Source: Pleurostoma richardsiae (taxonomy: Eukaryota; Ascomycota; Sordariomycetes; Calosphaeriales; Pleurostomataceae). From it: 64,000 nucleotides of DNA. This document shows positions 1-64,000 of this stretch, piece by piece (the stretch's first letter is position 1; every line of letters starts with the position of its first letter). The stretch covers positions 186,001 to 250,000 of the forward strand of contig JANBVO010000024.1 in assembly GCA_030052745.1 (NCBI GenBank). Reading direction: 5' to 3'. The notes below the pieces were generated by a model, which did no database searches, had not been told where the DNA came from, and saw only the letters and a list, made by a program, of their open reading frames with translations. The position numbers and the translations under genes are program-made.

Positions 1-3000
1 AGGGTCCGAGTTTAGATGTGACCTTTGTACACACTTCTCTGGACTCTCATGTTTCACTTTCTCTTTTTCTGTCTTCCTGAGCTTCCATGGGCCCTCCGGC
101 GAAATCTTATAAGCTTTTTTTGACTGATAGGTTGGACAAGGTGGTGGGAAGTTGTCCCGTTGATAGAGCAATGGCATCCACAGAGAAATTGGCGTGCCCT
201 CGACCGAGTTGAGAATCATGGACCCTACGTTGGCTGCCCTCTGTGACCGCTTACAGGAGTGCCTGTTTGGAGAAGATTTATTGTTGTGCAGCTGTCTGTT
301 GTGCGTGAGATCCTCTATTGGATTGGACCGAGAATTGATTGAAGAGAGGCGTGAGGACAGTCTGTAGAACCGCACTGAGTGGACAATCAACTACAGATAA
401 GATGCCGTCTAGCCTGCCAGCCTGCTAATCCTTAGGCGTGAACTGTCACAAAGCTCGCTTTCGTATTTCCTTCATGTTGCCCGGACGGCCTCTTCCCTAG
501 AGGCAAGGACGGACGTCTATATGGTTGACAAAGCATAGGATGGAGGAGAAAGATAGACATCGCGAACTAGCAGTCTCGGAATTGAACTGAATCAATCTCA
601 AGGTATTATAACTTCCTAACACGACGGGCCGTGATGGGCATCCCGCGCTTCCGCTCTGTGGGGGGGAGGCTGCGGCGGTGTCGGTCCTTCCGGCGGGACG
701 TCTTTACGGCGGGGTCTCGAGTTATCACCACCGAGACGCGCAGAAGACGATGCATGCACGAACCTGACACCCAATAGACCGAATCCTGTACCAGAGGTTT
801 GGGTCAGGTAGACCCTCGAGGTGGCCTCAGAGTTGCATCAAACTAGCCGCAGAGACCTGGAGTCGATCTCGTCCGAACTGGACTGCCTTCATGCATGAAC
901 ATCAGATGTTTCTCTGTTTCGAAGATCAAACACGGGCTGCATGGGGGACAACTTCACAGGTCATGCAAGGCTGAACTGGAAAGTCGCTGTCACAGGAGAA
1001 GTTGCAACCATGAGGCTACTGTGATGAGTTGAGGCGCATGCTTTTTTACGCTTCAAGAAGTTCATCAAATGAATTTGCCCAACCAAGGCATGGCGAGCTT
1101 GGGTCTCAGCTGGTCTCTACTCTATCACACCTACGCTAAGCCGAGAAAAGGACCGATGAGAAAGCACTGGAGCGGTCGGAGCGTCGACGCTCGGCCGCGT
1201 AACAAGCTTCCCTACTGGAGGCATGGGGTCGACTCTCGAGGCGCGGACCACCATACACCAGGCCACATCAACACCATGTCGGCGAGCAAAAACGCCATCA
1301 ACCCCTCTTTCTGCTGGTTTCCATGGCTGGGCGATGGTGGTGAGGCTGGGCTGTTGTTTATCGGCAACAGACGCTTTGTTTCGTGTTCATGGTCAGGGGT
1401 CTGTTTCAGATGTGGGTTCCGTCACCGTTGGTCACCCGCATGTGCACTGTGCAGGTCACACTGGATGGCCAAGTCAACAGGAGCCCACGGGGACTCCAGG
1501 CCCCATGGTGCAAAGAAGCAAGATGCCACGGAACGTCCATGGGGAGGACAGCGCCTGACCTTTTATAGACACAATTCTGATTGTTTGTGTCGAAATGACA
1601 AGCTTCTTGGCGAGAACCCGCAGGCATTACTATTAGAGCAGGCCTGAGCATTTCGCAACGCGTCGCGGGGACAAAAACAACGCACGCGACGAACTGACAC
1701 CCGCGGCTAGCGTTCCAGTAACGCAGGAAATAATGTCCGAGAATGCTTGCTTGGCCAGGAGCCCACTTCACCAGAGGGTCCGTCCGCGTCCGTCGGTGAA
1801 GCGAGCAAGATTGGGAAATTGCCGTTATTTCGCAGGAGCCGGCAACGGCAATGCACGGAATCGCGACCGCTGCCCCTGCTAGCCGCGATTTCTGAAGGGG
1901 TCTATCGAGGCATTAATCGCCTCAATATTCAGCGGGGACTCTAGAGCAGAGCCGACCTATCCAGGCGGCCCAGTCAGCCACTTGACGACTGAAAGTCGGA
2001 GGCCGGCGCTCCACCTGGAGCCGAGGTGGCCCAGCGTTTCCTGCTTATTCCCAGTGGACGGAATTTCGAAGTAGCGTAAATAGCCACAAAAGTACTGGCC
2101 TTTTAACGCTCAGGGGTCCCCAGCTGTAATGTACGCAGCCAACCGTGCCGAGGAAGGCCGAATCTTAAGACGGTAAAGAAGATCTGAGCTTGGGGTGAAG
2201 CCGTTTCCACTCTAGTGCTCAGTTCTAGAAGGGACCTCCGGAGAGTCGGAGACAGTCTCGGCGGTTACGCCACACAGTGGAGAGAGCCGTCTGCAGGCGC
2301 CAGCAAGCCCGGGAGAGATACGGGAGGTGGGCTTTGTCCAACGGAGCCCCTGTCTTGTCATGGCGCGAGAGATACCGCCGGAAGCCAGGGAAGCCATCGT
2401 CAACGAGGCCGGGAGGGTTTCGGGATGGTTCGTCTGTGTAACATCGTCACCGCTTTCGGTCGTGCAAGCACTCTCTCCTGCCGCAGGAATTTGGTGCAGG
2501 ACATACAAGTTTCTGGCTGGACAGGCGCTGTGGGTTTCGATGAGTGTCAGGTGTAAGCATCTGACGGAAACATACAACCCCAGCGTTGTTCATGATCAAG
2601 AGTCTCCCGCCTGCCCGAAGAGCCGGCCTGCGGCGCACAAAGGCGTTGCCAAGTAAATTTGAGGCATTTCATGTCTGATTTCGATAGACAGTGACAATAT
2701 ACCTGCCCGGTGGCCAAGCCGCCGATATGTGAATCCCGTCGAGGGCCGAGACAGGACAAATAGTCGGTCACTCGAGACCCTGACTGCATGGAGCTCCGCG
2801 GGCGGGGCGACAGACAGCTCTGGGCCGGCCGGAGGCAGCTGCGGAGAGGGAGCACCCGGCAAGTTTTCGCTCTGGCTCGTCGCAGGAAGGCTCGGAAGAC
2901 CAGGCCCAGGTTGCGTGCGGCGAGGCCGACTGCCGGTCAGCGCAATGGAATGGAACCCCATTGGAGCGTGTCAGCCGCGACAGGCGTTTGTTGGGTGGGT

Positions 3001-5218
3001 GGGCTCGGCATCGTCGGTCGAAACGCTCGGAGGAAGATCGGTAGGTGCGTATGACGTAGTGCGAGTCGAAGCTGAGGCACTTTACGCTGCGCAACAGCAT
3101 CGAATTTTTCCAGTCCGTCCTATCTGCAGGCGGCGCGGTACATAGTGCACGCACAAGGGCTTGACGGCACAATTGAGGCATTGATTGATTGACGCATAAC
3201 TAGCTGAACATGAGCGGTATCCCTTTACTCTTGGCTCTGGACGGCGGTTGGAGGAGGACCTGCGCACCTGAGAGACAACAGGTCGGATCTTCATGGAGGT
3301 GACATCCGCCGTATTACTAGTGCCACCGCCCAGGAGCAGGAGCAGGGTGTCGGCAAGGCGTTCGCTGTGCCGCCGATGGATGTGAATCGGTTGCGAGTCG
3401 GTAATGGTTTACGGAGAAAGAAGTGTTGGTTAGCAGGTACTAGCGCAGCCAAGACTCTCAATCGCGATCCACGCCCCCCCACAACAGCTTGGGGTTTGGA
3501 CAATCCCACGAGGGGAATAACTTAGACAGAAGGGGGACGACGGACGGGACTCGGAGTACGGTGCGGGACGGGTATTCTCGCACGCAGCTGTGTTAAAAGG
3601 ATGAGGTAAGGTAGTGCGACCTTGCTTGACTCAGATAAGAGGCTCGACGGCAACCCCTGCTAGAGCGCATCTAGCCAGTCAAAGCTCCAATGGTGAGCAT
3701 GGGTCATCCCGGTTGCAGCGTCATGACGACCAAAGCGAGGTGCTAAAAGCTTGTTGTGCGTATCGCTGGTCCGGGAGTGCGGGAGGAGGGGGGAAACAAA
3801 CACACAGTACGGGTGTTGTGTACTGAGTAATTCCTGACAGCGAACGATGTACGGAGGAGAGCAGGTCAGGTAGACACACTCGAGGCTGTTGTTCATGACA
3901 CTCCCATGGCCGGATGCGCCAGCATGCCTGAGGTATAGAAGAAGCTTTTCGACCATTCCAAAGCTGGGGAGCCGCCTCAAAACAACGCGTCAATTGCATC
4001 AAACCACCCCGGCTAGAGCTGTCACGATGTCAATTGAGCCCCTCGGCACAAAGAGGATCTTAGATTAGTCGTGTTTTGACCGCCAGAATCGCAATTTTTT
4101 CTTCCTCGCTTTTCCGTCCTGTTTCGTAGGGCCGAAGGCGAGGGAACGAACAACAGCACAGAGAAAAAAAATCCCTCACGAGTGAGCCCTGAGATAAAAT
4201 CGAGCAGGTACGGGGGTGGAGACCTGCAGCGAGGTACCTCCGACCTGCAAGACGGAAAGCAGACTGAGGCGAGCGGCGGCGCCGGTGGGGCCCACGGGTA
4301 CTTGTTTACTTTGCGAGATTAATGTAGCTCGATTGTGACTTGCAACTGGCTGAGTTGCCATTGGCCGGAGCTGGGATGTCTGGCCGGTGATTGGAGAAGA
4401 GCCAGGGAGGCCTTGCCAATATGGGAAAGACGACATGATGTTAATCGAGGATGGACAGCCAGAGCCCGCACGGTGCCAGGGCGAAGAATGCCGGCGCAGC
4501 TGCACAAGACACAGGCCGCAGCGGCACGGTCTGACAGGTGGTCAGGGACTGTGCGGGGCCGCATGTACCTCCTAGCTCAAGGCTTGCCAGGTACCTCGGA
4601 CAAGGTATTTTGCAGCTTCGCAGGCAAATGCGCGCTACGGATGGAATTGCCTTTGTGCTTGCGCCGGATAGCTCGCTCATCTGGTGTGCTCGTCGCTCAC
4701 TCACACACGCGCAGATGCTGGGTAAGGTAGAGGTACCACGTACCGTGGGGACCTTGGGGGGGGTGACTGCCAGAGACCAAATAAAACAGGAAGCTTCCAC
4801 CCACCATCCGTGTCCGTCCCTCTCTCCTCTCTTTCCTTTTCTCAACACCCACGAAGGACCTTTACCACATAAGGGATTCCGTTCGAGCTCGTGAGGTGCT
4901 TCCAATCCTCCCCCTCCTCTCTCCACTCCATCTTGCCGAGTTGCGTGCTGCTTAATCCATCTTTTCTTCCTCGCTGCGTGATAGCCATCGCCCAGCAGGT
5001 CGAACCTTCCCAGCACCACTTAGGTCATCAAAACAAACTCTTCACCTCCCGCGTCGCCCGGACCACAACCCGCAGTTCTTCCCGCCAGACTTACTTTAAT
5101 ATTAATTCCTGCGCGCCGCTTCCATTCGACGTGATACCAACTTACTTCTTCCGTCTTTCAACTCCCGCGACCTGTTTATATTCGATACCGCAGCTCGTCT
5201 GCCCCGCGACAGCCCACC
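1..5218. other. long non-coding region upstream of pma1
   Basis: No convincing gene was found. The open frames here (the longest at 1069-1647, about 190 codons) have no recognisable domain, no coherent splice structure and poor codon bias. The last 400 bases or so look like the promoter and leader of the proton-pump gene. There is a pyrimidine-rich tract at about 4810-4860, then a leader with no ATG until 5219. The rest is ordinary mixed-composition sequence in which I see no repeat or transposon. Confidence 0.6.
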
Positions 5219-5222
5219 ATGG
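4805..5222 (+). promoter_or_regulatory. pma1 promoter-proximal tract and AUG-free leader
   Basis: CT-rich runs at about 4810-4860 and 4900-4960 resemble the pyrimidine tracts that precede transcription starts of strongly expressed fungal genes. From about 4850 to 5218 I find no ATG on the + strand, so a ribosome scanning this leader meets no upstream start. The start context CCCACCATGG at 5213-5222 is close to an ideal Kozak sequence. The exact transcription start cannot be seen. Confidence 0.5.
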
Positions 5223-8200
5223 CTGAGTCTAATTCCGCTACCAGCCCCGCGCTGAACACGCAAATCGAGTCAGGAAAGTTTGACGAGAAGGATCCTGCGC
5301 CTGCCGCCCCCGCGGCATCCAAGCCCAAGGTTCAGGACGACGATGAGGATGAGGACATCGATGCTCTGATCGACGAGCTCGAGTCCCAGGATGGCCACAT
5401 CGATGAAGAGGATGAGGAGAATGAGACCCCGGGCAGTGGACGTGTGGTGCCCGAGGAGCTGCTCCAGACCGACACGCGAGTGGTGAGTGCTTTTCCCCTC
5501 CACTTTCACACGCTGTACCAAGCCGGCAAGCAATTCTATGCGGAGCTCAATGGGGTGTGCGATGTGATGATCAGATGGTGTTACGAGGCCTTTGCTCTAC
5601 CATGGCTCTCTCCATCCCTGCTGCGCCATGGAATTCGACCCGCTTTTTGTTTCGGCAATCAGTGAGACTCTAGCAGTCAATTGCTAACACAATTCACAGG
5701 GTCTGACGGAGCAGGAGGTCATTGCGAGACGTCGCAAGTACGGTCTCAACCAGATGAAGGAGGAGAAGGAGAACTTGGTCCTCAAGTTCCTCAGCTTCTT
5801 CATCGGACCTATCCAGTTCGTCATGGAGGCTGCTGCCGTCCTGTGAGTATCTCCCCATCAATCCTGCGAATTCCGAACGTCTCCCGCACCCGGTGTTGCC
5901 GGAAGAGTTTTTTTGGGGCATGCACGGGCCACCAGCCGGAAATGCATGTGGGTATCCCACCTGTCGCTAGCTCCGTGTTCACAGAACCGAAGCCGGACCA
6001 TGTGGAGCTTCGTGCTCTTGGTTCCGGTTGGTTTGAGGGACAGGAGCAGCGGCCCGCATGGCTTGTATCATGCTTTTCGGCTGCGTGTTCCCAAGGCGTG
6101 CACGGAGACAACTCTTGCGCTCTAGGTGGAATTCATGCTAATTGCCTGACAGTGCTGCTGGTCTGGAAGATTGGGTCGATTTCGGTGTCATCTGCGGTCT
6201 GCTTATGCTTAACGCCGCCGTCGGTTTCATTCAGGAGTTCCAGGCTGGATCTATCGTCGAGGAGCTGAAGAAGACTCTTGCTCTTAAGGCTGTTGTCCTC
6301 CGTGACGGCACTCTCAAGGAGGTTGAGGCTCCCGAGGTCGTCCCCGGTGATATCCTCCAGGTCGAGGAGGGTACTATTATCCCCGCCGATGGTCGTATTG
6401 TCACCGATGATGCCTTCCTCCAGGTCGATCAGTCTGCTATCACCGGCGAGTCCCTGGCTGTTGACAAGCACAAGGGCGACCAGTGCTACGCGTCGTCGGC
6501 TGTCAAGCGTGGCGAGGCCTTCGTCGTCATTACTGCTACTGGTGACAACACCTTCGTCGGTCGCGCCGCCGCTCTCGTCAACGCCGCTTCCGCTGGAACC
6601 GGTCACTTCACTGAGGTCCTGAACGGCATTGGCACGATCCTCCTGGTTCTCGTTATCTTCACCAACCTGGTCGTCTGGATTTCCAGCTTCTACCGCAGCA
6701 ACCCCATCGTTCACATCCTGGAGTACACCCTGGCCATCACCATCATTGGTGTCCCCGTCGGTCTCCCCGCTGTCGTCACCACCACCATGGCTGTCGGCGC
6801 CGCCTACCTCGCCAAGAAGAAGGCTATCGTCCAGAAGCTGTCTGCCATCGAGTCGCTTGCTGGTGTCGAGATTCTCTGCTCCGACAAGACCGGTACTCTG
6901 ACCAAGAACAAGCTCTCTCTCGCTGAGCCCTACTGCGTCGCTGGCGTTGACCCTGAGGACCTCATGCTCACTGCCTGCCTTGCTGCTTCCCGCAAGAAGA
7001 AGGGTATTGACGCTATCGACAAGGCTTTCCTCAAGTCTCTGCGCTACTACCCTCGCGCCAAGTCTGTTCTGTCCAAGTACAAGGTCATTGACTTCCACCC
7101 CTTCGATCCTGTCTCCAAGAAGGTCCAAGCCGTTGTCGAGTCCCCCCAGGGCGAGCGCATCACCTGCGTGAAGGGTGCGCCTCTTTTCGTTCTGAAGACT
7201 GTCGAGGAGGACCACCCCATCCCTGAGGATATCGACCAGGCCTACAAGAACAAGGTTGCCGAGTTCGCTACCCGTGGTTTCCGTTCCCTTGGTGTCGCCC
7301 GCAAGCGTGGTGAGGGTGCCTGGGAGATTCTCGGCATCATGCCCTGCTCTGACCCTCCCCGTCACGACACTGCTCGCACTATCAACGAGGCCAAGTCTCT
7401 CGGTCTGTCCATCAAGATGTTGACTGGTGATGCCGTCGGTATTGCCCGTGAGACTTCCCGTCAGCTTGGTCTCGGCACCAACGTCTACAACGCTGAGCGT
7501 CTCGGTCTCGGTGGCGGTGGTGACATGCCTGGTTCCGAGGTCTACGATTTCGTCGAGGCTGCTGATGGTTTCGCCGAGGTCTTCCCCCAGCACAAGTACA
7601 ACGTCGTCGAGATCCTGCAGCAGCGTGGCTACCTCGTCGCCATGACTGGTGACGGTGTCAACGATGCTCCCTCCCTGAAGAAGGCCGATACTGGTATTGC
7701 TGTCGAGGGTGCCTCTGATGCCGCCCGCTCCGCCGCCGATATCGTCTTCCTTGCTCCTGGTCTGGGTGCTATCATTGACGCTCTGAAGACCTCTCGCCAG
7801 ATCTTCCACCGTATGTACGCCTACGTCGTCTACCGTATCGCCCTGTCCATCCACCTTGAGATCTACCTTGGTCTCTGGATTGCTATTCTCAACCGGTCGC
7901 TTAACATTGAGCTGGTCGTCTTCATCGCCATCTTTGCCGATGTCGCCACCCTTGCCATTGCCTACGACAACGCTCCTTTCTCCAAGACCCCCGTCAAGTG
8001 GAACCTGCCCAAGCTGTGGGGTATGTCCGTCCTCCTCGGTGTCGTCCTTGCCGTCGGTACCTGGATTACTGTCACTACCATGTACGCCCAGGGTGAGAAC
8101 GGCGGTATTGTCCAGAACTTCGGAAAGCTCGACGAGGTCGTCTTCCTTGAGGTTTCCCTGACTGAGAACTGGCTCATCTTCATCACCCGTGCCAACGGTC

Positions 8201-8573
8201 CCTTCTGGTCTTCCATCCCCTCGTGGCAGCTCAGCGGTGCTATCCTGATCGTCGACATCCTCGCCACCTGCTTCACCATCTGGGGTTGGTTCATTGGTGG
8301 CCAGACGTCCATCGTCGCCGTCGTCCGTATCTGGATCTTCTCCTTCGGTGTCTTCTGCATCCTGGGAGGTGTCTACTACTTCCTCCAGGACTCCGTTGGC
8401 TTTGACAACCTCATGCACGGCAAGAGCCCCAAGGGCAACCAGAAGCAGCGCTCCCTTGAGGACTTTGGTAAGCTCATCCACTTCCTGGCAAAATGTTCTA
8501 GATTTCATCTAACATGCCTTCCACAGTTGTCTCTCTCCAGCGTGTCTCCACGCAGCACGAGAAGTCGCAGTAA
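5219..8573 (+). CDS. pma1: plasma membrane H+-ATPase (P-type, PMA1)
   Basis: This is the ATP-driven proton pump of the plasma membrane, which sets membrane potential and cytosolic pH. Exons are 5219-5482, 5700-5842, 6153-8467 and 8527-8573, with GT-AG introns, giving 922 residues (Neurospora's is about 920). The N-terminus is acidic (residues about 40-70), followed by P-type core motifs: TGES in the actuator domain, CSDKTGT with the phosphorylated aspartate at residue 380, and [10 protein letters not shown] in the hinge. The tail RVSTQHEK has Ser915-Thr916, matching the yeast pair whose phosphorylation relieves autoinhibition. Codon use is extremely biased to C/G third positions, typical of very high expression. 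The bias also creates a long spurious antisense frame. Identity is certain and exon ends are well supported. Confidence 0.98.
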
Positions 8574-8990
8574 ATCTAGTATTGCTGTCGATATTCCCAC
8601 ATTGTTGCTCCGTTGGGCTTGCAACCAATTCTTCAGTGTCAATACCTTTTCTAGCTGATCTTGGGTAGTCCGTTGCGTGATATCCCAGGGGCTTGGCGTT
8701 GCATCCGGATCCAGATGACGCAGATAGGTGGCCACGTACTTTACCGATTTTCTCTTTGTTAAGATTTGTACAAAAGACAGTCGAGGGGAGAGGTCTTCAT
8801 ACCCCGTCACAGTTCATTAGACGAAACTAATCAATCCAAAACTGTAAAATCATCTTTTGGATGTTGTATTGTGCTGTTGCTATCTTGCTCACTTGGATAA
8901 CCGCTTGATGTGCCTAAGTACGATGTACCTTCTCCGGGGCTTAATGACCCAGAAAGGCTGGTCATATGCCGGCTATACTGGGCAATCGTT
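8574..8990. other. convergent 3' region between pma1 and the ABM gene
   Basis: About 417 bases between two converging stop codons. It presumably holds both 3' untranslated regions. No gene or repeat seen. Confidence 0.6.
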
Positions 8991-9394
8991 CTATGCGGGT
9001 ACTACCACGTCCTTGCTCGTGTCCAACTCCTCATGCCTTCTCAAGTCCATCGGTTGGTCCAGTAAAGGTACCACATATGGATCAAAGGTCTTCCAGTATG
9101 GGTTCCCGAGATGATATTTCTGGCTCTATACGCCACGCGACGTCAATAATTAGGCCTAGCAGCAGGTCGCACTTGTATACCAAGCAGCAGAAACAGGTCA
9201 CTCACGCCCTCATTCTCGTAACGTTCCACGATGGTGAACGATCGGGGGTCGTGGACGCTCTGCATGACGAACCAGTCGAGGGTCTCTTTATCCTTGCTGT
9301 AGACTCGGGATGCCTCAATCAGCTTGGCCTTCAGCTTGTCGACGGAGCCTGGCTCATCATTGGCGTGTAGGTGGACAGTGATAGTGTAGACCAT
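8991..9394 (-). CDS. small antibiotic-biosynthesis-monooxygenase (ABM) domain protein
   Basis: A 105-residue protein with one intron: exons 9206-9394 and 8991-9119, donor GTGAGT, acceptor CCAG. It starts MVYTITVHLHAND and continues through a dimeric alpha+beta-barrel pattern (WFVMQSVHDP, FTIVERYENEG, then NPYWKTFDPYV after the intron). This matches the ABM/quinol-monooxygenase-like superfamily. Such proteins oxidise small aromatic or quinol substrates or only bind them, so no substrate can be given. There is no signal peptide and it is probably cytosolic. A TATA-like element lies about 110 bases upstream, suggesting inducible expression. No biosynthetic cluster surrounds it. Intron phase closes exactly, so the model is firm; the activity is inferred from fold only. 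Confidence 0.8.
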
Positions 9395-10038
9395 GGTGGC
9401 GGTTGCAGCTGAGTATTTTTAAAGGGTAGTTGTGGAAAAGTGCTCAAGCCAACTGCCAGTTCGAGTGTATTGTGGGAGTTTGGGGCGGTTGTGTGCTATG
9501 CTTATATAAATGGAGGCTCTGCGGTGTTTGAGTCAGGGAGGATCGTCCCACTGGCGTGGCCTGAAGAGCCATTGTTATCCCCGATGCACCTGGCTGATTC
9601 CAGGTACCCCTCCCTTAGAACATCGCAACTATCTAGACAGGGGGTGGGCTCACATATATGATAGATTGACGTGACGGGACTTCAGTCACATCAAACAAAT
9701 CCAACCAAAAGGCAAGGGAGATGCTGTTGAATAAGTGAGCCGCCGTTGAGAGAGAAAAACAGCTCTGGTGAAGTGAAGCACGTGACTACTGTGATCGTGA
9801 CAAAATCGATATCAAGCAAGCTTTGGCTCACAGCTCACCTCCCATTCACCTTGACGACCTGTCCACCCGAGGCTGCCTTCACTCCTGTCCCTTCCTATTA
9901 TTTTTTTAACGCGAAGCCCAAACCGGCGTCTTGCGGCATGTCATCTTGACAACAACAACAAGCCCTTTGCCTTCACCTTCTCTCCCCCGCCACTCTCCAA
10001 GAATCGACTCAAAGACCCATGGTGGCCACTCAGCCAAG
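9395..10038. other. divergent promoter region, ABM gene / DCAF4-like gene
   Basis: About 640 bases between two diverging start codons. It contains the TATA-like element for the minus-strand gene and a CT-rich leader (about 9930-10030) for the plus-strand gene. No other feature seen. Confidence 0.5.
9501..9510 (-). promoter_or_regulatory. TATA-like element upstream of the ABM gene
   Basis: The minus strand reads TTTATATAAG, about 107-116 bases upstream of the ABM start codon at 9394. Position and sequence suit a TATA box. It is an inference from sequence only. Confidence 0.4.
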
Positions 10039-11774
10039 ATGAGCCGGCAATCCGAAATCCCGGGTTACTATTTTGGTATTTATTCACGCCTCTTGTTCAG
10101 TAACCCAGCAGAGCCTAACTGCCGTCCGCAGACCCCGAGAGAAACCGGTACTTCAAGATCGAGCGCAACCAAACCGCTCCCGCTGGTGCCTCATGGTCGG
10201 CCACCGCTGTTAAGCGCCGCAAAGTCGAAGACAAGGAGGCCACTAAAGCGAAAAAGCAGCTGGAGCTGATCAAGAGCAGAATCCAGCGAGCCAAGTTGCT
10301 CGCTGAACCGTCAACCGGCGGCTTTCTCCAGCGAGAGTTGGGCGCCAGCGTTCCCGACCTTACTGAGGCTATTTGGGCGAAGGGCTTGAGGGACAAGGGT
10401 GAAATTCCCTTTGTGTATGCCAACGGCCCCGAGAGGCCGAAAGTACCGAATATTCCAGGCTTCTATGTTGATGGCTCCGACCATAAGACGGGTCTTGGTG
10501 CTGTGTATGGTAGTATGTTAATCACCTCCTGACTGACGCGACCAATCTGTTCTTTTGTCTTCTAGTACTGACAGATGCTTAGCCCTGGGAGACAGAGACT
10601 TGTACTCATGCTATATTCCCACGGACGCAAACGACAGGTATGTCTAGTTCTCTCGGGACAGCTCTAGAGGACGACGGAGGCCTAACCATGTACAAGGGTT
10701 CGCTTCGCGACTGATGAGGCAGCTCCTGAACAACTCACTCACACACTGCGGAGGGAGTTGATCCCAGTTCCGTACATGTCGTCGATCAAATACCACGCCC
10801 CAAGCAACTCGATGCTGCTCACCTCCCGCGAGCCCCGGGCTGCAAATGGACTCTCGTTCTTCTCACCACCCTTGAGACGCGACGAAGAAGGCCCGGTCTG
10901 GGGTCTGGGAGAGAGTGAGTTTCCTCGAGCCATGATTCTCGTCTAGCGTCCCTGTGCTTCGTTCGACATTTTGCTGACAGCAGCGACCAGGCCAGCATTA
11001 CATCATGGTATCCCTCAATTCGCTGAGTGGCCACGACAACATGGTCGTCAACACCTGTGAGGCCGCGTCGGACGCCTCCTCGGTTACCTGCCTGGTTGGC
11101 GCCAACACCGGCATCATTCGCTTGCGCACTAACGGCTCCGTGAGCTACCTGACCCCCAAACCCGATCCCGAGGAGGTCGTGCATCACAACCCGGAGCCCA
11201 AGGACTACCCGACGGACATCTTTAGCATAGACTTCCAGCGCGGCGGCCACCCGGAGGTCTTCTTCGCTGGCGGGCGCCCCGGCCGCCTGTGGATGTGCGA
11301 CATCCGCACCCCCGTCCAGGAGTGGGACTGGATGCGACACCCGAGCTCCATCGCGCACGTGCGCTCCGTCAGCGAGCACCGCGTCCTGGCCCTGGGCCCC
11401 CGCAGCGCCATGGCCGTCTACGACATCCGGGCCGGCTGGAAGGAGAGCGCCGAGCCGTGCGTGCGGTTCCCCGAGTACCGCAACCGGGAGCACGTCTACA
11501 TCGGCGCGGCGGCCGAGCCGGAGATCGGAGTCGTCGCGGCCGCGCACGACGACGGCAAGGTCGCCATCTACTCCGTCAACAGCGGGCCCGCCGGCTGCCG
11601 GCGCCGGGCGTGGACGCCCTCGCTGCGGACCCGTCGGCAGGCCCGGTCCAGTGCATGATGTTCCAGACTATGCCTCTGGAGACGCACCCGAGCCTGTGGG
11701 TGGGCGTGGGCCCCTACGTCAAGAAGATCTCCTTCGGCACCAGTGACGACGGTACCGAGGACGAGACGTGGTGA
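10039..11774 (+). pseudogene. DCAF4-like WD40 protein, reading frame broken by an apparent 1-nt loss
   Basis: Exons are 10039-10075, 10132-10509, 10583-10637, 10697-10914 and 10991-11774. The N-terminus IPGYYFDPERNRYFKIE is the signature of DCAF4/WDR21-type proteins, WD40 substrate receptors proposed for CUL4-DDB1 ubiquitin ligases. Blade-like segments follow, such as LWMCDIRTP, MAVYDIRAGW and DGKVAIYSVNSG. At 11584-11586 the frame shifts by one. After VNSG the coherent protein continues one frame back as ARRLPAPGVDALAADPSAG and runs to the stop at 11772. The total is one base short of 491 codons, so one lost G in a G run restores about 490 residues. This may be a sequencing error rather than a true pseudogene. 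A weak 77-nt GT-AG intron (11575-11651) would also restore frame but would remove good coding sequence. Confidence 0.7.
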
Positions 11775-12557
11775 AAGGAAAGTCGGAGAGCTCGGAGGTT
11801 CATAGCTTCCCCATTGGTGGGAAGACTCCCTGTAAGTGTTGTGTTGGTTTGTCCTCTCGGAAAGGATGATTACGGTTGCTTCTCTACGGTTACGGATTTT
11901 CGATGCCCTCCCTGAGTGAGGATGACAGTTGCTTTCGACACACGGGGTTCACATATCAACGTTCTGCTCTTGGAACGCGACAGGACGATATCTGCCAAGC
12001 GCCTGGCTGGCATATGGCAAGGGGATGATATCGACGGCCGGTGATGATTCTGCCATGAACTCTCACCTTCACATTTGACGGCCATACATACTCACGATGG
12101 AAAGGAAGGCGTTCCTCGGTTGCTTTATCTGCTTCCTGCGAGATGATACCCCCATGTTCAGAGTACGCCTCTATAGTGATTGATCATTACCAAGAATACA
12201 TGCCTTCCTTGTCCCCCGCGAGTGAAAGAATGAAGTACGCCCCTTATGTCTTCCTTTAAGGACAATCCGACCTCATAACGGTCAGCCGCACATCCCTTTC
12301 CTTTTCCTTTTGCCGACCTGGTTTTGCCCTAACCTTGAAAGCCATTACCCTTCAAAGTCCCCCATGAACCGTTCCGTTTTACGCCGGCTGTGACTCTGAT
12401 AAGTCGATGCGAGCCCAACTCCTGTCTGTGAGATGCGATCTATAAGTAAGAAAAGTACGATGCCGGAACCAGAAAGAAAAAGAGCGGAGGCGGAGGTGGC
12501 TCGATGCCCATCTCTGCAGCCTTCAAAGATGATATCCTCTGCCTCCGAAGCCCAGGA
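11775..12557. other. convergent intergenic region
   Basis: About 780 bases between the converging DCAF4-like and bZIP genes. No gene, repeat or RNA gene recognised. Confidence 0.6.
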
Positions 12558-14518
12558 CTACATTTTGAGATTATACGTCCCGGAAAGCCCAGGAAACGCC
12601 GTCGCGAACGCCGCCCCCAGCGTCCAGTTCTCGAGCCGGCGCAGGTGCCGCTCGAACACCGGGTTGATGAGCAGCTCGTCCGAGTCGCCCGGCGCCTGCA
12701 GCAGCACGTCGGTGTCCTCGTATCCCCAGTTGAGGCTCAGTGTCCTAGTGTAGGGTATGAAGAAGTTGTCGAAGACCATCTCCCGCGGCCCGCCGTGCTC
12801 GCGAACCAGCCGGTCCCGCATCGCAGGAAAGGGGAGGTGGTCGAGCCACGCCGGGTGCGCGGTGGATAGCTGCGCGGGCTGCGGCGCCAGCCAGGGGGGC
12901 AGGCGGTCGTAGTTCTCGCGCGTGGGCGAGACCTGCCACCGCATGAGGAGGAACATGACGTAGAGAGATGCGACGCGCTCTGGGAGACCGGATAGGCTGG
13001 GGAATGTCGCCAAGATATCGGTGAAGACCTTGGAGAGGGGGTGCGAGAGCCGCGAGTGCTGGGGGTTGAGCAGGGATGAGACGGATGGGTAGCGTGGGCC
13101 GACGACCTCATGGGTGGGCAGGCCCTCGGCGGCTCGCTGGCGGCGCTCGCGTAGGAAGTCAAGTAGGAGGCTGTCAAGGGGGCACACGGGGCCACAGTTC
13201 TTGATGGGTGTTGAACAACTACCCGAGAGCGTGGCGTCCGCGAAAGTTGCCAGCGGGTTGTAGGAGGACGCCTCCAGCTGCGCATACTGTGGCTGGCTGG
13301 GCAGGTTTTGGCCGTAAGGTGAGAGTGGCATAGCGTTCGGTGACGATGATGAGGATTGCCCGCCCCCTCCCGTCCAGTCATGCTTCATAGGCACGTGGTG
13401 GAACTGGAGAGAATCCTGTGCCCCCTCACTGCCGTTCTGTATCTTGGGCACCCTCTGAGGCCCATCTAGGAGAAACTCGAGCCCCAGCTTCTCCGTTCCA
13501 AAGTCAAGGCCGTGGACAAAATCGTGGCGTTGCTGCTGGATCCTGGCTTGTGCGTGCTTCTGCTGTTCCTGTGGCGACGGTCCACTGCTGGTGGCCATTG
13601 GTTGCCACGAACCTGAGCTCTGGTGGTCAGTCGACGCCGGAGAAGCTGCGCTTGATGGCGTCGACACGTTGGGAACGGAGAGCGTAACTGGCGGAGCTTG
13701 AACAGAGGCGAAGCTGTGGCTCGGGGAATGATAGACGGCTTGTTCGGCTATTGGAATAGGTTTAGTATCTTCGTCAACAAGATAGGATTGACAGGACGCT
13801 GTTAACTGCTCGGGAGGTAGAGCAAGACCTCAGAAGGGCAGATGGGCCATGATGAGGGTGAGCTATCACATGCAGGTCGACTAACCTTGGCGCGACGAGA
13901 GGATTGGTTGTATCACAGCCATGACAGACTCGAGCCGCCTCTTGATTTCGGCATTTTCGGCCTCTACCGCCTCCTTGGCCCTCAAAGCAACCTGCAGCTC
14001 CTGGTACGGCTGCTGCGAAGTGAGCTCGCGGATCCTCTTCTCCAGCGTCTCGATCTGCAACTTAGTGCGTTCTCGAATGGCTCGCTGGGCCTCGCGGTCT
14101 GAAGGAAGAGCCCGATACACGTCTCGTCAGCAAGTAGTCAGGGAGCGTATAAGGTGGCACAGAAGCATGGCGTCGACTAGATGGGCCAGCGTGGCAAAGG
14201 GGGTCAGGAGACTGGGAGGAAGCCCTGGGTGACGGCGACGGGAAGAGGGGGAAAGACAAGGGCGAGACACCCACCATTTGCCCGCTTCTTGGCAAGCTGC
14301 TCGGGTGTGAGGTTGGCGACTCCCCGCGAGCCCGGGCCGGTTCGGCGTCTCTTGCCGTCGGCCGAGGGGGTAGCTGCATCGTCCGGGGAAGCATGGGATC
14401 CGCCGCTGTTCGGGGTGGGGACAGAACGGCCGTTGACGCCGGGGTCAGAGGGTCCGCGGTCGTGTGGAGCATCGGCGAGGGTGCCGAGCGAGTCGATTGC
14501 TCGTGCGTCGGCAGCCAT
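12558..14518 (-). CDS. bZIP transcription factor with DUF3425 domain
   Basis: Exons are 14275-14518, 13886-14098 and 12558-13798, giving about 565 residues. The N-terminal part carries KRRRTGPGSRG and a basic region split by intron 1: LTPEQLAKKRAN then DREAQRAIRERTK. A leucine-zipper-like heptad stretch follows to about residue 150. The C-terminal third (from CPLDSLLLDFLRERRQ through MFLLMRWQVSPTRENY to WTLGAAFATAFPG) is the DUF3425 domain, found only in fungal bZIP regulators. It is a nuclear DNA-binding regulator whose targets are not inferable. I chose the start at 14518 (MAADARAIDS) because upstream in-frame sequence has poor coding character. The intron-2 acceptor could alternatively lie about 20 bases upstream. 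No nearby cluster suggests a regulon. Confidence 0.85.
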
Positions 14519-15890
14519 AATCACCTGGAAGCCGACTGGCTCGGATCCTGCGGGCGTCAGGGCGGGAGCTGCGGCAGGCAGGGCGGGCAGAGCGGCAAGA
14601 CGGCAGCACGGCACCGCGCCAGTCGCGGGTAGCAGCAGCAGAAGCAACAAGTATGGACAGGGCAAATCTCCTCCCCCTTGCCCAGGCGCGTACTGAGTGA
14701 TCGGAGGATCATGTAAAGTGGACGTGAGTGGATAGGCGCAGCAGTAGTCTCGGCAGTGGGTTGGCACGACGGACAAACGGGGGGAGTGCACACTTGACCG
14801 GAATGATTCAGGTGGCGGCAGCGCACCCCAACAGCACTATGTGTCATCCGAGTCATGAGCTGGAATGTATTTCGTAGGAGCTGTTGCCCGTTCGCGGCGG
14901 AAGCTCCTTCCCTCCCTCGCACGTTTCAATGTCGGGAGCTTGGGCCTGCTCGGGCCGGGCGATCTTTCCTCTTCCGCTCCCGAGGGTAGACCGAGCGATG
15001 AGAGTGCGTCAACTATCTAGAGTTACCAACTTAGGTACCTAGAGAAGAGAGGTAGGTAGGTACCTAGGTAGGTAGATGATTCAAATCTTGCATAAGTGAT
15101 TGTGAACGCTTTTCGTGCTTTTTATATCTAAGACACCTACTGGATACCCAGGTATCTAATTACCTACCAAAGTACCTAAGGTAGGTAGTTGACTACCTTA
15201 CCTAAATAGACACCCCGCATGTAAATTATGGAGCTCACTACCAACCTAGCTAGGTATCCCGTTAGGACCTCGGGTACCCTTCCCTTCTCCAGGGGTGCCT
15301 ATTACCTCGCCAAATTAGCTGGTCTCCTATTCCGCTATTTGCCAGTGAAGAGAAGACATGTTGCGGATAGAACCCTCGACATCATCACGCAGCAGGTATC
15401 TGTAAGTAAATTCGATAGTAAACGTCTAGGAGCTGAATCATGGCTTCTGGCTCACCCATTTGGGCCTGCTTCGAAGCTTGCAAGGCGTCAAGGACGGCGC
15501 GTATGTTGCAGTCTCTGCATCTCTAGAATGGACTTTTGAGGGTATGGATTACATGTGCTGGTCTTCTACGGCACCTCTGAGCGCGGTTGTGATTTCTTAT
15601 AATCACTGCAAAGCATCTCGGCAGGACCTATTCCTGTCATTCCGCTCCTTGAGACACTGCCTCCGTCCTATGCAAAGATTCCCGCGCGTCCCATATGCCT
15701 ATCGTCGGTACTCAGCTCCGACTTGGTGACGCTATCCACAACCATCGCGTCCGTAACAGATTCCGACTCGAATCAATGCACACTCCGGCTTTCGCGCCGA
15801 TCGCTACTGTCATCTAAGCTCCACGCCCTTCCATACTCTGCCCAAGGCCACGCCTGCCAAGAGAGGCCGGCCACACACCCCTACCGCCAC
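14519..15890. other. intergenic region with AGGTA/TACCT repeats
   Basis: About 1.4 kb between the bZIP start and the nucleoporin stop. It includes the bZIP promoter and a low-complexity stretch of interspersed GGTAGGTA and TACCTA words listed separately. No gene recognised. Confidence 0.55.
15030..15290. repeat. degenerate TACCTA/TAGGTA low-complexity repeat
   Basis: The words TAGGTA and its reverse complement TACCTA recur many times, for example GGTAGGTAGGTACCTAGG near 15051-15068, again at 15155-15200 and near 15250. Both orientations are mixed, so local palindromes form. Similar sequence recurs at about 62476-62640 and more weakly near 37370. It is not a clean tandem array. Confidence 0.6.
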
Positions 15891-18800
15891 TCAGTCGGCC
15901 GAGGCCCTGGCCAGCGCTTCGTGCAGGTGAGGCGGGAACCTGTAGCGCAGCTGGCTGGTGTACGTCGTCAGGTCGACGCTCATCTGCTTGAGCTCATCGG
16001 CCAGTAGCCGCGCCGTCGACTGGTTGCCCGTGAACTGGCCCGTCAGGAGGCGCTCGCGCTGCTTGGTGCAGCAGATGATGGTCCACATGAGCAGGTTGGG
16101 CACGTTGATGGCCACCGGCTGCGGGAGGCTCGAGAACCGCGACGCGTAACCGCGGATGATGCTCGGGTCGCCCTTGGCGTTGAGGGGGAGGATCTCCAGG
16201 GCGCGGATGTTCTGTGAAGAAAGGAAGAGGGTCAGTCACTCTGCACCCACGCTGAAGTGTGGATGAGCTAGGTCTTTCGTGGGGTAAACTCACGTCTAAG
16301 CACTGTGGCCACTTGCCAGCCTCGACAAGGCCCTTGATCTCGGACATCTGCAGGAGCACGCTGCAAGCGATCCGGTTGGGGTCCCGGATCTTCTCGCGGA
16401 AGAAGCGGTCCTTCTCATACATGCCCATCATGGTCCTGGCCAGCTCCACAGGGTCGTCGATGGAAGCAAAGCTGAGGCTGCTGCCTGGCTGTGCTTGCGC
16501 CTGGCTGCCATCGATACGCGGCTTGACTGGTAGGAGCCTCATCGGATCCTCGCCAATCTCCAATGCGATCGCCTCACTAAGAGATCGGCTGACGATTGCG
16601 ACCACCGTGTCATAATCTTCGGCTAAATGATAGAGGAGCACCGCATCAGTCGTCCTTCCGTTGTCATCTGCGTAGCTCGCGGCCTGGAGGGTGATGGCCT
16701 TGATGAAGTCTTGTTCGTCTTGTAGAGCGATGAGCGAGCCACGGCTCTCGATTATGCCCTGGATGCGATGCCCATCAGGCTTGATGTCGCCAATGAGCTT
16801 GCTAAACTCTCTCGTCTCCAATACCAGCTCGCGCAGAGCCTCATGGCACAGCGCTGCATGCTGACGATCAGTTGCGCTGTTGGGGTCGTCCCTGTTGAGG
16901 CAGATGAGGATGATGTAGTCGACCGCCGCCGCCGCGTTCGCAGCCCTGAAGTCTCGCGTGTAGTAACCTAGCATTCTCCCGAAATTGATCTGAGGTAGAC
17001 CACGAGTGTTGTAGCTCAGCAACTCGTTGCCAGCCGTGAGGGCATCTGCTGCCCGAAGAAGGCCATAATACTCAAGGGCGATGGCGAAGTGGACAGCATC
17101 AACGTAGGAGAAGGAATACAGGTAGGCCACAGCCTGCTCAAACATGCCGGACAGGACCTGCATGAAGAAGAACAGGCCGAAGTTGCCGTCAGAGCCCTCG
17201 GCACTACTCTTGGGAAAGTGCTTCAGCCCAATCTCGCGGAAGCTTGCCTGGAGCTCAGAGAGCCCGAACGACTCGCCTGCGATTTCTACGGACCGGTCGC
17301 CCTCGCGGGCTAGGTTGAACTGGAGCCACAGAAAATCGTAAACGTCTGGGGCGAGGGCGTCGTCAAGGCTCCGGTTGTTTAGCTCGCATCGGCCGATGAT
17401 CTTGTAGCAGGCCATCCGATATGGATCAATGGACCCTTCTGGTGCGTTCCGCACCCGCTGGTTGTACTCGCTAGCGCAGCGGTCCTGCAGCTGCCTCTTA
17501 AGCCGTCGGTCTTCGCTGGAAGCGTAACTGTTCATGTAGCCGGAGAAGGTCCTGTCGATGCTCCTGAAGTGGTTCTGATTGTCGTTAACGTACTGCGCAG
17601 CCTCGTTCACGTGGCCAGACCGAAGCAAGAAATAGACGACAGCCCAGACGTATTCTCCTTGCACCTGCTGGAGCTCGACATTGTTGCTTCCGAGATTCTT
17701 GGTCTTTGCCAACAACCGGATATAGGCCTTAATCTTGCTGACAACATCAGGCCTGCCACCGAGACTCGCATCTAGAGGGTTCTTGGCAATAGCAGCTTCA
17801 ATCTGGCTGAAGAACTGCTTTTCAAGATATCTGCTGGCTCCCTGGATGATTCTCTTCCTCACTGCAACAGCACCCTGCGAGCTGGAGTTGGGATCCAGAT
17901 ACATCCTCGCGTACTGTCGCTCCTTAGCAGTACTTCCTGGTACTCTAGGATCTGCCTCCGGGTCTTCTCCCACAATCTCCATCGCCGCGCGGTAGGCTTC
18001 GACGATGTAGTGTGCATGGCGGTCTCCAGACTTGGATTCGATGTCAGCAAATTCGTACAAGACGGGGTAGGGCTCATTCTGCTGGCGGCTATCGTTGAGG
18101 CTGTGGACCTTATCGGCCAGCTTCCCCTGTTTGTCTCGCAGGTAGCGGTCGTCTATAGAAGCAACACCATTGAGGGTGCCCATGGTGTCTGTGGCGCCGT
18201 TGACATCAGAGAACTCAGAGGGATGAGCTCCAATCTTGCTTGGAGTGCCGATGACGGACTTCTGCATGTTCGAACGGCCAAATGCGCTAGCTCGCTGGGT
18301 AGATCGTTGTCCTGGCGCTCCAGCTTGCGTCTTCCTCCGTGAACGACCGAAACCGCCGCCTTGAGACTCTCTACCAGGGGTGGCAGTCGTTGAGCCAATA
18401 GTCTCCTCTCTCGGTTTGATGCCGAAGTGCTGGTATATCCGCTTCCGTTGTGCTTCCCACTCCATCGTGACGTTGTCCTCAAGGAAGGCGTCAAAATCCC
18501 GTACGGACCTCTCCAAGCCGTCGGCGATCATGTCCAGGGTGGTTTTCGTTTGTAGGTTCGAAAGATATGTCTCGACATCGAGTTCGCCGGGTGCAAATCC
18601 CTGGGCCGGTCTACCGTCTAGTCTTCCGGACTGGAAGCCGAAGGAGCCAAGGTCCTTCACTGCAGCTCCAGGGTCGACACCAGAGGCGGCGAGAAGATAG
18701 TGCGCCTTCCCGTCGAGAGGTTTGTCTTGGGCACGAGGGCCGAGTTTACGCAGTCGTTGACGAAGGTCCCCAAGCCCAAGTTGTAGGCTGGGAAGGTCTT

Positions 18801-19329
18801 CTAGGGGCTCTTCTCCTTCTGCTTGTTTCTTGCTCTTAGCTAGCAAGCTGTCAAAGTATGCGCCAGTCGGCTGGGGTTGCGAAGGGCCATTCGTGCTGCT
18901 GGCAGCGGGATTCGTCGTAGAGAACAAGCTGTTACCCAACGGAGCATTACCAGAAGTCGTCGCGCCCAGTGTCGAGGTCTGGGCAGGAGCGGCGGCAGCA
19001 GCGCCAGTTCCGAAAAGAGAAGGTCTGGTGGTCGCAGGCTGAGCTTGAGATGCCCCAAGGCCTCCAAACTGGGATGACGCCTGCGCTGGCTGGCTGGCTG
19101 CTGTGGTGTTGGCAGTCGAGGAACCGAACAATGATGGCTTCGCTTGCTGCTGCTGAGCAGCTGTCGACCCGAACAAGCTTGTGGAAGGCTGGGCTTGCTG
19201 GCTGGATGCGGCCGGTTGGTTTGTGTTCAGCGAGGCGAAGAGACCCCCTCCAGTATTCGCTGGAGCTGGCGTGCCCGTCGAAGCGCCGAACAGGCTCCCT
19301 CCGCCAGCTGGCTTCCCGAAAAGCGACAT
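15891..19329 (-). CDS. nic96: nucleoporin Nic96 (Nup93 family)
   Basis: Scaffold nucleoporin of the inner ring of the nuclear pore. Exons are 16294-19329 and 15891-16211 (donor GTGAGT, acceptor CACAG), giving 1118 residues. The N-terminal 140 residues carry several SLFG-type motifs in an A/S/T/Q/G-rich linker. Next comes a conserved helix near 158-168 (YFDSLLAKSKK) and LGLGDLRQRLRKLG to about 197, matching the region that recruits the Nsp1 channel trimer. A second motif around 250-300 (ELDVETYLSNL to RIYQHFG) matches the segment that binds the large scaffold nucleoporins. The rest is an alpha-solenoid containing YVWAVVYFLLRSGHVNEAA. I chose the start at MSLFGKP because it opens the FG-like region and upstream frame is not protein-like. 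Length and motif order fit the family. Confidence 0.95.
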
Positions 19330-19951
19330 CGTGGTTGATAAACAAGGTTGGACGTCGCAGTGCGGAGTGTGATGGCAAGACGCGTAGTTTGCACGCGTCG
19401 AGACCAGCTGAGGGCAGGGCACGCCTCCAGAAGGTTTGTTGCTTTGGAGACCTGGACGGATAAGGCTGAGAAAAAATAGCGGCGCGCACAAGCACAAGCG
19501 TGGGAGTTATGAAGCTTGGACTCCTTTGAGTCCTGGCTGATAAAAAGTGGGTACAAGTGACTCCTGCGATACACTTAATTGCGTTGGCGGGGTAGGTACA
19601 GCTACTTCTCTACTACTGATTTTTCGATTCTGACTCTCGTTGTTACGAGCCCACGAAACATCGTTCATATTGACTGCTTGTTAGACCTTCAGATGGCAAA
19701 GCCGGTTCAGTCTCTCAACTACCTCCCAATGCGCCTTGTCGTTCAACATCCCGACAGAAGGGTAGAAATACCTTTGTTGCCGGCTTCTGAATACACGTCC
19801 TTAGGGTCCAGACAAAGAGAGAACCATAGAATCCCGACGGCCATCCATCCGCTTTTGATAGCACCGCACCAAACAGATACGGTCGTGAAGAGGAAGTCTA
19901 TTAATAATATATCGTGTATCTAAATGCACCATAACGAAACGCTCACAAGCT
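19330..19951. other. intergenic region between Nic96 and the FGGY kinase
   Basis: About 620 bases: the Nic96 promoter side and the 3' end of the kinase gene, both on the minus strand. No separate feature seen. Confidence 0.55.
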
Positions 19952-22034
19952 CTAATCCTCCTTCCAGCCCTGGATCGCAATGTCAACCTTTGCCCGATAC
20001 TCCTGCTGCGTGCGGCACTGCTCCAGGAACACCTCGTACTTGGCATCGAGCAGCTTCTTGTTGTACGCGTTTGTGCCCGGCCGGATGATCTTTCCAGGCT
20101 TGCTCATGCGGTCCATGATGTCCCACAGAGGCTCCGTCGTACCGTCCTCATCCGCACTGGCTGCCTTGGCACCCAGCATGGCCGCGCCGTGGACGACAGC
20201 GGCGTTGACATACCGAGGGATGAGCACTGGCATGTGACACGCTGTGGCAATAAGGTCCATGAGAATATCGTTCTGGCACTGGCTTCCGGACATGAAGATG
20301 CTGAGGATCGTGTGTCCCGCGGTGTTCATGGTCTCAATGATCTGGCGGGTCTGCAACGCGATGAACTCCATCGTCGAGTAATAGAGGAGCGCAAGACCAT
20401 CTTTGGTCTTGTCGCTGCTCATACCGATCACAGCACCTCTCATGTTCGGATCGGCGATGGGCGAGCGGTTCCCCCAAAGGTCGCCGTAGAAGAAATAGTG
20501 CCGCGTCAAGTACGAGATCGACGGGGCACCGATGCTCTTCATCATTTGCTCAAGATGTTCATTGAGGAAATCATATATGTTCTTCCCGAGAGCCTTTGAT
20601 TCCGCAGCAGTCTCTAAGTACGCCGGATGCGTCTCGAGCATATAGCGCAGAAGCTCACCGGTCGCCGACTGCCCGCCTTCGGCCATCCAGAACCCCGGGA
20701 TCAAGACGTCTCGGTATGGCCCCCATACGCCATTGACGAACACTGCGTCCTTCGACATGGCGAGATGGCAAGTTGAGGTGCCGGCGACTGCGGCCAGGCG
20801 AGTGAAGGCCTGGGAAACGTCGTTCTTCGCGGCCGAATCGTCGAGGTAATCAGCCGTGAGCTTGACCTTAGCCCCCACAGTGCCCACCCAGCCGGCATAT
20901 GCATCGATCACGCCGCTGCCTACAGCGACGCCTGCCGGGAGGCCTAACTGCTTGGCCGCCTTCTCCGAGAGAGGTCCTACGTATTCTCCGGCGCTTAGGT
21001 ACGTGCCGTTCTATTTCATGTCAGCAAGTGCTTCACCACAGTTTTTGGATAGACCTATTAGGCAGGGAAGCGATAAGAAAAAGGCTCACCACCCCATTGA
21101 CTCCCCCCATTCTCTTGAAGTTGTCCTTAACCAAGTCTTCAAGGCCAATGGCGTGGTAGAAGTCCTCCTGCCAGCCCTTAACGCTGCCATCGACGCCGAC
21201 GGGGACGAAGCCCTGCTTACAGACGGTGCTGCAGAAACTCCTGGTCTCCGTACCGGTGGCCATGTGCGTCAGAGCGTCAGCCAGGTCGTAGAACTTGCAT
21301 CGGTCAAACAGCTCTGGTGACATGTGGTTCTTGAGCCAAAGGACCTTGGGTATTTCCATCTCCACGCTCATCTTACCCCCGACGTATCGCAAGAGGTTGT
21401 GGCCAGTGGCGTTGATCTTATCGGTCTCCTCAAGGGGCCGGTGATCGAGCCACAGGATGATATTGCGATCATCTTCGTCTCTGACAAAATCCGGCCCTGT
21501 CACTGAGATTGGCTCGTCCGTGTCATGAGAGAACACGGCGAGGGAGCAGGTTGCGTCGAAACCAATGCCCTTGATCGTGTTGGGATCGACCTGAGAGTCT
21601 TCGATAACCTTCTTCACGCAACTACAAATACAGTTCCAGATGTCCGTGGTGGATTGTTCCTGGCAGCGCCGGTGTCAGCAGCGTCCAAGTATCGCGGACA
21701 AATACCTATCTGCATGAGAAACGTACATAGTGCGTTCCTTCGTATCCTCCGGCTGGCTGCCAAAGCTTGATGTTCTCTGCAGCAAGTGCCTTGAGGTCAC
21801 CAGTCGAGTCGATGATGCAAGCGCGAGCGGAGCCAGTACCGACATCTATGCCGATGAAATGGTCCTAGTTGCCCTGTCAGAACGCCAATGCCACTCTGGC
21901 GACTCAATTGGCTTCTCAGTGGACTTCACTGACCTGTAGTTGGCTGGGCGAAGCAATCGTCAGTAAAGTGGGCAGGCTCTGTTGCAACGAGGGACAACTT
22001 ACTTCATAGTGTTGGAGATCCCGACGGTCTCCAT
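19952..22034 (-). CDS. FGGY-family carbohydrate kinase (ribulokinase-like, yeast YDR109C type)
   Basis: Phosphorylates a sugar or sugar alcohol using ATP; D-ribulose is the likely substrate for this eukaryotic subfamily. Proposed exons are 22003-22034, 21934-21943, 21727-21864, 21090-21659 and 19952-21010, giving 602 residues. Hallmarks are GIDVGTGSARACI (phosphate-binding start of the FGGY N-domain), WLDHRPLEETDKINATG, KFYDLADALTHMATG, VAVGSGVIDAYAGWVGT, VAGTSTCHLAMS and the C-domain signature MSGSQCQNDILM. It has no targeting peptide and is probably cytosolic. The 10-nt second exon is predicted from splice signals and phase only; the true 5' end could use another start. From 21864 downward the model is strong. 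Confidence 0.88.
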
Positions 22035-23362
22035 CTTGATTGTGGCTGCGGGAGGCGTCTAATCTATCAAAGAGGGAACTTTTGGCTTGTGAGAGAAACA
22101 GTCGCAACCTTCGGAACAGCTTGAGAGGCTCAAAGTTTGCACGTCCGGATGCGACCAAGACGGAGAGCTCCTGGGTAGTGGGTAGGTAGATAAGGTAGCT
22201 AAGCTGTCCCGCAAGCAGGCCGACTAACTGAGTAGCTGCTGCGACGAGGGGCAACCTTGACTGAGCTGTTCTCCGCATCCACCGTGTAAGCTCACTGTTA
22301 CCCCACCCTCCTGGCGGACTGGAATCTGGACTGCGGAGCAGCCGACCATCACTAGACCGGCCTTCCGCGGTGGACCGGTCGAGGCTTGTTGGAATCGTCC
22401 GGACCTTGGGGGATCGGCGCTCGCTTGCAGGACGGGCATGCCGCTCTTGCAGTGATCAGCCGACAGAGTCGACAACTTGGCAGCGCTGCCCAACTCGTAT
22501 CACCATGGCGCAGAGCCCACGCCGCGCGTTCTACCCAACGACAAGCACAGTGTGTGCAGTTAGGTCTCAAGCGGCGGTGTCGCGGTTGCGAGGCCAGCGC
22601 GAGTAACACCACCGCGCCCAAGGCTCCGGGAGAGAAGAGCTAGCATGCCGCGTGATTCACATTCCCCATAGCACTTACTCGGGTAGGTAAGCCGGAGCTG
22701 TCTATCGCAATCCGCCCGTCGTGTATGGAGCAAGTCCGCAGGTCGATTGGCGCGCTTGGGTATTGACTGTCTCATGAAGTTCGCTCTTTGCGGAAACTCC
22801 GCCCGGCAAGCCGCAAGCTGGGATATTTTTGGCATCAGGCCCTACATAGTAATCAGGCCGGAGGAGAAGCTGCGGCAGAGCTTCCATGGCCGCCGGGGCT
22901 GCAACTACCGGTATCCGCATTCCATTCCTTTGGTGTTGCGGCTGATTAGAAGCCAAAGTCAGCTAAGAAGGAGGGCAGGTGACAGGTCACCATGGGCGAA
23001 AGACTTGCAGGTAATTACCGGAGATCTAGGTCGCGCCCAACCAAAGATTAGAGCTTCGAACTAACATCTCACCACACAAAATCATAAGAAAACAGTCAAC
23101 AGAAATATAACTTCCCTTAATGAACGTATGTCTTGACATTTCTGTAGGCACCTACCTGTATTTTCCTACCTTGAGTCAAATGTGAATGATGTCTTGAAAG
23201 CGCTGTGATGTTGAGATGCGATAGCCAGCATGGAGACCTGCCTAATAAATAAGTTTCTGGTCAGGGTTGGTCAGAGACTGCTTTCCCTACTTCAATCTCT
23301 CTCCACAACAATAAATAAGCCGTCAGATCGTCTCGCCTCCTCCCGCGCGATAGAGAACCATC
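22035..23362. other. divergent promoter region, FGGY kinase / SMN
   Basis: About 1.3 kb between two diverging start codons. No coding exon, tRNA or repeat recognised. It presumably holds both promoters. Confidence 0.55.
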
Positions 23363-24211
23363 ATGGATTACCGCGCAGACGAGATGACACATGATGACAT
23401 TTGGGATGACTCCGTCCTCATTGAGTCCTGGAACCAGGCTTTGGACGAGTACAAGGTATTCCACCGTGAGTCGGCCATTGCAGACCCAGGAGAAGCTAAC
23501 CCCCGCCAACCCAGAAGTACCACAGCATCCATGCTCACGGCGGCAGGATAGAAGATCTTTCAGAAGCCATACAGTAAGTGTCGGGAGCGATGACGACGCC
23601 TCTGGGATGGCCCTTTGCTTAATGATCGCCGTAGGACCCGGCAGATTGCCAAGCCTGAAACGAGTGAATCCGGAACACCTATTGCGGGAGGCCGCCGCCA
23701 GGGCGAGTCTTCTACGCAGCAGGGCGACGAAACGGTCGCAGAAGCAGGGAGCACAGATGCAGGCGAGGTAAGGAAGGCAAAGCAGACCACAAAGGCTGCA
23801 TAGCACCCCAGAGGCAATCCTGGGAGATCTGGAAAGCTTGGCTTCGGGTGTTCCAAGATCTTCAGGTATGAGATCCCCTCTGGGCATGACCTGAGAGCTG
23901 ACCGTGTGAAACCTCTTTCAGGATGGCGCTGCGGCGACGGTCAATGGAGGTAGCGCAGACAGCGGTCATGGGAGAGTGTCGCAGTCGGTCGCCCCTCCTC
24001 CACAGGCGCTCCTGGGATCAAGTAAGTTGACCATCGTCTCCAGCCGACGGATGGATGTTGCATAGAACAACAGAGAACTAATCGCCGGCGAACTGCAGTC
24101 CGAGATGAGGGGATGAAGAGGCTCTTGATGTCTTGGTATTACGCCGGATATTACACAGGACTCTACGAGGGTCAGCAGAAACAAGAGCGACAGCATCACC
24201 AACCGGAGTAG
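23363..24211 (+). CDS. survival motor neuron (SMN) protein orthologue
   Basis: Core of the SMN complex that loads Sm proteins onto spliceosomal snRNAs. Exons are 23363-23455, 23515-23573, 23635-23767, 23922-24021 and 24099-24211, giving 165 residues. The N-terminal segment DIWDDSVLIESWNQALDEYK, continuing KYHSIHAHGG, is the Gemin2-binding helix of SMN. The C-terminus MSWYYAGYYTGLYEG (about residues 138-152) is the YG box that drives SMN oligomerisation. The middle is a Gly/Ala/Ser/Gln-rich linker, and no Tudor domain is present, as in fission yeast Smn1. An 18-codon exon inside the third intron (about 23811-23866) would also keep frame, but its peptide is unconvincing. Budding yeast lacks SMN, so the gene is easily missed in fungal annotation. 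Confidence 0.88.
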
Positions 24212-26426
24212 GAAAGGAACAAAAGCCAAGATGCAATAAAGATGCCCTGCCCTGGTGCAGCTTCCCTCTCCGTCCCCAGCCGTCAGCGTCTCCACATTGT
24301 ACACTGCGGCAAGGATCAGGAAGTATTCGTGCTAGGACGACGAACGGAGGTTAGGGCGAGAGTCGGATGGCAGGACTCGAGACACCTGTAAAAGGAGGCT
24401 GAGCTCGGATGCACAACGGCAAGAGGGCAGGCGGGGCGTCGGCAGCCGTGTTGGGACAAGCGCCTGCAAGGCTAATATCTGATCGACCTTCAAGCGAGGG
24501 ATTCTGTAACAGCATCTGTTCCATCGTCTGAACATGCTACAGCACGCCCCTCTTGGGCTGAAAACTTTTCCCTCCTTCCAAAGACAGCTGTCTTGTTTCA
24601 CCCGGTACGCCACGGTGTCTTGTTTCTTGGGCTCTCATGGGTCGCATCAGAGACCTGCCACCTTATGTTTCGTTACCCTCATGTGAAGCCGGGTGAGGTA
24701 GAGTTCCGCTGCCGACTCTCCTATATGATTAGCAACTCAAGTCTACGTCACGGCAACAGCGTAGAGAGAGGACTGCAGGTGGTTGGACCGGCAAGAGCAA
24801 AATGCCGTTCAAGTGAGATGGTATGTGAGAACCCCAGACTCTGCAAAGAGTCAGAGAATAAGCCCGCCAACTTCAGAAAGCCTCTTGTCTGAGGCCAATA
24901 AGCTTCCATTCTAAGCTTAGAAATGGCCGTGACCTCCAAGATATCCGGCGGCTACAGAGCGGCCACTGAGAAGAGATAGGGGCGAATGTACCTGCAGCGC
25001 TCCACCACAGATGAGACGGGACGATGCGGCCGGCGTTCCAGAAAGCCAGATTGACTTGGGGCACAACCGCCAACCTAAACTCATCTGAGCTTCGCGGGCT
25101 GCGTCTTGACGTAGAAATCAGGTCAGGCCCACGAGCTGGCCGAGACCGCAAGAGAACCCTTCCCAGTCTCTCCAATCGCTTTGCGAGTACGACGCACCTC
25201 AGCCTCCCCCGGCTTCAGCGACTGCCGACACGGCGCTGACGAGTCTGCGAAGCTCTCTCTCATGCGGGAGGAGGAGACCTTAACCAAGCTAGCGGTGTTT
25301 GCTTCCCCTTTAGCAGTGGCTTGAGCGGGTACAGGTACCTGGACAGCCGAGGGGCGAGGCTGCAAGCCAAAGTACCCGCGCTAAGTTGTCAGCCACAGGG
25401 TGCTCCCGTCCCCTGCCAAGACGGAAAACGCTAAAAAAGGTTGATTTAGGTTGTGCGTCGAACCGCTAACAGCTTAACTTTTAGAGTTATTTCAGCTAAT
25501 CTCGGTTCCCTATCTGGTAACGCAACTCACCTCGCCTGCGATGCACAGCTAGCAACAGTCGAAATTCACAGAGGGAATGCGCCCTGAGGGCATGCCGAAT
25601 GCTCTGGAGCTTGCAACACGGCTTCGTTCCTCTCTCTGGCGCCAACAATGGTCTTTTCTCAGGATGTACCTTTCTGAGCGCAGAGGCCCGAGCGAAGACC
25701 TCGCCCCCCTGCCGGTACGGAGGTACCTTCCCTTAAGCCGCTAGTCAAGTGTCAAAACACAACCCGAGACGAATCTGTCACAGCGCAACTCCTGCATCAA
25801 CGGTCCTGAGATACCGGTCCAGGGCAAGCCTTGCGCTTCCGTGCTGCTACCCTAGCTCGCCTAGCTGTCGCCCAGCAATACTACCGGAGACTCGTCTCAA
25901 GACAGAAACGCCGCAGAGCGGACCTCGGAAATGGTGATTGCGGGCAATGCGGTCCCCGTCCCTTCGCCTCCCTGCCTAGACATGGCTTAATCGGACCCTT
26001 GGGCCCCCGGCTGTCAACCCTGTACGGATGATTTCCTGCTGGTGTTTCGAGACGACCTCCTAGCTGGGGTAGCATGGTCTCTGCCGGGCCATCTGCGGCC
26101 TTGGATCTTCATGCTTGGATTTAAGCACTCGAGGCCCCCCCGAGCCCAGGTCGTTTTCGTCTCTTTTCCTCTTGTTTCCTCTATCCCTTCTCATCGCCGT
26201 GTTGCCCGTGTGTTAGACAGACGGATATCCGCTCTTTTTGGTTTCTTGCTTCCTTCGCTTCTCTTAATACTTCTCTCACGAGCAGGCACTCGCCATCCAG
26301 TTCCTTCAGCTTTGCCGGTCATTTCGTCCCGCTTTCAATCAAGTGCTAGCCAGTCCCCAGGAGTGAGAGGAAGGAGTCTACATCATCGGCCTGGTCCGCT
26401 TGAAAACCCTTAATCGTATATCGAAA
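24212..26426. other. 2.2-kb intergenic region without recognised genes
   Basis: The open frames here are short, overlap on both strands and show no domain or splice structure. CT-rich sequence at about 26155-26345 is probably the leader and promoter of the downstream cupredoxin gene. No transposon or RNA gene recognised. Confidence 0.5.
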
Positions 26427-27560
26427 ATGAAGTTCTCTGCAGCGTTGGCAATGGCCGTGGCGCCCCTGGCGTTGGCGAAGTCTGTCCGCAACAGCTACCC
26501 TGTTCGACGGGATCCCGTGAACGTCGCGCGAAGCCCTTCTCCGAACGCAAAGGCGAAGGCAGGCATCTCGGAGTTGTCTCTGCAGGGGCTGTCTGGCTTT
26601 GGCATCACCGAGACGCAGTTGTCGGAGGTCATCGTGATCTGGGTTAACCCCGGCTCCGGAGCCGCCACGACGACGATCAACCAACAGCAAACTGTCACCC
26701 AGACCGTCACGGTGACCAACGCGGCCGAGGCGGGGACAACCACGCTCGCGTCTTCCGCCAGCACCACCGTCGGCGCGACCGGTGCCACCCACAGTGTCAT
26801 AGTCGGTGGCGCTGCTGGCCTCGTATACACCCCGAACGAGATCCAGGCTGTTCCCGGTGACATGGTCATCTTCACCTTCATGAGCGCCAACCACACTGCA
26901 ACTCAGTCCGCCTTCGACACGCCTTGCGAAGCTCTCGCCGGTGGCATGGACTCCGGATTCCAGCCGAACGCCAACAACAGCGTCAACCCCCCGCCGCAAG
27001 TTGCCATGCAAGTCATGGTTGACACTCCTCTCTGTAAGTACCTCGTCTTCACTCGCCCCCCAAGGCGGACTCTCACTGACATTCGAACTCTAGGGTTCTA
27101 CTGCAAGCAGAAGGGCCACTGCGGAAAGGGCATGACCTTCTCCATCAACCCTACCGCCGCCAAGACCCAGGCGATGTTCCAGGCAATGGCCATCGCCCAG
27201 AACGGCACCGGCACCGGCAGCGCCATCACCGGCAACGGTACCGCCGCCGCTCCCGCCGAGGGCAGCTCATCCGTCGCTACCACCGCGACGTCTCTCCTGC
27301 CCCTCGGCACTGAGAGCGCGGCGGCCTCCACTGCCACCTCGAGCGTCGTCACCGGCACTGGAACTACCAACGCCGATGGCTCCTGCGCCTGCGCGGTCGT
27401 TTGCGCCGTTGGCTCGTTCCCGGCTGTCCAGGCCCAGGGCATCGGCGCCTTCGGTGGCTTCTCAGGTTAGTTCCCGCCTGCTCACTCTAGCATGAGGACT
27501 CGAAGAAGGACTAACCAGCGTGGTACAGGTGCGCTACCCGCGAGCATGGTCGCCGCATGA
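26427..27560 (+). CDS. secreted cupredoxin (serine/threonine-rich, possibly GPI-anchored)
   Basis: Exons are 26427-27033, 27094-27465 and 27529-27560, giving about 336 residues. A signal peptide MKFSAALAMAVAPLALA begins the protein. After a Thr-rich segment comes a plastocyanin-like domain (about residues 120-245): HSVIVGG, VYTPNEIQAVPGDMVIFTF, SANHTATQSAF, then WFYCKQKGHCGKGM. The His in SANH and the Cys, His and Met in the last motif supply the four ligands of a type-1 copper site. The C-terminal third is Ser/Thr/Gly/Ala-rich with N-glycosylation motifs (QNGT, GNGT). The last 25 residues are only weakly hydrophobic, so GPI anchoring is possible but not proven. Relatives are fungal extracellular serine-rich proteins, often made on surfaces or during infection. 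It likely binds copper; substrate or partner unknown. Confidence 0.88.
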
Positions 27561-28308
27561 GGAGGGTGCCGGGTTAGGAGAAAACTTCGATATACCGTTC
27601 TTGGGAGTTAGGTCGTTTTTTTTTCTGTAGATTTACCCCTTCAACTCATTCCGGGGCAGAACCGCTTTTTGGGGGGGCTAGACTCTACCAACCGGCATGA
27701 AGGCATATATATGACTGGTTCGTATTTCTGGATGAGAGAGAAACTTAATTATGAAATTTGATGAAACCGTTAAAAAACCTCTCCGTCTCGTTCCTCGAAG
27801 ATGAGGCTTCTCCCTGAGAGGGATAGTAGATAAGACCAGGAGCTGAGGGGCCAGCTGCGTGGTCGGTCAGGTCTTGAGTCAAAATGTGAGGTTGGCCTCG
27901 CCGGAAACATGTATGGCACGCCGCCTGAGCACTGTGACTCGATTCTATGTGTAAGGATGTGTAATGAACGCTGGTGAAGCGCCCCTGAAATGACCACGTA
28001 AACTCGTCGTCTCATTGACCCTGTCCCGGGAACTATTGTCGTCATGGAAAAAGTAACTGCCTCTTTGAAGCGCCAGCCCGAAATGCCCACATCTTTCGCC
28101 GTCGCCGATGTCGAGGATGAACTCACGAGTCCATTCCCGGCGGATAAAAAGAACAGAAAAAGGAGTCGCTCTTCTTCCTCTTTAACCACCACCACCACCA
28201 CCACCACTAGTACCCTGACAAGCCGAGTGATATAATTATTTCACGTGGCCGTTTCCACCGTCCTCGCCGTGTCGGTCTGGTTGCCAACTCGGCAGCCCCT
28301 CGCAGTCT
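27561..28308. other. convergent intergenic region with a CCA microsatellite
   Basis: About 750 bases between the cupredoxin and SERF-like stop codons. It contains a short (CCA)n run at about 28185-28207. No gene recognised. Confidence 0.55.
28185..28207. repeat. (CCA)n microsatellite
   Basis: About seven consecutive ACC/CCA units follow TTTA at 28181-28184. It lies in non-coding sequence between two converging genes. Confidence 0.8.
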
Positions 28309-28720
28309 CTATTTCTTTCCACCTGCCGCCGCTCCGTCGGCGTTCCCGGCCTGCTTCCGGGCATCGGCTATAAGACGAGATCAAAAGTCAGCCAACAACT
28401 AAGGTAGACGCTGTCGAGCGCAGCTGAAGTGTCCAAAGAGACCGAAAAAGGGGCATGAGCGACGTACCAGCCGCCTGCTTCTCGCGCATCTTCTGCGCTA
28501 GAGCGTCCCTGTCCCGCTGCATCTCGGCGCCGGTCTTGGTATTGGCCTTCTTCTGCAGAGGAGGGTTAGCACACACATCCAAAGCAAATGATCGAGACCA
28601 GTGTGTTGCGGGAGTGAGGTAGCGAGCGAGACGCCAGGGGGTGCAGCTGTTGCTTACCATTCCAGCCTGCTTCTTCAGGTTGGCCTCCCGGGCCTTGTCG
28701 CGCTGATTGCCGCGTGCCAT
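28309..28720 (-). CDS. SERF/4F5 family small basic protein
   Basis: Exons are 28658-28720, 28468-28552 and 28309-28367, giving 68 residues. The N-terminus MARGNQRDKAREANLKKQ is the 4F5/SERF signature. Next is KKANTKTGAEMQRDRDAL, then a Lys-rich tail ending GGKK. SERF proteins are small, highly charged, largely disordered proteins that promote amyloid assembly in animals and also bind RNA. Both introns have good GT-AG ends and phase closes, so this short three-exon gene is well supported despite its size. Automated callers often miss or mis-splice such genes. Confidence 0.9.
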
Positions 28721-30529
28721 GGCGGACGACTTGGGCTGGTGGACTGAAAAAGAATCCGATGATAGGTGTATAGGAGAGAAAGAGAGCGCGTTGCTGCTTG
28801 TGCGCAAGCTGGGCTCGAAGAAGAGGATTCGATGTCGTGGTCTGCGAGAGGACGGGAATTTTTCGAGCCGAAGCGGGAGGGCGCGCCTCAGCGGTTAGCA
28901 GCGACCTTTAAACAGAAACTCGGCGGGGGCCTGCCCTCGAGGGAAGAAGGCCGGCGAAGGCGAGCGAGGCTGTCTGTGGCTCAGCTTGGATTCTGGTGAC
29001 TCGGCTAGACCCACTGGCGCGTGGCTTTCCATGTTAGTGCATGTAAGTTACGGAGGACACTACTGGTACCCAAACAACCGTCTCTCCGCTTCCGATTAAT
29101 CCGGCAGTATCAGTGTAGGATTTAGCTGACAGACGGACTTTGTTATACAGCCTCCCCCCTGAAGATATCAAGGCCCGTGGGCTGTGGCTTATCTGTACAG
29201 TAGGTCTTCTTGTTCAGCCTCTCTGAAAGGATAGTAGGAAATATGGCAAACTTCGTTTATTATTACACCATTTGTTCTAACTCTCGGAAGCGGTGAGACA
29301 GTTATTTTGGTACGGATAGTGTCCTCCGCAGTTGGCGGCTTCTTCTTCTGGGCCTAGATGGGGCAATACTTTTGTCCAATCAGAAGGTTGACAGCGGGAG
29401 AGTTGGAGATCGATAGGGGCAGCCCCCACTGCAGAACGGAGGACGTATCACGAGTTTGACAACTGCTGTGCACGCCATGGCCCGTTGCTCGTCAGACCAT
29501 ACCTTCTCCTCTGCAGGAGGTGGGATGTTGGAACTTACTGTCAAATCCTGGCATGCAGAATAACGTGTTGAATAACCAGCGGCTCTGTTTGTAGCGCTGC
29601 CCCTGACTGGATACTCAAGAGGTGTAGGTTGAGGCTCAACTGCCGTCCACTTCATCGATGCTCCCAGAGTTCGTGGAGTCGAGAAGAGGCTGCCACATCA
29701 AAAGGAATATTTATATCAGCGAGTGCTGATGTCTTGGTCTCATTCCGCTTGATTTTCATGTCTCCCAGCGTCGGTGGAAGGCTTGTGGCCGAATTGATGC
29801 CAGTTGGAATAGACGATGAGGCGGCGACACAACAGTTGTTCTGTGGGTAAGTTGTTGAAAAAGGGGTTTTCACCGAAGCTCAACCTATCATTTATTGGTC
29901 CCTATGAGTCCTTTGAGCCCTGCTTCCAAGGAGCGGTCTCGGATGCGACTTTGAGGATGAAATGGTGAGGAGGAGGTCGAGAAAGTCGAGGCACAAGGCA
30001 CCGGCCTTCGTGAGTCCCGCGGCCCTCAGGGGAAGTGAATGATATTTTGGCACGGGTGAGGTCGATGTCAAAGGCGAATACAGCATGCTGTTCTCCTTGT
30101 ACCTATGGAGGTACTAGTACAAGGTACTTCGTGCGTTGACAGTTCAGGTTGGCTCACTCGCCGCTCGTTGAGACGGAAGTGAATGAAGGGCGTGTCATCG
30201 TGAGGCACGTCGCGCTCACTGTTTACTTTTTTCACCCTCGCGAAGCTGCAAGAAGCTTAAGGAAAGGAACCTACTACACAGCTCTTGCCGCCCTTTCTCT
30301 TCCAACTTTTCTTCCTTCAAACTACTCACCACCCCATCAACGCACTGTCGAGGCTAGAAGCGCCTTGAAAGCAATCACGCCGAACTAAAAGAAGCACAAC
30401 CACGAGGACAACAAAGCTCGTGTCAACTCCGTTCTCATGAGCTTCATCGGCGAGGTCCTTCTTATGGTCACTCCGAGTTCTACCCATCTCTCTAAGTATC
30501 TCCCTTCTTCACCACATTGAACAGTCAAA
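28721..30529. other. 1.8-kb divergent intergenic region
   Basis: Between the SERF-like start and the DUF7918 start. Short open frames on both strands lack domains. A CT-rich tract at about 30280-30330 is likely leader sequence for the plus-strand gene. No repeat or RNA gene recognised. Confidence 0.5.
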
Positions 30530-31495
30530 ATGGCCATCTTTGAAGAGCTGGGCATCAGTGCCACTATCTTGATCGACGGTAAACCTGCCAAAGAGTATGA
30601 CAACCATAAAGAGGACCCAAAGTACCGGGAGGGCAACGCAGATGCCGCATTCCAGTCGAAGTATATTGAGGTGGTTGATGCCGCCGCTTTTAAACTCTGC
30701 TTCACAATGCGCAGAAGCAAGAAGAAGTTCCCCTGGCTGTGGAAGGACGGCAAGCATTGCGTCACGTTCGTTGCGGCGGTTGATGGCCAAATCACCCAGG
30801 AAGAAACCCTCGTCTCTGGCGAACAGGGCCGGAAGCTCGTCTGGCGCGGCTACACGGCAGGTCTCAAGGACCATCCCGAGGGAGAGGGCATTGTTGTCCT
30901 GAAAGACTTCAAGTTCCAGGCTGTCACTTTGGGTAAGCCAGCATTCACACAGAAGATTTGAAGGCTCACTCGCGCTGAGAAATCACCACAGTCGAAGACA
31001 CCGATCGTGAGCGGGTCGCCAAGGACAAGGTCCGATCAGAGACCATGGGAGTCATCAACGTCTCCGTGTTCAGATCCGTCCGCACCGGCGAAGAAGGCCT
31101 AAGAGAGTCAACCTCACGTGTCACTGAGCCTAACTTCTCTGTCGCCGAGAAAGCTCTGAATGGCCGCGCCATCTCCCATGCGACCGGGTGCGCATCCCCC
31201 ATCCACACTTCTTCCCAGTCGCGCTCTAACTAGATGACAGGTTCGGCGACTCTCATGTCCTGCCTACCGATGACAGCCGCACTGCCATCTTGGAGTACCC
31301 AGACCACTTGCCATTTGCGGTTTTTATTTTCAGATTCCGCTCGAGAAGTATGCTAAACGTCTCGCCTGTCACGCGTTGAGGGCAATGCTGACGGTTTCCG
31401 CAGAGGCACTCATGCAGGAGTGCATCATCCCCCGTGATCCGGAGCCGACTTATATCAACGGTATCGAGTTTATCGACCTGACTCAGGAAGACTGA
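30530..31495 (+). CDS. DUF7918-type fungal protein of unknown function
   Basis: Exons are 30530-30932, 30992-31187, 31241-31347 and 31404-31495, all with GT-AG introns, giving 265 residues. The N-terminal half alternates beta-like strands: ATILIDGKPAKEYD, SKYIEVVDAAAFKLCF, CVTFVAAVDGQ. The middle has GVINVSVFRSVRTG, then the block FAVFIFRFRSRKALMQECIIP and a short acidic tail. This order resembles the DUF7918 family, which is expanded in filamentous fungi and has no assigned biochemical function. There is no signal peptide or membrane segment. No neighbouring gene hints at a role. Confidence 0.78.
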
Positions 31496-31931
31496 GTTAG
31501 ATCCCGCGCATGAGGCCTTTGAAGCGGAAGGCAAGGGCGGGCAGAATGATTTGCCTTGCACATGAACACGAGTGAAAGCGAGAAAACCGAAATTGCCCAG
31601 CAAGATCGCCTGGTGATGTTTGGGGTTTTTCAGCCATGGATAAATGGCTTGTTAGGAATATTATTGCCGGCCGGACTGGTGTATACTCGCCAGCAGCATC
31701 ACGACTTTTGTACCATCGTTCCTCAGGTTGAACTGGACAGGACCCAAGGTATCACGAAGTCAACGAAGCAATTATGAAGTCACAGGATGAATCACGAATG
31801 TCAACGAAGGATCAAGGAAGTCAACTGAGGAATCACGGAAGCAAAGCTTCACACAGATGGCAATGGGTAGTACGATGTGATTAGTTAGGGTCCTATAGCT
31901 CACCAATGCCAATCAATCTCCTCTTCTCCAG
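31496..31931. other. convergent 3' region between DUF7918 gene and Dicer-like 2
   Basis: About 435 bases. A loosely repeated phrase (ATCACGAAGTCAACGAAG and variants such as CACGAATGTCAACGAAGG) occurs at about 31750-31850. No gene recognised. Confidence 0.5.
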
Positions 31932-34900
31932 TCAACTCTGAGCCCCTTCTTTTGCGGCCTTCAGCGCCTGAATTGCCTCCATAGCCGCCAGAGTCTTCGC
32001 CTCCTCTCTGTACAGGGCACCGCCCACCTCAGCGACGACCCTCTTGCCCTTCCCAAGCAGCACTTTGCACGAGAACGTCCTCCCACTCCCGTTCCGCCCG
32101 CCGCCGCCGCGATCCTCCTCCCCCTCCACCTCGCTCATAACCGACTCCACCACGTACTCGACCGACTCCTTGTCCGCCACCCGGCCCAGCTCCTCCTTGG
32201 GGTGCAGCACGTGCACCCCGTCGGCCAGGATGCGATCCATGTACCGCAGAATACCCGCGCGCTCCACTAGCGCCTGGCACTCGGCCAGCGACCCCGAGTC
32301 CACCCACACCGCACCCACCAGGCTCTCGAAGATGTCCGAGAAGAACTTCGGCACGCGCAGCCGCGCCATCTGTGCCCAGGGGTAGCGCCGGCCCTCCCAG
32401 ATGGCGGAGAACAGCTCGTCGCGCATCTCCGCGTGCCGCCGCACCGTGGCCTGCTGCTCGAGGGCGAGCTCGGAGGAGGAGTGGCGCATGAAGCTCCACA
32501 GGGGGAGGGTGGTCTCCGACTCGACGAGCGTGGTGGTGGCCCCCTCTGCGCTGCCCCCGCGGTCACCGGCGCCGCTTCCGCCCGTCACGACGGCGTCGAA
32601 GCGCTTCTGGGTGGTGCTCCACTCCATGACGAGGAAGCCGAGGATGTCGCCGTTCACGAGGGCCGTGCGCAGCAGGTGCATGTCGAAGTGCGCGAGCTCC
32701 GGCTTCTTGATCAGCTCTGTGACAACGACGTGGTCGAGGATGGCGTCGCCGAGGAACTCTAGGCGGTCGAGGCAGGTAACGGCCCGCCCGACGTTGTATG
32801 ACGCGTGCGTCATCGCCTCCACGAGCAGCGACTTGCGCTGGAAGGTGTAGCCTATGATGTCCTCGACGGGTTGCAGCGTGGGCGGCAGCGTTGTGTCCGG
32901 CATGGCGAGGCTGAAGAGAGTCTCGCGATCATCCTCGAGAGGATTCCATTCCGCCTCCGGGATGAAGAGCGCCGTGCACTTGAGGGCGGCGGGGAAGTCG
33001 CCGTCTATCCAGGAGGCGCCGATAAGGGCCTCAACGACGTCGGCGAGGGTCTTGGTGGAGAGCTCCCTTTTTGGAGCATTGGCGACCCCAGGAGGCTCCC
33101 TGAGGAGGTCATCGATGTATGGGGGCCGCCACTTATCCAGTCTCAGCTGGCGAGTAATGATGAACTGATCGAGTCCACGTTCTACCGACGCTCTGCAGAG
33201 GCGAGAGTTGGAGACGATCTTGTCTTTTCGTAGGGAAAGGAGACCTTCAGGCCAATATGGATCTGCTTGTAGAGTCAGCCTAGTTATAAGATGTGGGAAG
33301 GTCGCGCATCTGGGTAGAAAGAGAGTGCTAATCAAGAGAATCCAAGGCTAAGGACTTACGGGCTGCCGAGACCCTCACTGTCGTGAATAGCTTGAGGAGG
33401 GAATCACCCAGGAACTCGATTCTCTCGTAGTTTGTTGGCTCTCTGGCGCTCGAGGCGCTGATTGCTGTGGCGACGAGAGAGAGATCCGAGATTCCGATAG
33501 CTCCTAGTTTCGATGAGAGCAAACTTTGGGCAACAAGGTAAACCTCGAGGTAGTGGATGATTGGCGGAAGCAAAAGGCCAACCTGCGCATACACGAGCGG
33601 CAAACTATCTGCCTTGGTCTCGAATGCAGGCAACACCCGCGGATACATATTGGTAGTCTTCGCCTCGACTTGTGGTTGTTGCTGCGGGTGGAAGAAGCCC
33701 GTTTTCTTTGGCCACTTCTTCACCACAAGATAGGGGCTATCTTCGGGCGAATCTTCAAATCCCCGATACACTTCTTTCACAGATTCAATAGGCGGCTTGG
33801 CGGGTATCCAACTCTGGTAAAGATAGGGAGTGTTGAAGATGTCCCTGACCAAGTACTGCTGCTTTTCTTCTTCGGGCTTGTCAATGTCGAAGTCGTGGCT
33901 TGCTATCTGAGCTAACGAGAGACGAACGTCTCTTGCTACGAGTCGTATGACGCAAGACGAGTCCTTAACCTCCCAGCGATGACCATAGGCAAGGGCGAGA
34001 AGCACGGATGTGTGGTCAACAGTGCTGTTTGACTCGTGAACTTCAGGGGACTCCTGTGTTCCTGCCATGGTCACATCAGGTCCGAGGCTCAGAGTCCATG
34101 CCGTTTTGGAATCCCAGTACAATACGACTGGTCTGACGTCCGGTATAGGGACCGGAAGGCTCAGCTCAAGCTGGCATAATAGGGCTCCGTTTCCATCGAC
34201 CAGATGGAGCGTGCGTCGGTACAAGTCAGCTTCGCTGCTGACCCAAGCGTGGGCTATATGGTGCCATGGGTTGAGTTGCTCATTGACGGTCATGACACCT
34301 GGCCTCGTGTCATCTTTGGCTAAGTCAGACTCTCTCAGTGGCACCAGATGATCATTAACGAAACCGGCGTGATAGAGAGCTACGTAGGCTTGGAACGCAG
34401 CGTCCTTTGTGGCGTTCTTCTCCGATCTCCATGGCATGCTGCTCCTGAACTCGCGGAGGTCAGGCGGAAGACACACCGGAAGCAGGACGACTGCCGTTAG
34501 CATTACTTGCACGCCTAGTAGTTCGCTGTCGCCGACCTTGTGGATGATGTAGTCCGGGCTCCAGTCCACATACCTCCTGGAGGATAAGGTCGCGCAGAAA
34601 TGCTCCAGATGGGACTTTGCTCCGTCGATGGACAAGCGCGCATTTGTGCTTGGCACGACGAAATCGGGGAAGTCTGGCGCCTCCGAGTCTTCGATGCTCT
34701 CGATTTCACGCAGCTCTCGCATCTCGTCTTCGTAGTGCCGCTTCATTTCCTCCTCATAGGCTTCCCAGTCCGTGGCTGATTCATTCTCTTCCAGGAGAAT
34801 GTATAGCCGCGAGGTGCGCATTCTGGCCCTCCCTCGTCGCTGGATGAATGACTTGGGGTTGGCCGGTTTGTCCATGCAGACAACAAGATTACAGGCTGGA

Positions 34901-36645
34901 ACGTCTATCCCCTCCTCTAGGACGCTGGTCGCAACGAGGAGATTTGTCCTGCCTAGACGGAAGTTCTCGAGCGACTTGAGATAGTCTGTGTGTGAGAGAT
35001 CGAGGAAGTCTTGTCTCCTGCCTGGCATTGTGGACGTTCCCACCATGGTTCCAATGCGGTACCGACGACTGACCTCAGGGTGTGTGGACAATATGTGTGA
35101 AAGTACGGCGGTAGTAGCGCGTTCTTTGACGAATATTATGCCCCGTGCATTGTCCTCTGAGAAGGAAACGAGTATGTGGATGAGCTGTTGGACCTTGTCG
35201 GACAAGCCGGTCCCTGCCGAATTCAAGGCTCTCGGCATGACGGCGTTGATGCCGCGCAAGATGCCGGCCAGATAGCGAGCTTCGAAGTCGTTCCATTTTT
35301 CGCTATCAAACTCTTGGTTTCTCATCCCAAAGAGAAAACGACGTTTAACTTCTGGAATGTACCAGTCCGCGGCCCATTGACCAAGGTCTCGACACATCTC
35401 TGCGCTCCTCCGGCAGAATGACCTCATCTGCGTCTGTATAGGGGTGTCGCGCTTCATCAAGGCTCTTTCGAGCTTCCTTCGACTCCGATCCGTATTTTCA
35501 GACTTCAACTGGAGGACGTATGGATCAGTCGCGATATCTAGGCCCTCATATGCCCTCTGCAGGTTCAGCATGTTGCGGGTATACTCGTCAGGTGGCGATG
35601 GCATAGGTTGCGGTTTGTAAGACCAAGTATACAGGGAAGGTCGATTGACATGGGAAAGGAGCTCTTCTCTGTGCTTATTGGGACTTCGGCAGACGGCATC
35701 CAGCGTTTCTTCCAGCTCTTCCAGGCCTCGAAGGTTAGACTGGACATACGGACTGGCCGTCAGACCCAGTATGTGGGGTATCTCCCGTCCTTGTCTCTTT
35801 GCCGGCCAGTAAAAGTCCCTCATGACTCTACTGCCCGGATTGTTCTTGCTACAATTATGTGCTGATGAGGATAAGTTAGCCTAAGTCTTAGTCTTAGGGG
35901 AGATGGAGCACGACGGACCTTCATCGATGACGATGAGAGCAAGGGACTCCAGGGGAACAAAAGCGTGGCTCAGCGCGTCAAGGAGAATCTGATATGTGGA
36001 GACCACGATGCGGACGTTCATCAAGACGGCATCCCAGGTGTTTGAGTCTGACCATGCGTCGATATTGTCGGCTCCGCTGAGGAACCTCGACTGAACGGCG
36101 GGAATTTGCTTGCTGAGAACATCGAATTGCTGGGTACAGAGAGACACGGTTGGGGCTAGGAACCATATCCTCTGACATAAATCGTTAGCAGTAGTCGAGG
36201 TTTTTGGTACATCCACTGACCTTTTCAGGGGAAGCTCGTTCGAGTTCGGCCATGATTCGAAGGACAGCACTTGGGTAGCATCTTAGCAACATTCACCGCT
36301 CGAGAAGCAGTGCACCTACACCTGTGTCTTCCCACTACCGGTGTCCATCTAGTTGCAACCGGTCAGCTGGGCCAAAACACACGCAAAAGAGAGAAAGGGG
36401 TACCATACGGCAACGATGGTGTTTTGCTTGAGGCTCTCCTCGAGCATTTCCCGCTGATAGGCCCTGGCCGTCATTGTTGCGGCATCGATTGGCTTTGGCT
36501 GGGCGTCTTCGTCGACCGAGACATCCTCAAAGGGAAGGTCCTCAGCGACCCCGGTGTTATAGGGGGAGGAGATCACACCGTCGACAAGGCTGCCGACGGC
36601 GGCCTCGTCTTCGTGGTCCTCCTCAGAGTCGTTGTAGTGAGCCAT
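31932..36645 (-). CDS. dcl2: Dicer-like protein 2 (RNase III, RNA silencing)
   Basis: Cuts double-stranded RNA into small RNAs; in fungi DCL2 underlies quelling and antiviral silencing. Exons are 36409-36645, 36320-36348, 36221-36269, 35919-36171, 33360-35861 and 31932-33262, giving 1466 residues. Order: helicase with Walker A MDTGSGKTQ (80-88); DEAH box near 187-190; helicase C with QRRGRARMR; Dicer dimerisation fold (AKSHLEHFCATLSSRRYVDW); RNase IIIa from about 1000 (EFLGDS, acidic residues 1005, 1009, 1098, 1101); RNase IIIb from about 1188 (LEFLGDAILDH with E1192 and D1196, later SDIFESLVGAVW); and a C-terminal double-stranded RNA-binding segment (TFSCKVLLGKGKRVVAEVGG). No PAZ domain is evident, as usual for this clade. 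All catalytic acids appear intact. The 29-nt and 49-nt exons are supported by phase and by the restored helicase motif. Confidence 0.95.
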
Positions 36646-37566
36646 GGCGCCACTGGCTAATCTTGCCCAGATCCGAGAGGAGTGATGACGAGCCTGCGTC
36701 CGGCTCTTGCGCGGCTCCTGGAGATGGTGCAGTGATGACTGGGCTGTCCCTGGAGTGACGCGGCTCTTCCAGCCTTTACCCACACACAGTGCAGTGCGAT
36801 GATGCTCGAGGGCTCTAGCAAGACGCGAAATCTGATGCAACATCAAACACGAGACATTCAACTGTCAAGAAATGAAACATCAATGAGAAGAGGAAAATTG
36901 CCTTTTCTCTCTAAGAGAAAGCGCTCTTTTTATGCACCGTCGCGCTATGTCGGAGGCCTACCGTGAAGGGGAGAAAGTAAACGGAATTGGCTGGCCGCCG
37001 GCATGAGGCCGACCAGCAGAGGCACAGTACCAACCAACAACACTCGACGCTGTGAGAGCCTTGCCCTCATGGGCGACTGGTACAAAGAGACATCCATGTA
37101 CTCGGAGGCAGCCTAAACACTGAACTTGGTGTCGCAGTTGGGTTCTGAAATACACCGTCAGAACAGGCAGTTCACAACACGGGCAATGCGAACATCATCC
37201 GAAGGCAAATAGAGTTGGCAGCTTCATCCGATCTGCTTGGGGGCCGAAAGCTAAACGGCGCCCCGGCCCCGGCTAACACACCGCTAAGCACTCCGGTTGG
37301 AGGCCCTACGAAGAGGGTAACGTAACTTGGCTGGCTCCCCACAACGGCACTAAATCCTAGACTCCAGGTAGACAGATGCCTACCTACAGACTACAGGACC
37401 TGGTGGACACTCGTCATCTTCGGGACGACGTAATCACTTGTCGGGTACGGACCGAGAGGTATCACCACACCAAGAAGCCGTCTAGAACCTCCAGATGGAA
37501 GAGAGGGGAGGACGCGAGTCCCGGGGAGAGGAATTACTAATGATGTGACTCCCGCAGTGCGCAATC
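36646..37566. other. divergent promoter region, dcl2 / RCC1-like gene
   Basis: About 920 bases between diverging start codons. A few TACCTA words occur near 37375-37390. No gene recognised. Confidence 0.55.
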
Positions 37567-38703
37567 ATGGAGTTGTACGGAACAGGCTTCAATGCCTGGA
37601 ACCAGCTCCGTTTCGACTGCGCGGCTCAAGGGCCGGACGAAGAGTCTGACGACATTCACTCCTTCACTTGCGTCCTGCGGGACGAGCTCATTGGGCGTCC
37701 TCGATCCTTCCTGTCTTACACCAGCGGTCAGTCTGCCTAATCCGGACCGGGAAACACATCACCAGTTCTTCGTCGTCGTCACGCCGCTGTCCGATGCCCT
37801 GTAGGGCAAAAGCCATTGATCCATCACTTCTAACAGCTCCTAGTTGAGACGAGCAGTGGCGTAAAGACCGCCGGGGCTGTCCCATCTGACCATGACAGAC
37901 TCGGGAGTCTGAACGCCGTCGTGTACACCGACTTTGCAGAGGCAGCCAATGAGTCTGTTGTAGGTGTGTAGAATTCCCCATTCCCACTCCCACAAGCTGG
38001 ACGCTTACGATGATGCAGCCATTACTGACGACGGCATCATCCACCAGTACGCCTCCTTGAAGGACCTGCTCGATGGCAGACAGGGGAAGATGTTTGCGGG
38101 CCTCCCTGCCGTGAAGCAGGTGATCGCCTACGATACAGGATTCGCCGCGCTCTCGACCACCGGCCAGGTCTGGACGTGGGGAGATGAGCGGTACGGGGCT
38201 TGTCTGGGTCGTGATCTCGCGGATAGGTGAGCAGCCAGAGCGCGCACCAACAGATGTGCTGTCCCTGACCAAAGCGCAGTGCTGCAGACGAGCCGGGCCT
38301 GGTCTCGGCGCTGGAGGACTTGCCCACGGGCCCTATAACCAAGATAGCCGCGGGGGGGTATGCGCTCGCGGCCTTGACTGAGGGGAATGACTTGTACGCC
38401 TGGGGCGGTCATGCAGCCCGGCGATCTATCGTGCAAGATCTGACGGGGGATCCGACGCCTATCATTGTTGAGGAAGACGATATCGTGGACTTCGATGTTG
38501 GAGAGTCCCATATGATCGCACTCACCGTCAGTGGAGACGTGTTCGTCATCGGGGAGAACGGAAATGGCCAGCTTGGGCTGGATTGCAAGACGGCGGACTC
38601 ATGGATGAAAGTAGACCTAGACATAAGCAGCAGGCGCAAGATCGTGGGAGTGGCCGCCGGACTGCGAACTTCGTTCATCCTGATTCAGCAGCAACACAGT
38701 TGA
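37567..38703 (+). CDS. RCC1-repeat (beta-propeller) protein
   Basis: Exons are 37567-37726, 37844-37963, 38019-38226 and 38280-38703, giving 303 residues. RCC1-like blade motifs are visible: MELYGTGFNAWNQLRFD at the start, TGQVWTWGDERYGACLGRD, GNDLYAWGGHA, SGDVFVIGENGNGQLGLD and IVGVAAGLRTSFIL at the end. RCC1 repeats form propellers used in exchange factors, ubiquitin ligases and other scaffolds. This short form has about four blade-like units and no added catalytic domain, so no function can be fixed. Its stop lies 87 bases from the converging proteasome gene, so the two 3' ends may overlap. Confidence 0.82.
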
Positions 38704-38790
38704 CGTTTGAGAGCACTCAAGTCCTTTTCTCGCCCTCTATGCTGTTCTATGGTACAGTTGTAATGACGACAAAATCAGAAGACGCAGCCA

Positions 38791-39926
38791 TTACAGGTTC
38801 GTAAGGTAGTCCTCAATCTCTTGAGGGGTCAGCTTCCTGAACCGGGGTCCCTTTGCGCCCTCGACGCCCTCCACTCCCAGAAGATGGTCCGCAGGTGGGC
38901 CGACAATACCTAGACAACCGATTAGCAACTCGCGTGGCATATCTGGGCAGGAAACACCTCTCACCGATCTCAATCGTCTCGCCGCTCATCTCGCCCTCGA
39001 TGGTCTCCTTCAGCGTCAGGAGAGCGATGTGTACCGCATCCTCAAGCTCCAAGCCCTCCGTGTAGCGCTTCTCCAGGAACGTCTTCGCAGATGTCGCGCT
39101 CTTGCCGATAGCCGTGGCCTTCCAGGGGAAGTAGCTTCCCGACGGATCAACCTGGTACAGCATAGGTCCACCCTTGAGGATCCCTCCCGTCTTACCCGAG
39201 GGCTTCTTCTCGTCACCGGTGTCCATCGCACCCTCCTCTGCCTTCTCCTCCTCCTCCTCGGGCAGGATGCCCTCGTCCCAGCCAGCGATCAGCAGACTGA
39301 CGCCATACGGCCGCACGCCACCGGATTGCGTCGCCTCCTGCATGACCCTGGCGACGTCCTGGACAAGTATCCTCGTGGGCGGGTATTCGTTGTAGATGCG
39401 CTTGTAGCCGGTATGCGAGACCTTCCGCGCTCGGTCGACTAGCACTCTGTAATCGGGGCCCATGCCGGCGTAGACCATTCCGATGTTGGGGGTGATCAGG
39501 CTGATCTTGGACAGCGACGACGGGTCGGTGAGTGGTGAAGATGACTTCTTCTCGGTCGCTAATACGATTCCGTTGGTGGCTGCGGTCATGCTGTTAGTAC
39601 TATGTGATCCCTGGCAACCGTATGAGTCCAACTTGCCCTTGATGCCCAGGGCGGTGACGCCCTGATTTACGGCGTTCAGCGCATATTCTGTTTGATCTGT
39701 CAGCCCAGCCCTCCGAATGCAAGCTAACGGAAGCAGTTCGCATGGCTCAGCTGATCCTCTGCAAGAGCTTGCCGCGACTGAGAAGAGGAGGGAACTGACC
39801 AATCTGCACCAGCTTGCCACTGTAGAAATAGTTAGAGACGGAATCGCAGTCGTGGGCAGCAAGTTGCTCGAGCCAAGCTTACCTGGGGGAGAAGGTAGTG
39901 AGAGAGAAGGAGTATCTGTCGGCCAT
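38791..39926 (-). CDS. pre8: 20S proteasome subunit alpha-2 (PRE8/PSMA2)
   Basis: Structural alpha-ring subunit of the 20S proteasome. Exons are 39883-39926, 39800-39819, 39637-39687, 38965-39579 and 38791-38909, giving 282 residues. The N-terminus [17 protein letters not shown] with [19 protein letters not shown] is the proteasome alpha signature. Conserved core blocks follow, such as [18 protein letters not shown] and [13 protein letters not shown]. An acidic insertion after WDEG ([19 protein letters not shown] and onward, about 30 residues) makes it longer than the usual 250. The third intron begins GC rather than GT and is in frame (listed separately). The C-terminus is EIEDYLTNL. Confidence 0.96.
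39580..39636 (-). other. GC-AG intron, 57 nt, in frame, in the alpha-2 proteasome gene
   Basis: The exon ends ATCAAGG, the intron starts GCAAGT, holds a perfect branch site TACTAACAG, and ends CCGCAG. Removing it restores the family sequence GIK-ATNG with correct phase. Its length is divisible by three and it has no stop, so an unspliced transcript would still encode protein with 19 extra residues. Confidence 0.88.
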
Positions 39927-40668
39927 GGTTCCACTTCTGAAGGTAAATCACTGTAGTATGGAGATCGTGGAAGTTGGGAGGGGAGTCGAGAGGATGTCTG
40001 TGTCGAGGTGATGGGCGAGTTCGAAGGTTGAGGCTGCCAGAGCTTCCGTGTAATGCACCAGCAGCTCCAGCCTCTCCCTCCAGGCACGGTGATTTGCGCG
40101 TCGAGCTCTGGCCAGCTCTTTGGCTCAGCCGGCCTGCAGCACAGACCACATACGGTCACGTGGACAGAAGCATTAGAACCACCCCCCCGTGCGCATACAC
40201 ACCGTAACGTTAATTGCCGAGACCCTGGAAACCCAACTCGAATCGAAGACAATCCTCCCCACCGTTCTCTCCCCTTCCACAAAGCTGTACCTGCAGCTCC
40301 CCAAAGGACAGCTCGGCACTTGGCATGACTCCACGTCAACCAGAGCAGCGCAGTCGCCAGTTCCATTCCGTGATGCTCTCCATATCCCGGCGCATCCGTC
40401 ACAGCGTCAACTTCCAATGAGAGGTAAATCTGCGAGGCACTGCAAGCCTCACTTGGCGAGCACCTGACGAAGGGGCTCAAAAATACAGTGCCGACGTTCT
40501 GAACACTTGGCATCCCCGCCCGCTTTTGACCCCCAAGCTCAGCTTCCGTCTTCCTCTTCTTGTTGACTTTTTGAGACTGGATTTCGTCGCGAGCACCCGT
40601 GACCCTACTACTCATCCTCTCAGTTCAGCACGACTTCCTTTACTAGTTGCAGAGGACAAGTTCGCATT
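39927..40668. other. divergent promoter region, alpha-2 proteasome / RING-CH gene
   Basis: About 740 bases between diverging starts. An open minus-strand frame crosses it without coding character. No separate feature recognised. Confidence 0.55.
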
Positions 40669-41691
40669 ATGGCATCGGTTCCAACCGGGTCCTGGTCGTG
40701 GCCGGATGATAGCTCGATGCCGAATCCGGACCCTCCTACACCAGATGAACCTGGCAGTGCCCAACAGTCCAGCAGCTCCGGCGCAGAGCAGCCACGCCAA
40801 CGTCCTAGGCGACACTATCCTCCTAGAACCTGTCGGATCTGCCTTGATGTCGTTCAACCCACATTTGACCTCGACGAGACCTCGACGTCCTTCTTTGGGA
40901 CGAAACCCCGCGTTCGATACGTGTCGGAAGATATGGGAAGGCTCATGAGCCCCTGCAAGTGTAAGGGGTCACAGAAGTATGTCCATGAAGGCTGTCTGGA
41001 AGCATGGAGACGGAGCGTGCCTCTGTCCGACCGCAACTACTGGAAATGCCCAACGTGCCAGTACCACTACCGTCTCGAGCGCCTGCGGATGGGCCACTTC
41101 CTCTCGAGCAAGTTGACGCGTGCAGCCCTCACCCTCGCGATATTCTTTCTCACGATCTTCGTCCTCGGCTTCATTGCCGATCCTATCATCAACCTCTGGC
41201 TGGACCCACTTGGGACTATCGCAGAAACAGTAGTCGACTTCACGGACGACTTCGAGGATGATTATATTGATGAGCCCGAGGGGCCTAGCACCTGGTTTGA
41301 GCACCTCCTCAAAGGCTTATTTTCTCTGGGGCTCCTGGGATTTGTCAAGGCTTTCTTCGCGATGGGTCCATGGCAGTGGTGGAATTTCAGGACCAGCGGC
41401 CTCCTGGGCGGAACTAGGAGACGTGGAACTGGCCGTGATCGTCTAGAGAGTGTTAGTTGGTTTGTTGTGATGCTGGGTATCATGACTTTTCTGGGGGTAA
41501 GTGGTTGTCCATATCAACGTGACCGGCGATGCTAACGTTGTCTGCAGACTGTATGGAAACTGATCAGCCTCATGAGCTCCCGTGTTCTCGAGAAAGCCAG
41601 CGATAGGGTCGTTGATGTCCAGGGGGATGACGATGACCTGGAGGGAGAAGCAGAAGATGATACGACCGGAGAATCCAAGAAGGATCAATGA
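40669..41691 (+). CDS. RING-CH (MARCH-like) membrane E3 ubiquitin ligase candidate
   Basis: Exons are 40669-41496 and 41548-41691, giving 323 residues. A RING-CH zinc finger spans residues 55-130: CRIC (C55, C58), CKC (C96, C98), H106 and C109, and C127/C130 (WKCPTCQ). The His-in-fourth-position spacing is typical of MARCH ligases. Three hydrophobic segments follow: about 151-176, about 215-235, and about 265-290 crossing the intron. The C-terminal tail is acidic. It is probably an ER or endomembrane E3 that ubiquitinates membrane proteins. It is far too short to be Doa10/Ssm4, so it is a separate fungal RING-CH type. Substrates are unknown. Confidence 0.87.
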
Positions 41692-42929
41692 GCTACGCGC
41701 CTGCTTCAAAGAATGAAAATCGAACATGCTATCCCATCACTTGTGTTCCCGTGCAAAGTTACATGCACACTCTTAAGCTGCCTCGACTTATGCTTCCATA
41801 TCGAGATGGCTAGTCTGTGTGCAGAGATCGAGGCCTGCTACATCCTAGGATCCTGAACGTCTTGTTCATTTCCCCACGGATTGACGCAGAGCTCGTCAAC
41901 CTTCACATACCGGTTGCTCATTCTGAGCCTCCTGGTTTTCCCCTATTCTCCTGACCAAAGGTTCGAGACATGGAGATGTGGCATGGTTAGGTTGATACAG
42001 TCCTTCACCAGACAGACTCAATCTCCAGAGAGTCTGATCGGGCTGATCTGCCCGGTTTTCAAATTGCTAGTCGTCGTTGCGGCAGATCCAGGATCACTGA
42101 TGGTCTCGACCCGTGTAATCAGTCTCATTCAGCAGCTGGCTGCAAACCCAGCTCGACATGGACACGCAGAAGCCGTGTCACCTAAAAGATCGCGAAGGCT
42201 TCAACTAGCCACGTCCTGGAGCCAACAGATAGGCTTCGTCTTAGACCATAATGCAGATGCCTGATATTGTGATACATGAGACTCCCACTACTATCATGAT
42301 TCAACAGTGGAGCATCCATCGCGCCTACAACCACCATCACCATAACCAAGGCCTCCCCACGTATGCCAGCTATAATCAGGATCTCTTGATGCTCGTAGTC
42401 GTTCCCGGCAATGCGTCCGACATAGTTCAAAAGTTCAACATCGAGGCCAGTCAAGAGCAGGGAGCTGTGGCAACTCGCTAAAAGGGGCAGTCTGCTTATC
42501 GGAAACACGCTTATCCTATCGCGGAAATTTCACGATCTGGCGATTGTTCACCACGTGCGGCGGCGCCAATCGCAGCCCCTGCCGCGCTCCTAATAATAAG
42601 TCTACATTCCTAACGTCCTCCCACCCTCAGGACTTACCCGTCAATCCAGAGTTGCTGCAGGCAATGGCCGGGCAGTCATAGAGGCGAGAGGAGCCCCCGA
42701 CGACCGTGACGACACTGACGGATCCCGTGTGCCTCTTGTCAGCTTTGCTCAGTACTTCTGGGCTGCCGCATGTGACGAGATTGAATACGAGGAAACGAGC
42801 AAAAATTCCCCGTTCGCGAAACCTCTCGCTGTCATCTTCCATCCCTCGACCGAAACGGACAACAGGCGGCCTCCCCACGAAAACCTCCTACTCTCGCCTC
42901 CGGCCTGCAGAGGCAGAGCCTCCTCGACA
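41692..42929. other. intergenic region and promoter of the GT34 gene
   Basis: About 1.2 kb. Short open frames have no domains. A CACGTG box (42552-42557) and a CCAAT box (42566-42570) lie about 360-380 bases upstream of the next start codon and are plausible promoter elements. No repeat recognised. Confidence 0.5.
42552..42570 (+). promoter_or_regulatory. CACGTG and CCAAT boxes upstream of the GT34 gene
   Basis: An E-box CACGTG and a CCAAT box sit 8 bases apart, about 360-380 bases before the start codon at 42930. Fungal CCAAT boxes bind the Hap complex and E-boxes bind bHLH factors. Function is inferred from sequence only. Confidence 0.35.
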
Positions 42930-44074
42930 ATGCATTTCGCATACCCTCCCCGGAAGAGCTCGAACCCCCCGCCGTTCCTGCCGCGCTCGTCTCGGAGCTT
43001 ACCATCATCGCTGCGGCGCAGCCGCCTCAAGCTCATTGCTATCGTCGGGCTCGCTTTCGTCGCACTCATCTACCTCCTCTCCCGACCGAGCCGCAGCCAC
43101 GGCGCACCGGCGCAGCACATCCCGTCCGGGAACCCGCCGGCCGTGATCGTCACGGTGATGGACTCAGGCAAGTACGGCGGGTCTTTCACGGAGAAGGTCA
43201 AGGAGAACAGAAAGGCATATGCGGAGAAGCACGGTACGTGAACCACAAGAGGGCTGGGGAGCGTCCTCCATGCACGGCTGTGACGTTCTTCCACTCCCCT
43301 GCCTTGTGTCCACTGATCTCTAACCCCTGAGCTAACGACTCGCACTGCAGGTTACGCGACGTTCATGCCTCACGTGGGCGACTATGACCTCAACGGCTCG
43401 CCCATGTCCTGGACGAAGGTGGTCGCGGTGCGGCACGCCCTCACCAAGTTCCCGGACGCCACGTACGTATGGTACCTGGACCCGGACTCGTACATTATGG
43501 ATGGCGGGTCGACCGTCGAGGGAGACGTCATGCGGCCCACCGTCGTCGAGAAGGCTATGATCCGTGATCACCCCGTTGTGCCACCCGACAGCATCATCAA
43601 GACCTTCTCGCACCTGCGGGGCCAGGACGTCGACTTCCTCGTCACCCAGGACCGCGAGGGCCTGTCGACGGCGAGCTTCGTCGTGCGCAACAGCGAGTGG
43701 TCGCGCTTCTTCCTCGAGACGTGGTTCGACCCCATCTACCGGAGCTACAACTTCCAGAAGGCGGAGACGCATGCCTTGGTGAGCTAGGAATTCCCTTCGA
43801 ACGGGCCTCCGCCTCTTGTCTCACAGAGTAAGCCTTGCTAACTTTTTTTTCGCAGGAACATATCGTCCAGTGGCACCCCACCATCCTGTCCAAGCTGGCC
43901 CTCGTGCCCCAGCGGACCATCAACTCGTACAGCAAGGGCGACCCCGGCGACGAGTACCAGCCGGGTGACCTGACGATCCGGTTCGTCAGCTGCAGCAGGG
44001 ACGACCCGCTTGCCTGCGAGGGGCAGTCGGAGCAGTTCCTGCAGATGTGGCGCTCGTCGTTCCGCAACCTGTGA
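42930..44074 (+). CDS. GT34 glycosyltransferase (Mnn10/Mnn11-type Golgi mannosyltransferase)
   Basis: Type II Golgi enzyme predicted to extend the alpha-1,6-mannan backbone of N-glycans as part of the mannan polymerase complex. Exons are 42930-43233, 43351-43778 and 43856-44074, giving 316 residues. Arg-rich cytosolic tail, one membrane anchor at about 33-51 (LKLIAIVGLAFVALIYLL), short stem, then the catalytic domain. The metal-binding DxD motif is LDPDSYI (D145-P-D147), preceded by MSWTKVVAVRHAL. FVVRNSEWSRFFLETWF and VQWHPTILSKLALVPQR are typical of the GT34 family. GT34 also holds alpha-1,2-galactosyltransferases, so the exact sugar is not certain; length and sequence best fit Mnn11. Confidence 0.88.
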
Positions 44075-44754
44075 CGATTCGGAATACTATGGGGCGAGAG
44101 AAAGCTGGCCCTCGTCACCTAGTCGAGACAGTCGTGGCACCGTGGGGAGAGAGAGGAAGTAGAATTCACGAAACTCAAAGTCATTGATGGCGTTGCGTGC
44201 GGCACACGCGAGGACCCGGTCGTCCCCGTCGGCGTTTTATGCGGATAACATCCTGTGTGTTCCCCCCTTTCCCGGGAGCCAAAGTTCATCACGAAGGGCG
44301 GACAGGAAATGGACAATGTGTGGAAAGTAAAGGCTGGAGGTGGTGCTGTTCGTGCAAGGCGGTATTCTAACGGCATAGCGCCGCATTTCTTCGGTGACCG
44401 GTCGCGCCGCCGTTGATGTTGGGGAGAACCTTTTTGTATTTTTACATAGAATATGGCATCTTTCTAATGCATATGATATCGTGGCATCATCCGTGCTATG
44501 CTTTCCTCCCTGTCCCACCAGAACTACTGTATTTGCCCTGAACTCCCCATGCTATGCGGTTGATTTGCAAGAACGATGTAACAGATGGCGAGGGGTATCA
44601 TCATAAACTGCATAGAGACATAAACCTCATCTGCTCATGGCAACAAGACACCTTTCGTGACACCCTAGAAGAACCCTCCGGGAGTAGTGACAGTCTCGAC
44701 TCGTGAATCTCCCTCATCCGGTGGTCAATGATGCATGCTCTCAAACTCGAGTGT
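44075..44754. other. convergent intergenic region
   Basis: About 680 bases between the GT34 and coiled-coil gene stops. No gene or repeat recognised. Confidence 0.55.
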
Positions 44755-46199
44755 TCATCGTAAGCCCGGGCTGGACATTGTGGTGGTGAACGACTCCCCC
44801 TCGTGCGAGCCGCCGCTCCTCCGCTCAGTCCACTTCCTGTGGAGGCTAGCCCAGTCCGACTTCCAGTTCTGGATGCTCTGGACCAGCTCCGGGTCGGCAT
44901 CGGGCGGCATGTACTCCAGGCTCTGGACCTCTATGGCCTTGAGCTGGAGACGAAGGAACCGGAGCTCGGACTCGCTCTCTTGAACTTCTTCCTCGCTGCA
45001 CAAGCATCAGCAATGCGGGCCTCGAGAGAAAGTCGAGGTAAGAAGAACGATAACGGCGTTTTGCAAGGGGTTTCAGTGCTTACAGTTCCGCGACTCGTCC
45101 TTCCAGCTGGATGATCCGCTGAGCCGCACGTTCTTCTCTCTCGATAAATAGGCCGTGTAGATGCTGCGAGACACATCAGCCAATCTTCTTCCGAAAACAA
45201 GAGCGAGACAGCAAAGAAAAGGGGGGCAAGGATTCTTGCATCTGACTCTTCTCGGCGGTCCTGTAAGGACTTCACCACCTCCGCCATCTCGGCGTACAGC
45301 CTCTCGGCCTCCTCGACGATGCGCTCGGCTACCTCCGAGGAGATCTTGGGCTGCGCGCCAGCCTCCGCTGGGGGCTTCTCCTGGCTGGGTAGCGACGATA
45401 CCTGTGCTGGTGCCGAAAGTTCCTTAGCCACGCCCCCGACGTCGTGAGGCGGCGACGAGTCCTTCTGCTGCTGCTGCTGCTGCTCCGCCATCACCGACGA
45501 CAGCGTGCTGTCCTGGCTGTACAGCTGCGGCACGAACCACGAGGGCGACACGATGCCGAAGGGGTCCAGCTCGTCGGTCAGCTCCGGGGGGCCGCCGAAG
45601 TGCAGAGATCGCGGCCGGGTGAGCCTCCGGGGCCTCCGGGACTCCTGCGGGGGCCGCCCCGCGCCCTTCCGGCCGGCGAGGACCTTCTCCATCTCGTCGA
45701 CCTTGGCGTGCAGGGCGCTGATGCTCTCGTCCTGCAGGGCGCCGCCTGTCAGCCGCTGGACCAGGTCGTTCAGGCGGTCGACAAGGACGTCCCTGCTGTC
45801 CTGAGTGAGACCATCCTCGTCCTCATCGCCGCTGCCGCCGAAGTCCTCGGGCACGGCGTCCTCGTCCGTTCTGCCGTGCTCGCCGGCGGCGTCGTCATCA
45901 CGAGGGTCGCTGTCGCGCGGCGAGAAGGAGCGGGAGGACAGGGGCGAGGACAGCTGGCGGTGCAGGGGCGAGAGGGGGGATATGCCGAGCTGGTACAGAC
46001 TCATTGGCGAGGGCAGGCTGGGGGGTGACATTGGCGAGCGCACATGTTGCGGGCGGGTCTGCTGGTGCTGGGGGGTCTGAGGTCTCGCGGCAGGAGAGAG
46101 AGAAGAAACGGGCGCCTCTGTCGCCTGGGAGTGTTGATCATCACTGACGTCGTCGGAGTCATGTGCCTCAGCGGACGTCGTCTCCGAGTCGACGGGCAT
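44755..46199 (-). CDS. uncharacterised Ser/Pro-rich protein with C-terminal coiled coil
   Basis: Exons are 45240-46199, 45084-45163 and 44755-44995, giving 426 residues. I cannot name the family. The first 130 residues are Ser/Pro/Asp/Glu-rich and probably disordered. A helical stretch at about 130-170 (VLVDRLNDLVQRLTGG) is followed by a Gln run and, from about 285, a heptad-rich coiled coil continuing across both introns: EVAERIVEEAERLYAEMAEV, EERAAQRIIQLEGRVAEL, ELRFLRLQLKAIEVQSLEYM. It ends with a Trp-containing motif SIQNWKSDWASLHRKWTERR. This architecture suits a cytoskeletal or spindle-pole adaptor, but that is a guess. Intron 1 appears to start with GC. Confidence 0.72.
45164..45239 (-). 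other. probable GC-AG intron, 76 nt, in the coiled-coil gene
   Basis: The exon ends GAGTCAGAT, the intron begins GCAAGA, contains GGCTGATG as a branch-like site and ends TCTCGCAG. The joined frame runs EESD-HLHGLFIEREERAA with phase 0 on both sides. Nearby GT dinucleotides give worse donors and would cut into helical coding sequence. Confidence 0.65.
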
Positions 46200-47646
46200 T
46201 GTTGATGTTCATTGGTGGGAGGGCTGGGCAGACGTGAGGCAGGTTATCCCGTAACCTGTGCAGATATGCATATGCGCCTTCTGAGGGTGTGGTACGATTG
46301 CGGTGAGAGACAGCGAGTGACACACGGCGAGGGAAATCAGGATACAGATAGGGCGGTACAGCCGAAGAGTTGGTGCTGAGCTAGTGACGACTAGTACTGT
46401 GCTAACAACGAGCGTAGCACGGCACCACCCACTCAATAGTCCAAAAGCCGTTAAATCGTAAGGTGGACGTGCATAACGTCTGATGCAGGTTCAAGAGCTG
46501 AGAGGCCCGACAGTTTCCGATCGTCCGGCTGCCGAAGCAAAATTGCCAGCTGTTGCTGTCAAGCGCATACTTGATTACCTCACGAAGTTGATGCTTGCCC
46601 GCTTCTCCAACTGTCGGCTGCTCACACCATCTCTGAGCCTTGCATCCTTCTCGCCCGAGGCGTTAGGGATGTTTCAAGAAGCAGGGGAGGAGGACACGCG
46701 AAAGAGGCGAGGCAGAAAAGAAACAATTAATGAATGACATGACCGCAGCGGTGGCCACAGCCGCGTGTCTTGACTTGCATGTGACAGAAAGAGAGGCACT
46801 GCGCGCGCGCGGGTCGGGGAAAGCTTTACTCAAAGCTTGTGCCGAAACCAGCTCGCAAGGCTCTGCAGCTTGGCGGCTTGCTGCCGTCTGAGACCTGACA
46901 CTTGACTGATCAGGGTCCTGTCAGGTTTGAGTAGAGAAAAGACAAAGGACAATCGATCGATCTACGCTGCTGCGACCGCATCTCTGCTCTTTGTATGCGT
47001 GGTTTCGGCTTGTACCTCATGCTGCGTAAGGCGCGGGCACACGGAGCTCTGCCCCTAGCAGAATGTGGGGAAGAAGCCGCGGGCCTGCGGGCGGTGCGGG
47101 CGGTGCGGGCTGCATTCGGCTTTGCTGGGCGAGAACCCCAATGAGGGGCGGCATTTTGCTAGTAGTTCCATTGAACGGGGACTTGAAGAGTCACTCGTCC
47201 AGGTTCCGCCAAGAGCACATGAGCCGTTGCCGTTCCGCGTCTTCGTCCTCTCCAGGTCCTGCTCTCTTCCCCCTTCACACGCCCATCCTGCAGCTCCTGT
47301 CCAACGGCACACGAGACAATGATCCCACGACGCAATTGAAGCTCAAACGGTCTGCCCAAGTCCGTGTTCTGTACAACTAGCTTTTTGTCTCTCCCCGGAG
47401 CTTTTCCCACCCGTCCCACTTGCGTCATTGTTCTACATGCTGCCCTTCTGCTTGCCTCGGTCCCGGTAAAGGACGACACACACAGCCTTCCCATCGAACG
47501 ACAGCCCCTGACGAAGACTCGGCACAGCGCCGGCTACCTCGACGACAATCCGAGACAACCTTCCCGCCCGCTCCTCAATGACCAGACGCAGCTGTTGCAC
47601 AAGGAGATCGTCACAATCTAGCGGCCGTTGTTGTTGAAGTGTCACC
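46200..47646. other. 1.4-kb divergent intergenic region
   Basis: Lies between the coiled-coil gene start and the pyruvate dehydrogenase kinase start. It contains a short (GC)n run at about 46798-46810 and a leader-like region from about 47290. No gene recognised. Confidence 0.5.
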
Positions 47647-49172
47647 ATGTCGTGGAAGAAGTCTCAGAGGCTGATGGACACCATCCGGCACTATGCCAGC
47701 TTCCCCGCCACGGGTGTAAGCTTGAGGCAGATGGTGCAGTTTGGCGAGAGGCCATCAGTCGGTATGTTTATGCTCCCGAGCTCGTTTTATCTTCGGTTCC
47801 TCCCCGGGCTCTGACTCAATGCGTCCCCAACCAGGTACCCTGTTCCGAGCCTCACAGTTCCTCGCCGAGGAGCTTCCCATCCGCCTGGCGCATCGCGTCC
47901 AGGAGCTGGACACTTTGCCCGATGGTCTCAGTGAAATGCCCTCCGTCAGGAAGGTACAGGACTGGTACGCGCAGTCGTTCGAGGTATGGCAGCGCCCAAG
48001 CTCCATCTCTCTGCCGCTCCGCACGTGACTGACATCTGTGTCGAACAGGAGATCACCGCGCTCCCCCGGCCGCACCTCGACAAGACGACACGAGAGCGCT
48101 TGATGCGGCCAACCAAGTTCGGCGGAAAGGCCGCACAGCTCTCAGAAGCGACGCCCAACCCCAGCATCGAGGAGGGCCAGTACGCTTCATGGCCGCTCGC
48201 ACAGAATGGCAACGGGAACGGCTCAAGGAAGCCCTACGGTGCGAGGAGGTACTTCGCCATGGTCGACGACACGGGCGACTGGCCCCCTGAGCTGCAGCTG
48301 TACAACCGCGACTTTGCCAAGTGCCTGCACAAGATAAAGAGGAGGCACGACAGCGTCGTCACGACGATGGCGCAGGGCATCCTCGAGTATAAACGGAAGC
48401 GGCAGCGCATGCAGATCGACAACAACATCCAGTCCTTCCTGGACCGGTTCTACATGTCCCGGATAGGTATACGCATGTTGATAGGTCAGCATATCGCCCT
48501 CACCGACCAGAACCACTACCGGGACCCCACATACGTCGGCATCATCTGCACCAAGACCAACGTCAAGGACCTCGCCCAGGAGGCCATTGAGAACGCGCGG
48601 TTCGTGTGCGAGGACCACTACGGCATGTTCGAGGCCCCCAAGATCCAGCTCGTCTGCAATCCCCACCTCAACTTCATGTACGTGCCGGGCCACCTGTCGC
48701 ACATGCTCTTCGAGACCCTCAAGAACTCCCTGCGCGCCGTCGTCGAGACCCACGGCCAGGACAAGGAGGCCTTCCCCGTGACCAAGGTCATCGTCGCCGA
48801 GGGCAAGGAGGACATCACCATCAAGATCTCCGACGAGGGCGGCGGCATCCCGCGGAGTGCGATACCCCTGGTCTGGACTTACATGTACACCACTGTCGAC
48901 CGGACGCCTGACCTGGACCCTGACTTCGATAAGAGCGATTTCAAGGCGCCGATGGCTGGGTACGGCTACGGTCTTCCGCTGAGTAGACTCTACGCCAGGT
49001 ATTTCGGCGGTGACTTGAAGTTGATCAGCATGGAAGGGTACGTCACCTCTCTCCTCCTCTCTCCAGGCTCCATGAAAAGACCAGTTGAAATGCTGACCCT
49101 GTCCCTAGTTACGGAACGGACGTATATTTACATCTCAACCGGCTGTCCAGCTCGTCGGAGCCTCTGCAATAG
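47647..49172 (+). CDS. mitochondrial pyruvate dehydrogenase kinase (PDK/BCKDK family)
   Basis: Phosphorylates and switches off the pyruvate (or branched-chain) dehydrogenase complex in the mitochondrial matrix. Exons are 47647-47761, 47835-47983, 48049-49037 and 49109-49172, giving 438 residues to the first stop. Family blocks: QMVQFGERPSVGTLFRASQ, FLAEELPIRLAHRVQELD, then an insertion of about 65 residues (TPNPSIEEGQ to PPELQLYN), FLDRFYMSRIGIRMLIGQH, then GHKL ATPase boxes: N-box MLFETLKNSLRAVVE, G1 DEGGGI, and GYGYGLPLSRLYARYFGG. The C-terminus VYLHLNRLSSSSEPLQ is the normal fungal end. The UAG stop lies in a leaky context and the same frame continues for 62 codons (separate entry). Confidence 0.95.
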
Positions 49173-49178
49173 CAATTA
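49167..49178 (+). promoter_or_regulatory. candidate stop-codon readthrough site (CAA-UAG-CAA-UUA)
   Basis: The kinase frame reads CAA TAG CAA TTA across its stop (UAG at 49170-49172). The six bases after the stop fit the CARYYA consensus. CAA-UAG-CAA-UUA is the leaky-stop context described for tobamovirus replicase genes and shown to work in yeast. Sequence match is direct; function is inferred. Confidence 0.6.
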
Positions 49179-49361
49179 GCAGTCATGAGGGATGGCAAGA
49201 GGATGATATCCCGAGGATTGACGCTGGGTCTTAGCCACATGCGCAAGCGCCTGAAGGACCACGAGGTCAGCGAGCGGCGGCAGGTCGGCGACGCCGAGAA
49301 CCTGGTCAACCGGGGCGCCGCGGCCTCCGGGACCTTCAGGGACCGGGATAGCGAGCTGTAG
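49173..49361 (+). CDS. in-frame C-terminal extension of the kinase, reached only by readthrough
   Basis: After the UAG at 49170-49172 the same frame stays open for 62 codons and ends with TAG at 49359-49361. About 52 of 62 codons end in G or C, close to the annotated exons, while the other two forward frames contain several stops. The peptide starts QLAVMRDGKRMISRGLTLG, continues with a basic helix (SHMRKRLKDHEVSERRQ) and ends FRDRDSEL. It has no recognised domain, and the final SEL is not a standard peroxisomal signal. An ATG at 49185 could alternatively start a separate 58-residue ORF. It may also be plain 3' UTR. Confidence 0.45.
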   Translation, partial: QLAVMRDGKRMISRGLTLGLSHMRKRLKDHEVSERRQVGDAENLVNRGAAASGTFRDRDSEL

Positions 49362-49883
49362 TTCTCTTTTTCTTGTTCCTTGTTATTTTCCCGTATTTTT
49401 GGTTTTCTCATTTGGCATATTCGGAGGCGGCGCTTTGAGAGACGAACATCTCAGCTGTCACGTAAACTTGCCTGGCCGGGCTGGCTGGGTTCTTCTAGGT
49501 CCAGGACCCCGGGGCGGTATTATGTCTTCTGGAGCGGTGGTGGTATGCAAATGTTATGGCCGAGCATGATACCGATCTTGGTGACATAGTGACAATAGGT
49601 AAGGTAGTTAAAAAGGGGTGAGGCCCAGAGCGAGACGTCTCGCTGGGTCATCCGAGGATCTTCCCACGAGGTGAGGAAAGGGGAATGGGACGAAAATAGA
49701 ACGATTGAGGATATGCTCCCCTCGGGGTTTTTCTTATCTTAGGTGTTCTATGTGAATGACTTAACGGATTGTAGATTACTGTTACAATCTATAACGCCCG
49801 CCAAATGCATCGCCGCACCACCATGCTTGCTCTGCCCCCCCCCCCCCCCCCCGCCCCCCAACCGTCCAAGACAGTCTAGTCCA
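49362..49883. other. convergent region with poly-C tract
   Basis: About 520 bases between the kinase and sphingosine-1-phosphate lyase genes. It includes an 18-base C run. No gene recognised. Confidence 0.55.
49835..49852. repeat. 18-base poly-C homopolymer
   Basis: An uninterrupted run of 18 C followed by GCCCCCC. It lies about 32 bases 3' of the lyase stop codon. On the lyase transcript it would be a poly-G tract. Length is likely to be error-prone or polymorphic. Confidence 0.85.
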
Positions 49884-51919
49884 TCACGCCTTGTACATGA
49901 TGTCAATGAACCCCCTCGCCAGATCGACCACGACGCTCTTGTTCGGCAGGCTGCCCGCGACGCCGTACAGCGCCGCCGAGTCGCCGACCGCCTTGCCCTT
50001 GGCGGCCTTGCCCTCGGCGAGGCGCGCGCGCTCCTTCTCGCGCTCGGCCTCCACCGCGGCCTCCAGGTCGGCCGCCAGGCGGTCCCACACCTTGGCCATG
50101 GGCATGGTCACGGCGATGTGCATGCCGGGCGGGTTCTGCAGCGCGTTGAGGTGCCAGCCCCTGTCGGACATGGCGTCGGCGATGTCGTAGATGTTGAGGT
50201 TGCGCGCCTGGAACGCGACGACGGACACGAGCGGCCGCCCGATGATCTCGAGCTCCGCGGACAGCACGGGGTTCTCGCGGATGCGGTCGGCGAGCTTCTT
50301 GGCCGCGCCGACGATCTGCACGCACGCGTCCAGGTAGCCCGCCTCGCCGACGCTCATGAGGCTCGCCCAGCAGCCCGCGATCAGGGCGCCGGGCCGGGAC
50401 CCGGCCACGCCGGGGGAGGCGTAGACGCCGCCGCTCCAGTCGGGCGAGACGAAGTACTGGTAGGTGCGCAGCTCGGCGGTGCGGTACAGCACCGTGCTGT
50501 TGCCCTTGGGCGCGAAGCCGTACTTGTGCGTGTCGCAGGAGATGGAGGTGACGCCCTTGAGGCGGAAGTCGAAGGGCTCCGCCTCGAAGCCGGCGCGCTC
50601 GAGGAAGGGGACCAGGAACGAGCCCAGGCAGCAGTCGACGTGCAGGGGCAGGCGGCGGCGCAGCGCGAGCTTGGACAGCGCCGCGATGTCGTCGATGATG
50701 CCGTGGGGGAAGTTGGGCGCCGAGCCGACGAGGAGGACGGTGTTGCTGTTGACGAGGCGGGCGACGCGCTTCACGTCCACTTGGAAGGACGGCGCGGGGC
50801 AGTCGACGAGGTGGATCTTGATGCCGAAGTACTCGCCAGCCTTGCGGAACGCTGTGTGGGCGGTCTCAGGGAGGATCCTAAAGGGTGGATTAGTGCTCTG
50901 ACATGAGACGATCCATCGGATGAAAGGTATGGCGAAGAAATATATCAGATGAAAAGAACTCACATCTCCGGCTCCGTGACTCCCCTCTCAGCATATGCCT
51001 TCTGCCGCGCACTCAAGCAGGCCATCAATATGCTCTCCGTGCCTCCGGATGTAGTAGTGCCCGCCGCACCCGGTGGTGCACTGAACAGGTTCAAGACCAT
51101 AGAGACGATCTCGGCCTCCATCTTGCGCACACCGGGGAACACGTCCGGGTGGATCGGGTTCGCCACGGTGAACTTGCCGTACGCCTCGGTCTGGAGTTTT
51201 AGCAGGTCGTCCTCGCCGTGGTAGACGGCTCCGGAGACGAAGCCGTCCTCCCACCGCGTGTGGTCCATCTCGGCGAGCGCCGTCAACTCCGCGCGCACCG
51301 CGTCCTCGGACCACCCCTCCTTGGGCAGCTGCAGGTATCGAGTCAGGTTCGGGGCCACCAACTTGGCCGAGACCTTGGTCAGCGAATCCTGGACCTGCCG
51401 CTTGACCTGGTTGCGGACGCCCGGAGCGCGCAGGAACCAGCCGTAGAGGACGCGGCGCGAATCGGTGTACAGCTCGATGAGTGTGCCGATCAGGCCGCGG
51501 CCCTTGAGCTTCCAAAAGGAGCGGCGCGTCCATCGCAGGACGAAGAAGAAGAAGACGATGTTCCGTAGCCTAGAGGAGCGAAGGGGCACATCATGTCAGC
51601 CAAATGAACGCAGCGTCAGCTTTCCCAAGGGAGCGCGGCAACCAAAGGAGTGTGCCCGGCTCGTCTTACGGCACTGCTGGCATTGACGAATGAGACGCAT
51701 GTGCCGGCCACGAGAACGGCCGGCGTCCCTGAGCTGAGCCGCGGAGGGACCGAGGTCGGGAGGAGGCATCTCAAAGTTCAAACCCAGGAACGCCGTTCGG
51801 GAGGGAGGGAGGGCTTACAGGTCTATGCTGACGAACTGCAGCGGATTGCTAGGGCGCGATCGCTTGACGTTGTTGAACGTCTCCCGCAAGCTGACGGGCA
51901 TGCGCGACGTGCCCGGCAT
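49884..51919 (-). CDS. dpl1: sphingosine-1-phosphate lyase (PLP-dependent)
   Basis: ER-membrane enzyme that cleaves phosphorylated long-chain bases to a fatty aldehyde and phosphoethanolamine, the exit step of sphingolipid breakdown. Exons are 51819-51919, 50964-51569 and 49884-50877, giving 566 residues. A membrane anchor lies at about 36-45 (IVFFFFVLRW). The PLP fold follows: HTRWEDGFVSGAVYHGEDDL, TTTSGGTESILMACLSAR, HVDCCLGSFLVPFLER, then the cofactor lysine in SCDTHKYGFAPKG (Lys354), and SPDWSGGVYASPGVAGSRPG. Length and motifs fit Dpl1. The 249-nt first intron is longer than neighbours, so the first exon is a little less certain than the rest. Confidence 0.95.
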
Positions 51920-52922
51920 CTTGGCGGCAGGATGCAGGATGCAGGAAACCAGACAGTGAAGAAAACAAGAGACAGGGGTCGGAGTCTCTGGTCTGGGAGG
52001 TCAGCAGAGGATCAGCGAGGTCTAGCCGGTCCTGCGTGCCATCACCAGACGGACGTCGGGGCGCCTTTGTAGTAGTTCGCACACCCGTCCGCGGGACCCG
52101 CGCCGGGACAAAAAGTCTCAGAACCGGCAGAACGGCCGAAGCGTCATAAGGAGCGTTCACATGTTGCCCCGTTTTTCCTTCTCTTTGAGTTTAAAGCCGA
52201 TCAGATCCCGGCCCCACCAGCTAAGCTACCAGCTAAGCTACCAGCTAAGCTACTACGTACCTCGATGCTCAAGATGCTCTTGCTTTCGCGTGGGTCGCCG
52301 CGTCTGCCAGCTGGACGTTGCAGGCGTTGCTGTTGTATCTGCTTAACAACATCAACGTCCTCGTTCGTGTTCGCCCTCAACAGGCAAACGGTCTCCGAGA
52401 GCACGTAATGTGCAGTCACTAAGAACACATTACATACATGGCTTGGCCACGCACTGGACGATCGCTGCAATCAAGTCCTGATCAGACCCGTGGCGAAGCT
52501 TCTTCAACCCTTCTCGAACGATCTCACCCCCCTAAGGCCGCCTAGTCACCGTAGACATGCAGCAAGTCCACGATGTGCTTGTTCTGTGGATTATGGGAAG
52601 TGGTGTTGGCATCTCATCAGAAGAGCAATCAGACAAGATCATTCGAACGCCCGAGATGTCCTGCGAGGAGTACAGAAGAAGACCGATCCCCTTTTATTTG
52701 GATTCGAAATCTAGATTACTGCTTAGATTACTGCTGCAACCTAACAATCCGTCAGGGAAAATAGACCGAAAGCCACCCCAACAGTGATACAGCCTCGCCG
52801 GGTTTTCAGACAATCTTTGCAAAAAAGGGGTATAGATAGAAAATAGGGGTATTGAATATGTTCGCCTCAAAGGCCATTTCTCCCAGTTTGAGGTGGCAGA
52901 GTCCTCCCAAAAAGGTCCATGC
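51920..52922. other. intergenic region with a short tandem repeat
   Basis: About 1 kb between the lyase start and the transporter stop. It contains three copies of a 12-bp unit listed separately. No gene recognised. Confidence 0.5.
52216..52251. repeat. 12-bp tandem repeat, three copies
   Basis: The unit ACCAGCTAAGCT occurs three times in a row, followed by a partial copy (ACTACG). It lies about 300 bases upstream of the lyase start codon. Function unknown. Confidence 0.8.
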
Positions 52923-55535
52923 TCAGACCTGCCGCGCGGCGTCGAGCTCCTCTTTCGTCAAGTACCTCCTCTCCTGCTCCTCGAAGTCCTCCGCGACCGG
53001 CACCGCCGGCTTGGCCACGTCCCGGCGGAACACGTAGCGCTGCCAGAAGTAGGAGAACTGCGCCCCGCCGTACGCGACCAGCTTGCGCAGCGGCACGCCG
53101 AACACGCCGTCCAGCTCCTCGAGCGTCTTCTCCTTGGTCTCCGGCACGAAGAACAGCACGGCGAAGAAGCCCACCACGTTCCACGCCGCGTACCACCCGA
53201 ACGCGCCCTGCGGCTTGAACGCCTTGAGCAGCGACGGCCAGGTCAGCGACAGGATGAAGTTGAACAGCCACGTGGTCGCCGTGGCGAGGGACATGCCGAG
53301 CGGCCGGATGTACAGCGGGTACGCCTCCGCCGAGTAGGTGAAGGGCACGGGGCCCTCGCCGGGCGAGTAGACCATGCCGAAGAGGTAGATGCCCAGAGCA
53401 ATGCAGGCAACGTGGGCGTCAGAGCTGGGGGGGATCCAGAAGCTGAAGCCGGTGAAGAGTAAGAAGAGGGCCATCAGAGGGAATGTGGTGAGCAGCAGAT
53501 TGCGTCGGCCGAAAGTATCGATTGTATAGAGCGCGGGAATAGCAAAGAGCCTGGCCCAGCATGGTCAGATTCAGAACACCAGTCACTCTGTAGCAGGACC
53601 CTTACCAGTTGATCACACCAAAACCCAGAGAGGCAGCCAGGGCATTGACCTCGGAGAGGTCGGCGTCCAGGAAAATCTGCGAGGAGTAGTAGGCGATAAC
53701 CTGGCAATGTCAGTGGTGGCAGTCAACGGCGAGGAGCACTTTTAGACTCACGTTTACGCCGCAGAACTGTAAACTGTTAGTATGGGACTCCATAGACGAA
53801 CTAGACGTTTTCAACTCACTTGCTGCATGAACATGACTATCTCGGAAGCGATCATTGCGTTCCGGTTTCTCCGGATGGTGAACATCTCCCGGATACGGTT
53901 CGCCTTTCCGATGGACATCGCCTCTCGCTCGGCCTCCAGGAGGGTCCACATGTAGAAGAGGTCCCGCGCGGCCTGCACCTTCTCGTACCGCAGCCTACAG
54001 ATAGACTTGAAGGCGTCTACGTGCCGGTTCTTGGTGAGATACCAGCGGGGAGACTCGGGGTAGAAGGGGATGAGGAAGCAGACGATGACGGCGGGGAACA
54101 TCGCGGAGCCCATCATGAGGCGCCAATTGATGTTGCTCGGGGTGAAGTAGAATGCCAGATCCGCAGCATAGCCAAGCATGATTCCGAAAGCGGTCCACAT
54201 CTGCCATTGCATAACCAGTGCTCCTCTCAGCTTCGGCGGGGAGCACTCGGCTGCGAAGATAGCTGTATACTCGGTCAGCACTCCATCTGGCGGAGCGGAC
54301 AAAAGCGGCACACGGGACGCTGGGGGAGAGGACTCACGAGTAGTAGCGCTCTTGGGACCGATTCCCAAGCCAAGTGCAAACCGAGCAATGAACATGTGCC
54401 ACTGTGAGATTCCATGTAAGCGACACTCTGATGAAATAACCCCACAAGTCGGCGATGCTGGTACTCCAGGAGGGGCCTAACGACCACGCAGGTCTGCAGG
54501 GCGATTGCAGAAGAGGGGACCAGATACTTACCCAAGTGTTGGTAAATGCCTAGCATAGAAAGTTAGCATTAGTCCTGATCCAAAGACACCTTGTGTGGTT
54601 CTCAAATTTCGCGACATACCTGCCACAGACAAGCTAAAGCCGAGATCACGCAGGCAACAAAGACAGTGCCTCGACGTCCAAAGAAGTGGTTCATGGGCTC
54701 CGTAAGCCAGCATCCGATCACAGCACAGGCAAGATAGGGACCGCCGTTCGTAAGTCTGGATAGTACTTAGCACAGGGTCTGCTTAGTTGACGTTACGTGC
54801 TCAACATACCCAATAAGCCATGTGTTGCTGAGATTGAACTTCCTCTCGTAGAATATCTGAGCGCCGTTCACGACCGTTTCGTCTGTATGGACGGTTAGAA
54901 AACCCCTCCCGGCTGGTAGCATTACAGGGGCACCTTTACTTACCCATGCCTTGTACTGCGGCGCAGAGAGAGCACACTGAGAGCAAGTTAGTATCGGAAA
55001 GACGCTCCAGGAGGTCCGGAGATCGGCATCCACAGATCGGGCCCGGCCATGTGGCACCTTATTGGGCGGCGATGCTCATAACACTGCGGTAAAGATTGAG
55101 CACCCACTTACCGATGATAACTCCGTACATGGTGCTCGGGTTGGCCCACTTGTGCGTGATCTCCTTTTGGAGAACCTCGCGTTCGGGTTCTCGAAGCTCT
55201 TGAATAGTCTCGAACTGGTTGTCGTTGCCGGCAATCATAGCACCGATCCGGAACGCCCGAATATCCTCTTCATCAGTGATGCCATGCTCCTGGCAGTACT
55301 CCTCGCCCATGCGGCCGAGCCGCTCCTGGCTGAGACCGGCGAGCGGGTTGTCCAGCTTCCGCGACATATTTTGGGGCTGGGGGGCGGGCCCGTCTCCGGC
55401 AGGCTGAGAGCCGCCGGCTGCGTGCTCGGTGTGATCGGCATGCTCGACCTTGGTCCCGGAGTCGGACGAGTCAGCCCGGTGGTGATATCCGCCGGTGTTG
55501 TCCTTCTCGGACTTGGCGGGAAGTTCAGAAGCCAT
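52923..55535 (-). CDS. MFS sugar transporter (hexose/maltose-permease type)
   Basis: Plasma-membrane sugar:proton symporter-type permease of 642 residues in ten exons: 55112-55535, 54944-54976, 54810-54882, 54620-54755, 54532-54549, 54338-54401, 54262-53820, 53752-53766, 53606-53700 and 52923-53550. A long hydrophilic N-terminus (about 150 residues) precedes twelve predicted membrane helices. Sugar-porter motifs: DETVVNGAQIFY in helix 1, NHFFGRRGT after helix 2, PESPRW after helix 6, DTFGRRNLL, and PETKEKTLEELDGVFG after helix 12. The nearest described group comprises fungal transporters annotated as alpha-glucoside/hexose permeases; substrate cannot be fixed from sequence. Two exons are only 15 and 18 nt, both predicted by phase and restored family sequence. 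No sugar-hydrolase partner lies nearby. Confidence 0.93.
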
Positions 55536-56970
55536 GGCGGTCCAATGTTCTGTTTCCCACTGAGACACAATAGACTACGACTGGATGGTGGAAGAGTGCC
55601 GAGAAGGCTAAGAATTACCAAGAATACCAAGCCGGCAGGCGAGAGAAATAAGCTTCACGTCAGGAACGCCTGTGAAATGAACAAGGCACGGCCAAGCCAC
55701 TGCTAAGGATCTGGGGGGAGCGCCTGGTTTATCTACCCAGACTTACACATCCCAGGACACGGCGCTGATGAGGAGGCGCATCCATATCCGGTAGCGAGCC
55801 ACTTGACTTTGCGGCGACCAACAGCTTTGGCGGCGATGCGCCAAGACGACGACCGTCGCACGTCTGTCCACATGCCGCGCTGATATTGTGCGCTTCTCCA
55901 CAACTCGCGGAGTTCTAGCTTTGGGGAACTGGTTCTCTATCAAGAGATCCCAAAGTAGCTAACAACAGAACCAGGTTGAGCACACAGCATGTCGCTGTTG
56001 GGAGATACCTTCATGCCGCCCCCGCGGCGTGAAGGATTCCGGTTCGACGTCATCCTGTTGGCCTGAAGGCTGCAGCCATCGCTGCCCTCGCCGCCGGTCG
56101 CTGGTTCGAAGCCCCCAGCGCGCCCAGAAACCAGAACAAAGCCTCGTGTTCTGGGGATGATCGACGGGCGTGTTGGAGGGGATATGACGTTTGACTTCTG
56201 CGTTCAGCGTGGCTCTCCACTCCTCCACACCCCGGACCCCGGCCGGGAAAGCCTCGGGCGTGGGAGCCGTCGCCTCCCGCTCGCGTCTGATTGGCTCAAG
56301 GCGGCGGCGGTGACACCGACTTCGCCGTGGGTATTCGGCAGCGTTGACATCATACAGCATCCTGGGAAGGAGGCATTCGCAGTCTCGGGCGTCGGCTAAA
56401 GACGCGAGAGGGACAGTGTCGAAGGGTCAAAGGTGCTTGCGCGATGCTCATAGGTCCGGCGGGCCCTCGACCCTGCGGATCCCCTCCGAGTCGATCAACG
56501 TGGGGACGCTCAACGCTCAGGCTGACTGATCACTTCACCGGTATGCCGCTTGCGGGATAGCCATGCTCAAGTTCTGAGAGTGTCACAAACACCCAAGCAA
56601 GAGGGATGAGATGTAGCTCGAGAAGGGTCGCCTATAGCCGTGGGTTGATTGATATGCTAACTCCCCAGCAAGGACTAAGAACAGTGGTCACCGGATAGGA
56701 CGAAGAGACAGAGCCTAGAAGCAGTGTATACCGGCAGTGTCAAATTGTTTGTTAACCTCCTCTAAGAGTACACCTCGAGAACGTCTATGAGAGTAGACCT
56801 CCAAGCTTCATTGCAAGTTGTGATGATCCAGCAGTCGAAGCAGTCACTGCTTTAGAAGAAAGAGACAAGGAAGCTCAAAGCGATTCAAATACAATCGAGA
56901 AGGAAACAAAGAAAACTGCTAGGTTACATCCCCCCTCTTCCCAAACTGCCAGCTGATACCCTCCAACCGC
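55536..56970. other. 1.4-kb intergenic region without recognised genes
   Basis: Between the transporter start and the DUF7514 gene stop. Short open frames show no domain. No repeat or RNA gene recognised. Confidence 0.5.
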
Positions 56971-59036
56971 CTAGCGCATCTTCCTCGGCTCCTGGCTCCT
57001 GAACACCTCCTCGAACGTCGGCCCCCTATCCTCCGCCACCACCAGGCTCCGCCTGTTCCCTCCCCTCCTGCCTGACTCGGCAACCATCTCCGCCCTCGGC
57101 GTGCTCTCCTCCACACCTCCCCTGCCCCCCTTTCCGTACCGGCGGTGGCCCCCGTCGTCCCTGTCCCGCTCCCTCCCGCCCGACAGCTCGAACGCGCCCG
57201 ACGGCGAGGTCGGCGACGACCCGTGGAGCGTCGCGACCGCCGGATCGCTCAGCAGGTCCCTGCTGCTCAGGCGCTCCCTGTACGCGGAGCCGGAGCGCGT
57301 CCGCCCGATGGGCGGCGGCGGGATGTACACCCCGAGGCCTTGCGAGCTCCGGGGGGTGTCGTCCGAGACCGTCCGCGGCAGGCGCCCTGTCACAGGACGC
57401 TGCTGCTGCGGCTGCGGTTCATACCGGCCGGCGTTACTGCTGGTACGCCGGGCCGAGTCCCTGCCGCTGCCCGCCTTGCCGCCTATGCTGCTCTCGCTCG
57501 CCCTGGGGTTCCCACCAGGAGAGAGAGGAGCCTCACCCTCGCTGGTCGTTGGGTGCGCGTAGCGGGAGCGCGGGCTGACCTCCGACGCCCGCCTGTCCGC
57601 GCCAGAACCCGTCCTGCCGCTGCCGCCGCCGCCACCCACGGTCCGGAAGACCGACGACGAGGACCGCCTCGGGTCAGCGGGCGGGCCCGCGGTGTCCTCC
57701 ATGAAGTCCTCGACCGCCTCGTCGAGGACCTGCCTCACCTTCCGGTTGGGCCTGGCCGGCAGCAGCCGCCGCGAGATGTGCCTCGGCAGCCGCTCCGGCA
57801 GCCCGTCGCCGGCCGCCTCGGCGGTGATGGGGAACGCGGCCACCACCCGCTCCAGGCGGCGGGCCTCCTCGTCCGGGTACGCGCGCGCGCACGTGGCCAT
57901 CCACCGCGCGAACCCGGCCGGCGTGAGGCCCGGCACGCGCGGCCGCGAGCGGACGTCGCCGCCGGCCTGGACGAGGTGGTACTGGCAGTCGAGGTCCTGG
58001 AAGAGCTCGCCGAGGCGCTCGTCAAAGTCTTGGGGCGCCCCCGGGGAGGAGGGGGCGGAGGACGTAGTGGCGGGGCGGCTGAAGAGCGCGGCGAAGGGGT
58101 GCGGCTCGGCCTCGAGGCGGTGGTACGAGTAAAAGGCGGCGAGCTTCTCGGGGGTGACGACGATGCTGCGCTGCGGCATGAACTCGTCGATGATGTAGTT
58201 GGCGAGGCCCCTGAGCACCTGCTCCAGCCGCTTGGTGGGGTGGCCGTCGGCGTCGAAGAGGGTGCCCCACTTGTGGTCGAGGGCGGTGGGCTCGATGACG
58301 ATGGACTCCTTCCTGCTCGTCTTGCTGGCGGTCAGGGCCATCTCGCTGAAGCGCACGGAGGGAGACGCTCTCGGGGAGATGCTCGTCTGCGAGACTGTTG
58401 GCGACTGTGGGTTGGATCCAGCGAGCCTCGCAGCCGAAGTACGAGGAGAAGAGTCCTTCGTGCGGTCAAGGACGAGGCTCGATTGGCGAGTGGCCGGGCT
58501 GGACTCAGGGGTGAAGGCATAAAAAGACGCAGGTCTTGCCTCTAGAGGACTCGCCGCAGTGGCTGGCCCGCTGGCTTTGTCGCCGCCTTTGTGCAGCTGT
58601 TCGGTAACTATCAAGTCCTTGTAAGCGATGGGATAACGAACAGGAGGCAGGTGCGCTTGCCTTCTTGTTTGACGATGGCCCTGTTCTCCTCCCTGATGAT
58701 CTTCCTCAGCTCAAGGAGGAGGTCCGGCGGGATGGTACCAGAGCTCAGCCTGTCCTCCCGTCTGAGGGGCACCGCCGGCAAGTTGGTCTTCGATGGCGAT
58801 GTTGAACTGATAGGGCTGGCCCCCTTTTTCGTTGTCTCCGGCTCCCCCTCCTCGTCGGTTCCGTCGTCGCTCTCCGAATCATCGCTCTCGGACACCTCAG
58901 GGTAGGTCTGATGGGACAAATGCTTCTTCTCCTCTGGACTTGGAGGAGCTCGCTGCGACGACGACACGCCGTCCGTAACATTCAATGTAGGTCTAGCCTT
59001 GTCACTCGGCTGCCTTGGATCATCCATCTTGAGCAT
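56971..59036 (-). CDS. DUF7514-domain fungal protein, Ser/Arg-rich
   Basis: Exons are 58661-59036 and 56971-58607, giving 670 residues from MLKMDDPRQ (667 from the next ATG). N-terminus acidic and disordered (SESDDSESDDGTDEEGE), then LLLELRKIIREENRAIVKQE. The globular part at about 250-440 is the DUF7514-type domain: DHKWGTLFDADGHPTKRLEQ, LANYIIDEFMP, VTPEKLAAFYSYHRL, GFARWMATCARAYPDEEA and RRLLPARPNRKVRQVLDEAV. A long Ser/Arg/Gly/Pro-rich tail ends in FEEVFRSQEPRKMR. The family has no known activity; basic disordered regions suggest a scaffold. The single intron appears to use a GC donor. Confidence 0.8.
58608..58660 (-). other. probable GC-AG intron, 53 nt, in the DUF7514 gene
   Basis: The exon ends CAAGAAG, the intron starts GCAAGC, has the branch-like site CGCTTAC and ends TTGATAG. 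Phase 1 closes to give VKQE-VTEQLHKGG. A GT alternative (GTCAAACAAG, paired with the AG at 58617-58618) also keeps frame but is a poorer donor. Confidence 0.6.
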
Positions 59037-60350
59037 TGTACGGCGAGGCTGTGGCAGTGCTTATCGGGATGTCGAGTCTCGGGGCAGAAAGAGCACAGCG
59101 TTGCACTTGAGAACAGCACGCGGGAGCGTGGGAAGGACGAGAGAAGAGCAAAAACTACGGACGAGAGATACACCGAGTAAAATACCGGATTCCCACATCT
59201 GCCGGGAAGAAGCGGCCACGATTCCCCTCATCGTGACCGTAGAGCCATCAAGAAGGGGACCTCCAACACCCGCCTGCGGCAGGCCTGGCGGCTCTGTGAT
59301 TCGTCCGGCGGCGGGCATGACAGAAACGGCAGGTCTGCATTGCATCTGCCAGCAGCCATGTCGTAAGGCTCGCATGGGGCCGGCCGTACACACCTTCGCC
59401 GGGCGAAGAAGGATGAGGGAGCTACCTAGTCTATGCAACTGACGAAAGCCTCATCGAGATCTAGTCCCTGCTTGGTTGGGCTGCGGTGGTGTTGTCAGAC
59501 AGAGCCTGAGCTGGCTAGCTACCTAGATTGCCCAAGCTGCGGGCGGCCATCTGATGCAGCTAACGCTCAGCCCCCGGCCGCGTTCGCTGCTTTGCGGACC
59601 CTCACCTCGGTGTAGCCCGCTATTTCAGGCCTTTCTGCCTCTAAATTACAAATGCTTGGTTCGACGGGGCCAGGGGAGCTAGACCGAGGTGCCAAAATGG
59701 GCAGTTGTCTATTATAGAAACTTGAGAAACACTCAGGAGCCGGACGCCGGAAAGATCGGCACGGACGGGGAGGGGTCGATCTTCCTCTTTGACGGGGTGT
59801 GAGCCTTCAAGCGTTAACGTGCAGGCAAACCCATCGATAAAGTGAGGCTGCGGGATGCTGGCATGGGATTGGCCGGTAATATCGACAAGGCAACCAGGTC
59901 GCAGACGGGCTCGAACGGGCCGCGAGACATGCAACTCCAATTTCTTCTCCCTCTCCTCTGTCAAAAGAGCAGTGGCACACTGGCCTGGGAGCACACGAGC
60001 CTGGGAACCCACGGGATTCAGAAAACACCGTGACCCATGCCACAATAATGGAATAAGCCTTGCGGCCTTTTCTAGTAAAACCCGAAGCTGCAGATGTAGG
60101 ATTGAGACCAGAGAGTCTACGTTTGGGCTCTAGATGCGTAAGAAGGCAACATGGTAGAAAACATACCATTGTCCCATCGCTATCGTAGAACTTCGCAACT
60201 GCCTATTATTCTCTGGCCTCCAGGAGTGAAAGCCAGCGCAAATGGTGACTGTCAAAGCAACGCTTCTGCATCAACCTTCAAGGGACCATAAAATAGCCAG
60301 CTCTTCATGTGAAAACAATGACCCCTGCCCGCTTAACTGCGCCACCCAGC
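59037..60350. other. 1.3-kb intergenic region without recognised genes
   Basis: Promoter side of the DUF7514 gene and 3' side of the Stc1-domain gene. Open frames of 125-135 codons on the minus strand have no domain or splice support. No repeat recognised. Confidence 0.5.
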
Positions 60351-61628
60351 TCACATCTCATCGCCAGTGTCGATGTCGTCGTCGTCATATTTGGCGCGGT
60401 TTTGCTTGGGGTCCCCTTGCGAGAGGTATGCCGGTAGTTGATCGAGATTTTTGCGTGTGGCCTGACTTTGTCAGTGATCAGAAATGGAAGGATGTATCAT
60501 CAAGACATACCGGCTTGGCCCAGCCACTTCGTCCTGTTGGTGCCCCCTTCGTCGCGGAGGCCGTCGTCGTCGTTGATACGACAGTCCTCGTCTTCCTGAC
60601 AACCTCCCGCTGGCCATCTGGCCCCCAGACGTTGTAGGTCACGGCTTTCCCAGGAACGCGCGGCGAACGTCGAACGGTTCCAGTGCTCGAGTCAGTGTCT
60701 CTCAGTGACGGTGCCGACTCAGGCATATAGCTCCCCAGGAGGCTTTCATCGTCAGCGGAGAGAGAGAATGCGCCCGGATGTCTCATATGTGGTGGTAGGT
60801 CCTGCTGCGGAGAGCTACGCCCATTGCCAATTGTCTCTGTAATCGGTCTGATCGAAGAACCGGGAGCAACACCTCTATAGTAATTCTCAGTAGCCTGGAG
60901 AAAGGCACTGGGATTGAAATGGGTCTGCGAACGAGCAGAGGGTAGCTCGGATGCGCTCGACGGTTCTCCAGTCTCTGCTATTGAGAGACTTGCCAACGAA
61001 TCGGTTCCCAAGACAGATTCGTCATCCAAGTTATGACCCGAAGATCCCTGGTTGTCGACACTGGTCTCAGTTGAATTGGCGTCCATGACATCTCGCTTCC
61101 GGTCAAAACCCTCCTCGGGGGAATGAGCATGACTGGGAGCGGGTAGTGGGACCTTCGATCCTTCGCTGGCCTCTGACCAGTCCACGCATTTCTGGCACCA
61201 TTTCAAGGATGTTAGAGAATTGTCAGTCGTTGGTGAAAGAGGCACTCATCTTGCGTCCATTATCCCTTCGGGAGGCAGCACTAAATGCGTTCAGAGGCTT
61301 CCATAGTCCACAAGGCCCACGGCAGCGAGCCTCCAGCGCTGGTGCGCCAGAATGTTTCAAGCACAGCAAGGCGCCACGTGAGCCTTTTCGAAGTTGATTC
61401 TCGGAGAATTTCTCCGCGGGTTGGAGTGTTCCGCATGCAATGCACTTAAATCTGTTTCCATAATCAGTGAGTTTTATAGAAGTGCTGCTGCAGAAGACAG
61501 CGAACTTGTTGGACTGGCTGGGGTGGTTTCCTCTTCAATGGATGTTAGTACGGCGTAGTCTGGCGGATCTCCCAGGGAAAAAGAAACTTCACTTACCGTC
61601 CTGCCGCGGAACCATAGGCGGAAGACAT
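60351..61628 (-). CDS. Stc1-domain protein (zinc-binding, RNAi/heterochromatin adaptor family)
   Basis: Proposed exons are 61597-61628, 61250-61451, 60511-61191 and 60351-60461, giving about 341 residues. The N-terminal 80-90 residues form an Stc1-type LIM-like zinc domain: FKCIACGTLQPAEKFSENQL (C14, C17), LLCLKH (C41, H44), ARCRGPCGLWKPLNAFSA (C54, C58), then (C)QKCVDW. In fission yeast Stc1 links Argonaute complexes to the CLRC histone methyltransferase complex. The remainder is acidic and Ser-rich, with KAVTYNVWGPDGQREVVRKT, ending DDDDIDTGDEM. The junction at 61192-61249 has no GT or GC donor (AAG followed by ATGAGT), and the CAG acceptor would drop one expected zinc cysteine. So the model is broken or mis-sequenced there. 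The other two introns are canonical. Confidence 0.8.
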
Positions 61629-63455
61629 TTTGGTATGGCGGTTAGGGTTGACGGTTAGGGTCCCGTGGTGCGTGGAGCGTAACAACGTTCGATAGATAGG
61701 CGAGCAATGGTTAGCTGTCTGTGGAAGAAGTCAAGGCGAAGGCGCAGTGGTGAGAGGAGGAGGAGAAGGACGCTTGGCCGTATGGATGGAAGGAAGCTGC
61801 TTTGAGTGTGGTGGAAGGAGAGAAAGATAAGAATAGGAAGGCGCCTATCTCCCTTGTAAGAAGAGGTCTGCACAACGAGGTGAATCAAAGGGAAGTCGGG
61901 TTGCTTAGACAGCGGAGGCTGCAAACCCAGTCCATTCACCAGAGGCCCAAGGATCGCTCAAGGTCCAAATTATATGTCCGGTTGAGTATCGGACAGAAAG
62001 GTCGTGTTTTGAATCCGGAATGTGTGGTAGAAAGTGACTGACGCCTTGCATGAGTGCAACCTGTGAGTGAGAATGTTGAAGATGGCGGGCCCGGTCTCTT
62101 TGAGTCTTGACTTATTTGTTTATCGAGGGTATCCTGCCCGATACGGATGTGACAGGTGCTGGGCGAGGATGATGAAATCGAATATCGGCCTTTGTCAGGT
62201 GCGGAGTGGCGATGCCTTCTCCGGCTCGGGATGGCGATGGTACCTATCCAGTCGCCAGATGACTCTGGGCGCGGTTAGTACCTGGCAGGTCTGAGGCTAC
62301 TTCCTGTTGGGGCTCTGTGGCAAGGACGGCTAAGAGGAAGGTGCGAGATAGGCGAGGCAAGAAGGAAGTCGGGCGTCAGGAGTATCTACCCAAGATGCTC
62401 GTGGCTTGAGAAAGAAGGTACGTCTTGGACCCTTGAGCTGCCCAGGGTTGCCAACCCGCGATGAGGTGTCTGAGGGAGGTAAGCGAAGTACCTACCTACC
62501 TTACGTACTTGGGTACAGTTAGGGTGGTAAGAGGGGGATGAGATGATCCGGGAATCCATCAACCTACGCAGGCAGCGAATCTGGACACCGACTAAGGGAC
62601 CTAGGTAGGTAGGTAGATACCTAGGCACCTAACTGTACCTTGATGGGACGGGCAAAGAAAGGACAGGTCCTGCTTTCCCCCAGATTCACTGCCTCCAATG
62701 CACTGTACCTGCCTGGCAAAACCTCACTATGAGTGACGGTCGAGGGCTTGGTCGAGGGTTTGGGTGAAGATGAGTGAAAGCTTAGATGTAAGTGAGGCTG
62801 CCGAGGCGTTGCCTGCAAGAAAGTATAAAATGGACTACTGCTTTTCTGGCCCGAGTTTTGGTCTATAGACTTCGAGGAGGAACGTGGACGGATAGGAAGG
62901 AACCCAATCTTGGTGTTACATGGGGACACAAGACGGCACCCTCCCTTCATTACCGTTGCTTGGGCAGGCGGAAATATGTGGTCGATCAGATGGCACCGTC
63001 ATCCACGGTAGACTCTAGCCTTCTTGCCAATAAAGCAGTTCTCGCTGCTGTCACCCTCGACTCTCGCACGGCAAGGCCTGATCAACGCTGCTACGGGCAC
63101 GTCTGAACCTCACAGGAATATTCTCAACGACAACACCGCGGCAACCAGAACCGACAAGGCAAGTTTGATGATGATAGGGAACTCCTGGTACATCGCGAAA
63201 AATGTATATCTTCAAGCACTTGAGCGAGCGAACCCTCTCACGAGACGCAATATATGGAGCGGCGGAAGCGTAGGTGCCGTGAAACGGGAACGCCAGTCGC
63301 CTGCCTTCTTTCTTTGAGCTCTCCAAACCATGGGCTTGAAAGGATATCATGTCGACTATCTTAGATAGCCGTGATGAAGGCGATTGGGATGTCCCCAGAG
63401 GTTGTCTTCGCGGCAAGACGTCCTGAGCCTTTCCAGGTGTTACTGCAAACATGGA
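61629..63455. other. intergenic region with AGGTA/TACCT repeats
   Basis: About 1.8 kb upstream of the Stc1-domain gene. It contains the second TACCTA/TAGGTA patch listed separately. Open frames show no domain or splice pattern. Confidence 0.5.
62476..62640. repeat. degenerate TACCTA/TAGGTA low-complexity repeat
   Basis: Contains AGTACCTACCTACCTTACGT near 62488 and CCTAGGTAGGTAGGTAGATA near 62600, with both orientations present. Same word family as the patch at 15030-15290. Confidence 0.6.
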
Positions 63456-63986
63456 TTAGCAAATTCTGCTCTGTGAAGCATTGAACAGATCTCGCTCGTT
63501 TTCTTCGTGTTCGGGGTCTATGCCCTTCTGCCCTCGTCCCACATTCATCTCCATCACTCTTGATACCATGATCTGTGTGGGACCGATTCTAGACATGGCG
63601 ATGCCGCGACCAAAGAATGCAATAACTGGTGGCAACCACGGAGAGCACTAGCTTACGATTTCGCTGCGAGGCGATTCCCACTCCGTTCTCAGCTCGTCGT
63701 CCGCCTTGGATGAGCGGTGAGAATCTAGCGCGGCTCTTGCATGCCAACGTGTCCCGGTCGCCCAGGTAGCCACGATACCCCACGACAGCGGTAGGATATC
63801 GGCCACTTTTGCGACACCGGCAGTATCTGGGAGAACCTCAATGCTCCACGTGGTTGGAGCCGGGAGCACGCTACGGAGACTTGCCGGCGTCCTTACCGGC
63901 GCCCCAGCGGCTGGGCTGATGGGGGGCAAAAGCGCCAAAGGACGTGGAGCAGACGATCTTCCCCGGCCTCTGAAGAGGAAAATCAT
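63456..63986 (-). CDS. possible partial gene at the right edge (minus strand)
   Basis: Two open segments look more protein-like than their surroundings. One (63648-63986) encodes VAKVADILPLSWGIVATWA and a charged stretch HRSSKADDELRTEWESP, and runs into GTAAGC, a good donor, after SEI. The other (63456 to about 63637) follows a CCACCAG acceptor and encodes IAFFGRGIAMSRIGPTQIMV and a polar tail to a stop. The phases do not join with the obvious donor and acceptor, and the 5' end may lie outside the window. I recognise no family. Confidence 0.25.
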
Positions 63987-64000
63987 TGCTGCATGCCCGC

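Follow-up and report, generated by a model that had tools for sequence, protein, structure and literature searches.

Readthrough promoted by the nucleotides that follow a stop codon has a context best known from plant viruses: in tobacco mosaic virus (TMV) as well as in S. cerevisiae, a CAATTA hexamer placed after the stop is reported to make ribosomes read through it (PMC3609751), and the type I consensus, UAG-CAR-YYA, is described as a short local context that is all that TMV readthrough requires (PMC3542737). Within the fungi, readthrough of UGA-CU(A) is reported to produce peroxisomal isoforms (PMC4207609), and stop codons can also be lost by mRNA editing, with stop-loss UAG editing reported in 323 genes of F. 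graminearum (PMC4817773) and 15 stop-loss events backed by peptides in S. macrospora (PMC6794485). Among the fungal pyruvate dehydrogenase kinases (PDKs), PkpC of A. nidulans is reported as the true ortholog of the human PDKs, and a PkpC::GFP fusion as cytoplasmic on glucose and as both cytoplasmic and mitochondrial on acetate (PMC6027865). The terms "C-termin" and "stop codon" have zero occurrences in the main text of that paper, the titles and opening portions of abstracts in the literature searched make no mention of a tail or stop bypass in a fungal PDK, and none of the eight papers found to combine readthrough, pyruvate dehydrogenase kinase and stop codon concerned fungi by title.

Here we analysed a 64,000-nucleotide stretch of fungal DNA (the window) that carries on its plus strand, as are the other features of this locus given below, a PDK coding sequence (47647..49169) separated by a UAG stop (49170..49172) from a 62-codon C-terminal tail in the kinase frame (49173..49358). 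In the sequence and its spliced translation, the last kinase codon is CAA (49167-49169), and TAG (49170-49172) and CAA TTA (49173-49178), a hexamer that fits CAR-YYA, follow it in one frame that stays open for 62 codons, until a second TAG (49359..49361). An earlier note on this DNA had described both a CAA-UAG-CAA-UUA context directly behind the spliced kinase and a 62-codon in-frame run to a second UAG, and both were recovered exactly (49167-49178 and 49173-49358). TMV also carries CAA before its stop. Compared with the type I readthrough of the TMV replicase (PMC3542737), the stop and hexamer are identical and an in-frame extension follows, whereas the present case is a putative one, in a nuclear metabolic kinase gene of a fungus. 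The resemblance to fungal UGA-CU(A) readthrough (PMC4207609) lies in the minor, C-terminally extended form of a metabolic enzyme likewise proposed here, but the window has UAG-CAA and a tail that ends in SEL. Stop-loss editing in Sordariomycetes (PMC4817773, PMC6794485) is also reported to combine a UAG with an extended C-terminus, whereas tails of the window type occur in addition in classes in which editing was not found.

The kinase exons (47647-47761, 47835-47983, 48049-49037 and 49109-49169) give a spliced translation of 438 residues with the C-terminus ...GYGTDVYLHLNRLSSSSEPLQ, and the gene was identified from this translation, its domains, its PDB match and its identity to the public model P0001 outside the gap in that model. 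Matches to BCDHK_Adom3 (200.4 bits) and HATPase_c (44.2 bits, residues 302-428) both exceeded the Pfam cut-off, and the PDB search returned PDK3 as the best match (279 bits), with PDK2 at ~261 and BCKDK at 186 bits. Two other members of the family were found in the 39.4-Mb genome, and both matched BCKDK first (83 vs 73 bits for PDK in the first, a partial frame, and 201 vs 111 bits in the second), which leaves the window gene as the only one of the three in which mammalian PDKs outscore BCKDK. PkpC, by its description as a human-PDK ortholog, is likened to the window gene, which scores PDKs first, and the latter is taken as a putative PkpC-type kinase.

The stop context was also surveyed at larger scales. 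TAGCARYYA has three occurrences in the window, close to the chance expectation (mean 2.07), two of them lying in different frames within 16 bases of one another (49170-49185, starting at 49170 and 49177). Across the 39.4-Mb genome there are three copies of CAATAGCAATTA and six of the same pattern read backwards, and the two copies elsewhere in the genome have upstream in-frame open stretches of just 4 and 15 codons. A CAR-YYA was found behind the stop of none of 13 other strong, non-overlapping open frames of the window, some of whose ends are exon ends. The predicted RNA structure, unremarkable (z -0.23; further folds -0.39, 0.54 and -0.96), is a point against readthrough, although none is needed for type I.

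GC content by codon position was.559/.404/.842 in the kinase,.635/.444/.841 in the tail (its own stop counted) and.413/.603/.492 in the 189 nt that follow the tail. In 200,000 first-order Markov simulations built from the tail, 20% were open over its length, a fraction of 2.5e-5 reached its codon-phase bias, and none were both open and as biased; among 100,000 random pieces of the window, coding ones included, 2.8% were both. Two other strong open frames in the window likewise have open runs behind them, of 70 and 109 codons. The length of the tail alone is ordinary, but its phase bias is not. The bias is supplied by codons 21-62 (.71/.45/.98, hence a GC3 of 0.98); codons 1-20 (.50/.45/.55) have a GC3 of 0.55, which is lower than in every 20-codon stretch of the kinase (minimum 0.60), and the last kinase exon has a GC3 of 0.65. 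Of all the results, this unevenness along the tail speaks most strongly against a simple account. The jump from 0.55 to 0.98 coincides with a CTTAG (stretch 49173-49234). An untranslated 3' stretch that merely happens to be open would fit the commonness of such runs in the window and the chance frequency of TAGCARYYA there, but it is set against a phase bias met at 2.5e-5 in simulation and the homologous tails that 40 of the 147 fetched relatives carry across four classes; we give this explanation almost no credence, and the tail is very probably genuine coding sequence.

These relatives came from two protein searches, a first one ranked on the kinase plus the window tail and a second one that took tailed proteins as queries; the top 120 of 4,711 matches in the first and the top 120 of 5,527 in the second together gave 147 distinct fungal kinases. 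Homologous tails were present in 40 of them, while 102 end in EPLQ like the short form of the window kinase, an ending that is no proof that the DNA behind it is tail-free, and five show neither; the second search favours tails because its queries were tailed, the motif counts are skewed, since rows were selected with a pattern that 38 of the 40 tailed models match, and the first search alone (best 120 of 4,711) gave a less selected figure of 30 tailed, 85 EPLQ-ending and five neither. The tails share a core, EVSERRQVGDAE, with the pattern E[VI][ST]ER[RK]QVGDA[EQ], which motif counts and the tail alignment place in the window at 49263..49310 (EVSERRQVGDAENLVN), and upstream of it an [RQ]GL[TA] element occurs in 10 of 16 aligned tails, corresponding to SRGLT in the window (49209..49223). 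Residues near the stop are alike across distant groups (QLAVMRD, QLPVLRS, AVMRD, IMRD), and the linkers ahead of SRGLT differ in length without loss of frame, though conservation of the frame is over-counted because gene models are selected for being open.

Tails were found among the fetched annotated kinases in four fungal classes, the class having been looked up for five species: the Sordariomycetes (Pleurostoma, Colletotrichum, Neurospora, Fusarium, Trichoderma, Sporothrix and others), the Leotiomycetes (Sclerotinia, Pseudogymnoascus, Drepanopeziza, Lachnellula, Hyphodiscus), the Eurotiomycetes (Paecilomyces) and the Dothideomycetes (Aureobasidium, Curvularia, Pseudovirgaria). The coding-like character that the earlier note had ascribed to the extension is thereby borne out beyond what the window alone shows. 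At the protein level, as judged from gene models, conservation of the tail is firm, and what emerges is a hidden but conserved extension of the C-terminus, placed after a stop codon whose context is that of readthrough. The tail matched no Pfam family; when the tail region of P0001 served as a protein query, P0001 alone was recovered among 68 candidates, which is uninformative on rarity since relatives exist; and exact codon scans for GTDVYLHLNR gave no match in viral contigs or in a genome set without relatives of this genome. Four Dothideomycete tails (P0076, P0117, P0121 and P0122) end in WWR[NH]V-x-MEEG[MV], which is absent from the other aligned tails.

The public gene models cross the stop in a variety of ways. 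P0001, the NCBI model from Pleurostoma richardsiae (Sordariomycetes, Calosphaeriales), is identical to the window kinase plus tail at 484 of 484 residues, and it lacks 17 codons, the first stop included, as if these were removed by a 51-nt intron running from the GT at 49122 to the AG of the stop (49122..49172); the tail is present, and what is absent is VYLHLNRLSSSSEPLQ, 16 conserved residues, plus the stop. P0001 and several other public fungal PDK models without the same stretch or more are probably wrong. The 40 tailed models depart from the usual C-terminus at ten different places: GTD in 17, MEG in 11, MEGY in three, perhaps by way of the MEG donor, and seven others shared by nine models. 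The place of the join varies even within genera (three in Colletotrichum, two in Fusarium, three in Aureobasidium), as a real conserved splice should not, and such variation would be expected of gene finders forced to bridge a stop; the ten places suggest annotation artefacts around a stop bypass. Where the 17 GTD joins resume, the protein models read Q in eight, GP in three and residues further on in six (five Sporothrix and one Drepanopeziza). The eight Q-resuming models belong to Pleurostoma, five Fusarium, Ophiocordyceps and the Dothideomycete Pseudovirgaria, or about four independent lineages, and their next residue is L or S in every case, which is what UAG-CAR-YYA predicts provided that the acceptor is the stop itself. 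The three GP-resuming models are all from Colletotrichum and may depart from CAR-YYA. The Fusarium models P0112, P0118 and P0140 continue into unrelated downstream sequence with a shared ...IFERGGKR/LFERGGKR..., a further sign of unstable annotation at the 3' end of the kinase.

The tail could be joined to the kinase by readthrough, by splicing or by editing. We infer readthrough, rather than splicing or editing, as the joining route, and hold it somewhat more probable than the reverse, on the strength of the exact CAA-UAG-CAA-UUA, the rarity of the phase bias, the homologous tails, the varied joins and the Q followed by L or S; against it stand codons 1-20, which lack the GC3 bias that begins at a possible splice acceptor, and the three Colletotrichum GP joins with their possible break in CAR-YYA. 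That acceptor is a CTTAG with a branch-like TTGAC upstream (AG at 49233..49234), and from it, or from homologous sites, alternative splicing would attach the tail so as to replace or follow the normal C-terminus, starting at the exon-3 donor (49038) or at weak donors in the last exon. The pairs 49038/49234 (197 nt), 49145/49234 (90 nt) and 49154/49234 (81 nt) are all GT-AG and in frame, the GC3 jump falls at the acceptor, in Colletotrichum P0016, P0020 and P0028 the join connects MEG to the corresponding position, and another 11 models also have their join at MEG, three of which, from Cordyceps and Beauveria, share an identical join. Use of the strong donor at 49038, however, would remove the end of the HATPase_c match (302-428), the remaining donors (GTCCAG and GTCGGA) are poor by the consensus, and no junction is conserved among the 40 models, their ten join places being predictions and not transcripts. 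The peptide motifs A[VI]MRD and SRGLT, which lie upstream of the acceptor, are moreover common to several classes, with the proviso that the GLT codons could alternatively be a branch point. Alternative splicing is a serious rival to readthrough, and we nevertheless regard it as unlikely.

A-to-I editing of UAG to UGG, by which an edited mRNA in fruiting bodies would be translated into the tail, could be active on this stop in Sordariomycetes, where stop-loss events are reported to be common in Fusarium and also to occur in Sordaria (PMC4817773, PMC6794485). The adenosine of the UAG sits in a predicted hairpin loop, the preferred site of such editing, but that hairpin is no stronger than those of shuffled sequences (z -0.39). 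According to a review, searches across the genomes of A. nidulans and B. cinerea found no such editing (PMC11156358), and the tail is present in the classes of both; editing sites are also described as mostly not conserved among S. macrospora, F. graminearum and P. confluens (PMC5381528), and editing leaves CAR-YYA unexplained. We consider it improbable as the source of the tail. The readthrough proposed in the earlier note fares well in its exact context, in a hexamer reported as active in yeast (PMC3609751) and in the conserved extension, but in-frame splicing or UAG editing could also join the tail.

Under readthrough, the gene would yield two forms of a human-PDK-type kinase. Most ribosomes would halt at the UAG (49170-49172) and release the 438-residue enzyme, and a minority would decode it as sense owing to CAA-UAG-CAA-UUA, adding the conserved, basic 62-residue tail (13 K/R, 9 D/E) to what would be the minor form. 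The tail may alter which partners the enzyme binds or where it resides, possibly in analogy to the mammalian PDK C-terminal arm; the PDK3 chain 1y8n continues for 41 residues beyond the end of the kinase match, and the mammalian C-terminal tail begins about where that of the window begins. A profile of tailed proteins searched against PDB gave a match that stops before the mammalian tail, with no similarity to that stretch, and homology between the two was accordingly dropped as a candidate. The earlier note had put the tail beside the ATP-lid region; the structure predicted for P0076, the one model made, was poor, with a mean pLDDT of 55.3, with 29-40 in blocks after residue 440, where the tail was modelled without confidence. 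Peroxisomal targeting of the long form was likewise dropped, as neither the SEL of the window nor the tail ends of its relatives (EL, EV, QL, DL and the like) resemble a PTS1 signal.

The cell may thus make two versions of an enzyme from this kinase gene. If so, a central metabolic kinase of fungi would have a stop bypass of ancient conservation, in a context best known from plant viruses, and the gene would be a candidate isoform switch for a kinase type reported to relocate with carbon source in A. nidulans; gene predictors would then be able to mask stop bypasses through invented introns. The kinase stop offers a concrete, cheap test case for the frequency of functional readthrough in fungi. 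A broader reading, which we offer tentatively and consider rather doubtful, is that one UAG kept leaky in four classes of filamentous ascomycetes would act as a programmed switch between two human-PDK-type isoforms, the long one regaining a C-terminal arm as in mammalian PDKs and possibly directing the enzyme to different compartments or partners depending on carbon source; the same UAG might be edited to UGG in Sordariomycete fruiting bodies, and public models would hide the switch behind invented introns.

Between the kinase gene and the minus-strand open frame downstream of it lies a run of C (49835-49859) made up of 18 C, one G and six C.
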